Positions 1 to 47,069 of a stretch of 47,069 nucleotides of DNA are shown here, piece after piece. Positions within the stretch are counted from its first letter, which is position 1, and every line of letters begins with the position of its first letter. Location of the stretch: the NCBI GenBank assembly GCA_021296535.1, contig JAGWAG010000013.1, positions 79,248 to 126,316 of the forward strand. The letters run 5' to 3'. The notes under the pieces were generated by a model. It made no database searches. It saw only the letters and a list, made by a program, of their open reading frames with translations, and was not told the DNA's origin. This DNA comes from Acidobacteriota bacterium (lineage in GTDB: Bacteria > Acidobacteriota > Thermoanaerobaculia > Multivoradales > Multivoraceae). Both the position numbers and the translations under genes were made by a program.

Positions 1-1
1 G

Positions 2-1267
2 GTCGAAGCGGAGGTCGCGGACACGGAGAGCCGACTTGCCGACCTGGTGAAGGCAGCCGACGAAGCGAGCGGGGCCGTCGAGCAGGCGCGAGAGGAGCGC
101 GAAGAGCGCATCACCGCGGGCGCCGGCCGCCAGGGGCAGCTCGAACTGATCGAGGAACGCGCCGCCCTGGATCGAAGCGAGCGGGAGCGAGTCGAGGGTC
201 AGATCGCATCGCTGCGCGAGGCCGACGCGGCCTGGACAGCCGAAACGGAACAACTGCGCGGCCGGATCAGGGAGCACGAAGCAGCCGCGTCCAGCGCTCG
301 GCGCGAGCTCGACGAGGCCCTCGCCGAACGGACGAACGCTCAGGACGAAGCCACCGGCGCACAGCGCGTCCTCGACGACGAAAGAGAACGGGGCCGAAGG
401 CTCGAAGCCCGGCTCCGGGAAGAGGGCGCGCGCCGCGACGAGATGCGCGGCCGGATCGAGGACCTGCGCGTGCGTCAGGCCGGCCTGCAACAGGACGCGG
501 AGCACCTGGGCCAGGCCTACATCCAGGAGTTCGGCCGCGAGCTGACCGGCCGGGAGCCGCGGACACCCGAGACCGGCGAAGCGCCCGACCTGGAGGCGAT
601 GACCGACGAGCTGGAACGGCGCCGGGCCCTGCTGGAGCGGATGGGGCCGGTCAACGTTCTCGCCGCGGAGGAGTACGACGAACACCAGGAACGTCACGAG
701 TTCCTGACCGGACAGCGATCCGACGTGACGGAGTCGATCGAGAGCCTCAGGCGCACGATCCGCGACATCGACAAGACCTCGTCCGAGCGCTTCGTCACCG
801 CCTTCCGCGAGGTCAACGAGAACTTCGGCCACATCTTCACCGAGCTGTTCCGCGGCGGCGAAGCGGAGATGCGTCTGATGGACGAGGACGACCCGCTGGA
901 CTGCGGCATCGAGATCACGGCCCGGCCGCCCGGAAAGCGGGTGCAGAACATCATGCTGCTCTCGGGCGGCGAGAAGGCGCTGGCCGCGATCGCCCTGCTG
1001 TTCGCCCTGTTCCAGACCAAGCCTTCGCCCTTCTGCATCCTCGACGAGGTCGACGCGCCGCTCGACGACGCGAACATCCTGCGTTTCATCGACATGCTGA
1101 AGCGCATGTCGGCCGACACCCAGTTCCTCGTCATCACGCACAACAAGCTGACGATGCAGGCGGCGAGCACGCTCTACGGCGTCACGATGGAGGAACGGGG
1201 CGTCTCGAAGATCGTCGGCGTCGACGTCGACGAGATGCACCCGGAACAGCAACTGGCCACCGCCTGA
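2..1267 (+). CDS. smc: Chromosome segregation protein SMC, C-terminal part (5' end lies outside window)
   Basis: Open frame continues upstream to base 2. Coiled-coil Glu/Arg-rich region followed by ABC signature and Walker B: LLSGGEKALAAIALLFALFQTKPSPFCILDEVDAPLDDANILRF, then FLVITHNKLTM. Confidence 0.95.
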   Translation, partial: VEAEVADTESRLADLVKAADEASGAVEQAREEREERITAGAGRQGQLELIEERAALDRSERERVEGQIASLREADAAWTAETEQLRGRIREHEAAASSARRELDEALAERTNAQDEATGAQRVLDDERERGRRLEARLREEGARRDEMRGRIEDLRVRQAGLQQDAEHLGQAYIQEFGRELTGREPRTPETGEAPDLEAMTDELERRRALLERMGPVNVLAAEEYDEHQERHEFLTGQRSDVTESIESLRRTIRDIDKTSSERFVTAFREVNENFGHIFTELFRGGEAEMRLMDEDDPLDCGIEITARPPGKRVQNIMLLSGGEKALAAIALLFALFQTKPSPFCILDEVDAPLDDANILRFIDMLKRMSADTQFLVITHNKLTMQAASTLYGVTMEERGVSKIVGVDVDEMHPEQQLATA

Positions 1268-1293
1268 CCGGCGACCGCTGCTACGCTGACGCC

Positions 1294-2586
1294 ATGAAGC
1301 GCTCAGCCCTCTCCGCCGCCTTCGTTCTCGCCCTCCTCGCCGCGCCGGCCGCCGCCGCCGACCGCGACGCGCCGACCTTCTACGCGGACGTGCTGCCCGT
1401 GCTCCAGATGCACTGCCAGGACTGCCACCGACCCGCGGGCGCGAACTACGGCGGCATGCGCGCACCGATGGCGCTGACCAGCTATGCCGACGTGCGACCC
1501 TGGGCGAAATCGATCGCCCGCACGGTCGCCGCCCGCGAGATGCCGCCCTGGGACGCGCACCCCCGGCATGACGGCACCTTCGCCAACGAACGCGTGCTCA
1601 GCACGGCCGAGATCGAAACCCTGGTGAACTGGGCCGGAACCGGCGCCGCCGCCGGCGACCTCGCGAATGCTCCGCCGCCGCGCGAGTTTCCGGTCACCGG
1701 CGGCTGGGTGGTCGGCGAACCCGACCTGGTCGTCACGATGCCCGAGCGCTACTTCGTCGAGGACGACGTGGACGACCTCTACGCGGCCTTCTCCTACGTC
1801 CTGACCGAAGAGGACCTGCCGGAGGACCGCTGGGTCGTCGCCTTCCAGTGCAAGCCGGACAGCGACATCATCCACCACTTCAACCTCCACCTGCTGCCAC
1901 CGGACGAGAACGGCGAGCTGCCGCCACCGCCCGAGTTCCCGAACCAGGATCAGATCGCCCCGTCGCCCGAGAACGCCGGCAGCTACATGGGCGGCGTCTC
2001 CTCCGGCAGCGACGCGAACCGCTACCCGGAGGGATACGGCTTCCTGCTCAGGAAGGGCTCGCGGGTGACCTTCGACATCCACTACCACAAGGAAGCCGGC
2101 GACGGCACCGGGGTGTGGGACCAGTCGTCGATCGGCTTCGTGTTCGCCGACGAGCCCGTCGAACGTTCGCTCGGCTCCGGCCTCCGGCCGATCATGAACT
2201 TCACCTTCGCGATCCCGCCGAACGACGGCAACCACCAGGTCGGCCCCTACTCCACCGTCGCCCGCCACGACACGGACATCATCGCCCTGATGCCGCACAT
2301 GCACATGCGCGGCAAGGCGGCGCGCTTCGAAGCCTTCTACCCCGACGGCACGACGGAGGTCCTCCTCGACGTGCCGCAGTTCGACTTCTCCTGGCAGACC
2401 GTCTACTACTACGACGAGTTGAAGCGCATCCCGAAGGGCACCCGGGTCGAGTACACCGCCTGGTACGACAACTCCGCCGAGAAGGGGGCCCGCTACGGTT
2501 TCAACTCGGACCGCACCGTGCGTTTCGGCCAGCCCTCGACGGACGAGATGATGATGGGCTTCATGATGAGCGCCGCCGCGCCGTAG
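1294..2586 (+). CDS. Secreted c-type cytochrome fused to a Cu(II) ascorbate-dependent monooxygenase-like domain
   Basis: Signal peptide; single heme motif CQDCH; His-rich ...DIHYHKE... and MPHMHMRGK motifs reminiscent of PHM/DBM-type copper domains. Confidence 0.75.
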   Translation: MKRSALSAAFVLALLAAPAAAADRDAPTFYADVLPVLQMHCQDCHRPAGANYGGMRAPMALTSYADVRPWAKSIARTVAAREMPPWDAHPRHDGTFANERVLSTAEIETLVNWAGTGAAAGDLANAPPPREFPVTGGWVVGEPDLVVTMPERYFVEDDVDDLYAAFSYVLTEEDLPEDRWVVAFQCKPDSDIIHHFNLHLLPPDENGELPPPPEFPNQDQIAPSPENAGSYMGGVSSGSDANRYPEGYGFLLRKGSRVTFDIHYHKEAGDGTGVWDQSSIGFVFADEPVERSLGSGLRPIMNFTFAIPPNDGNHQVGPYSTVARHDTDIIALMPHMHMRGKAARFEAFYPDGTTEVLLDVPQFDFSWQTVYYYDELKRIPKGTRVEYTAWYDNSAEKGARYGFNSDRTVRFGQPSTDEMMMGFMMSAAAP

Positions 2587-2965
2587 CCCGCGACTGCCGG
2601 TGCGCGGCAACCAGGCAGGCCCCCGCCACCACAAGCCCCAACAGTTCCCGGCTGTGCTCGATGTACATCCGGTCCGTCGACATCGGCGCCCAGAGATCGC
2701 TGGTCGGGCGGTTCAGAATCCAGTCGGCGAAGCCCGGCAGGGTAAGCACCGCGCCGGCCGCGGTCACGGCGGCCAGGCCCAGGAACGCGACCGTGGGAAG
2801 CGGCCGGTAGGCGGCGACCGTACAGGCGCAGGCGATTGCCGCGTAGTAGCTCACCCAGATGAGGGGATCCGGGTCGTTGAGCTGCAACAGGGCAAAGACC
2901 AGCATGCCCAGACCCAGAAGCAGGGGCAGGAGGCCGGGGCTCGAGCGAGGACTTGAGGACCGCAT
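2561..2965 (-). CDS. Small TMEM220-like transmembrane protein
   Basis: 134-aa protein MRSSSPRSSPGLLPLLLGLGMLVFALLQLNDPDPLIWVSYY... with several hydrophobic helices. It is the C-terminal part of the long track ORF 2561..5524; only the part after the ATG at 2963-2965 looks like real protein. Confidence 0.7.
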   Translation of the reverse strand: MRSSSPRSSPGLLPLLLGLGMLVFALLQLNDPDPLIWVSYYAAIACACTVAAYRPLPTVAFLGLAAVTAAGAVLTLPGFADWILNRPTSDLWAPMSTDRMYIEHSRELLGLVVAGACLVAAHRQSRATARRRSS

Positions 2966-3040
2966 CGTCGCGAGCCTAGCGCCCCGCCCCCGGACCGGCG
3001 CCCGCTTTCCGCGAAGAGGCGTCCGTTCATGCCGTTCACC

Positions 3041-3062
3041 TTGTTCAGTCTTGACAAAACAA
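3041..3062. promoter_or_regulatory. Palindromic operator candidate overlapping a TTGACA -35-like box
   Basis: TTGTTCAGTCTTGACAAAACAA = TTGTT-nn-GTC-nn-GAC-nn-AACAA, a perfect dyad of 8-bp half sites, 26 bp upstream of the regulator ATG at 3089. Confidence 0.55.
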
Positions 3063-3088
3063 ACCGGATGTTCCAAACTCCCTGACCA

Positions 3089-3634
3089 ATGACCGTCTCC
3101 GAACCGATTCCCGTTCCGGACCGATCCGCCGAGCCCGCTGCCGCGGCGGACTTCGCCCTTCAGGCCGCCGAAGAGCGCTTCATCGAGGGCATGGGGCTGG
3201 CGCTCGAAGAAGACCGCCTGCCCAGGATCGCGGGCCGCCTGGTCGGCCTGCTCATCGTGTCGCCCCAGCCTCTTCGCTTCGACCACCTGGCCGAGCGTCT
3301 TCGCGTCAGCCGCGGCAGCATCAGCACGAACACCCGCCTGCTGGAGAACATGGGCGTCATCGAACGGGTCACCCGCCCGGGCGACCGCCGCGACTATTTC
3401 CAGATCAACGAGCAGCCCGGCCTGCTGCAACGGGTCGCGGACCGCTTCCGCGACCGGCAGGCCATGGCCGAGGAGATGAAGCAGGCGCTCCCGCCCGGCA
3501 CCGACGGCGGCAACGTCGTCGGCGACCGCCTGGACGGGCTCATCCGCTTCTACGCCGTCCTCGCCGACAGCCTCAACTCCATGCTCGCAGTGATCGAGGA
3601 AGCTGGCGGCAACTCCCGATCCGGTACCCCTTAG
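3089..3634 (+). CDS. GbsR/MarR family transcriptional regulator
   Basis: GRLVGLLIVSPQPLRFDHLAERLRVSRGSISTNTRLLENMGVIERVTRPGDRRDYFQI, a winged-helix GbsR-like segment. Confidence 0.85.
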   Translation: MTVSEPIPVPDRSAEPAAAADFALQAAEERFIEGMGLALEEDRLPRIAGRLVGLLIVSPQPLRFDHLAERLRVSRGSISTNTRLLENMGVIERVTRPGDRRDYFQINEQPGLLQRVADRFRDRQAMAEEMKQALPPGTDGGNVVGDRLDGLIRFYAVLADSLNSMLAVIEEAGGNSRSGTP

Positions 3635-3679
3635 ACCATCCCGAACGGCTGCCCGAAACAACCTGAGAGAACGACAACC

Positions 3680-5053
3680 ATGGCGATAGTCCAACCCGAA
3701 GGAGCTGGCGCCGGACCCGCGCCGCCCCGCTCCCGACCAACCGCCGGACCGGCGGCCACGCCGCCAGGTCAGGCGGGGCACACTCACGGCTCCGAGCGCC
3801 CCGTCCCGGCCGCCTCCAACGCCGGCGTCAAACCGCCAAGGCGGATCAGCGGTCCACAGATCGCCGGCATTGCGGCCGCGGTCGTGGTCCTGGCTGCCGC
3901 CGCCGTCATCGCCTTCGGCCGGCCGCTGCAGTCCGGAGCCGCGATGCCGGGCGCCGACGCCCTGTTGGCCCAGGCGGTGCCTGTCCGCGCCGAGGCCGCC
4001 CGCAGGGGCAACCTCTCCGTTCGCACTGCCTACTCCGGTGAACTCGTCGGCGAGGTCGCGGACATCGCGCCCCAGGTCTCCGGACTGCTGGTCGACGTGC
4101 CGGCACGAATCGGACAGCGGGTGGCGGCCGGCGCCGTTCTCGCCGTGATCGCGGATATCGACCTCAAGAACCAGTTGCAGGAAGCCCGCGGTCAACTCGG
4201 CGTCGCCGAGGCGAACCGGGACAAGGCGGCGGCCGAACTCGTCGGCGTCGAGGCGAACTACCAGCGCGCGATGGAGCTCTACGACCAGAGTCTGCTGTCG
4301 GAGCAGGAGCAACAGCAGGAGACGTCCCAGTACGCCACGGCGAGGGCGAACCTCGCCGCCTCCGAAGCCCAGGTTCGGCAGTCCGCGGCGCGCGAGGCCC
4401 AACTCGCGGAGGCATTCGCGAACACACGGATCCGGGCCCCGTTCAACGCCGTCGTCGCCGACCGCTATCTCGACCGCGGCGCCCTGGTCCAGCCCGGCAC
4501 GCCGGTCCTGCGACTGGTCGAAGAGGCGCCGCTCATGGTTCAGTTCCGCGTGCCGGAACGGGACCTGGCCTCGGTCCGGGCCGGCGCGGCATTCGACGTT
4601 TCCACCGAGGCCACGGGCGAACAGACCTTCTCCGGCACCGTGCGCCGGGTCGCCGGCGAGGTACGCCGCAACGATCGCACCGTCCTCGTCGAGGGCGAAC
4701 TCGTCGAGAACGACGAGTTGCTGCGGCCCGGCATGTACGCGGACGTATCCGTGAGCCTGCGCGATCTCGACGACGCGCTGATCATCCCCGGCGCAGCCCT
4801 GCTGGAGCGGGTGGCGATGGACGGCGCCCGCTCGGTTGGTGTTCTGGTGCCGGTCGACGGCCTGGCCGAGTGGAGGACGGTGACCGTCGCCGGGCGTTCC
4901 GGCGAGTTCAGCGCCGTCGACGGCCGACTGGTGGCCGGCGAGCTCGTGCTGACCCTGGGACACGACCAGCTCGGCAACGGCGCGCCGGTGCGAGTGGTCA
5001 ACGCGGCGGGCGAGCCGGGCGGGGCATCCCCGGCTGGCGCAGCAGGACCCTAG
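3680..5053 (+). CDS. RND efflux periplasmic adaptor (MFP) subunit
   Basis: N-terminal TM anchor, lipoyl/barrel-sandwich motifs (GELVGEVADIAPQVSGLLVDVPARIGQRVAAGAVLAVI), coiled-coil hairpin, TRIRAPFNAVVADRYLDRGALVQPGTPVLRLVE. Confidence 0.92.
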   Translation: MAIVQPEGAGAGPAPPRSRPTAGPAATPPGQAGHTHGSERPVPAASNAGVKPPRRISGPQIAGIAAAVVVLAAAAVIAFGRPLQSGAAMPGADALLAQAVPVRAEAARRGNLSVRTAYSGELVGEVADIAPQVSGLLVDVPARIGQRVAAGAVLAVIADIDLKNQLQEARGQLGVAEANRDKAAAELVGVEANYQRAMELYDQSLLSEQEQQQETSQYATARANLAASEAQVRQSAAREAQLAEAFANTRIRAPFNAVVADRYLDRGALVQPGTPVLRLVEEAPLMVQFRVPERDLASVRAGAAFDVSTEATGEQTFSGTVRRVAGEVRRNDRTVLVEGELVENDELLRPGMYADVSVSLRDLDDALIIPGAALLERVAMDGARSVGVLVPVDGLAEWRTVTVAGRSGEFSAVDGRLVAGELVLTLGHDQLGNGAPVRVVNAAGEPGGASPAGAAGP

Positions 5054-5062
5054 GAGCGGCCG

Positions 5063-8000
5063 ATGAACCTCCCCCGTCTCTCCGCCAACCGTCCGGTCGG
5101 CGTCGGCATGCTCTACGTGTGCGTCGCCGTGCTCGGCCTCGTCGCCGTCCGCCAGCTTGCCGTGGACCTGATGCCCGAAGTCGACATGCCACGGATCTCC
5201 ATCTCCACGACCTACGAAGGAGTGGCGCCCGAGGAGATGGAAACCCTGATCACGCGGCCGATCGAGCAGGCCCTCTCCACCGTGACCGGTCTCGACAAGT
5301 TGACTTCCATGTCCGCGGAGGGCATGAGCAGCATTCAGGCCCAGTTCGACTGGGGCGTCGACCTGAACGAGGTCGTCAACGACATCCGCGAGCAACTCGA
5401 CTTCGTGCGCGGAATGCTGCCGGAAGACGCCTCGGAACCGACCCTGTTCAAGTTCAACCTTTCGGACATGCCGGTCGTCTTTCTGGGCCTTGCCGGCGAA
5501 GGCGACGCACGCCAGGTCCGCCACCTGGCCGAACAGACGATCAGCCGGCGACTGGAACGCCTTCAGGGCGTCGCCTCAGTAGAGGTCCAGGGCGGTCGCG
5601 TGCGGGAGATTCAGGTTCAGCTCGCCGCCGATCGGATGGCCGCCCTCGGCATAACGCCGAGCGAGGTCACCAACGCCCTGTCACGGGAAAACCGCAACGT
5701 CTCCGCCGGCGACATGCTGGAAACCGGCCGCGAGGTCCTGATCCGCGCGATCGGAGAGTTCGAGCGCAAGGTGGACATCGAGAACACGATCGTCGCCATC
5801 CGCGACGGACGGCCCATCCTGGTGCGGGATGTCGGACGGGTCGACGACGGCATCCGCGAACTGACCAACGAGCTGTGGATCAACGGCGACGAAGGCATGC
5901 GGATGTACGTGATGAAGCAGTCCGGCACGAACACCGTCGAGGTCGTGGACCGGTTGAAGCGCGAGATCGACGCGATCAACCGCGAGTACGCCGGCCGCGC
6001 CGAGATCTCGGTCCTCATGGACGGCGCCGAGTTCATCCGGCAAGCCGTGAACAACGTCCAGATGGGGGCGATGTTCGGCGCCGTGCTGGCGGTGCTCGTC
6101 CTGATGTTCTTCCTCCGCGACCTGAGAGCGACGCTGATCGTGGGCGCCGCCATCCCGATCTCCGTGCTGGCAACGCTCGCCCTGATGTACTTCAACGGCT
6201 TCACCCTGAACGTGATCTCCCTGGCCGGCATCGCGCTCGGGGTCGGCATGCTGGTCGACGGCTCGATCGTCGTGCTCGAGAGCATCTACCGCCGGCTTCA
6301 CGAGGGTGAACGCCCCACCGCCGCCGCAATCGCCGGCAGCAACGAGGTGGCGATGGCGATCGCCGCCGGCACGCTGACCACCGTGGCCGTCTTCCTGCCG
6401 GTTGTCTTCATCTCCGGCTTCGCCGGCATCTTCTTCAACCAGTTGGCGATCACCGTCAGCTTCGCCCTGCTGTGCGCGCTGTTCGTCGCCCTCACGCTGA
6501 TTCCGGCCGCCGCCGCCCGCTGGTTGCGGCAGGTCCCGAAGAACCGCCAGGTCGACGACGAGTGCGTCGCCGAGCTCGGCCCGGTCGACATGGCCTACGG
6601 CCGCCTGATCGAGCGGGCGCTTGCACGGCCCGGCCTGGTGATGGCCACGGCTGTCGTGCTGCTGTTCGGCTCTTTCGCCCTGGTGCCCGTCATCGGTCTC
6701 GAGTTGATGCCCGAGAGCGACGAGGGCCGGCTCAACATGCAGGTCGAGATGCCCGTGGGCGCTCCACTCGACACGACCACAAGCACGATGAAGGAGATCG
6801 AGGCCCAGGTCCGCGGTGCTCTCCGCCCCGACGAACTCGACAGCCTGATCACCACCGCCGGTCCCGAGAGCTGGTGGCGCCCCGCCCAGTCCAACCAGGG
6901 CACGATGGAGATCATGCTCACTCCGTTGACCGAGCGCAGCCGCGGCCAGGAGGAGATCCTCGCGTCGATCCGCCACGCGATCGCCGACGTGCCGGCAGCC
7001 CAGATACAGCTCTACGCCTCCTCCAGCAACATGATGATGCGCATGATGCGCGGTGGGGGGGACGCCCGTCTGGTGGTCGAGATCCGCGGCCACGACCTGG
7101 ACCAGGGCGACGAGCTCGCCCAGCGCGTGATCGACGCGATGGCGGCGGTCCCCGGAGTCGTCCACCCCCGGCTCGACCGCGAATCCGGACAGCTCGAACG
7201 AACGCTGCGGGTCGACCGCGCCCGGCTGGCGGAGCTGGGCCTGAATGGCAGCCAGGTTGCCAACGCCGTCGAGCACTACGTCCTCGGGCGGGTAGCGACG
7301 AAGTTCCGCGACCAGGGCGACGAATTCGACATCCGGGTCCAGCTCCAGCCCGAGGACCGGTTGCGCATCGAGCAGTTGCCGCAACTGCCCATCGTCACTC
7401 CGCGCGGCGACATCGTGCCCCTGGGTTCGATCGCCAGCATCCATCCCGGCGAGGGGCCCCTGTCCATCAACCGCGAGAACCAGGAACGCTTCATGCAGGT
7501 CCTCGCCGGCATCGATGGCCGACGGTTCAGCGACACAGCGAGCGACGTCGAGGCTGCCCTGGCGCGGGTCGAGAAGCCCTACGGCTTCTCGATCGACATG
7601 GGCGGCGAGCTGGAAGAGCAGCGCCAGGTCTTCGTGGAGCTCCTGATCGGCGTGCTGCTCGCGGTCTTCCTCGTCTACACCGTGATGGCGGTCCAGTTCG
7701 AGTCCCTGGTCCAGCCACTGGTCATCATGACCGCGGTGCCGTTCTCACTCCTCGGCGTGCTCCTGACCCTGGCGGTCACCGGCACCACCCTGAACATGAA
7801 CTCCTTCCTCGGCCTCGTGGTCCTGGTCGGCATCGTGGTCAACAACGCGATCGTGCTGGTGGACAACGTGAACCGGATGCGCCGTGACGTCGGCTGCACC
7901 CTGCACGAGGCGCTGATCCGCGGCTCCAGGCGGCGCCTGCGGCCGATCCTGATGACGACGCTGACCACCGCCCTCGGCCTGCTGCCGCTGACGCTGGGAA

Positions 8001-8233
8001 TCGGTGAGGGCTCCGAGCTGCAGGCGCCTCTGGCCCGTGTCGTCGTCGGCGGGCTACTCGCCTCGACGCTGATCACGCTGGTCTTCGTGCCCTCGCTCTA
8101 CCTGCTGGTCGAACGCGGCCGCGAACGGCGGCGGGCGATTCGTGGCCGGCGGAAGGCGGCCCGGAGAGCCGGCGTCCACCTCCCGCAAGCAGCTCCGGCG
8201 ATGCAGCGGTCCCGGGCTGAAGTTCAGGCCTGA
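5063..8233 (+). CDS. RND efflux transporter permease (AcrB/hydrophobe-amphiphile type)
   Basis: 1056 aa; MNLPRLSANRPVGVGMLYVCVAVLGLVAVRQLAVDLMPEVDMPRISISTTYEGVAPEEMETLITRPIEQAL; multiple TM helices incl. GVGMLVDGSIVVLESIYR. Confidence 0.95.
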   Translation: MNLPRLSANRPVGVGMLYVCVAVLGLVAVRQLAVDLMPEVDMPRISISTTYEGVAPEEMETLITRPIEQALSTVTGLDKLTSMSAEGMSSIQAQFDWGVDLNEVVNDIREQLDFVRGMLPEDASEPTLFKFNLSDMPVVFLGLAGEGDARQVRHLAEQTISRRLERLQGVASVEVQGGRVREIQVQLAADRMAALGITPSEVTNALSRENRNVSAGDMLETGREVLIRAIGEFERKVDIENTIVAIRDGRPILVRDVGRVDDGIRELTNELWINGDEGMRMYVMKQSGTNTVEVVDRLKREIDAINREYAGRAEISVLMDGAEFIRQAVNNVQMGAMFGAVLAVLVLMFFLRDLRATLIVGAAIPISVLATLALMYFNGFTLNVISLAGIALGVGMLVDGSIVVLESIYRRLHEGERPTAAAIAGSNEVAMAIAAGTLTTVAVFLPVVFISGFAGIFFNQLAITVSFALLCALFVALTLIPAAAARWLRQVPKNRQVDDECVAELGPVDMAYGRLIERALARPGLVMATAVVLLFGSFALVPVIGLELMPESDEGRLNMQVEMPVGAPLDTTTSTMKEIEAQVRGALRPDELDSLITTAGPESWWRPAQSNQGTMEIMLTPLTERSRGQEEILASIRHAIADVPAAQIQLYASSSNMMMRMMRGGGDARLVVEIRGHDLDQGDELAQRVIDAMAAVPGVVHPRLDRESGQLERTLRVDRARLAELGLNGSQVANAVEHYVLGRVATKFRDQGDEFDIRVQLQPEDRLRIEQLPQLPIVTPRGDIVPLGSIASIHPGEGPLSINRENQERFMQVLAGIDGRRFSDTASDVEAALARVEKPYGFSIDMGGELEEQRQVFVELLIGVLLAVFLVYTVMAVQFESLVQPLVIMTAVPFSLLGVLLTLAVTGTTLNMNSFLGLVVLVGIVVNNAIVLVDNVNRMRRDVGCTLHEALIRGSRRRLRPILMTTLTTALGLLPLTLGIGEGSELQAPLARVVVGGLLASTLITLVFVPSLYLLVERGRERRRAIRGRRKAARRAGVHLPQAAPAMQRSRAEVQA

Positions 8234-8246
8234 GCGCGTTAGCGAT

Positions 8247-10895
8247 TCAGTTCCCGCTGCCCCATCGGTACTGCAACCGGGCGTAGTAGAAGCCGCCGTT
8301 CGTATCGAACGGCGCGCGCGTGCTGTACACGTTGCCGATCACCGTCGGGTTCGGATTGCGGTCGGCTGTGCCGTCCAACGCGTTGCGGCCGCCGATCACG
8401 AAACGGGTGCGGTCGTCGATCCGCACCGCCGCCTCAAGGTCGAACAGGTAGGAGCCGCCGTAGTTCCAGGCGTCCCGGGGATCCCACCAGCCGTCGAAGT
8501 AGCCGAGGCGTCCCAGCAGTTCGACGCGCCCGATCTCGTGATGCACGGAGGCGTTCCAGCGCAGTCCCGGAAGTGCGTCGCGCAGTTCGCGGATTCTCCG
8601 AGCGTCCAGAGTCGCCGGGTTGTGCTCGACGACTTCGGTGCGGGTCAGGTTGACCGCGAAATCGAGCGTCGTGTGGCCGCCCCAGGCCGGCGGCTGCCAG
8701 GACGCGACCAGGTCGACGCCCTCCGTGCGGGTCTCGAAGTCGTTGGCGAAGAAGCGGAAGTTCGCGAGATTCGCGGCGCTGGTTATGCCCTCGGCCAGGA
8801 GCTCGTCCACTTCGTCCGCATCCAGGGCGAAAAGCTGGGTTACGCCCAGGCGGTCACCCAGATCGATGCGGAACACGTCGGCGGTGAGCAGGAACGATCC
8901 CCGCTCCAGGACCATGCCCGCCGCCAGATTCAGTGACTTCTCGGCGTCCAGGGCCTTGCCGCCGCGCAAAGCCGCCACCCGCGAGGTCGACGGAATCGTG
9001 CCGTTGTTGACGAGCTCCATCAGGTGGGGATCCCACTGCGTCGAGACGTTGAACGCGTTCTGCTGGCCGGGCGTGGGCGCCCGAAAGCCGGTGCTGACAC
9101 CGCCCCGTAGGGCCAGGCCGGGGGCGACCTCCCGGCGGCCCGCCAGCTTGCCGTTCACCGTCGAGCCGAAATCGTCATAGTTCTCGAAGCGGAGCGCCGC
9201 CCCCACCGTCCACGAATGGTCGGAGGGGCCGTACTCCAGGTCGCCGTACACGGCGGTGTTCGAGCGGTTCCAGTCACCGGCCGCGATCGGACTGAAGCCC
9301 GGGAAGCCGTTCGCGCCCGAACTGAAGCCCTGCTGCGCGTACGGACCGATTCGCCATGAATCCATGTCGCCGAGGCCGATCTCGAACCCTTCGTTGCGCC
9401 ACTCCAGGCCGGCGGCGAGGTGGAGCCGCTCGCTCAGGTTGCGGGCGACGTCGAAGTTCGCGCTCACCTCCTCCTGGGTGTAGGCGCCGGGGTCGAAGGC
9501 GGTCGGGGTGTCCGGGCCCAGGGATGCGTTCACACTGTCGTAGAGGAAGAAGTCCGCCTCGTTCGAGCCGGTGCTGACGCTCGCATCCCAGGTCGTCCCC
9601 GAAGCCGTGTACCCGCGCACGCCGACGACCAGGGCGGCGTCCGTGCGATCGCCGCCGAACACCGGCTGGAAGCCGCCGGGGAACACCTCCTGGTAGCTGA
9701 AGCAGTTCGGGTCGGCAAACACTCGGGCAAGCGCGCTCTCGTCCGGCACGCCGTTCGTGATCGAGACGGTCGGACAGCCGGCCGATCCGTCCACGACCCC
9801 GTCGGCGGCGTCCAGGACGTCGCCGATCAGGAGCGTTGCCCCGCCGTCGTTGCTGAACACCGCGTCGCGGGTGTTCGGATTGCGGAAGAAGAAGTTGCGG
9901 CTCCCCACCCGCCGGTTGGCGTAGTTCGCATGGCCGTAGAACTGGGAACCGCCGCCCCCCAACGGGCGGCCGAAGTTCGCCCACAGCTTGAGGTCGTCCT
10001 CGACCTCCGGCGCGCCGAAGAGCTGCGCCGGGTCGGCCACATGAGTGTTGCCCGCGGCGATCAGGAGCGCGGCGTCGGCCCGCTGAACGTTGCGGTTCGT
10101 CGACCCGGAGCCGCCGTATTCCAGGCTGAGATTGACGAAACCGGTGTCGCCCCACGGCAGGCCGACGTTGCCGGCGAAGGTCACGGACTCCCCGTCCCCC
10201 CGGCCGTAGGCGCCGGTCAGAAGCTCCAGGGAGCCGCCGGAGCTGGCGTCCTTGAGCAGGAAGTTCATCACCCCGGCGATCGCGTCCGAACCGTACTGCG
10301 CCGAGGCGCCGTCGCGCAGCACCTCGACCTGGCGCAGCGCGATCGCGGGGATCGTCGACAGGTCCGGCCCCTGGGCGCCGTGCGATACGCCGATCCGCGA
10401 CCAGAGGATGACCGCGCCCCGATGGCGCCTCCTGCCGTTGACGAGCACCAGGGTGTGGTCGGGCGCCAGGCCGCGCAGGTTCGTCGGCCGCACGACGACC
10501 GCCGCGTCGCCGGAGGTGGCGCTGATGTTGAGCGACGGAACCACGTTCCGCAGCAGCGCGTCGAGGTTCGTCTCGCCCTGATGCGCCACGTGCTCGGCCG
10601 AGATCACATCGACCGGCGCCATCGACTCCGTGATCGACCGCTGCCGCGCGCGGGTGCCAGTGACAACGATCTCCTCGTGGACATGTGCGGCCGGATGATC
10701 GGACTCGGCTTCGGCGTGCCCATCGCGCTCGTCGTGGCCCCGCTCTGCCGCGGCATCCCGCTCGTCCGCGTGAGACGCCGCCTCGTCCTCGACCTGTTGG
10801 GCCCACAGTGAACGGGGCCCTGCGAAGCCTACGAGGAGCAGCGCAACCGCGGCGAGCCAAACGCCACGGCGCAAGGAAGAACCGTCACCGTCCAT
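8247..10895 (-). CDS. TonB-dependent receptor with His-rich N-terminal extension
   Basis: Signal peptide, His/Asp/Glu-rich spacer, plug EEIVVTGTRARQRSITESMAPVDVISAEHV...NLDALLRNVVPS..., long beta-barrel. Start chosen at ATG 10893-10895 (MDGDGSSLRRG...). Confidence 0.92.
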   Translation of the reverse strand: MDGDGSSLRRGVWLAAVALLLVGFAGPRSLWAQQVEDEAASHADERDAAAERGHDERDGHAEAESDHPAAHVHEEIVVTGTRARQRSITESMAPVDVISAEHVAHQGETNLDALLRNVVPSLNISATSGDAAVVVRPTNLRGLAPDHTLVLVNGRRRHRGAVILWSRIGVSHGAQGPDLSTIPAIALRQVEVLRDGASAQYGSDAIAGVMNFLLKDASSGGSLELLTGAYGRGDGESVTFAGNVGLPWGDTGFVNLSLEYGGSGSTNRNVQRADAALLIAAGNTHVADPAQLFGAPEVEDDLKLWANFGRPLGGGGSQFYGHANYANRRVGSRNFFFRNPNTRDAVFSNDGGATLLIGDVLDAADGVVDGSAGCPTVSITNGVPDESALARVFADPNCFSYQEVFPGGFQPVFGGDRTDAALVVGVRGYTASGTTWDASVSTGSNEADFFLYDSVNASLGPDTPTAFDPGAYTQEEVSANFDVARNLSERLHLAAGLEWRNEGFEIGLGDMDSWRIGPYAQQGFSSGANGFPGFSPIAAGDWNRSNTAVYGDLEYGPSDHSWTVGAALRFENYDDFGSTVNGKLAGRREVAPGLALRGGVSTGFRAPTPGQQNAFNVSTQWDPHLMELVNNGTIPSTSRVAALRGGKALDAEKSLNLAAGMVLERGSFLLTADVFRIDLGDRLGVTQLFALDADEVDELLAEGITSAANLANFRFFANDFETRTEGVDLVASWQPPAWGGHTTLDFAVNLTRTEVVEHNPATLDARRIRELRDALPGLRWNASVHHEIGRVELLGRLGYFDGWWDPRDAWNYGGSYLFDLEAAVRIDDRTRFVIGGRNALDGTADRNPNPTVIGNVYSTRAPFDTNGGFYYARLQYRWGSGN

Positions 10896-12105
10896 CCGGC
10901 TGGGACTCGTTCCAGTAGCGGTCATGGAACCGCAACAAGTCCACGCCGCGGGTTTCGTAGAACCAGACCGGGTTGTGATCCACACCTGGTGCAACCAGCC
11001 GTTCCGCGGGAACACCCAGTCCAACCAGGTAGCCCAGGTACTCCAGGCTGGCCTCGTAGTTGAATCCCTTGTTTCCCAGCCAGATCATGATGTTCAGTGG
11101 CGGCTGCATTCCATCTTGCGCGTAGGACCGGGCAAGGCTGTACGCATCGTTACCCTTGCCGAAGTCGAACGACCTGGCGCTCTCCGCTGGCCGTGCCCTT
11201 GGGTCCCGTTCAACGCCGTCGTTTTCGAAGACCAGCTTTTCAACCGCATAGCCGGGGCCACCAGGTGCAGCGGAGATGAACAGGTGGGGATACTTGAACA
11301 TGATCCGCGTAGTCCCTCGTCCACCCTGGGAAAACCCCTGCAAGCCACGACCACCGCGATGTGCCAGGGTGCGGTAGGTGCGGTCGATGTGTGGAATCAA
11401 CTCCCGGACAAAGACCTCTTCCCCCCTGGACTCCTCGTAGTCGTACCAGCTCACCCTGCCACCGTTCGCCCAGACGAAGATCACCGGGCGCACGGCGCCG
11501 GAGGCAACGGCGGCATGCAGGTGCTCCGCTATGCCGATGCTCCTTGATTCGTTGCCCGGTCGCCCGCCGTGCAGGTAGTAGATCACCGGATAGCGGGTGT
11601 TGCGCTTCGCGGCATCGTCGTACCCTGGCGGAAGGTAGATGTTGTAGCCCACCGGAATACCCATGGACGAACTGTTGAACGTCGCGTGAGTCACTCCCGG
11701 AATCCTGCGATCCTCGGCAGGCGCGTTGACCCAACTGAAGGGTCCGCGCCCGCGCGCAAGGAACGCGCTGACCTCGCCGGGGTCCGCCCGGCCGTCTCTG
11801 TTTGAATCCAGCAGTGAGAACGCGCCTGGCATCACTTCGTCTTCCGTCAGCACGCCATCGCCGTTGCGATCGACCATGAAGGCGTTCTCCGCCTGGCCAT
11901 CCGCATCGTCGTCCGGCTCTTGAGTTTCCGCCTGGAGACTGCCGGTTTGGACCTCATCGGTCTGAGTACTGCCGGTTTGCCTGACTGCCGTCGCCAGTAG
12001 CGGCTGTGCAGTCGCCAGCACCAGGAGCGCACCGGCGAGGCTGCGGCCAAGCCTGGAACCGTCGCTTCTGAAACGACAGTTCCAACACGACTTCCAAGCC
12101 ACCAT
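10885..12105 (-). CDS. Secreted esterase (alpha/beta hydrolase, esterase-D/feruloyl esterase-like) with N-terminal EF-hand pair
   Basis: EF-hand loops DRNGDGVLTEDE and DSNRDGRADPGE; NIYLPPGYDDAAKRNTRYPVIYYLHGG; nucleophile-elbow-like GLQGFSQGG. 3' end overlaps the start of the TonB receptor. Confidence 0.8.
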   Translation of the reverse strand: MVAWKSCWNCRFRSDGSRLGRSLAGALLVLATAQPLLATAVRQTGSTQTDEVQTGSLQAETQEPDDDADGQAENAFMVDRNGDGVLTEDEVMPGAFSLLDSNRDGRADPGEVSAFLARGRGPFSWVNAPAEDRRIPGVTHATFNSSSMGIPVGYNIYLPPGYDDAAKRNTRYPVIYYLHGGRPGNESRSIGIAEHLHAAVASGAVRPVIFVWANGGRVSWYDYEESRGEEVFVRELIPHIDRTYRTLAHRGGRGLQGFSQGGRGTTRIMFKYPHLFISAAPGGPGYAVEKLVFENDGVERDPRARPAESARSFDFGKGNDAYSLARSYAQDGMQPPLNIMIWLGNKGFNYEASLEYLGYLVGLGVPAERLVAPGVDHNPVWFYETRGVDLLRFHDRYWNESQPDGR

Positions 12106-12159
12106 CAGGGAACCCCCGTTTCCAAATCTCCGCCCGGTTCGTGCCGACCCGCGAGGACC

Positions 12160-13797
12160 CTACTCCTTCGCCAGGCCGAAGACAAAGACCACGTTGCCCA
12201 TCGCGACGACGATCCGCTGCTCACCGCCCACGGCGTAGCTCATCGGCGAGGCGTGCGGTGCAGCGCCCAGTGAAATCCGCCACAACGGCTCACCGGTTTC
12301 CTCGTCGAGAGCGAAGAAGTAGCCATCGACGCTGGCGCTCCAAACCAACCCCCCCGCGGTGGCGAGGACGCCGCTGCGGGTCCGCGGCGTGATCGGAAAC
12401 TCCCAGCGGACCTTTCCCGTCGTCGCCTCGATCGCCCGGATGGCGCTGTGATAGCGATCGGCCTCACCCGGCATCCGGTGACCGCCGCCGAGGAAGATGC
12501 TGCCCTCCTCGTACTCGTCGTCCCGCTGGTAGTAGATGCCCTCCGCGTCGAAGGAGTTCACGTAGAGCAACCCGGCGCTCGGACTGTAGGCGGGCGACCA
12601 CCAGTTCGTCGCGCCACCGGCGATCGGCGCGACGCGGGTGCCCTCCGTCGTCGGGAACACGTTCTCGCGCAGGATCGGCCGGCCGTTCTCGTCCAGGCCG
12701 TGGGCCCAGGTCTGAAGGGCAAACGGCTCGCCGAGCAGGAACTGTCCACTCTCCCGGTCCAGCAGATAGTAGAAGGCGTTGCGGTTCGCCCAGAGCATCA
12801 CCTTCCGCAACTCGCCCGAAAGCTCGACCTCCGCGAGCACCGGCACCTGGATCGCGTCCCAGTCCCAGACGTCGTGGGGCGTGAACTGGAAGTGCCAGAC
12901 GATCTCCCCGGTCTTCCCGTCGAGCGCCAGCACGGACGACGAGTACAGGTTGTCGCCGAGCCGCAGGTCCCCGTTCCAGTCCGGCGCCGGATTGCCGCCA
13001 CCCCAGTAGATGAGGTCGAGTTCCGGGTCGTAGACGCCGGTGAGCCAGGTCGGCGCTCCGCCAGTGCGCCACGAATCGCCCTCCCAGGTCTCATTTCCCG
13101 GCTCTCCCGGTCCCGGCACCGTGTACGTGCGCCACCTGCGCTCACCGGTCGCCGCGTCGTAGCCGTCGATGAAACCGCGGATGCCGAACTCGCCGCCCGC
13201 GATGCCGGTCACCACCGTGTCGCCGACGACGAGAGGCGCCGCCGTCTTGCTGTAGCCCTTCGTGTGGTCGGCAACTTCCGTGTCCCAGAGCAGGGACCCG
13301 GAACGCGCGTCGATCGCCACCAGGTGGGCGTCGTTCGTGCTCATGTACAGGGTCTCGCCCAGGATCGCCACGCCGCGGTTGTTCCGCCCGCAGCACAGAC
13401 TGATGCCGTCGGGCAGCGGGTGCTCGTAGCGCCAGTACGCCCGACCTGTCGTCGCATCGACCGCCGTCACGTTGCTCGGCGACTCGGTGATGAACATGAC
13501 GCCGTCGACCACCAGGGGCGTCGTCTGGTTCCGGTCGAGCTGCGGGATCTGGTGCGCCCACTTCAACTCCAGACGGCCCACGTTCTCGCGGTCGATCTGA
13601 TCCAGCCGGCTGTAGCGCTGCCCGTGCAGGGCGCCGTGGTACATCAACCAGTTGTGCGGCTCGTCGTCCGAGTTGACGAGCCGTTCCCAGGTCACCGGCG
13701 AGAGAACCGGCATGCCCTCGCCCGCCAACTCCTGGCCCGGCACAGTCTGCGCGGCGAGCAGGAGCAGTAACGCTCCGACCCAGCCTGTCCGCCTCAC
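12160..13797 (-). CDS. PQQ-dependent dehydrogenase (quinoprotein beta-propeller)
   Basis: GTG start overlapping the upstream TGA (GTGA); signal peptide; WLMYHGALHGQRYSRLDQIDRENVGRLELKW; SLCCGRNNRG vicinal Cys; repeated propeller strands (TGRAYWRYEHP, SGSLLWDTEV, TGEIVWHFQ). Confidence 0.92.
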   Translation of the reverse strand: MRRTGWVGALLLLLAAQTVPGQELAGEGMPVLSPVTWERLVNSDDEPHNWLMYHGALHGQRYSRLDQIDRENVGRLELKWAHQIPQLDRNQTTPLVVDGVMFITESPSNVTAVDATTGRAYWRYEHPLPDGISLCCGRNNRGVAILGETLYMSTNDAHLVAIDARSGSLLWDTEVADHTKGYSKTAAPLVVGDTVVTGIAGGEFGIRGFIDGYDAATGERRWRTYTVPGPGEPGNETWEGDSWRTGGAPTWLTGVYDPELDLIYWGGGNPAPDWNGDLRLGDNLYSSSVLALDGKTGEIVWHFQFTPHDVWDWDAIQVPVLAEVELSGELRKVMLWANRNAFYYLLDRESGQFLLGEPFALQTWAHGLDENGRPILRENVFPTTEGTRVAPIAGGATNWWSPAYSPSAGLLYVNSFDAEGIYYQRDDEYEEGSIFLGGGHRMPGEADRYHSAIRAIEATTGKVRWEFPITPRTRSGVLATAGGLVWSASVDGYFFALDEETGEPLWRISLGAAPHASPMSYAVGGEQRIVVAMGNVVFVFGLAKE

Positions 13798-14573
13798 GAT
13801 TCGCTCCCCCGCAGCGAGGCCAGGTAGGCGACCAGGTCGTCCCGCTCGTCGTCCGACAACGGCTCCGCAGGCATCGTCGATTCGAGGATCCGTTCCACGG
13901 ACCGCAGACCCGCCTTGGCGAACGAACGCAGTCGCTCCTCGCCGTCCATGATCCGAAGGTTGAACGTGTCCTCGCCCATCCGCAGCCCTTCGACCACCGT
14001 GCCGTCGGCACGGTTGACCCGCACCGTCCACCATCTCGGCGCGACCTCGGCACTCGGCTCGGTCAGATCCTCCGCGAGTTCGTTGGGACCGCGCCGCTCG
14101 CCCACCCGCGACAGGTCCGGGCCCAACCGGCCGCCGCGCCCGTCCACCATGTGGCAGCGCCCGCAGTCCAACCGCCCAAACACCTGCCGACCAACCTTTG
14201 GCGAACCCGGTAGCGAGTCCACGTCGACCCTGTCCGAGAGCGTCCGGAGATAGGTCACCAGTTGCCAGATCACCTGCTCCTTCTCACGCCGCAGACCCCG
14301 CATCGAGGTGCCTTCGATGCCGTCCCGTATGACCCGAAAGAGCCCGGCATCCGTCGTCGCATGCCGGAAACTCCCCGTCGTCAGATCCGGACCATCCGCC
14401 TCAACCCCGCCCTTCGCGTCCACGCCGTGGCAACTCGTGCACTTCGACAGGAAGAACCGCTGCCCCATCCGCACATCGATGCCACCGGTGTACGGGTTCT
14501 CCAACTCTTCCGCCGCCACGCTCGTCGTCAAGACCACGAGAAGCAGCAGCACGTTCGGCCCACCCGACGCCAC
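13794..14573 (-). CDS. Secreted di-heme cytochrome c
   Basis: Two heme motifs CTSCH and CGRCH; signal-peptide-like VASGGPNVLLLLVVLTTSVAAEE. The upstream part of the track ORF (to 14855) is repeat DNA, so the start is set near GTG 14573. Confidence 0.85.
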   Translation of the reverse strand: MASGGPNVLLLLVVLTTSVAAEELENPYTGGIDVRMGQRFFLSKCTSCHGVDAKGGVEADGPDLTTGSFRHATTDAGLFRVIRDGIEGTSMRGLRREKEQVIWQLVTYLRTLSDRVDVDSLPGSPKVGRQVFGRLDCGRCHMVDGRGGRLGPDLSRVGERRGPNELAEDLTEPSAEVAPRWWTVRVNRADGTVVEGLRMGEDTFNLRIMDGEERLRSFAKAGLRSVERILESTMPAEPLSDDERDDLVAYLASLRGSES

Positions 14574-14627
14574 CGCTTTGACCGTGGTGAGCCAAGGACG
14601 AACGCGGCTCAGGTACGGCCCGCAAGC

Positions 14628-14847
14628 CCGACGCCGTCCAGCCGGCTCGGGGCTCCGAGGGGAGGGTCCCAGCGAAGCTGTCGGCAAGCGACGGCCGACC
14701 ACCTCGAAGCAACCTGCGCCCAACCGGAGCGCAGCCGACCGCAGCGAGCGCCAACCTCTCATCAATCCGACAAGCGCTCGCGGTCGCTGGGACCCTCCCC
14801 TCGGAGACCCGAGCCGGCGGGTGCAGCCAGTGCCGCCAGTGCCGCTA
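14628..14847. repeat. Structured intergenic element, copy 1 (35-bp inverted repeat arms, conserved loop motif)
   Basis: Left arm 14641-14675 GCCGGCTCGGGGCTCCGAGGGGAGGGTCCCAGCGA; right arm 14784-14818 is its reverse complement at 34/35 positions; loop contains CAACCGGAGCG; followed by GGCGGGTGC and GCCGCTA, where CTA is the stop of the next minus-strand gene. Confidence 0.85.
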
Positions 14848-15924
14848 CTCGCCACCGCCCTCCGGCTCCGGCCGCCGTTTCGGCTCGACCTTGGCCACGG
14901 TCAGCAGCGATTCGACGCAGTCGCGCAGCGACTCGTCGAACGGCCGGAAGGTGATTCCCGTCGCCTCGCACATCCGATCGTTGCGTAGTTCGACGCCGGC
15001 CCAGATGCCGCGTAGTTCCTCTTCCCGCTTCTGGATGTGCTCGGGATGGCCGTCCTCGACCTCCGGCGTGTCATGGCGGAGTTCCGGCAGCAGGCGGTCG
15101 ATCCCGGCGTTGATCTCCTCCACCGGCACCGCGTCCGCCGACCAGGCGATGAAACGTTCGCCGTTCTTGACGTTGATGCTCTCGAGCAGCCGGATGTGAC
15201 ACTCCGCGTCGTCACGCACGTCCACCGTCATCCAGGGCCGATAGGCCTGGGTCTGCGCGCACTCGCCGAGCAGCATGAGCTCGATGTTGTGCTGCCAGGG
15301 GCCCTTGTCCTTCTGGTGGGCCGACAGGATGGGGCCCACGTTGTCGCCCGGGCAGCACGTGATCGCGTCCCAGCGGCCGCTCTTCTCCGCAGCCTCGCTG
15401 AACGCCTTCTGAGCGTAGATCTTGCTCATCGAGTAACCGTGACCGCGCTCGGGCGTCCGCTTCGGATTCGACTCGTCCGGATAGCGGTCCTCGTACAGGA
15501 CGGGGCGCCGAACGAACTCGTAGATGTCGGCCTCCATGATGACCGCGGCGATGCTCGAGGTGACGACAACCCGCGTGACCGAGCCCGACTTCTCGATGCT
15601 CGCGACGATGTGGTCGCACACGTTCTTCACGTAGTCGAAGTCGTTGTAATCGCTGACGTGCGCGATGTGGGCGACGCCGTGGCAGCCGGCGAAGATGTCG
15701 TCGAAGCAACCCGCCTCGTCCAGGTTCGCCGAGTGGATCGTGAGCCGGCCCGAGGCGAAGCCGTTCATCTCGCGAAGAAACGTCGTCTTCGCCGGATCGT
15801 TCGCGTCGCGCACGCAGGCGCGCACCCGGTAGCCCTTGTCCAGCAGCAAGCGAACCGTCCAACCGCCGACGAAACCGGCGGCGCCGGTCACCGCGACCGT
15901 GCCGCCCTTCGGAATCGGAGCCAT
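14845..15924 (-). CDS. NAD(P)-dependent epimerase/dehydratase (dihydroflavonol-4-reductase-like SDR)
   Basis: GTVAVTGAAGFVGGWTVRLLLDKGYRVRACVRD; RVVVTSSIAAV; YSMSKIYAQKAF. Confidence 0.92.
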   Translation of the reverse strand: MAPIPKGGTVAVTGAAGFVGGWTVRLLLDKGYRVRACVRDANDPAKTTFLREMNGFASGRLTIHSANLDEAGCFDDIFAGCHGVAHIAHVSDYNDFDYVKNVCDHIVASIEKSGSVTRVVVTSSIAAVIMEADIYEFVRRPVLYEDRYPDESNPKRTPERGHGYSMSKIYAQKAFSEAAEKSGRWDAITCCPGDNVGPILSAHQKDKGPWQHNIELMLLGECAQTQAYRPWMTVDVRDDAECHIRLLESINVKNGERFIAWSADAVPVEEINAGIDRLLPELRHDTPEVEDGHPEHIQKREEELRGIWAGVELRNDRMCEATGITFRPFDESLRDCVESLLTVAKVEPKRRPEPEGGGE

Positions 15925-15980
15925 GTAGTTTCTCCTTCGTTTGGTTCGCGCGACGATACCCGACGGCGAACCTGCTAGCT

Positions 15981-16562
15981 TTGCAGAGTCTTACCGAGCG
16001 GCCCGTGAACACCGAATCCGTCGAAAAGGTCCAGTGCGGCGACCGCACTTACGACCTCCGCCGCCTGCGACCCGAAGCCCGCGACGACATCGTGGGCCTG
16101 GCCCGCGCCCTGCCCGAGATCGACCTGCAGTTCCTGCGCTCCGACCTCACCGACCCGGACGTGGTCGAGGGCTGGATCCGCGACGCGAGTTCCGGCAGCC
16201 GTTTCACGACCCTGGCCTACTACGACGGCGAACTGGTGGGCTACGGCAGCCTCAATCTGCGAAGCCTGCAGTGGATGAGCCACATGGGTGAGATCCGCGT
16301 GATCATCGCGGAGGGACACCGCCGCTCCGGGCTCGGACGGGTCCTGACCCAGCGCGTCTTCGATATCGCGCACGATCTCGGCCTGCTCAAGATCGTGGCG
16401 CAGATGACGCGCGAGCAGATCGGCGCCCGCCGGCTCTTCGAGCGGCTCGGCTTCTCGCCCGAGGCCCTCCTCACGGACTGGGTGATCGATCGCTCCGGGC
16501 GCACGCGCGACATGATGATCATGTCGTACGATGTCGACCCGGGGGACCGGAGCGGCAACTGA
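15981..16562 (+). CDS. GNAT family N-acetyltransferase
   Basis: EIRVIIAEGHRRSGLGRVLTQRVFDIAHDLGLLKIVAQMTREQIGARRLFERLGF. Confidence 0.88.
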   Translation: MQSLTERPVNTESVEKVQCGDRTYDLRRLRPEARDDIVGLARALPEIDLQFLRSDLTDPDVVEGWIRDASSGSRFTTLAYYDGELVGYGSLNLRSLQWMSHMGEIRVIIAEGHRRSGLGRVLTQRVFDIAHDLGLLKIVAQMTREQIGARRLFERLGFSPEALLTDWVIDRSGRTRDMMIMSYDVDPGDRSGN

Positions 16563-16603
16563 GCCACCGCCACCGGCGCCGCATCCGCGTCGTCTCCTGG
16601 AAC

Positions 16604-17364
16604 GTGAACGGCCTGCGCGCGTGCGGGCGCAAGGGCTTCCTCGACTGGCTGGGAACCAACCGGGCGCAGATCGTCGGTCTTCAGGAGACGAAGGCCCGCG
16701 CCGAACAGTTGCTGCCGGAACTGCGAAAGCCGAGCCGCTGGCACACGCACTTCTTCAGCGCCGAACGCCCCGGCTACTCGGGCGTCGGCCTCTACTCGCG
16801 CCTGAAACCGACCTGGGTGCGCACTTCCCTCGGCGAGCACCGCTTCGACGCCGAGGGCCGCCTCCAACTGGCGCTCTTCGGGCAACTGCTCGTCGCCAAC
16901 GTCTACTTCCCCAAGGGCAGCGGCACCAAGCGCGACAACAGCCGCGTGCCGTACAAGCTGGACTTCTACCGTGCGCTGTTCAAGCAGCTCGACCAGGCCA
17001 GGCAGGCCGGCTACCGGGTCCTCGTGATGGGCGACTTCAACACCGCGCCGCAGCCGATCGACCTCGCGCGGCCGAAGCAGAACCTGAGGAACTCGGGCTT
17101 CCTGCCCGAGGAGTGCGAAGAACTCCAGCGCTGGCTCGACGCCGGCTGGGTCGACACCTTCCGCAGCCTGCACCCGGACACGGTGCGCTATAGCTGGTGG
17201 AAGCAGGCGTTCCATGCCCGTGAGCGCAACGTCGGCTGGCGGATCGACCTCGTGCTCGCCTCCGAAGCGGCCATGGCCTTCGTGGAACGCGCCTTCATCT
17301 CGACCCGGGTCACCGGTTCCGACCACTGCCCCGTGGGCGTCGACCTCGCGGCCGAGGTGCTCGA

Positions 17365-17368
<4 letters not shown>
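16604..17368 (+). CDS. xth: Exodeoxyribonuclease III (true start probably slightly upstream)
   Basis: RIRVVSWNVNGLRACGRKGFLDWL...IVGLQETKA; VLVMGDFNTAPQPIDLARPK; GWRIDLVLAS...SDHCPVGVDL. Conserved IRVVSWNV coding begins about 16583, so the track GTG at 16604 truncates it. Confidence 0.92.
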
Positions 17369-18268
<900 letters not shown>

Positions 18269-18320
18269 CCGGTTGCGCCCGTAGCGGTTCGGGCTCGCCG
18301 CTTTGCGGCATCGCCTTGAT

Positions 18321-18338
18321 GCGGACCAGAAGGTCCGC
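18321..18338. repeat. Perfect 7-bp stem / 4-nt loop hairpin
   Basis: GCGGACC AGAA GGTCCGC. Confidence 0.6.
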
Positions 18339-18392
18339 GCACCCAGAGCACGGCCGTTGCATTGGCCAAACGCTCTACTGCAACCCAATCGA

Positions 18393-18763
18393 CGACGCCC
18401 AGCCCAGTCGGAAGGAGGGATCTACTCCCAGTCGGGCCTCGCCTCGCGCACCAGCCCGCTCAGCACCGACGTCCAGCCCAGTCGGGTCAGGAGGGGTCGG
18501 CTCCCAGGTGCCTCTGAACGAGCGACGCCCGACGACATCTCACCAACCACCGACCAACCGGAGCGAGTGAAGCGGAGTGAGCGTCCACCCCCTCCCATCT
18601 CCTTCTCAGGCGCTCACGCCACCTGGGAGCCGACCCCTCCTGACCCAAGACGGGCGGGTGCGTCCTCCGCTCCGCTGCCGCGGCGCTCCGGCTCTGCGGC
18701 GCTGCGGCGCTCCGGCTCTGCGGCGCTGCGGCGCTGCGGCTCTGCGGCGCTGCGGCGCCGCTA
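18393..18763. repeat. Structured intergenic element, copy 2 (27-bp perfect inverted repeat arms, duplicated left arm, tandem repeat tail)
   Basis: Left arm 18484-18510 GGGTCAGGAGGGGTCGGCTCCCAGGTG; right arm 18620-18646 is its exact reverse complement; loop has CAACCGGAGCG (18555-18565); followed by GGGCGGGTGC and eventually GCCGCTA (CTA = GST stop). Confidence 0.85.
18681..18752. repeat. Tandem repeat, 3 x 24 bp
   Basis: CGGCGCTCCGGCTCTGCGGCGCTG twice, then CGGCGCTGCGGCTCTGCGGCGCTG. Confidence 0.9.
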
Positions 18764-19495
18764 AAGCAGGCCGCCCTCCGGCGCCGGCCGGGCGCGCTGG
18801 TTGTAGAGCAGCCTCTTCAGGCGTGCGCGTTCCTCGTCGGAGAGGTTCGCGTAGTCGATCGCCTCGCCGCTCGAGACGTCCATGCCGCGCTGGACGGCGG
18901 GCCGGGCGCCGACTTCCTCGAACCAGCGCTTGAAGTACGGGAACTCCTCGATGTCCTGCTCCTGGTCCTGCCAGCGGACCGTCCACGGGTAGCAGATCAT
19001 GTCGGCGATCGTGTACTCGTCGCCGATAAGGTACCGCCGGTCGTAGAGACGGTTGTTCATCACGCCGTACAAACGGTTCACCTCGTCCGTGAAGCGGCGC
19101 ACCGCGTAGCCCTGGTCGCCCTCCGTGTCGCGCAGGCGACGGAAGTGGCCGCACTCGCCCGACTTCGGCCCCTGGTTCGCCATCTGCCAGATGAGCCACT
19201 GGTTCACCTCGTGACGCGCGCGCAGCTCCTGGGGGTAGAACTGCCCGGCCTTCTCCGCGATGTAGATCATGATCGCGCCCGACTCGAACAGCGCAACCGG
19301 TTCACCGCCATCCGCCGGCTCGTGGTCGACCATGGCCGGCATCCTGTTGTTCGGCGAGATGGCCAGGAACTCCTCCTTGAACTGATCGCCGAAGCCGATC
19401 CGGCAGGGCACGATGCGATACGGCAAACCGCACTCCTCGAGCAGGATGGTGACTTTCTTGCCGTTCGGCGTCGGCCAGTAGTGCAGATCGATCAT
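18761..19495 (-). CDS. Glutathione S-transferase family protein
   Basis: MIDLHYWPTPNGKKVTILLEECGLPYRIVPCRIG...FLAISPNNRMPAMVDHEP...ALFESGAIMIYIAEK. Confidence 0.93.
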   Translation of the reverse strand: MIDLHYWPTPNGKKVTILLEECGLPYRIVPCRIGFGDQFKEEFLAISPNNRMPAMVDHEPADGGEPVALFESGAIMIYIAEKAGQFYPQELRARHEVNQWLIWQMANQGPKSGECGHFRRLRDTEGDQGYAVRRFTDEVNRLYGVMNNRLYDRRYLIGDEYTIADMICYPWTVRWQDQEQDIEEFPYFKRWFEEVGARPAVQRGMDVSSGEAIDYANLSDEERARLKRLLYNQRARPAPEGGLL

Positions 19496-19797
19496 GGGCG
19501 ATGCTCCCTGGGCAGAGCCCGGCGCGGCGGCCTCGACCGCCGACATTGAGGTGAACGCCGGAGGTTAGCGGACTCGCCGCCCAACAGCCGACCAAATCCC
19601 CACGGGGCGTGACCCGCAACGCGATCCCAAGACCGGAGACCGATACCGACCCTGTTGCCGGCACGCCGTTGCCATAGGATTCCCGAACGAGCCGCAACGG
19701 TGGTCGGCCACTGGCCTCCTTCGACGGCCAGTTCCTCAAGAGGCCCTCAACCGCCGACTGAGCCCCCTTTCTCCCGGAACTTCAGGACAGACCGACG

Positions 19798-21645
19798 ATG
19801 CTCCGCCAATTCACGATCAAGGGCTTCAAACGCTTCCGCGACGCAACAAGCGTCGACCTTGAGGACATCACGCTGTTGGTCGGCGTGAACAACAGCGGAA
19901 AGTCGACGATCCTCCAAGCCCTGACCCTCTTCCAGTACTGCATCGAGATCACCCGGAAGTACAACGGGAATGGCCGTCGAGCCGACGATTTGGTGCTGGC
20001 CAGCCGAACGACCGGCTTCGAGGAGTTCGGCGTCGTTCCCGCCGCTCATCCCGGCGACCTCTGGCCCGACGGGCTAATCACCCGGAAATCCAAACCGAGA
20101 CCCATCTCACTAAAGGCCGCGTTCACCAACGGCTCCGAAATCGAGTTTCAGATCCGGATCAGCTACAACCGCTTCAGCATCCAACCAAGCGCTAAGGGCC
20201 CGTGGCAAGAAGCAGTACACCGCCGAGAGATTCGCCTGATTCCCATCTTCGCCGGCTTCTTGCCTCAGGAGGAGTACCTGACGCCGCCTGCACGGCAGGA
20301 CAGGTTGCGCCTCCAGCGGCACGGCGAGACGATCCGGAATCAGCTCTGGCATCTACAGCAAGACGAGCCGCAGCGCTGGCGAAAGCTCCAAGAGCTATTG
20401 GCCGAGTTGTTTCCAGAGAGCACCGTCGATGTGGACTTCAATCTCGACATTGACCGTTTTCTCAAGGCCACCTACAAGGACCAAGCTCTACGACGCAGGC
20501 GAGACGTCATCACGTCCGGGTCTGGATTCCACCAAGCCCTTCAAATCCTAGCATCCGTACTGACACCCGGCGCGGCGATGTTCCTTCTCGATGAACCGGA
20601 CGCACACCTACACGCTCGCTTACAAGGCCAACTAATGGCCATCTTGGAGCGCCTGGCTCGTGAAGAAGGCGAGCAGTTCGTGCTTGCTACGCACTCCCCT
20701 CAACTCCTGAACGCAGCACCGTCGGGCTCCATTCGCGTTTGCATGGCCGGCCAGGCCGTTCCTTTCACCGTCCAACCAGACCAGCTCCTCCTATTGAGCG
20801 ATTTGGGCGCCATGGACCAGATGGAACTGGTGCCATTGCTGGTGAACCGTGTCGTTGTCTTCGTGGAGAACAAGAGCGACCGCAAGCTCCTGGAGGCCTT
20901 TGCTCGAAAGCACTGGGGAGCGAAGAAGCAGCAGGCGATATGGCGCCACCTGACATTTCTGTACACGTACCAAGGGCCCATAGAGGCTCGCGTACTCGAT
21001 CTGGCGCGTCAAGTCCGAGACATCGTTACGAGCCCTGGAATCGAGAGTGGGGTCACTACGAGGTTCTTGGCAATCGGAGATCGTGACTACCGCACCAACA
21101 AGACGCGCCTGAGAGCGCTACGAGACCGGAACGCCACCGCCAAAAGCGATGCGTACAAGCTCGACTTTAGACTCGTCCTTTGGGAGGAGAATGAAGTCGA
21201 GAACTACCTCTTGGATCTAGACGCCATTCTGCGCGCGCTCGATTCAAACGCCGCCGTAACGGCCAAGAAAACGGCGTGGCGCAGAGTGCGACGACGCTTC
21301 ATTCGCGAATGGGAGCGCCGACTGGGAGATCAGCGGGAACACATCTGGGTAAGGGTGGCCGAGAGAATCCAACAAGAAGACCGTCGACTGAGCCTGACGA
21401 CTGCGATGGGCCAAGCTCAGGAGGAGGTCGCACTTGAGGACGCGAACTTGGCACACTGGTGCGACGCTAAGAAGGTGCTGAGCGGCCTTCGAGGTTGGTT
21501 GCAGCAAGAGGGGTTCCCCTTCCACCTAACTCAGGAAGAGGTGATCCACCACATGAACACCGTACCGCCAGATGTCCAGAGGACGCTTCGCTTGCTCCAA
21601 CGGCTCAGACCAAAACGCCGGCGAAGCGCCGTGGCCAAATCCTAG
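19798..21645 (+). CDS. OLD-like AAA-family ATPase with C-terminal TOPRIM-like domain
   Basis: Walker A GVNNSGKST; signature GSGFHQALQILASVL; Walker B/D-loop AAMFLLDEPDAHLHARLQ; ATHSPQLL; then VVVFVENKSDRKLLEAF and FLAIGDRDYRTNKT plus EENEVENYLLD (TOPRIM-like). Confidence 0.88.
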   Translation: MLRQFTIKGFKRFRDATSVDLEDITLLVGVNNSGKSTILQALTLFQYCIEITRKYNGNGRRADDLVLASRTTGFEEFGVVPAAHPGDLWPDGLITRKSKPRPISLKAAFTNGSEIEFQIRISYNRFSIQPSAKGPWQEAVHRREIRLIPIFAGFLPQEEYLTPPARQDRLRLQRHGETIRNQLWHLQQDEPQRWRKLQELLAELFPESTVDVDFNLDIDRFLKATYKDQALRRRRDVITSGSGFHQALQILASVLTPGAAMFLLDEPDAHLHARLQGQLMAILERLAREEGEQFVLATHSPQLLNAAPSGSIRVCMAGQAVPFTVQPDQLLLLSDLGAMDQMELVPLLVNRVVVFVENKSDRKLLEAFARKHWGAKKQQAIWRHLTFLYTYQGPIEARVLDLARQVRDIVTSPGIESGVTTRFLAIGDRDYRTNKTRLRALRDRNATAKSDAYKLDFRLVLWEENEVENYLLDLDAILRALDSNAAVTAKKTAWRRVRRRFIREWERRLGDQREHIWVRVAERIQQEDRRLSLTTAMGQAQEEVALEDANLAHWCDAKKVLSGLRGWLQQEGFPFHLTQEEVIHHMNTVPPDVQRTLRLLQRLRPKRRRSAVAKS

Positions 21646-21718
21646 AGCCGGAAGGGTCCACCGCGATACGCTGTCCTTCGCCTTGCCGACACACGGCGGG
21701 CGCCACAGGAGGTACGCG

Positions 21719-22327
21719 GTGCACTACAGGACGACCACTCTCGCAGCAACGATCGGCGCTCTCGCACTCGCCGGACTCGCGGCCCCATCCGCGGCGGCGG
21801 AACCGGCCGACGCCGCAGCCCAGCTTTCCGCCGCAATCCAGGCCGCGCCCGATGACCGGCGGGACGGAGCGCGCGTGCTCGGCTGGGACGACGACGGCAA
21901 GGTCGTCGAGCTTCGCGCCGGCAGCAACGACCTGGTCTGTCTGGCCGCCATGCCGGGCGCTCCCCAATGGAGCGTCGCCTGCTACCACGAGTCGCTCGAG
22001 CCGTTCATGGCCCGCGGCCGCGAGCTGCTTGCCCAGGGCATCGAAGGCCAGGAACGGATCGACATCCGCGAGCGCGAGATCGCCGAGGGCAAGCTTGCGA
22101 TGCCACGCGAGCCTCGCACCCTCTACGTCCTCCACGGCAGCGGCTTTGATGCCGAAGCCGGCGAAGTCACGGACGCCTATCTGCGCTGGGTCATCTACAC
22201 CCCCTACGCGACCGCGGAGTCGACCGGTCTCACCACTCGCCCGGTTCCCGGAGCCCCGTGGCTCATGGCGCCCGGCACGGCCGGAGCACACGTCATGATC
22301 AACCCGCCCCGGCCCGGCGCTCCGTGA
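21719..22327 (+). CDS. Hypothetical secreted protein
   Basis: GTG start with AGGAGG-like SD (CACAGGAGGTACGCGGTG); signal peptide HYRTTTLAATIGALALAGLAAPSAAAEP; no domain recognised. Confidence 0.7.
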   Translation: MHYRTTTLAATIGALALAGLAAPSAAAEPADAAAQLSAAIQAAPDDRRDGARVLGWDDDGKVVELRAGSNDLVCLAAMPGAPQWSVACYHESLEPFMARGRELLAQGIEGQERIDIREREIAEGKLAMPREPRTLYVLHGSGFDAEAGEVTDAYLRWVIYTPYATAESTGLTTRPVPGAPWLMAPGTAGAHVMINPPRPGAP

Positions 22328-23229
22328 GCACCGCTTTCAGCGACAGCCCCTTCCGGGACATCGTCGGTCCGTCTTCCCAGTTCTACATCTCGCAGCGCCT
22401 CCGGCTCCACTACCTGAGTTGGGGAAACGAGGACAAGCCGCCCCTGGTGCTGATTCACGGCGGCCGGGATCACGCGCACAACTGGGACTGGGTGGCGAAC
22501 GCGCTCCGCCACGACTACCACATCGTGGCGCCCGACCTGCGCGGCCACGGCGACAGCGAGTGGGCGATCGGCGGGATGTACGCGATCACCGACTTCGTGC
22601 TCGACATCGCGCAACTTCTCGAGGCGCTCGACCGCTTTCCGGTGCGGATCGTGGCCCACTCCCTGGGCGCGAACATCGCGCTCCACTACACCGGGTTCTA
22701 TCCCGACAACGTCCACAAGCTGGTGGCGATCGAAGGCATGGGGCCACCTCCCCGCATCCTCAGTGACCGGGTCAACGCGGCGGTCGATGAGCGCATGCGA
22801 GGCTGGGTCGGCAGCATGCAGAAGCTCGCCGGGCGCCAACCGCGCCGGTACCCGTCACTCGACGCGGCGGCCGAGCGGATGCAGGAAGTGAACAGCTTCC
22901 TGAGCCCCGAACAGGCGCGGCACCTCACCGTCAACGGGATGGCGCGCAACGAGGACGGCACCTACACCTGGAAGTTCGACAACTACGTTCGCTCCTTCCC
23001 GCCCTACCGCTACGACGAGGAGGAACTGCGCAGCATCTGGGGCCGGATCACCTGCCGCACCCTGCTCGTGCGCGGCACGGAGAGCTGGGCCAGCGACCCA
23101 ATCGAGGACGGCCGCATCGACGCGTTCCAGAACGCGGAACTCCGCAACTTCGAGGGCGCCGGGCACTGGGTCCACCACGACCAGCTCGACAACTTCGTCG
23201 CTGTCGCCCGGGACTTTCTCGCCGATTAG
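22324..23229 (+). CDS. Alpha/beta hydrolase
   Basis: GTGA overlap with previous gene; LRLHYLSWGNEDKPPLVLIHGGRDHAHNWDWVANALRHDYHIVAPDLRGHGDS; RIVAHSLGANIAL. Confidence 0.92.
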   Translation: MSTAFSDSPFRDIVGPSSQFYISQRLRLHYLSWGNEDKPPLVLIHGGRDHAHNWDWVANALRHDYHIVAPDLRGHGDSEWAIGGMYAITDFVLDIAQLLEALDRFPVRIVAHSLGANIALHYTGFYPDNVHKLVAIEGMGPPPRILSDRVNAAVDERMRGWVGSMQKLAGRQPRRYPSLDAAAERMQEVNSFLSPEQARHLTVNGMARNEDGTYTWKFDNYVRSFPPYRYDEEELRSIWGRITCRTLLVRGTESWASDPIEDGRIDAFQNAELRNFEGAGHWVHHDQLDNFVAVARDFLAD

Positions 23230-23242
23230 GCCGGGAGCCACA

Positions 23243-24514
23243 ATGGCCATGACAGCAGGCGATCCACCCACCGAAGCTGCCGCCGCATCGAAGGCCGCCC
23301 CGGTCAGGGCCGGCGAACGGATCGCGGCGATCGACGTCCTGCGCGGGTTTGCCGTGCTCGGCATCCTGGCGATGAACGTGCAGAGCTACTCGATGATCTC
23401 GGCGGCTTACTTCAATCCCACAGCGAACGACAAGGCTGAAGGCGCCGGTTTCGCGGTGTGGCTCCTGTCCCACGTGTTCTTCGACACGAAGTTCATGTCG
23501 ATCTTCTCGACGCTGTTCGGCGCCGGCATGGCGCTCATGGCGGAGCGAGCCGCCGCCCGCAACGCGTCGGCCACCGGCGTCCACTACAGGCGGCAGTTCT
23601 GGCTGCTGGTCCTGGGCCTCGCCCACGCCCACCTGATCTGGTACGGCGACATCCTGGTGCCGTACGCGTTGTGCGGCTTCATCCTGTACAGCCTGCGCAA
23701 CCTGAAGCCGAAGAAGCTCTTGATCGCGGGCTTCGCCATGACCGCCGTCACGCCGGTCATCTTCCTGTTCACCGCGTGGTCGATGCAGTACTGGCCTCCA
23801 GAGGTAGATGACGCAATGACGCTGGGCTGGGCGCCGGCGGCGGCGGCAGCGGAGGCCGAGATCGCGGCCTATCAGTCGGGCTGGCTCGGCCAGATGTCCG
23901 AGCGGGTCCCGATGGCCATCGGGCTGGAAACGAGCGTCTTCCTGCTCGTCTTCCTGTGGCGCTCCGGCGGCCTGATGCTGGTCGGCATGGGGCTCTACAA
24001 GCTCGGCGTGCTCTCCGCGAAACGATCCTCAGCGTTCTACCGGCGAATGGCGTTCGCCGGACTCGGACTCGGGCTGCCAATCGTCGTTGCCGGCGTCGTC
24101 TACAACACGCACCACGACTTCGCGTTCGAGCACTCGCAGTTCCAGGGGCAGACGTTCAACTACATCGGCTCGCTCGGCGTCTTCCTCGGCTACGTCGCCG
24201 TGGTCATGCTTGCGGTGCAGAACGGCTGGCTGCCGGGCCTGCAGCGCCGGCTTCAGGCCGCCGGACGGATGGCGTTCACGAACTACATCACGCAGAGCGT
24301 GATCTGCACGCTGATCTTCTACGGCCACGGCCTCGGCCTGTTCGAGCGAGCGGATCGTCTCAGCCAGATAGGACTCGTCGTCGCGATCTGGATCCTCCAA
24401 CTGCTCTGGTCGCCCTGGTGGCTCGCGCGCTTCCGCTTCGGTCCGCTTGAGTGGCTGTGGCGATCGCTCACCTACATGAAGTTCCAACCGATGGCCGTAC
24501 GCTCTCGCGCCTGA
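23243..24514 (+). CDS. DUF418 domain-containing membrane protein
   Basis: RIAAIDVLRGFAVLGILAMNVQSYSM; multiple TM segments; C-terminal QLLWSPWWLARFRFGPLEWLWRSLTY. Confidence 0.9.
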   Translation: MAMTAGDPPTEAAAASKAAPVRAGERIAAIDVLRGFAVLGILAMNVQSYSMISAAYFNPTANDKAEGAGFAVWLLSHVFFDTKFMSIFSTLFGAGMALMAERAAARNASATGVHYRRQFWLLVLGLAHAHLIWYGDILVPYALCGFILYSLRNLKPKKLLIAGFAMTAVTPVIFLFTAWSMQYWPPEVDDAMTLGWAPAAAAAEAEIAAYQSGWLGQMSERVPMAIGLETSVFLLVFLWRSGGLMLVGMGLYKLGVLSAKRSSAFYRRMAFAGLGLGLPIVVAGVVYNTHHDFAFEHSQFQGQTFNYIGSLGVFLGYVAVVMLAVQNGWLPGLQRRLQAAGRMAFTNYITQSVICTLIFYGHGLGLFERADRLSQIGLVVAIWILQLLWSPWWLARFRFGPLEWLWRSLTYMKFQPMAVRSRA

Positions 24515-24536
24515 CCCTCACCCGAAAGGAGCCCCC

Positions 24537-25043
24537 ATGAACCGCAAGCTCTCCGTCGCAACGTGCATCGTCTTCTTCACGCTCGCCGCTCTCGCTGCCG
24601 GCACCGCCGCGACGGGTCAGATCGCCCCCCGCCCCGATCAGATCGAGGAACTCCAGAAGGGACCCGCCGAGGGTCCGGTCGTCATGGTCAACCTGCTCCG
24701 GTTCAAGGACGAGGCCGACGCTCCGGACGAAGGTCTCTCCGGCGAGGAGGCCTACGGAAGGTACGGCGCCCAGATGGTTCAGTGGATCACCTCCCAGGGC
24801 GCGCGTGTGATCTGGTCCGGCCGGGTCGACTCGATGGTGATCGGAGACACGGAGGAACGCTTCCACTCGATCGCCCTGGTCGAGTACCCGTCGCGCGCCG
24901 AGTTCCTGCGCATCGCGGGCGATCCGCGCGTCGCCGAGTACTCCGTCCATCGCACGGCCGGACTGGAAATGCAGTGGCTCATCGCGACCACGACCCGGAC
25001 CGATCTCACCAGGCGTTCGGCCGCCGAAACCTCGAACGACTGA
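24537..25043 (+). CDS. Secreted DUF1330-like protein
   Basis: Signal peptide; VVMVNLLRFKDEA...SGEEAYGRYG...HSIALVEYPSRAEFLRIAGDPRVAEYSVHRTAGL. Confidence 0.75.
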   Translation: MNRKLSVATCIVFFTLAALAAGTAATGQIAPRPDQIEELQKGPAEGPVVMVNLLRFKDEADAPDEGLSGEEAYGRYGAQMVQWITSQGARVIWSGRVDSMVIGDTEERFHSIALVEYPSRAEFLRIAGDPRVAEYSVHRTAGLEMQWLIATTTRTDLTRRSAAETSND

Positions 25044-25119
25044 GTTACACTGCCCGCTCGCAAGCAACGCGACTCACGTCAACAACGCTGTTCCCCCTTG
25101 GAGGGAAGGAGACCCGCAA

Positions 25120-25656
25120 ATGCGCTTGAGCAAGCTGGCGCCGATCCTGGCCGCGGCCGTGTTTCTCGCCGCCTTCACGACGATCGCCGCGACGCCCATC
25201 GCCGCCTCCGAGCACGAAGAACCGGTCGGCAACCTGGCCGAACTGATGCGCGCCATCCTGTTCCCGAACTCGAATTTCCTCTTTGACGTGCAGATGACCG
25301 ACCCGGGGAGCCCGCCGGACCCGGCCGAAGAGGGTGACGGCACCGTCTCCTCCCTCTTCTCGGGCATCTACACCGGCTGGCAGGTTCCACAACAGGCGGC
25401 GCTGGCCCTGGCCGAGGTCGAATCGCTGATCATGAACCCGGACCGCATGTGCCAGAACGGTACGCCGGCGCCGGTCGGCAATGAGGACTACCAGAAGTAC
25501 GCGAAGCAGTTGACCGAGGTCGCGAAGAAGATCTACGCCGCCGCCCACGAAGAGGACCGCGACACGGTGAGCGACCTGACCAACGCGCTAGCCGGCGCCT
25601 GCGAGGATTGCCACGCGATCTATCGCCGGTACCCGGAGTCGTCTCGCTGCAAGTAG
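25120..25656 (+). CDS. Secreted monoheme cytochrome c'-like protein
   Basis: Signal peptide; near-C-terminal heme motif CEDCH in helical protein. Confidence 0.7.
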   Translation: MRLSKLAPILAAAVFLAAFTTIAATPIAASEHEEPVGNLAELMRAILFPNSNFLFDVQMTDPGSPPDPAEEGDGTVSSLFSGIYTGWQVPQQAALALAEVESLIMNPDRMCQNGTPAPVGNEDYQKYAKQLTEVAKKIYAAAHEEDRDTVSDLTNALAGACEDCHAIYRRYPESSRCK

Positions 25657-25703
25657 TTTCCCGACGCCGCGCACCGGCCTCGCGAACCTGCCGCTGATCT
25701 TCC

Positions 25704-26228
25704 ATGCGTAGCCTCTTCGAGTGGGTAGACGCGCTTCCCAGCAGCATCGCGCTGCGGGAATCGCTCAACGCGTACCCGACCATGCTGACGGTCCACGTCG
25801 TCAGCATGTGCCTGTTCGCCGGCCTGATCGCCTACTGGGACATGCGGCTGGTCGGGTTGACGCTCAAGAAGGTGCCGGTGTCCAACATCCCGACCCGGCT
25901 CTTCCCGTGGGCTCTGACCGGCTACGGAATCAACCTGATCACCGGCGGACTGCTGCTCTACAGCCAGCCGATGCGCTACTACGACAACTTCTACTTCTGG
26001 GCCAAGATGGCGCTGATGGTCGTCGCCGGCATCAACATGTTCTGGTTCCACTACGCGACCTACAAGTCGGTCCAGGCGTGGGACCAGGGACGCGAGATCC
26101 CGATGAACGCCCGGCTCGCCGGCGTCGTTTCGCTGGTGCTATGGGCGGCCGTCGTGGTCACCGGCCGCATGATGGCGTACGCCGGCTTGATGCCCGAGTG
26201 GTGGAACAACCTGAACATCGGCGCCTGA
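25704..26228 (+). CDS. 4-TM membrane protein (DUF6644-like), copy A
   Basis: LTVHVVSMCLFAGLIAYWDMRLVGLTLKK..., several TM segments; paralogous to next gene. Confidence 0.65.
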   Translation: MRSLFEWVDALPSSIALRESLNAYPTMLTVHVVSMCLFAGLIAYWDMRLVGLTLKKVPVSNIPTRLFPWALTGYGINLITGGLLLYSQPMRYYDNFYFWAKMALMVVAGINMFWFHYATYKSVQAWDQGREIPMNARLAGVVSLVLWAAVVVTGRMMAYAGLMPEWWNNLNIGA

Positions 26229-26250
26229 GCCGACCGCGGAGGATGGATCA

Positions 26251-26724
26251 GTGACGCAGTCCTTTTTCGAGTGGATGCAGGGTCTGTCCTTCAGCGCATG
26301 GATGCTGGAAGAGACCTGGGCGTCGCCGATCATCCAGTGCATGCACCTGGTCGCTCTGGTGGCATTCGCCGGCGCCGTCCTGGTAGTCGACATGCGACTG
26401 ATCGGGCGCGGCCTGATCAAGACGCCTCTCAACCAGCTCGCCCGCGAACTGGACCGCTGGATGATCTGGAGCTTCGTCGCTCTGTTCGTGACCGGCGCGC
26501 CCCAGGTGCTGTCCACCGCGCTCAAGCAGTACTACAGCCCGTTCTTCTGGTGGAAGATGCAGATCATCGTCATCGGGCTGCTCTTCACCTTCACGATCCG
26601 CCGCCGCGTCGCGTTCGCAGAGGAAGGAACGCTGGGGCACTGGCCCAAGGTGGTCGGCGTGCTGTCGATCGGCATCTGGACCAGCGTCTCGGTCTGGGCG
26701 CGCCTGATCGGCCTCCTGTCCTGA
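26251..26724 (+). CDS. 4-TM membrane protein (DUF6644-like), copy B
   Basis: IIQCMHLVALVAFAGAVLVVDMRLIGRGLIK..., same H...DMRL(V/I)G pattern as copy A. Confidence 0.65.
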   Translation: MTQSFFEWMQGLSFSAWMLEETWASPIIQCMHLVALVAFAGAVLVVDMRLIGRGLIKTPLNQLARELDRWMIWSFVALFVTGAPQVLSTALKQYYSPFFWWKMQIIVIGLLFTFTIRRRVAFAEEGTLGHWPKVVGVLSIGIWTSVSVWARLIGLLS

Positions 26725-28663
26725 CCAGGCATTTCACTTCACGCCTCGCCGCGGCCGGTCTTGGGCTCGCAGCGGCCCTCGCGAGCCCGCCGCTCGCGGC
26801 TCAGACGGGCGCCTCCGGCGACTGGCCGGTCTTCGGCGGCGATCCCGGCAACAGCAAGTACTCGACGCTCGACCAGATCGACCGCGACAACTTCCAGGAT
26901 GTCGAAGTCGTCTGGCGCTGGCGCTCGGTCGCCGCCGACACCGAGGTCCCGAGCACCGTGCGGCGCGGTCAGTTCAAGACGATCCCGCTCGAGGTCGGCG
27001 GCCGGGTCTTCGTCTCCACTTCCCTCGGCCAGGTCGCCGCGGTCGACGCCGGGAGCGGCGAGACGCTCTGGGCCTGGGACCCGGAGAGCTGGCGCGCCGG
27101 CCGGCCCGCGAACCTCGGCTTCCAGCATCGAGGCGTCGCCTTCTGGACGGACGGCGAACGGGAGCGGGTGCTCATTCCCACCCACGATCGCCGGCTCGTG
27201 TCGCTCGACGCCGCCACCGGCGAACCGGACCCTGCCTTCGGGGATGGCGGCGCGGTCGAGATGACGCCCCACCTGGGGCGCAAGGTGATGGAGCGTCTGA
27301 CGACGCACAGTTCGCCGCCGGCCATCTGCGGCAACACGGTGATCGTCGGCTCGATCGTCGCCGATTTCGCCACCCACAAGGAGGCCCCGCCCGGCTTCGT
27401 CCGCGCCTACGACATTCCGACCGGCGATCTGGCGTGGGTCTTCCACACGATTCCCCAGGAGGACGAACTCGGTGTCGAGACCTGGGAGAACGAGTCCTGG
27501 CGCTACAGCGGCAACACGAACGTCTGGTCGATGATCGCGGTCGACGAGGAAGCCGGCATCGCCTACCTGCCGATCGGGACGCCGACGAACGACCTCTACG
27601 GCGGCCACCGTCTCGGCGACAACCTGTACGCCGAGAGCATCGTCGCCGTCGATTGCGAGACCGGCGAACGCCAGTGGCACTACCAGTTCGTCCACCACGG
27701 CCTGTGGGACTACGACCCGCCGACCGCGCCGAATCTGTTCGAGGCGACGGTGAACGGCAAGCCGGTACGCGGAGTCGTCCAGGTCACGAAGCAGGCCTTC
27801 GCCTTCGTCTTCGACCGGACGACCGGCAAGCCGGTGTGGGAGATCGAGGAACGCGAAGTGCCGCCCAGCGAAGTGCCGGGCCGACCCAACCCTTCCCCAC
27901 CCGGCCCGCTCCGTTCGACCGCCAGGGCGTCACCGAGGACGACCTGATCGACTGGACGCCCGAACTCCGCGCCGAGGCGCTCGAGATCGCAGCCGACTAC
28001 GACCTCGTGCCCCTGTACACGCCGCCGCGGATCGAGGGGGCCGGCAAACCGACGGTCCAGTTGCCGGCCGACGGCGGCGGCGCGAACTGGACGGGCGCCG
28101 CCGTCGACCCGGCGAGCGGCGTGCTCTACGTCTTCTCCCACACCCGAGCGGCCAGCGTCTCCCTGATCAAGCCCGACCCGAACCGATCCGACCTGAACTT
28201 CGTGCCCGACCGCTAAGGACCTCAGGGGCTGCCCCTGGTGAAGCCGCCGTACGGGCGGATCACGGCGATCGACCTGAACACCGGCGAGCACCTGTGGATG
28301 GTTCCGCATGGCGTGGGGCCGGTGAACCACCCCGCGATCGCTCACCTGGAACTCGGGCGGCTGGGCCATGCCAACCACACGGCGGCACCCCTGGTCACGC
28401 CCACACTGCTCTTCGTCACGGCAGCGCGAGAACCCGACATACCGCCCGAGATCAGCGTCTACGACAAGTCGACCGGTGAGTACCTGGGCGGCATCGAGTT
28501 GCCGGAGACACCGAACTCGAACGTAATCAGTTACGAACACGCCGGCCGGCAGTACCTCGCCGTCGCCACCGGCGGCGGCAGGTTCGGCGCCGGCGGCGGC
28601 GGCACGCCGCCTGAACTCGTCGTCCTGGCGCTGCCTGTTGCCGCGGAGGAACCGAACGCATGA
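26721..28663 (+). pseudogene. PQQ-binding beta-propeller quinoprotein, interrupted by a frame change and an in-frame TAA
   Basis: GDWPVFGGDPGNSKYSTLDQIDRDNFQDVEVVWRW...AFVFDRTTGKPVWEIEEREVPPSEVPG | PTQPFPTRPAPFDRQGVTEDDLIDWTPELRAEA...NFVPDR* GPQGLPLVKPPYGRITAIDLNTGEHLWMVPHG...; three track ORFs make one family-length protein. Confidence 0.8.
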
Positions 28664-30807
28664 GAGTCCACACACAGGTCGCCACGCTCACTGCACTCCT
28701 TCTCGCCACTGCCGCAGCCTCCCAACCGCCGCCGCGCCGGGCCGAAGCCGCCTACGGCATCGACGACGCCGCCCTGGTCGGCGCCGCCGGGCGCACCGCC
28801 GACTGGCTGACCTACGGCGGCACCTACAAGGAGCAGCGCTACAGCACGCTCCACCAGATCAACGACGGCAACGTAGGCGAGCTCGGCATCGCCTGGGTCC
28901 AGGAGACGAACACGAAGCGGGGCCTTGAGGCCACGCCGTTGATCGTCGACGGCGTGATGTACGCGACCGGCGCCTGGAACGTGATCTACGCAATCGACGC
29001 CGTGACCGGCGAACCGCTGTGGACGTACGACCCGGAGGTGCCGCGCGCCATCGCGATGAAGACCTGCTGCGACGCCGTGAACCGCGGCGCCGCCCTGTAC
29101 CGCGGCAAGGTGATCTCGGCCACTCTCGACGGACGCCTGATCGCCATCGACGCGGAGACGGGCGAACTCGCCTGGTCGACGATGACGGTGCCCGAGGACT
29201 CGATGTACACGATCACCGGCGCCCCCCGGATCGCGAAGGGCAAGGTGATCATCGGCAACAGCGACGCCGAGTACGGCGTGCGCGGCTACGTCGACGCCTA
29301 CGACGCGGAGACCGGCGAACGGGTCTGGCGCTTCTACACGGTGCCGGGCAATCCTGCGGACGGCTTCGAGAACGAAGCGATGCGGATGGCCGCCGAGACC
29401 TGGACCGGCGAGTGGTGGACCGGCGGTGGCGGCGGCACGGTGTGGGACTCCATCGTCTACGACCCGGAACTCGACCTGCTCTACATCGGCGTCGGCAACG
29501 GCGCGCCCTGGGACCGGAACCTCCGCAGCCCCGGCGGGGGCGACAACCTGTTCCTGTCTTCGATCGTGGCGCTCAAGCCCGACACCGGCGAGTACGTCTG
29601 GCACTACCAGACGACTCCCGGCGACACCTGGGACTACACCGCGACCCAGCCGATCATGCTCGCCGAGCTGCCGATCGGCGGCCGGGTGCGCCAGGTCCTC
29701 ATGCAGGCGCCGAAGAACGGGTTCTTCTACGTCCTCGATCGCCGCACCGGCGAGCTGATCTCGGCCGAGGAGTTCGTCACCGTGACCTGGGCCAGCCACG
29801 TCGACCTCGCGTCCGGGCGGCCCGTCGAGCTCGCCGGAGCGCGCTACACCGACCAGGCCGTCGCCGTCTCGCCCGGCCCGCTCGGCGGTCACAACTGGCA
29901 CCCGATGGCGTTCAGTCCCGACACCGGACTCGTGTACATCCCGGCGATGGAGATATCTAACTTCTACGTGCCTGACCCGAACTTCGAGTACACCCCGGGC
30001 CAGTGGAACCTCGGTGTGCGCGCAGCCGCTCCCGAGGACATTCCCCTGGCCGTCATCGACGCGACCGGCCTGTCGGGCCAGATGCTGGCCGAGGACGCCC
30101 CGCCGGCCCTGCTGTCCGGCCACCTCCTCGCCTGGGATCCCGTCGAGCAACGCGAGGTCTGGCGCGCGCAATACACGATGCCGTGGTCCGGCGGCACGCT
30201 CGCCACGGCCGGCAATCTCGTCTTTCAGGGCACCCCCTTCGGACAACTGACCGCCTACCGCGCCGACAACGGCGAGAAGCTCTGGGAGAGCTACACCGGC
30301 AGCGGCGTGATCGCGCCGCCGATCACCTTCGAGAGCGGGGGCACCCAGTACATCGCCGTGATGTCCGGCTGGGGCGGCGCCTTCGGCATCGTCGGCAGCC
30401 GTTCGGCTCGGCAGGCCGTCGAGTCGGAGGGCCGGATCGTCGTCTACGCCCTCGGCGCCACCGGCCGGGCGATCGAGCGGCAGGAACGCCGCGAAATCCG
30501 AGTCTCCCGGGTCGACCACGGTGCCTCGGCGGAGGACATCGACGCCGGCCGCCGGCTCTTCAACCAGTACTGCCTCGTCTGCCACGGCTACGGCGCCGTC
30601 TCCGGCGGCGTCACCCCCGACCTGCGGCAGTCCTCCCAGCGCGTGTTCGACTCCTACGAGGCGGCCCTGCTCGAAGGCGCCCTCGTCGACCTCGGCATGC
30701 CCGACTTCTCCCCCGTCCTCGACCGCGACGACGTCGCCCTCCTCAAGGCTTACGTGCTGCACCGCCGCAACATGCTCGCCGACGAGCAGGACTCTCAGGC
30801 CCCATGA
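28660..30807 (+). CDS. PQQ-dependent quinohemoprotein dehydrogenase (C-terminal cytochrome c)
   Basis: TADWLTYGGTYKEQRYSTLHQINDGNVGELGIAWV; AMKTCCDAVNRGAAL vicinal Cys; heme motif CLVCH near C-terminus; ATGA overlap with upstream gene. Confidence 0.93.
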   Translation: MRVHTQVATLTALLLATAAASQPPPRRAEAAYGIDDAALVGAAGRTADWLTYGGTYKEQRYSTLHQINDGNVGELGIAWVQETNTKRGLEATPLIVDGVMYATGAWNVIYAIDAVTGEPLWTYDPEVPRAIAMKTCCDAVNRGAALYRGKVISATLDGRLIAIDAETGELAWSTMTVPEDSMYTITGAPRIAKGKVIIGNSDAEYGVRGYVDAYDAETGERVWRFYTVPGNPADGFENEAMRMAAETWTGEWWTGGGGGTVWDSIVYDPELDLLYIGVGNGAPWDRNLRSPGGGDNLFLSSIVALKPDTGEYVWHYQTTPGDTWDYTATQPIMLAELPIGGRVRQVLMQAPKNGFFYVLDRRTGELISAEEFVTVTWASHVDLASGRPVELAGARYTDQAVAVSPGPLGGHNWHPMAFSPDTGLVYIPAMEISNFYVPDPNFEYTPGQWNLGVRAAAPEDIPLAVIDATGLSGQMLAEDAPPALLSGHLLAWDPVEQREVWRAQYTMPWSGGTLATAGNLVFQGTPFGQLTAYRADNGEKLWESYTGSGVIAPPITFESGGTQYIAVMSGWGGAFGIVGSRSARQAVESEGRIVVYALGATGRAIERQERREIRVSRVDHGASAEDIDAGRRLFNQYCLVCHGYGAVSGGVTPDLRQSSQRVFDSYEAALLEGALVDLGMPDFSPVLDRDDVALLKAYVLHRRNMLADEQDSQAP

Positions 30808-31238
30808 TCGAGGCCTGGCGGCGGTACCTGCTGTACATCCTGCTCTTCGGGGCGGTGGGCTTGCTGGCGGAGCTCTACCTCCTGAGCCACTACGAGGATC
30901 GGAAGCAGTGGATTCCGCTGGTGCTGTTGGGTGCAGGCACGGTTGCCGGTCTGTGGTTGGCGGTGCGGCCTTCCGAGCTGGCGGTGCGTGTCTTCCGTGT
31001 TCTGTTCGCCGCCTGCGTGGCGGCGGGTCTGCTTGGCATCTACTTCCACTACCAGTCGAATGTCGAGTTCGAGCGTGAGCTCCACCCGAACTCCAGCGGG
31101 CTCGAACTCGTCACGGAGAGTCTCGGTGGCGCGATGCCGACCCTGGCACCGGGGGCGATGATTCTGCTCGGCATGCTGGGTATACTCATCGCCCTCCAGC
31201 ACCCGGCTGCCGGCGGCGCCGCCGCCGTGGACGAATAG
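30804..31238 (+). CDS. Small integral membrane protein
   Basis: MIEAWRRYLLYILLFGAVGLLAELYLLSHYEDRKQW...; 4 hydrophobic segments; ATGA overlap with quinohemoprotein stop. Confidence 0.75.
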   Translation: MIEAWRRYLLYILLFGAVGLLAELYLLSHYEDRKQWIPLVLLGAGTVAGLWLAVRPSELAVRVFRVLFAACVAAGLLGIYFHYQSNVEFERELHPNSSGLELVTESLGGAMPTLAPGAMILLGMLGILIALQHPAAGGAAAVDE

Positions 31239-31287
31239 CACCGCGGACGCCGCCGGCCCCACAACTACCTACGCCACGAAGGACCTC

Positions 31288-31923
31288 GTGATGAATCGAC
31301 GCAACATAATCTGGACCGCAACAGTCCTGTTCGTCATCTCGTTGCCCGCCTGCGCACAGGTCGGCGCCAACGACGGCCTCCTCAACCCGAACCTCGCCAG
31401 CGAGGAGGAACTGTCGGCAGTCGACGGTCTCGACGGTGACGCGGTCGAGGCTCTGGTCGACGGCCGGCCCTTCCTGCGCGCCGCGGACCTCCACGCCGTG
31501 ATCTCGGCCCACGTCGCCGAAGACCAGTACGACGCGATCTACGCCGCCATCTGGGTCCCCATCGACCTGAACGACGCGACCTCCGAAGAGATCGGCCTCA
31601 TCCCGGGCGTCGGCCGGCGGATGACCCATGAGTTCGAGGAGTACCGTCCCTACACCGCGCTGGCCCAGTTCCACCGGGAGATCGGCAAGTACGTCGACGA
31701 CGACGAAGTGGCGCGCCTGGCGCAGTACGTCTACGTCCGCATCGACCTGAACACGGCCTCGGGCGAGGAGATCCTGAGCATCCCCGGCGTCGGCCTCCGG
31801 ATGCGGCACGAGTTCAGGGAGTACCGGCCCTACGAGGCGATGGCCCAGTTCCGCCGCGAGATCGGGAAGTACGTCGACGACGACGAAGTCGAACGGCTCG
31901 CGCGCTACGTCGAGATCCGGTAG
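31288..31923 (+). CDS. Helix-hairpin-helix repeat protein, putative lipoprotein
   Basis: Signal with LPAC lipobox-like motif; IDLNDATSEEIGLIPGVGRRM and IDLNTASGEEILSIPGVGLRM HhH units. Confidence 0.75.
   Translation: MMNRRNIIWTATVLFVISLPACAQVGANDGLLNPNLASEEELSAVDGLDGDAVEALVDGRPFLRAADLHAVISAHVAEDQYDAIYAAIWVPIDLNDATSEEIGLIPGVGRRMTHEFEEYRPYTALAQFHREIGKYVDDDEVARLAQYVYVRIDLNTASGEEILSIPGVGLRMRHEFREYRPYEAMAQFRREIGKYVDDDEVERLARYVEIR
31561..31920 (+). repeat. Two tandem 180-bp coding repeats (60 aa each)
   Basis: Units 31561-31740 and 31741-31920 encode near-identical IDLN...IPGVG..M.HEF.EYRPY.A.AQF.REIGKYVDDDEV.RLA.YV. Confidence 0.9.
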
Positions 31924-31941
31924 CCCTGAGTCACGCCGAAC
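31923..31941. repeat. Direct repeat, left copy (18/19 identical to 32924-32942)
   Basis: GCCCTGAGTCACGCCGAAC versus GCCCTAAGTCACGCCGAAC. Confidence 0.75.
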
Positions 31942-31953
31942 CCGGGTAGTGCC

Positions 31954-32692
31954 TCAGCGATCGTCAGTCGCAGCCTGCTGAAGCTCAACCAGGAACTCCA
32001 GAAAGCCGTTCGGACGTACTCCTTCTGGCCGCCACTCAAGACCTCGCCACCAATCGCCGCGCTCGACCTCGCCAACAGACTCGCGTCGATCGGCTTGGGC
32101 CGAAAGCCGGTAGCCTGAATGTGGCGGATCAACTCTTCTCGTTCGGCCGCCGGGACGTTCCCCGCCTCGGCCTGCGCCATCTTCGAGAGTTCCCGGTTCG
32201 CCTCTTCGGACGTGAGTGGCTCGACCTCTTCGCCACCTTCCGGCTGAGGCCGCGGGATGCAAGTCAGGAAGGGATGCAGGTCATCCGCTTCCCACTCCCA
32301 ATGCTCGTCCGCTTCCTGGACAAGCAGCTCAGACTGGTTGCTCGTCATGCTCTTCAGGCCCAGCAGATGAACACGCACCCCGTGTTCCTGCGCCTGCAAC
32401 ACGCCCACCCTCATGTCCTCGTCGCCGGAGAGAAGAACGCACTCCGCCATCGCTCGGTTCCGGGCCAGCGTGATCATGTCGGTCACCAAAAGGGAGTCCA
32501 CGCCCTTCTGTTGGCCTTGCCTGTTCACGATCCCGAGTCTCACTTTGACGTGAGCGTGTCGGGCGAGGGTGCGGTGCTGGTGGGACGGCCCCCCGAAGTG
32601 CCGTCGTACCAGTAGATCCTGAGGAGCCGAAGTTCCCGGGAAGCTCGAGCGGCGACGTCTGCGAGCGCCCGCATGAAAAGCCAGCCGCCCAT
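31954..32692 (-). pseudogene. LabA-like NYN-domain protein, frame-broken
   Basis: MGGWLFMRALADVAARASRELRLLRIYWYDGTSGG | PSHQHRTLARHAHVKVRLGIVNRQGQQKGVDSLLVTDMITLARNRAMAECVLLSGDEDMRVGVLQAQEHGVRVHLLGL... | LEFLVELQQAATDDR*; requires two frame changes; N-terminal 'VFVDxGYLF' strand missing. Confidence 0.7.
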
Positions 32693-32910
32693 TGTAGTTG
32701 CTTAGCGCTTCGGGCCAGATGGCTACTGCGACCTGTCGCCTTTCGGCGGGAATCGCATGCCGAATCCGACCACACCCGAATCCCGGTGTCAACCGAGAAC
32801 ACGGTCGCCCACACCAGCCTGTCGCGGAAGAACTTCCTCTTCGTCATCCTGTCGGATTGAAACCCGAACTTTGGAAGAGCAACGTTCCTGGTCGGACACT
32901 CGCACCCCGC

Positions 32911-32928
32911 AGGGCCGGCACCGGCCCT
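32911..32928. terminator. GC-rich hairpin at the 3' end of the DUF1501 gene
   Basis: AGGGCCGG CA CCGGCCCT perfect dyad overlapping the stop codon; no U-tract, so intrinsic termination is uncertain. Confidence 0.35.
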
Positions 32929-32942
32929 AAGTCACGCCGAAC
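32924..32942. repeat. Direct repeat, right copy
   Basis: GCCCTAAGTCACGCCGAAC; includes the 3' end of the DUF1501 gene (FGVT*). Confidence 0.75.
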
Positions 32943-34163
32943 ACCGGCAACGCCGGGAACTCGCCCTTGAGAATGGCCGAGGCGTCGTCCATGCCCATCC
33001 AGCCCTCGATCATCGACGCGTAGACGCGCCGGAAGTCGGTCGTCATCTTCAGATTGCCGTCGTCGAGGTCGCTCAGATCAGGCGTGTCGCCGTAGAAGCC
33101 GCCGGCGACGCCCTTGCCGGCGACGAACATCGGGCCGGCGGTGCCGTGGTCGGTGCCGAGGCTGCCGTTCTCCTCGACCCGGCGGCCGAACTCGGTGAAC
33201 ATCAGCACAGCCACGTCGTCGGCGCGGCCGATCCGCTCGACGTCGCGAATGAAGCCCGCAACCGCGTCGGACATGTACATGAGCAGCCGGGCATGGGTGT
33301 CCGCCTGGTGGACGTGGGTGTCGAAAGAGTTGCCGCGGAAGCTGACGTAGTAAATGCGCGTGGGCAGCTCGGCCTGGATCAGGGCCGCGACCTTGCGCAG
33401 GTCGGCGCCGAGACCGCCGATGCCGTAGTCGACCGGCGTACGGTAGCCCGACCAGGCATCGCGCACCAAAGCCGCGCTGGAGGCGGCGTTCGAGGCCGTG
33501 CCGCGCAGGAAGTCGAGGGCGTCGTTGCCGCTCGCCGCCTCCGTTCCGAACTGCTCGAGCGCGTGCTTCTGCCGCGGCGTCCCCTGACGGCGAAGGCGGC
33601 CCGGATCGTCGAACACAAGGGGCGAGTGCCGGGCCGCTCGCACAGCCAGGGACTGCGAGCTGGCCACGTTGACGATGTAGTTCGGCGTACCGTCGGGACC
33701 GTGGTCATCGGCGAGGCGGCCGAGCCAGCCGAGAGCCTCGCCGCCGTTCGGCACGCCGGTGTGCCAGAAGCCCATCGACGAAAAGTGGGAGAGGCTCGGG
33801 TTCGGGTAACCGCAGCCTTCGACGACGGCCATCTGCCCCTCCTTGTACAACCGCTCCATGCCGACGAGCGAGGGGTGGAAGCCTGCCTCGTCCGTGAGCC
33901 CGAGCACCTGCCGCGGGCGGATGCCCAGGTTGGGCCGCACCCGGTAGTACTCGTCGTTGCAGCCCGTCGTTCCCACCGGAGAGTTCGACCACGACGAGGA
34001 CACGCCGCGACGCATCGGAGACACCGGTTTGCAGCTCTTCGAGCGCGAGCGCCGCGGAAGTCCGGCCGAGCATCGCCGGCAGGCCGGCTGCTACGCCGAT
34101 GCCGTACAGGCCGCGGCGCATGAAGTCGCGCCGCGAGCAGCCGCAGGGTAGTCGTTCAGGCAT
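32927..34163 (-). pseudogene. DUF1501 (Tat-exported, sulfatase-like fold) protein, frame change near N-terminus
   Basis: MPERLPCGCSRRDFMRRGLYGIGVAAGLPAML...RVLVVVELSGGNDGL | NDEYYRVRPNLGIRPRQVLGL...; the two parts lie in different frames joined near 33955-33975. Confidence 0.8.
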
Positions 34164-34194
34164 ATCGGCTCCTTCTTCCAGGTCTCGGGCGGCT

Positions 34195-36033
34195 CTAGCC
34201 CAACTGGTACTCCGGCGAACTGAAGATGAGGTAGAGCGTCGAGCGCAGCGCCTCCTCCACCTTCTCCGGTGCTCCGTCGGCATCTTCGTCCAGCGCGACC
34301 GAATCGAGTTCCGCGGCGAGGTAGTCCACCAGCGCGCCGCGACCGGCGTCGGTCAACGGCACGCGCAGGAACCGGCGCAGCAGATGATCGACAGCGCCCT
34401 TCGCGCCGGTCGCACCGGCCGTCAGCACCATCGCCCGCAGGTCGACATCCAGTACATGCCGGGGAATCAGCTTGACCCGCTCGTACGCCATCGCGTAGCC
34501 GCGGTAGCCGCCGTAGCGCGTGTTGTACTCCTCGTCGGCATCGGCCATCGCGTTCGACGCCGCATCGCCCTGCTTCGTCGCCGCGGTGATCGTCATGCCC
34601 TGCGCCAGCCGCTCCTCGACCTGCCGGTAGATTCCCGGAAGGCGCCGGTCCGGGTGGCCGAACTCTTCAGGACTGGGAGGGAAGAGCACTGAACGCATCG
34701 CGTTGCCGCGCTCCAGCAGCGTCGCCGGCGTGATCCAGGTCCGGCCGCCCGCCCAGCCGGCGACGTTCGGCGGGTAGAGCAGTTGCTGTCCCAGGCGGCC
34801 GGTCAGACTGTTCATGTCAGGCACCGTGGGCGCCTTCCTGACGCCGAGCTTGCGGTAGGTCGAGACGACAAGCTGGACCGGACTCTTGATCTGCGTGGCG
34901 ACCGATGGCGGGCTGTAAAAGTCGCGCGACGAGAGGATCGTCCGCAGCAACGCCTTCAGTTCGTACCCGGACTCGCGCAGGTGGCGACCCAATTGCGCCT
35001 GGAGCGCGGGCTCCAGGTCCTCGCGAACGAGGTAGCGGTACACCTTGCCGGCGATGAACTTCGCCGTTGCGGGCTGTTCGAGAATGACGTCGAGCACATC
35101 CTCGCCGCCCAGATGGCCCTCGTGTCCCAGGAACGTCTTGGGGCCGTCGTCGTGGAGCTCCGCGTCGAAGCGGAAGTCGAGCACTTCGTTGGTCCAGCCG
35201 GTGAACGCCCGCGACGCCTCGCGGATGTCCTGCTCGGTGTAGTTGCCCACCCCCATCGTGAACAGTTCGAGCAGTTCGCGGCCGAAGTTCTCGTTCGGGT
35301 GGTCCTTCACGTTCTCCCGGTTGTCCAGGTAGACCAGCATCGCCGGATCGCGCATCACCGCGAGTACCAGGCTCTTGAAGTCGGCCGTGGCGTGAGCGCG
35401 CAGGGTCCGGTTCTGCAGGTGCATCTTCCGCACGTCGCGGACCTTGACCTCCGACGTGGCGAAGTGGTCGTGCCAGAAGAGGGTCATCTTCTCTTCGAGC
35501 GGCCGCGGCGTCACCACCATCCGGTCGCCCCACCAGAGCGCCAGCCGCCGCGTCTCCAGGACGTTGCTGCGCAGGCCGTAGAAGAACTTGTCGACCACCG
35601 GCTGCAGCGGGCGCGAGGAGCCTTCCGGCAGCACATCGACGCCCAGAGCCCGTCCGTTGCGGCGCCCTATCCTCACCGCCGCGGCGCGGCTGGGCGGGAA
35701 CGGGTCCATCCCGGGGTCCCAGATCCCGGACTCGTCGAAGGGAAGAAGATCCGAGTCGTCTACCTGCTCATAGTCCACGAGCCGCGAGACAGCGCCGTGG
35801 AGGCCCAGGGAAACGAGCTCCTCGATCTCCGCCGGGGTACCGCCGAAGCCGGCCCGTTCCAGGAGATGCGCAGCCTGTTCGTAGCCGAAGTCCGCTTCGG
35901 CGAGGGGCTCCAGGTCGCCGATCCAGGCATGACCGGCCGAGTCGACCGGTGCACCGAAGGCTGCCGTCGCGAGCGCGAGCGCGCAAGCGATCGTCACTGC
36001 CCCGCGGATTCCTGGATAGGCGCGATGCTGCAA
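34195..36033 (-). CDS. DUF1800 domain-containing protein
   Basis: HLLERAGFGGTPAEIEELVSLG; MTLFWHDHFATS; NENFGRELLELFTMGVGNYTEQDIREASRAFTGW. Confidence 0.93.
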   Translation of the reverse strand: MQHRAYPGIRGAVTIACALALATAAFGAPVDSAGHAWIGDLEPLAEADFGYEQAAHLLERAGFGGTPAEIEELVSLGLHGAVSRLVDYEQVDDSDLLPFDESGIWDPGMDPFPPSRAAAVRIGRRNGRALGVDVLPEGSSRPLQPVVDKFFYGLRSNVLETRRLALWWGDRMVVTPRPLEEKMTLFWHDHFATSEVKVRDVRKMHLQNRTLRAHATADFKSLVLAVMRDPAMLVYLDNRENVKDHPNENFGRELLELFTMGVGNYTEQDIREASRAFTGWTNEVLDFRFDAELHDDGPKTFLGHEGHLGGEDVLDVILEQPATAKFIAGKVYRYLVREDLEPALQAQLGRHLRESGYELKALLRTILSSRDFYSPPSVATQIKSPVQLVVSTYRKLGVRKAPTVPDMNSLTGRLGQQLLYPPNVAGWAGGRTWITPATLLERGNAMRSVLFPPSPEEFGHPDRRLPGIYRQVEERLAQGMTITAATKQGDAASNAMADADEEYNTRYGGYRGYAMAYERVKLIPRHVLDVDLRAMVLTAGATGAKGAVDHLLRRFLRVPLTDAGRGALVDYLAAELDSVALDEDADGAPEKVEEALRSTLYLIFSSPEYQLG

Positions 36034-36142
36034 CCGGGTTCCCCCTCCCTGTCAGAGTGCGAAGACCGGTGCCGATGATAGCGCCTGGACGGCCGTCGCG
36101 CTGCGCTCGCGGCAACGGGTGCGGTCCGTGCCCGCAACCCTC

Positions 36143-37171
36143 TCAGGAGTGACCGAGCGACAGCAGGTTCTCCACCGGCTGGTACAGCTCCTCCAGGTAG
36201 GCGACATCCTCAGCGTCGAGTTCGATCGCCGTCGCTTCGACGAGTTGCTCGATCTGGGAGACCTTCGACACGCCGACGACGGGAGAGGTCACCTCGGGCT
36301 TGCTCAGCAACCAGGCAAGGGAAACCTGCGCCGGCGTGCGGCCGTACTTCTGCGCCACCTCGACCACCCGGTCGGCGATGTCGAAGGTCGCGGCGCCGCG
36401 GTAGAGCATCTCCGTGCGCGACCGGTCGCCGCCCTTCGAGCGGTCGGTGCCGCCCTCGTCGAAGCTGCCCCTGTAGGAACCGGTCAGGATGCCGCGCGCG
36501 AGCGGCGACCATGGGGTCAGCGCGACGCCCGTCCCCCGCTCTTCCTCCCGATAGACCAGGTTGTAGTGGTTCTGCATCGACACGAACTCGGTCCAGCCGT
36601 TCTGCCGCGCCGTCATCTGGAGCTCGACGAACTGCCACGCGAACATGGACGAAGCGCCCAGGTAGAGCGCCTTGCCGGCCTTGACGACGTCGTGGAGGGC
36701 CTCCAGCGACTCCTCGATCGGCGCCCTGATCTGGCCCGGAATCCCGTGCGGATGGCGGTGGATGATCAACTGGTCGATGTAGTCGAGCCCCAGACGCTCC
36801 AGGCAGCCGTCGACGCCTTCCATGATGTGCTTGCGCGACAGCCCGCCCTGGTTTGGCGACCGCCCCATCGGCATGGAGACCTTGGTCGAGATCACGTACT
36901 CGTCGCGCGGCAGCAGTTCGCGCAGGAGCGAACCGACCACCCGCTCGCAGGCGCCGATGCCGTAGATGTCGGCGCAGTCGAAGTAGAAGAGGCCCCGTTC
37001 GATCGCGGCCTGGAAGATGGGACGCGACGCGTCGATGTCGAGCGTCCAGTCGCCCTGGTGGCCGCGGCCCGGCTCGCCGAAGTTCATCGTCCCCAGGCAC
37101 AACTCGGACACGCGGAGCCCGCTCTTCCGTCCCAGTTGAACCGCCTTCAACGTGCTCTCGCCTTCGCCCAT
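36143..37171 (-). CDS. Aldo/keto reductase
   Basis: LRVSELCLGTMNFGEPG; FYFDCADIYGIGACERVVGSLL; RLGLDYIDQLIIHRHPHG; GVALTPWSPLARGILTG. Confidence 0.93.
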   Translation of the reverse strand: MGEGESTLKAVQLGRKSGLRVSELCLGTMNFGEPGRGHQGDWTLDIDASRPIFQAAIERGLFYFDCADIYGIGACERVVGSLLRELLPRDEYVISTKVSMPMGRSPNQGGLSRKHIMEGVDGCLERLGLDYIDQLIIHRHPHGIPGQIRAPIEESLEALHDVVKAGKALYLGASSMFAWQFVELQMTARQNGWTEFVSMQNHYNLVYREEERGTGVALTPWSPLARGILTGSYRGSFDEGGTDRSKGGDRSRTEMLYRGAATFDIADRVVEVAQKYGRTPAQVSLAWLLSKPEVTSPVVGVSKVSQIEQLVEATAIELDAEDVAYLEELYQPVENLLSLGHS

Positions 37172-37280
37172 TCGGCCACCTCCGCGTTTCGTGCGGCGTG
37201 AGTCCGCCGCCACGGGCCGCGACGATAGCCCACCCGGCCGGCGGCTATGCTGCCTCCTCCCCAACGAAAGGACGACAACG

Positions 37281-39173
37281 ATGAGGTCATTCCGAGTCAC
37301 TCTCGGCCTGCTGGGAGCGTCGGCAGCCGCGCTCGGCGCTCAGGCTCCAGACACCTACTCGCCCGCGGCCGCCACAGACCACGCCACCCAGGTCTTCTGG
37401 GGCGACACCCACGTCCACACGAGCTACTCCTCCGGCGACGCGAACATGGTCGGAACGAACGACGCGGATCCGAGCATCGCCTACCGGTTCGCGCGCGGCG
37501 AGGTGGTCGAGGGGCGAAACGGCATGCCGGTCCGCCTGCGCCGTCCGCTCGACTTCCTGGTCATCGCCGATCACGCCGAGAGCCTGGGCGTCAGTTTCAG
37601 CGTCCAGTCCGGGGACCCGGCCCTGCTGGCCGAGGAGATCGGCCGGCAGCTCCGCGAAGCCTGGCTCGAAGTGCGTGAGCGGTTGGGTTCCTACGACGAG
37701 CGACGGGCCTTCAACAGCCAGGTCAGCGCCACCGGCCGCGCCGTGGGCGCCCCCTACCGGCAGACTGTGTGGCAACGGGTCGCCGCCCTGGCTGACCAGT
37801 ACAACGAGCCTGGCCGCTTCACCGCTTTCGCCGGCTACGAGTGGACGTCGATCGGCTCCGACCGGCAGACCTTCGGCAACCTCCACCGGGTCGTCGTCTT
37901 CGGCGACGACTCCTCGAAAACCGGATCGATCGTCCCCTTCAGCGCCTACGACAGCCGGAACCCGGAAGACCTGTGGCGCTTCCTGGCCCGCTACGAGCAG
38001 ACGACCGGCGGCCAGGTGCTGGCGATCCCCCACAACGGCAACGTGAGCAACGGCGAGATGTTCGGGCTCACCAACTTCGAGGACGAACCACTGACCGCCG
38101 CCTACGCCCGCACCCGGCAACGTTGGGAGCCCCTCTACGAGGTGACCCAGATCAAGGGCGACAGTGAGACCCACCCCGTGCTCTCCCCCACCGACGAGTT
38201 CGCGGACTTCGAGACCTGGAGCAGTTGGGCCGGGCGAACCACGGAGCCGGGCGAGCATTCCTGCTGCCGGCAGACGTGGGGCCCCGAGAGCATGGGCGCG
38301 CTCAAGGAAGGCGAGTACGCGCGATCCGGCCTGAAGCGCGGGCTGAAGCTCCGCGCCGACCTGGGCGTCAACCCGTTCAAGTTCGGGCTGATCGGCAGCA
38401 CCGACGCCCACACCTCTCTCGCCACAGCCGACAGCGACAACTTCTGGGGCAAGTACTCGTCGACCTTCCCCTCGCCAACCCGCATGCTGGAGCCCATGGT
38501 CGGCGTCTGGCCCTCGCCGCTCAACTGGGAGACCTCGGCTTCCGGCTACGCGGCGGTGTGGGCCGAGCGGAACACCCGGGCGGCGATCTTCGCCGCGATG
38601 AAGCGGCGAGAGGTCTATGCCACCACCGGGCCGCGGATCGTCGTCCGTTTCTTCGGCGGCTGGGACTTCGAGGATGGCGACGCCGACCGCTCCGACGCCG
38701 CCTCGATCGGCTACTCCCGCGGCGTGCCGATGGGCGGTGATCTTCCGCCCGCGCCGGCCACCGTGTTCCTCGTCGGCGCCCTCAGAGACCCGGACGGCGC
38801 CAACCTCGACCGGATTCAGATCGTCAAGGGCTGGCTCGACGCCGAGGGGGAGCTGCACGAACAGGTCCACGAGGTCGCCCTCTCCGACGGTCGCGAAGTC
38901 GGTCCCGACGGCAAGGCGCCTGCCGTCGGTTCGACCGTCGACGTCGAGGACGCGAGCTGGGAGAACACGATCGGCGCAGTGGAACTGACTGCCATCCCGG
39001 ACTTCGATTCCGCCGAGGCGGCCTTCTACTACGCCCGCGTGATCGAGGTCCCGACGCCGCGCTGGACCGCCTACGATGCGAAGTACTTCGGCATCGAGGA
39101 TCCGCTGGAGGAGATCCCGATGATCACCCGGCAGCGCGCCTACACGTCGCCGATCTGGTACACGCCGGAGTAG
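37281..39173 (+). CDS. Secreted DUF3604 domain-containing protein (PHP-like)
   Basis: VFWGDTHVHTSYSSGDANMVGTNDADPSIAYRFARGEVV; DFLVIADHAESLGV; LIGSTDAHTSL. Confidence 0.92.
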   Translation: MRSFRVTLGLLGASAAALGAQAPDTYSPAAATDHATQVFWGDTHVHTSYSSGDANMVGTNDADPSIAYRFARGEVVEGRNGMPVRLRRPLDFLVIADHAESLGVSFSVQSGDPALLAEEIGRQLREAWLEVRERLGSYDERRAFNSQVSATGRAVGAPYRQTVWQRVAALADQYNEPGRFTAFAGYEWTSIGSDRQTFGNLHRVVVFGDDSSKTGSIVPFSAYDSRNPEDLWRFLARYEQTTGGQVLAIPHNGNVSNGEMFGLTNFEDEPLTAAYARTRQRWEPLYEVTQIKGDSETHPVLSPTDEFADFETWSSWAGRTTEPGEHSCCRQTWGPESMGALKEGEYARSGLKRGLKLRADLGVNPFKFGLIGSTDAHTSLATADSDNFWGKYSSTFPSPTRMLEPMVGVWPSPLNWETSASGYAAVWAERNTRAAIFAAMKRREVYATTGPRIVVRFFGGWDFEDGDADRSDAASIGYSRGVPMGGDLPPAPATVFLVGALRDPDGANLDRIQIVKGWLDAEGELHEQVHEVALSDGREVGPDGKAPAVGSTVDVEDASWENTIGAVELTAIPDFDSAEAAFYYARVIEVPTPRWTAYDAKYFGIEDPLEEIPMITRQRAYTSPIWYTPE

Positions 39174-39225
39174 CTGCACCGGATTCCCGGGGGTACCGGA
39201 GACCCGGACTCGCCCGCTATCCGGC

Positions 39226-41790
39226 TCACCCGTCGGCGCGACATGGGAAAGCCTCGAGATCGAACCGGGTCTCGAAGGGAGAACCCTCCACGTTCCTGTA
39301 GGTCTCGACGGCGCCGGACTCGCTGTCCGTCACCGTAATCTCGACGCCGACATCGGTCAACCCACCCATCAGCACCCATCGATGCCCGGTCAGATGACAA
39401 CCGTCCAGGACCTTGACGACCAACTCGATGTTGCCGGGGCTGAAGAACCAGAACATTCCCGTGTCCGGCGTGCGGGGAATGGCCGTGCCGACGCCCGCTC
39501 CGTCGCCGGTCTGCCAGTTCGCCCGGACTTCGAAGCGAGAGTTCTGGAGGCAAAGCGACGTTGCGCCGGCGACACACGGGCCGGCGACCGCGACGGCCTG
39601 AGCGGCGGCGCTGGGCCCGGCCAGGCGCGAGAGTTCCGCCGAATCCCGAGGTGCTCCGCCAGGCACGGACCAGTCCTGGCTCTTCGCACCCGATTCCGGA
39701 TCGCAGGTGTCGAACGCCTCGGTGTCCCTGATCGGCTCGAACAGCCGGCCCAGGGGATTCACCCACCTCTCTAGGGCGCCGTTTCGCCGGTCGCGCACCG
39801 TCGTCGTCACCTCGACATCGGTCAAGCCGGCCGCGAAGACCCAGTAGCGGCCGTTGATCGCACAGCCGTCCAGCACCTTGACGACCATCTCGATGTTCGC
39901 CGGCTCGAAGAACCAGAAGTCCCCACTCTCGGCGGTCAGTTTGTAGGCCACGCCGCGGCCGGTCCTGCCGTCGGAGGTACGCCAGGCGACCTGGACGTCG
40001 AAGTGCCCTACGCAGAGAACGTCGTCGTCGCTGCACTCGGCGACCTCCGGTGGCTCGGGGTCCGGGTCGGGGTCCGGGTCGGGCTCCGCGACCTCGCACG
40101 GTGACGGACTCACCGGCGGCCCTGCGTCCGGCGAGAGATACACGACCAGGCCGTCGTGGTCCGCTGCGAACAGCGCGTTCGTCGCATCGTCCTCGTTGTG
40201 TCGCGCGGCGTCCGCATTGCCGCGCGCGTACTGGATGTCCACGACGTGCCGCTCCAGGGACTGGTTCACCAGCGCGTGGTCCAGGACCTGAGCGTTGCCG
40301 CCGAAGAGGAACGAGTACCTCTCGGAGTCCGGCACGCGGTCGACCAGGTTGCACAGATCCCTGGTGACGAGATCGGGACCGGTCATCAGGTTCTCGTCCG
40401 GCATCACTCGCCCCCTGATCTGGCCGACGACGTCGACGTAGCCGTCGGTGAACTGGAACGCGTTGAAGTCGCCCACGACGAGCGCGTTCCGGTCCTGGAG
40501 CGACTCGACGAGCCGGGCCACGGACTGCGCCTGCTCCAGGCGCTTCGTGCGGACCCACTCCCCTCGGGCAGCATCGTCGACATCGATCAGCGAGCGGTTG
40601 TGAACCGCTACGACGGAGAACGTCAGGCCGCCCGTTGTCGCCTCGAGCACGAGCGGCGGCCGATCGTGGAGCCGGTCGACGGTCCCATCCCGGGGATCCA
40701 CGAATGTCTCGCTTCGGCCATGTTCAGTCACCTGGACGACCGCCACGCCGGAGCGCACCAGGAAGCCCACAGCCGAAGAGCTTCCCGGCGCCTCGACATG
40801 GGCGGTGTAGCGCACGTTCGAGTCGTCGCTGCCGATGCGCGCGGCCAGGTTCTGGAGCGCGGTCCGCCCGGAGACCTCCTGGACGGCGACGATGTCGGGC
40901 GCAAGCAGAACCTCCCGGATCAGGCGCGATAACTTGCCCAGCTTGGCCGAGCCGGCGTTCTCCCGCAGGTTCAACAGGTTCTGCGACGCCACCGTGATCT
41001 CGCGTGGCGCCTTCGCGCGGACCGCGCGCGGCAACGCCTCGGCAGCAGATCGCGCCGTCAACTCGGTCGGCCATATCTCGTAGCCGCCGAACTCGTAGCC
41101 GAGCACGCCGGTCGCGGCGAACGTCGTGCCCGGAACCCAGGAGGCGTTCGGCAGGCCGAGCTTGTCCGGGTCGAGTTCGAACACCTCGGGATTCCCGTCC
41201 CAGACCGGCAGACCCGGTCGGCCCGGATACTCGATGCCGGGCTCGCGAAAGCCACGGGCAGAGGTCGCCGTGACGTACATCTCGGCCACCGGGTCCGAAC
41301 TGAAGTACTGACTGCCGCTGGACACCATCCCGGTCGCGACCCGGATGCGCATGCCCTCGTAGCACTCGTACTCCCTCCGGCAACTCGGACGCGCGGGGTC
41401 CGGGGACGGTCGAGAGCCGTTGAGCTCCACCGGATCGGGCAACGGCTGGTTGCTGGCGTCGATGCTGACCGAACCTCCGGACACCGTTGCGTCGACCCGC
41501 GTGAAGCCGAAGAACTCTTCGACCTCACCGGTGACGTCAACCTGGTCGCCGACGTTGATCTGGGGCGTCCCCCTGTGGAGGACGAAGACGCCGTCCGAAG
41601 TATCGGCGTCGTTGTCAGTGCGGGCGGACGGGGTCTGAATGAAGAAACCGCCGGCTCCCACCGCGGTGACGACGTTGTCGTTCGTCGTCACCGTCACGCC
41701 CACATGGGAGCTGGACAGCCCCCTCCCCTGGATCTCGTAGATTTCGCGGACCGCGACCTGCCCGAACCCATCTGCCGGGCAGGTCAACAC
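39226..41790 (-). CDS. Secreted ExeM/NucH-like endonuclease/exonuclease/phosphatase-family nuclease with two C-terminal repeat domains (true start unclear)
   Basis: REIYEIQGRGLSSSHVGVTVTTNDNVVTAVGAGGFFIQTP; REITVASQNLLNL; DIVAVQEV; ALVVGDFNAFQF; ADHDGLVVYL; two C-terminal copies of (L)C(V/L)...W...DTG.FWFF.P.NIE.VVKVLDGC. Confidence 0.85.
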   Translation of the reverse strand: MLTCPADGFGQVAVREIYEIQGRGLSSSHVGVTVTTNDNVVTAVGAGGFFIQTPSARTDNDADTSDGVFVLHRGTPQINVGDQVDVTGEVEEFFGFTRVDATVSGGSVSIDASNQPLPDPVELNGSRPSPDPARPSCRREYECYEGMRIRVATGMVSSGSQYFSSDPVAEMYVTATSARGFREPGIEYPGRPGLPVWDGNPEVFELDPDKLGLPNASWVPGTTFAATGVLGYEFGGYEIWPTELTARSAAEALPRAVRAKAPREITVASQNLLNLRENAGSAKLGKLSRLIREVLLAPDIVAVQEVSGRTALQNLAARIGSDDSNVRYTAHVEAPGSSSAVGFLVRSGVAVVQVTEHGRSETFVDPRDGTVDRLHDRPPLVLEATTGGLTFSVVAVHNRSLIDVDDAARGEWVRTKRLEQAQSVARLVESLQDRNALVVGDFNAFQFTDGYVDVVGQIRGRVMPDENLMTGPDLVTRDLCNLVDRVPDSERYSFLFGGNAQVLDHALVNQSLERHVVDIQYARGNADAARHNEDDATNALFAADHDGLVVYLSPDAGPPVSPSPCEVAEPDPDPDPDPEPPEVAECSDDDVLCVGHFDVQVAWRTSDGRTGRGVAYKLTAESGDFWFFEPANIEMVVKVLDGCAINGRYWVFAAGLTDVEVTTTVRDRRNGALERWVNPLGRLFEPIRDTEAFDTCDPESGAKSQDWSVPGGAPRDSAELSRLAGPSAAAQAVAVAGPCVAGATSLCLQNSRFEVRANWQTGDGAGVGTAIPRTPDTGMFWFFSPGNIELVVKVLDGCHLTGHRWVLMGGLTDVGVEITVTDSESGAVETYRNVEGSPFETRFDLEAFPCRADG

Positions 41791-41914
41791 GCCCGCGAAG
41801 CCGACTATCGCGTATGGCGCCAGGCGTCCGAAAGCTGCAATCCCCCTCTTACGTTCTGCTTCGTCGTGCCGATGGCCTCAATCCTCCAGTTTCTCGAGAC
41901 CCCAGCCTGAGGAC

Positions 41915-44900
41915 TCACCGCCCCGAATCGCAGGCGAACGCGGTGACGTCGAACATCGCCGGAAACGGCATCCCCTCGAGATTCCGGTACATCTTCGCAC
42001 GGCCCGACGCGCTGTCGGTCACGGTGACCTCCACGCCAACGTCGGTTAAGCCGCTCATGAGCACCCAGCGGTAGCCGTTCTCTCGACAGCCGTCGAGCAC
42101 CTTGACCACAAGCTCGACATTGTCCGGGCTGAAGAACCAGAACATCCCGGTGTCCGCGGTGCGCGGAATGGCTGTGGCGACGCCGTTTCGATCACCGGCT
42201 TGCCAGTCGGCCCGGGCCTCAAAGCGGGAGCCTCGCAGGCAAAGCGCCGAGTCGCCGTCGGCGCAGGCACTGCCAGCCGACTCGATCGGGTCAGCACTAC
42301 TCAGGTTGGCCGCGTACAGCTCGTCGGTCAAGCCTCTGGGGGCGCCACTGAGCACGATCCGGCTCTGGCTGTTCACGCTCGAGCCGTTGCCGCAATTGGC
42401 GAACGCCGAGGCATCGGTGATCGGCCTGAAGCGCGTGCCGAGAGGGTTCGTCCAACTCTTCTCGACACCGTTGCGAAGGTCGCGCACCGTCAAGGTCACG
42501 GCGACATCCGTCAATCCGGCGGCGTAGACCCAGTAGCGGTCGTTGATCGCGCAGCCGTCCAACACCTTGACGACGAGTTCGATGTTCGTCGGGTGGAAGA
42601 ACCAGAAATCCCCGGCATCGGCCGTGAGTCGCTCGGCGAATCCCCGGCCCATCCGGCCCTTGCCGTCGTCCCATTCGACCTCCACCTGGAAGGCCCCCAC
42701 GCAAAGAGCATCGTCTTCGCCGCATCGGGCCGCACCCGCGGTCCAGGTCGTGGCCGTGGCCTCGGGGGTACGTTTCGAACCAAGCTCTCCGTTCAGAGCC
42801 TCCACCGCAAAGCTGTAGGTGATGGTCGGTACCAGCTCGTTCACGATCATTGAAGTCGCGTTCGCCGGTGCCGTTCCGATCATCCGCAGCTTCGAGTCGC
42901 CCGGTCCCTGCAGGAAGACGCCGAATCCCGTCTCTATGTCCGAGTTGTCCCGCCAGCGGAGTTCGACCTCCATCCCGCCGATCGCGGCAGCTTCGAGATG
43001 GGACGGCGCCTCGGGCCGACCCAAGGGCACTGTCATCTCGACCATGCGTGCGTCGGTCCTCGGGTCCGCAGCGTCGCCGATAGCGCCAACGTAGGTGAGC
43101 GAGTTTCGGCTTGCCGCATCAATCCGGACATCGATCGTGAACGACTCCGAATCTCCGACATCGATGTCGTCCAGACTGCACACCGGCAGCCCACCCGGAT
43201 CCTCGCGGCAACCGGATGTCGAAGTCTCGAAAGCGCCTTCCGCCGCCGCCAGAGAACTGGTCACGACGACAGTCGGTGCATCTTCGGGACCTGAGTTGGT
43301 GACGCTGACGGTGTAGCGGACAAGCTCCTCCGAGACGACCAGGCCCTCAGCATCGATACGCAGCTCCCCCTCGGGCCACGTGGTCGCCGTCGACATCGGC
43401 GTCAGCCCCGAGCGGAGCAGCCCGTTTCGCGCCTCGACCGCGAAGTTGTACGTCACGCCTGGCACCAGATCGCCGACGACTGTGGACGTCCTGTTCGCCC
43501 GTACCGACCTCAACAACCGCGGCCTCGGGTCGCCCGGACCTTGCAGGAAGATGTCGAACTGGCTTTCCACGCGTGAGTTGTCCCGCCACCGGACTTCGAC
43601 CTCCGTCGAACTGATCGCGGTCGCTACAAGGTCCGTCGGGGCATTGGGCGGCCCAAGGGGCTGCACAACCCCGACATCGTCGTCCCCGGGCTCCGGATCC
43701 ATCGTTTCACTGCCGACGGAACCGCTGTACCTGAGAGAGGTCTCGCTAGCCCCACCCGTGTCGACATCGATGGTGAAGGAGGCCGAGTCGCCGGCCAGAA
43801 TGTACCCCAGGGAGCAGTCCGGCACGCCATCCGGGTCCTCGTTGCAGCCGGAGGTCGTCGCCACAACCGAAGCGACTCGCCCGCTGAAGGAACTCGTGAC
43901 CACGACGTCGCGAGCAGTGTGGGGGCCCGCGTTCTCGACGCTGACGCTGTAGCGGACTCTGCTGGCTGACACGACCTGGCTCTCCGCGTCGAGGTCGAGG
44001 TCGGCCTGGGGTGGCGCCGGTGGCAGCGGTGCCGGACCCTGGCAGGGCGACGGGTCGACCGGCGGCTTGGCGTCGGACGAGAGGTAGACCACGAAGCCAT
44101 CGTGGTCCGAGGCGCGGAGAACGTTCGTTGCGTCATCCGCGTCGTCGAACGCGGCGTCGGCATTGCCGCGTGCGTACTGGATCTCGACAACGTGGCGCTC
44201 GAGGTTCTGGTTGACCAGCGCGTGGTCGAGCATCTGGGCGCTGCCGTTGAAGAGGAGCGAGTACCTATCGGAAGCCGGCACGCGCTCGGTCAGTACACAG
44301 AGGTCCCTTGTGACCAGATCGGGACCGGAATGGAGGTTTTCACTCGGCGTGACCTTGCCACTGATCTGGCCCACGACATCGGCGTGCGTTGTAGTCGCCC
44401 ACGACGATCACCTTCGAGTCCTGCAGCGACTCGACCAACCGCGCCACCGACTGCGCCTGCTCCAACCGTTTCGTGCGGCGCCACTCCCCGGCGGCAGGAT
44501 CATCGATGTCTCTCAGCGACCGGTTGTGGATGACCACCACCGAGAACGCCAGGCTACCGATCGTCGCGTCGAGCACGACCGGCGGGCGGTCGTTCAGCGG
44601 ATCGACGGTGCCGTCTCTCGGGTCGATGAAGGTCTCGCTCCTGCCGTGCTCCGTTACCGAGTTGATCGTCACGCCCGAGCGGACCAGAAAGCCCACCGCC
44701 TGGCTCGTGCCGGGCGCTTCGACGCGAGCCGTGTAGCTGACGTTCGAGTCGTCGGTCGCGATCCGCGTCGCCAGATTCTGAAGCGCGGCCAGGCCGAGGG
44801 CCTCCTGCACGCCGACGATGTCGGGCGAGCCGAGGACCTCACGGATGTAGCGCGAGAGCTTTCCCAACTTGGTTGCATCAGCGCTCGCCCCGAGGTTCAG

Positions 44901-46305
44901 CAGGTTCAACGATGCGACCGTGATCTCGCCCGACTCCTTGGCCCGTACCGCTCGCGGGAGCGTTGGACCTCGGCCAGAGTTCGTTACCGAAGAACTCCCA
45001 GGCAAGCACGCCCGTCGCGCTGAACGTGGTCCCCGGATCCCACGAAACATTCGTCAAACCCAACTTGTCCGGGTCAAGTCTGAACACTTCGGGGTTCCCA
45101 TCCCACACGGGCAACCCCGGCAGACCAGGGTACTCGATGCCCGGCTCGCGGAAAGGCCGCGAACTACTCGCGGTGACGTACATCTCACCGACAGGTTCAG
45201 TATCGTCACGATCGCGCTGACTGCCGGAAAATACGGTGCCGCTCGCGACCCGGACCCGCATGCCCTCGTAGCACTCGAGTTCAAACCTCGAGGTGCAGCT
45301 CAGCGAGCGGGGATTCGGCGACGGCAGCGATGCGTTGAGCTCAACCGGCGCGGGCAGCGGCTGGTTACTCGCATCCACGGTCACCGAACCGCCCGCGACC
45401 GTGGCGTCTATCCGCGAAAAGAACCAGGTCCTACGCTGATCGCTTGCTCCACTGCCGTCCAGCACCGTACCGACCACATCCACCTGGTCGCCGACCGCAA
45501 CCGTCGGCGAGCCGGAATGGACAACGAAGATGCCATCCGAGGTATTCACGTTGTCGTCGCTGCGACTGCTCGGCGTCTGTATGAAGAAGCCGCCCCCGCC
45601 GACCGCCGTGACGATGTTGTCGTTCGTGGTTGCCGTCGCGCCTATGTGCGGACTGTCCAGGCCGCTGCCCTGGATGTCGAAAATCTCTCCGGTAACCGGG
45701 TCCGGCGGAGGCTCCGGCATGGGGCAGTCGTTGGCTGCTCCGGGCGTACCCTTGTCCTTGGGACTTCCGGTACCAAACTCAGTAGTCGATAGGCACCAGT
45801 TCGCCGAGGCGTTGTTGTCGACAGTAGCGAGATCCCCCTCGGCCCCGGCGAGCGCGATCGAAGCGCCGACGGCGACGGGGAACGGATTCTCGTCGTACTC
45901 GACCGTGTCCACCACCGTCATGCCGTTCTTCAACACGATGGAGTCTTGAGAATTGGAGAGGGCCCAACTGCCGTACTCGTAGACCGCGGTTACCCCACCG
46001 TTCATCGTGGAGTCGTCGTCTCTAGCAAGCACGGCATAGGTATTGCCTCCGATGCTCAATGGGCCGCCATTGTTGATGGTGTGACTCGGGCTACCGTCGG
46101 CCTCTTCGATCGTCCAACCATTGATGTCCACGGCAATGCCGCTGGTGTTGTAGATCTCGAACCACTCACCCGCCGTGTCGTTGACGGCACTCGGGTCGTA
46201 CATGATCTCCGTGATCACGATCTGCCCGAAACCTCCGGCCGTCCCTCCAAACACCAACACGCACCCCACCCCAACACGCGACGCAACGCGTCCAGTCCAG
46301 CCCAT
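41915..46305 (-). pseudogene. Lamin-tail-domain + ExeM/NucH-like nuclease + (DUF11-Fn3)x2 + two C-terminal repeat domains, interrupted by two frame changes
   Basis: QIVITEIMYDPSAVNDTAGEWFEIYNTSGIAVDINGWTIEEADG (LTD); nuclease motifs in ORF 44340..45050; remainder in ORF 41915..44374. Co-linear with the neighbouring paralogue through the nuclease part. Confidence 0.8.
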
Positions 46306-46652
46306 CTGTTAGCCCTCTTTTGATCGGCTTTACGCCGGTTCGTCTGCCCGCCCGACAAGCAACCAGGGAGGAAAGCGCTCTCAACGACCTTCGGTGCGCA
46401 CCCGATCCAAGCCGAGTACGCTTCAGGCACCCTCCAAAGCGGAGGTAAATTCCCGGTGAAGCCCCAAGGAGGCGACGCAGTTGCCAGCCACGTCAGACAC
46501 CTTCCGGTTGCCCATTCGACTCCAGGTCGCTCCCGTTCAGGCACTTGTCGACCCGGGACCGGCCCGACTCAGAGTCTCACCGAGACAACTCTGTCGCGCC
46601 GTTGACCAAGCGACGCTACGTAGACGTCTCTGGTGGGGCCAAACGATGAATG

Positions 46653-47069
46653 TTAGCGCAGTTCTTCCGGGTTGCCGCCCAGGCTGTGGAGAATCTCTCG
46701 CGCTCTCGGATGATCCGGGTCGATTTCGAGGGCTTTCTCCAACTGCTGGAGTCCCTCCTCGGCGCGGCCCGTCTTGATGTAGGCAATCGTCAGGAGAGCG
46801 TAGGCGTCGGCCCGGCCGGGATCGATCTCGACCGCCCGTTCCAGGGCGGCCGACGCCTCCGAATTGCGGTCGGCGAGGCCGTAGAGCACGCCCAGGTTCA
46901 GGTGAGCATCGTAGGAGTCCGGGTCGAGACGCAGGACCTCGCGGTAGAGACGTTCAGCAGCGACGTAGTCCCGCTCCGCCAGACGCTGGTTCGCGGTTCG
47001 GATCATCGTCCGGGTGTCGCGCACCAGGGCCAGGACCGCCTGCATCATCGGATCCGGCAGGCTCGATAC
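46653..47069 (-). CDS. TPR repeat protein (5' end may lie outside window)
   Basis: AERLYREVLRLDPDSYDAHLNLGVLYGLADRNSEASAALERAVEIDPGRADAYALLTIAYIKTGRAEEGLQQLEKALEIDPDHPRA; frame stays open to the window edge. Confidence 0.85.
   Translation of the reverse strand, partial: VSSLPDPMMQAVLALVRDTRTMIRTANQRLAERDYVAAERLYREVLRLDPDSYDAHLNLGVLYGLADRNSEASAALERAVEIDPGRADAYALLTIAYIKTGRAEEGLQQLEKALEIDPDHPRAREILHSLGGNPEELR

Follow-up and report, generated by a model that had tools for sequence, protein, structure and literature searches.

T9SS CTDs of Bacteroidota (PF18962, Por_Secre_tail) serve in the surface targeting of exported proteins (PMC4804311), and GlyGly-CTERM, PEP-CTERM and MYXO-CTERM tags consist of a short motif, a transmembrane helix and basic residues. 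The Shewanella nuclease ExeM carries a GlyGly-CTERM-type membrane anchor at the end of the part that follows its EEP domain, and deletion of this anchor left the enzyme in the membrane fraction (PMC6085458).

The window, by which we mean the whole 47,069-nt stretch of Acidobacteriota DNA analysed here, contains two adjacent nuclease genes that end in a repeated domain with likenesses to both kinds of module. Like T9SS CTDs, it is a predicted globular beta domain, found C-terminally on unrelated exported proteins, dozens of them in each genome; like GlyGly-CTERM and MYXO-CTERM tags, it is C-terminal, lineage-wide and attached to many exported proteins. The domain is real, concentrated in one lineage and uncatalogued within the libraries searched.

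Four domain copies in two adjacent nuclease genes

The unit of ~105 aa occurs four times in the window, always on the minus strand, with two copies in each of two ExeM/NucH-type genes. In gene 1, the first copy (n1-R1, LCVGHF...FDTC) lies at 39703–40017 and the second (n1-R2, LCLQNS...FPC) at 39241–39555, with the stop 4 aa further on; gene 2 carries n2-R1 (LCVGAF...FANC) at 42392–42706 and n2-R2 (LCLRGS...FAC) at 41930–42244, again with the stop 4 aa further on. A profile made from these same four copies matches them by construction, at E = 5.4e-56, 1.1e-52, 1.1e-55 and 1.1e-52, respectively. Their pairwise identity is 45–71%, and the copies align with a score of 240, where none of 2000 shuffles exceeded 11. 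Across the two genes, first copies are 67% and second copies 71% identical, above the 48–51% found within one gene, and the tandem pair is therefore older than the gene duplication. Between the two copies of gene 1 lies a linker of 49 aa (39556–39702, minus strand), the middle of which is predicted to be disordered (residues 125–152 of the tandem model, pLDDT <50).

Gene 1 (39226–41790, minus strand) is a single open frame that encodes an OB/YhcR-like region, an EEP nuclease domain (PF03372, E = 5.6e-9), a D/P/E-rich linker and the domain pair. It matches NF033681 partially (E = 1.9e-36), with 126 bits against a curated cut-off of 300 bits. The stop-to-stop frame (39229–41877) includes a signal-peptide-like stretch without an ATG, GTG or TTG ahead of it. 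A DUF3604 protein encoded at 37287–39173 (E = 4e-214) is convergent with this gene.

Gene 2 (41915–46305, minus strand) combines, by its Pfam matches, an LTD, an OB region, an EEP domain, two DUF11-fn3 units and the domain pair. It is distributed over three frames (44878–46305, 44340–45050 and 41915–44374) by two frameshifts, near 44.96–44.99 kb and 44.38–44.40 kb, and its relative at locus L091 is one intact frame of 1299 aa. The frameshifts may be errors of a draft metagenome assembly or a real lesion. PF03372 scores above cut-off in both genes and PF00932 in gene 2 only; the matches of gene 2 to NF033681 are partial, scored in pieces since the gene is split over frames. Both host proteins thus share the OB and EEP layout of ExeM/NucH (NF033681), with the LTD present in gene 2, but they score below the family cut-off and have the domain pair as their C-terminus instead.

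A sequence-only reading of this DNA had described four copies of the unit and placed them correctly to within about 15 nt. It had also assigned two terminal copies to each nuclease, which holds for gene 1, in one frame, but has to be qualified for gene 2, split as it is over three.

Catalogue status, cysteines and predicted fold

Profile scans of the host proteins and the four copies against Pfam, NCBIfam and PHROGs returned no family over the unit at E <0.05, and a sequence search of the PDB gave no relative (best E = 0.14). We took the sub-threshold matches as chance: the alpha-lytic protease pro-region behind the E value of 0.14, CON_HrpB (0.23) and DUF5936 (0.087) in Pfam, and a PHROG match at 0.07. 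Nor did we find a description of the domain in the open-access literature, as covered by abstracts and hit lists. By “uncatalogued” we mean without a usable match in Pfam, NCBIfam, PHROGs and, by sequence, the PDB, and in this sense the same term in the sequence-only reading stands: a match to an existing family was sought in the three profile libraries and none was found.

That reading had also seen likely disulfides in the conserved cysteine pairs. In an alignment of 84 copies (one from the window and 83 from other records), whose rows were picked to span the whole domain and so favour Cys4, Cys3 and Cys4 are invariant, and Cys1 and Cys2 co-occur, being both present in 70 copies and both absent in 12. 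A broader, pattern-based set of 254 copies contains 210 with the four-cysteine pattern, 12 with the second pair only and 16 apparently without the central Cys. Judged by this covariation, the four cysteines behave as two disulfide pairs, in keeping with the earlier suggestion.

Structure prediction, proposed at the same time as a check, gave a confident AlphaFold2 model of n1-R2 (pLDDT 96.0, pTM 0.89, 84 sequences), all-beta with ten strands and one short helix. Foldseek searches of the PDB and BFVD with this model yielded no match at E ≤ 0.001. Matches to leviviral coat proteins, with probabilities reaching 0.82, and to Cap15 were rejected on TM values of <0.4 and about 0.35, respectively, and antibody matches of the tandem model were rejected as non-matches. 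With a confident model and no relative detected, the domain is a candidate new fold. The model of the tandem pair (pLDDT 87.0, pTM 0.80, residues 125–152 disordered) hints that the two copies pack against each other.

Distribution, placement and host proteins

When genomes were searched with a profile built from the four copies, as the sequence-only reading had recommended, the window's genome yielded 33 copies, and 38 of 41 genomes (its own and relatives) were positive, the three without the domain all belonging to one family (f3). Genomes of the same genus contain 27–80 copies each. The domain was present in 38/71 genomes of a class-wide sample, in which many families have none, and in at least 43 of 396 genomes of a phylum-wide sample, where scoring stopped at 12 per genome and counts are lower bounds. 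Families f3, f13 and f16 have no copies or almost none. A scan of GTDB contigs, with an alignment (A3) narrower than the very diverse alignment A2 as query, confirmed 398 stretches, the best 80 of which gave 79 loci. Named records among these best 80 are all Acidobacteriota except for one “Deltaproteobacteria” genome, P_S1_bin.14; we rejected it as evidence of spread beyond the phylum, given coordinates identical to those of G026, another genome in our set, which belongs to the same GTDB order. Among named matches, the domain is concentrated in Thermoanaerobaculia (Acidobacteriota).

Searches of plasmid and phage collections returned zero matches, and two IMG/VR contigs match the domain. One of these, from the viral collection (3300031251, locus L167), encodes at 5092–6447 a T/P-rich protein in which the domain is followed by a tail resembling a transmembrane helix. 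Going by the record titles of relatives, the window's genus is probably associated with marine sponges. Record titles of other carriers among the GTDB loci name soil, and the domain is frequent there too, which makes specificity for a sponge host unlikely.

The domain lies at the C-terminus in about 75–90% of proteins. It ends ≤19 aa from the protein end in 100 of 111 proteins from the GTDB and IMG/VR loci, 8 of the remaining 11 belonging to one orthologous family, and ≤10 aa from the end in 21 of 23 proteins of the window's genome; the median tail is 2 aa. The complete sister genome G019 (OX638294.1) has 66 copies on 45 proteins, followed by ≤10 aa in 33, by ≤60 aa in 4 and by longer tails in 8. 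A signal-peptide-like start, scored by a crude rule on stop-to-stop frames, whose starts are uncertain, was found for 115/176 domain ORFs versus 133/361 control ORFs.

Hosts include peptidases (M14, S8, M9 and M12-like), other enzymes (nuclease, alkaline phosphatase, beta-lactamase-like, PQQ dehydrogenase, copper amine oxidase, GSDH-like and sulfatase), spondin and LRR proteins, and they often carry fn3, PKD or Calx-beta modules. The domain is internal in an M12-like/LRR family, and PPC and LRR regions come after both copies in one family. It also forms a stand-alone secreted protein of 162 aa, a signal peptide plus the domain alone, conserved in L043 and L059. In L059, the neighbours of the stand-alone gene are an S41 peptidase frame and another frame that matches TM7S3/TM198 weakly. 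A cysteine-less variant with a conserved C-terminal extension of ~50 aa occurs, in pairs, on proteins with fn3-like repeats in L060 and L074.

Eight G019 proteins join the domain to an FGE-sulfatase domain, with the domain upstream of a varying last ~120 bp. Template-like repeats lie at L074:11649–11774 and L073:10509–10634, one directly adjoining a reverse transcriptase gene and the other separated by a few kb from another such gene, and variable genes are located in L072, L073, L075, L076 and L077. Compared with the first template, five variable copies have 14–20 of 18–29 mismatches at template adenines (15–21 with the second). Since adenine-biased mismatches are the mark of a diversity-generating retroelement, these FGE domains appear to be hypermutated by one.

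Internal positions, both in the LRR family and in the FGE/retroelement proteins, speak against an obligatorily terminal tag, and together with the stand-alone form they show that the domain is not a strictly C-terminal tag. The proposal of an anchoring or sorting domain common to the lineage therefore survives in its lineage-wide part and fails as a strict C-terminal sorting tag, given the internal, stand-alone and transmembrane-tailed copies; constant C-terminal placement on secreted proteins, also raised there, proved false.

Possible function and relation to described systems

Because the domain is common to functionally unrelated exported proteins, their shared task should be location rather than catalysis. 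The reading that we prefer, and to which we give an even chance, is that of a non-covalent anchoring or retention module holding exported proteins at the producer's surface; we infer the surface location, the retaining role and the existence of a single common partner. Thermoanaerobaculia would attach a disulfide-stabilised, all-beta domain, once or twice and usually C-terminally, to enzymes and binding proteins that leave the cytoplasm by Sec. Once exported, the enzyme (a DNase in the window) would be kept on the surface or capsule of its producer by the domain, which would bind one surface component common to all hosts, and the preceding linker (acidic and proline-rich in gene 1) would let the catalytic part reach outward.

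Several observations point to anchoring. The domain lies mostly near the stop and signal-peptide-like starts are enriched by our crude rule, copy number is proteome-scale (33 here, 27–80 in the genus), relatives from unlike habitats carry the domain, it also occurs internally, and paired cysteines are expected outside the cytoplasm. In G019, it is fused to retroelement-varied FGE domains, and display is expected for proteins of this kind. Shewanella ExeM carries a membrane anchor at the position occupied here by the domain pair; this comparison is weak, since deletion of that anchor did not release the enzyme. Against anchoring, the stand-alone 162-aa protein has no obvious cargo to hold. Moreover, much of the same pattern would be expected of an export signal or of a common substrate-binding role.

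As an outer-membrane export signal, the domain would be a folded unit read by a secretion machine, like the T9SS CTD, and perhaps cleaved. The extreme C-terminal placement in most hosts, the large set of unrelated cargo and the predicted globular beta structure fit such a signal, as does the secretion inventory: GspD was above cut-off only in a genome without the domain (G025) and in none of the window's genus, where T2SSK gave weak matches only. However, internal and N-terminal placements exist, a signal that is cleaved off would not be expected to occur in tandem or as a stand-alone protein, and Por_Secre_tail (PF18962) matched in 0/41 genomes (one control genome matched, below cut-off). SprA was likewise matched in 0/41 genomes, with control genomes also at 0. 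We consider an export signal unlikely.

Slightly less probable again is a CBM- or adhesin-like module through which enzymes would reach an external polymer or matrix and not the producer's surface. The tandem duplication, the conserved aromatics (FWFF, W) and the fusions to hydrolases and to modules of the fn3, PKD and Calx-beta types are consistent with this role, but the hosts, whose substrates range over DNA, protein, phosphate esters and small molecules, share no substrate, the strong C-terminal bias is unusual among binding modules, and the carriers come from unlike habitats. A passive module, serving stability, folding or oligomerisation but not targeting, suggested by the rigid, disulfide-rich fold and by the hint of packing in the tandem model (pTM 0.80 despite the disordered linker), is improbable, as it leaves both the lineage-wide spread on dozens of unrelated proteins and the terminal bias unexplained.

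A bolder reading, which we regard as possible but doubtful, is that the domain serves as the element recognised by an undescribed Acidobacteriota surface-delivery system, has a fold so far absent from the PDB, and is used for enzymes and retroelement-diversified receptors alike.

Dozens of exported proteins per genome in this mostly uncultured group now end in an unannotated domain, and a profile of it would label much of the group's exported proteome in one step. The domain also directs the search for a recognising machinery or receptor and adds a candidate new fold, while the retroelement-diversified domains fused to it give direct access to the question of what the variable proteins are displayed on.

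Compared with described systems, T9SS CTDs belong to another phylum, Bacteroidota, whereas the named carriers here are acidobacterial. The solved RgpB CTD is Ig-like; our model has no PDB match in Foldseek at the threshold used. T9SS CTDs are always C-terminal, in contrast to the domain described here, which is followed by >60 aa in 8/45 G019 proteins and may be tandem, internal or alone, with paired cysteines. Unlike GlyGly-CTERM, PEP-CTERM and MYXO-CTERM tags, it is a folded unit of 105 aa, usually 0–10 aa before the stop and in nearly all cases without a transmembrane helix. A proteome-wide C-terminal surface module would be of a kind already known from T9SS CTDs and CTERM tags, and the family that may fill this place here is uncatalogued in the libraries searched.
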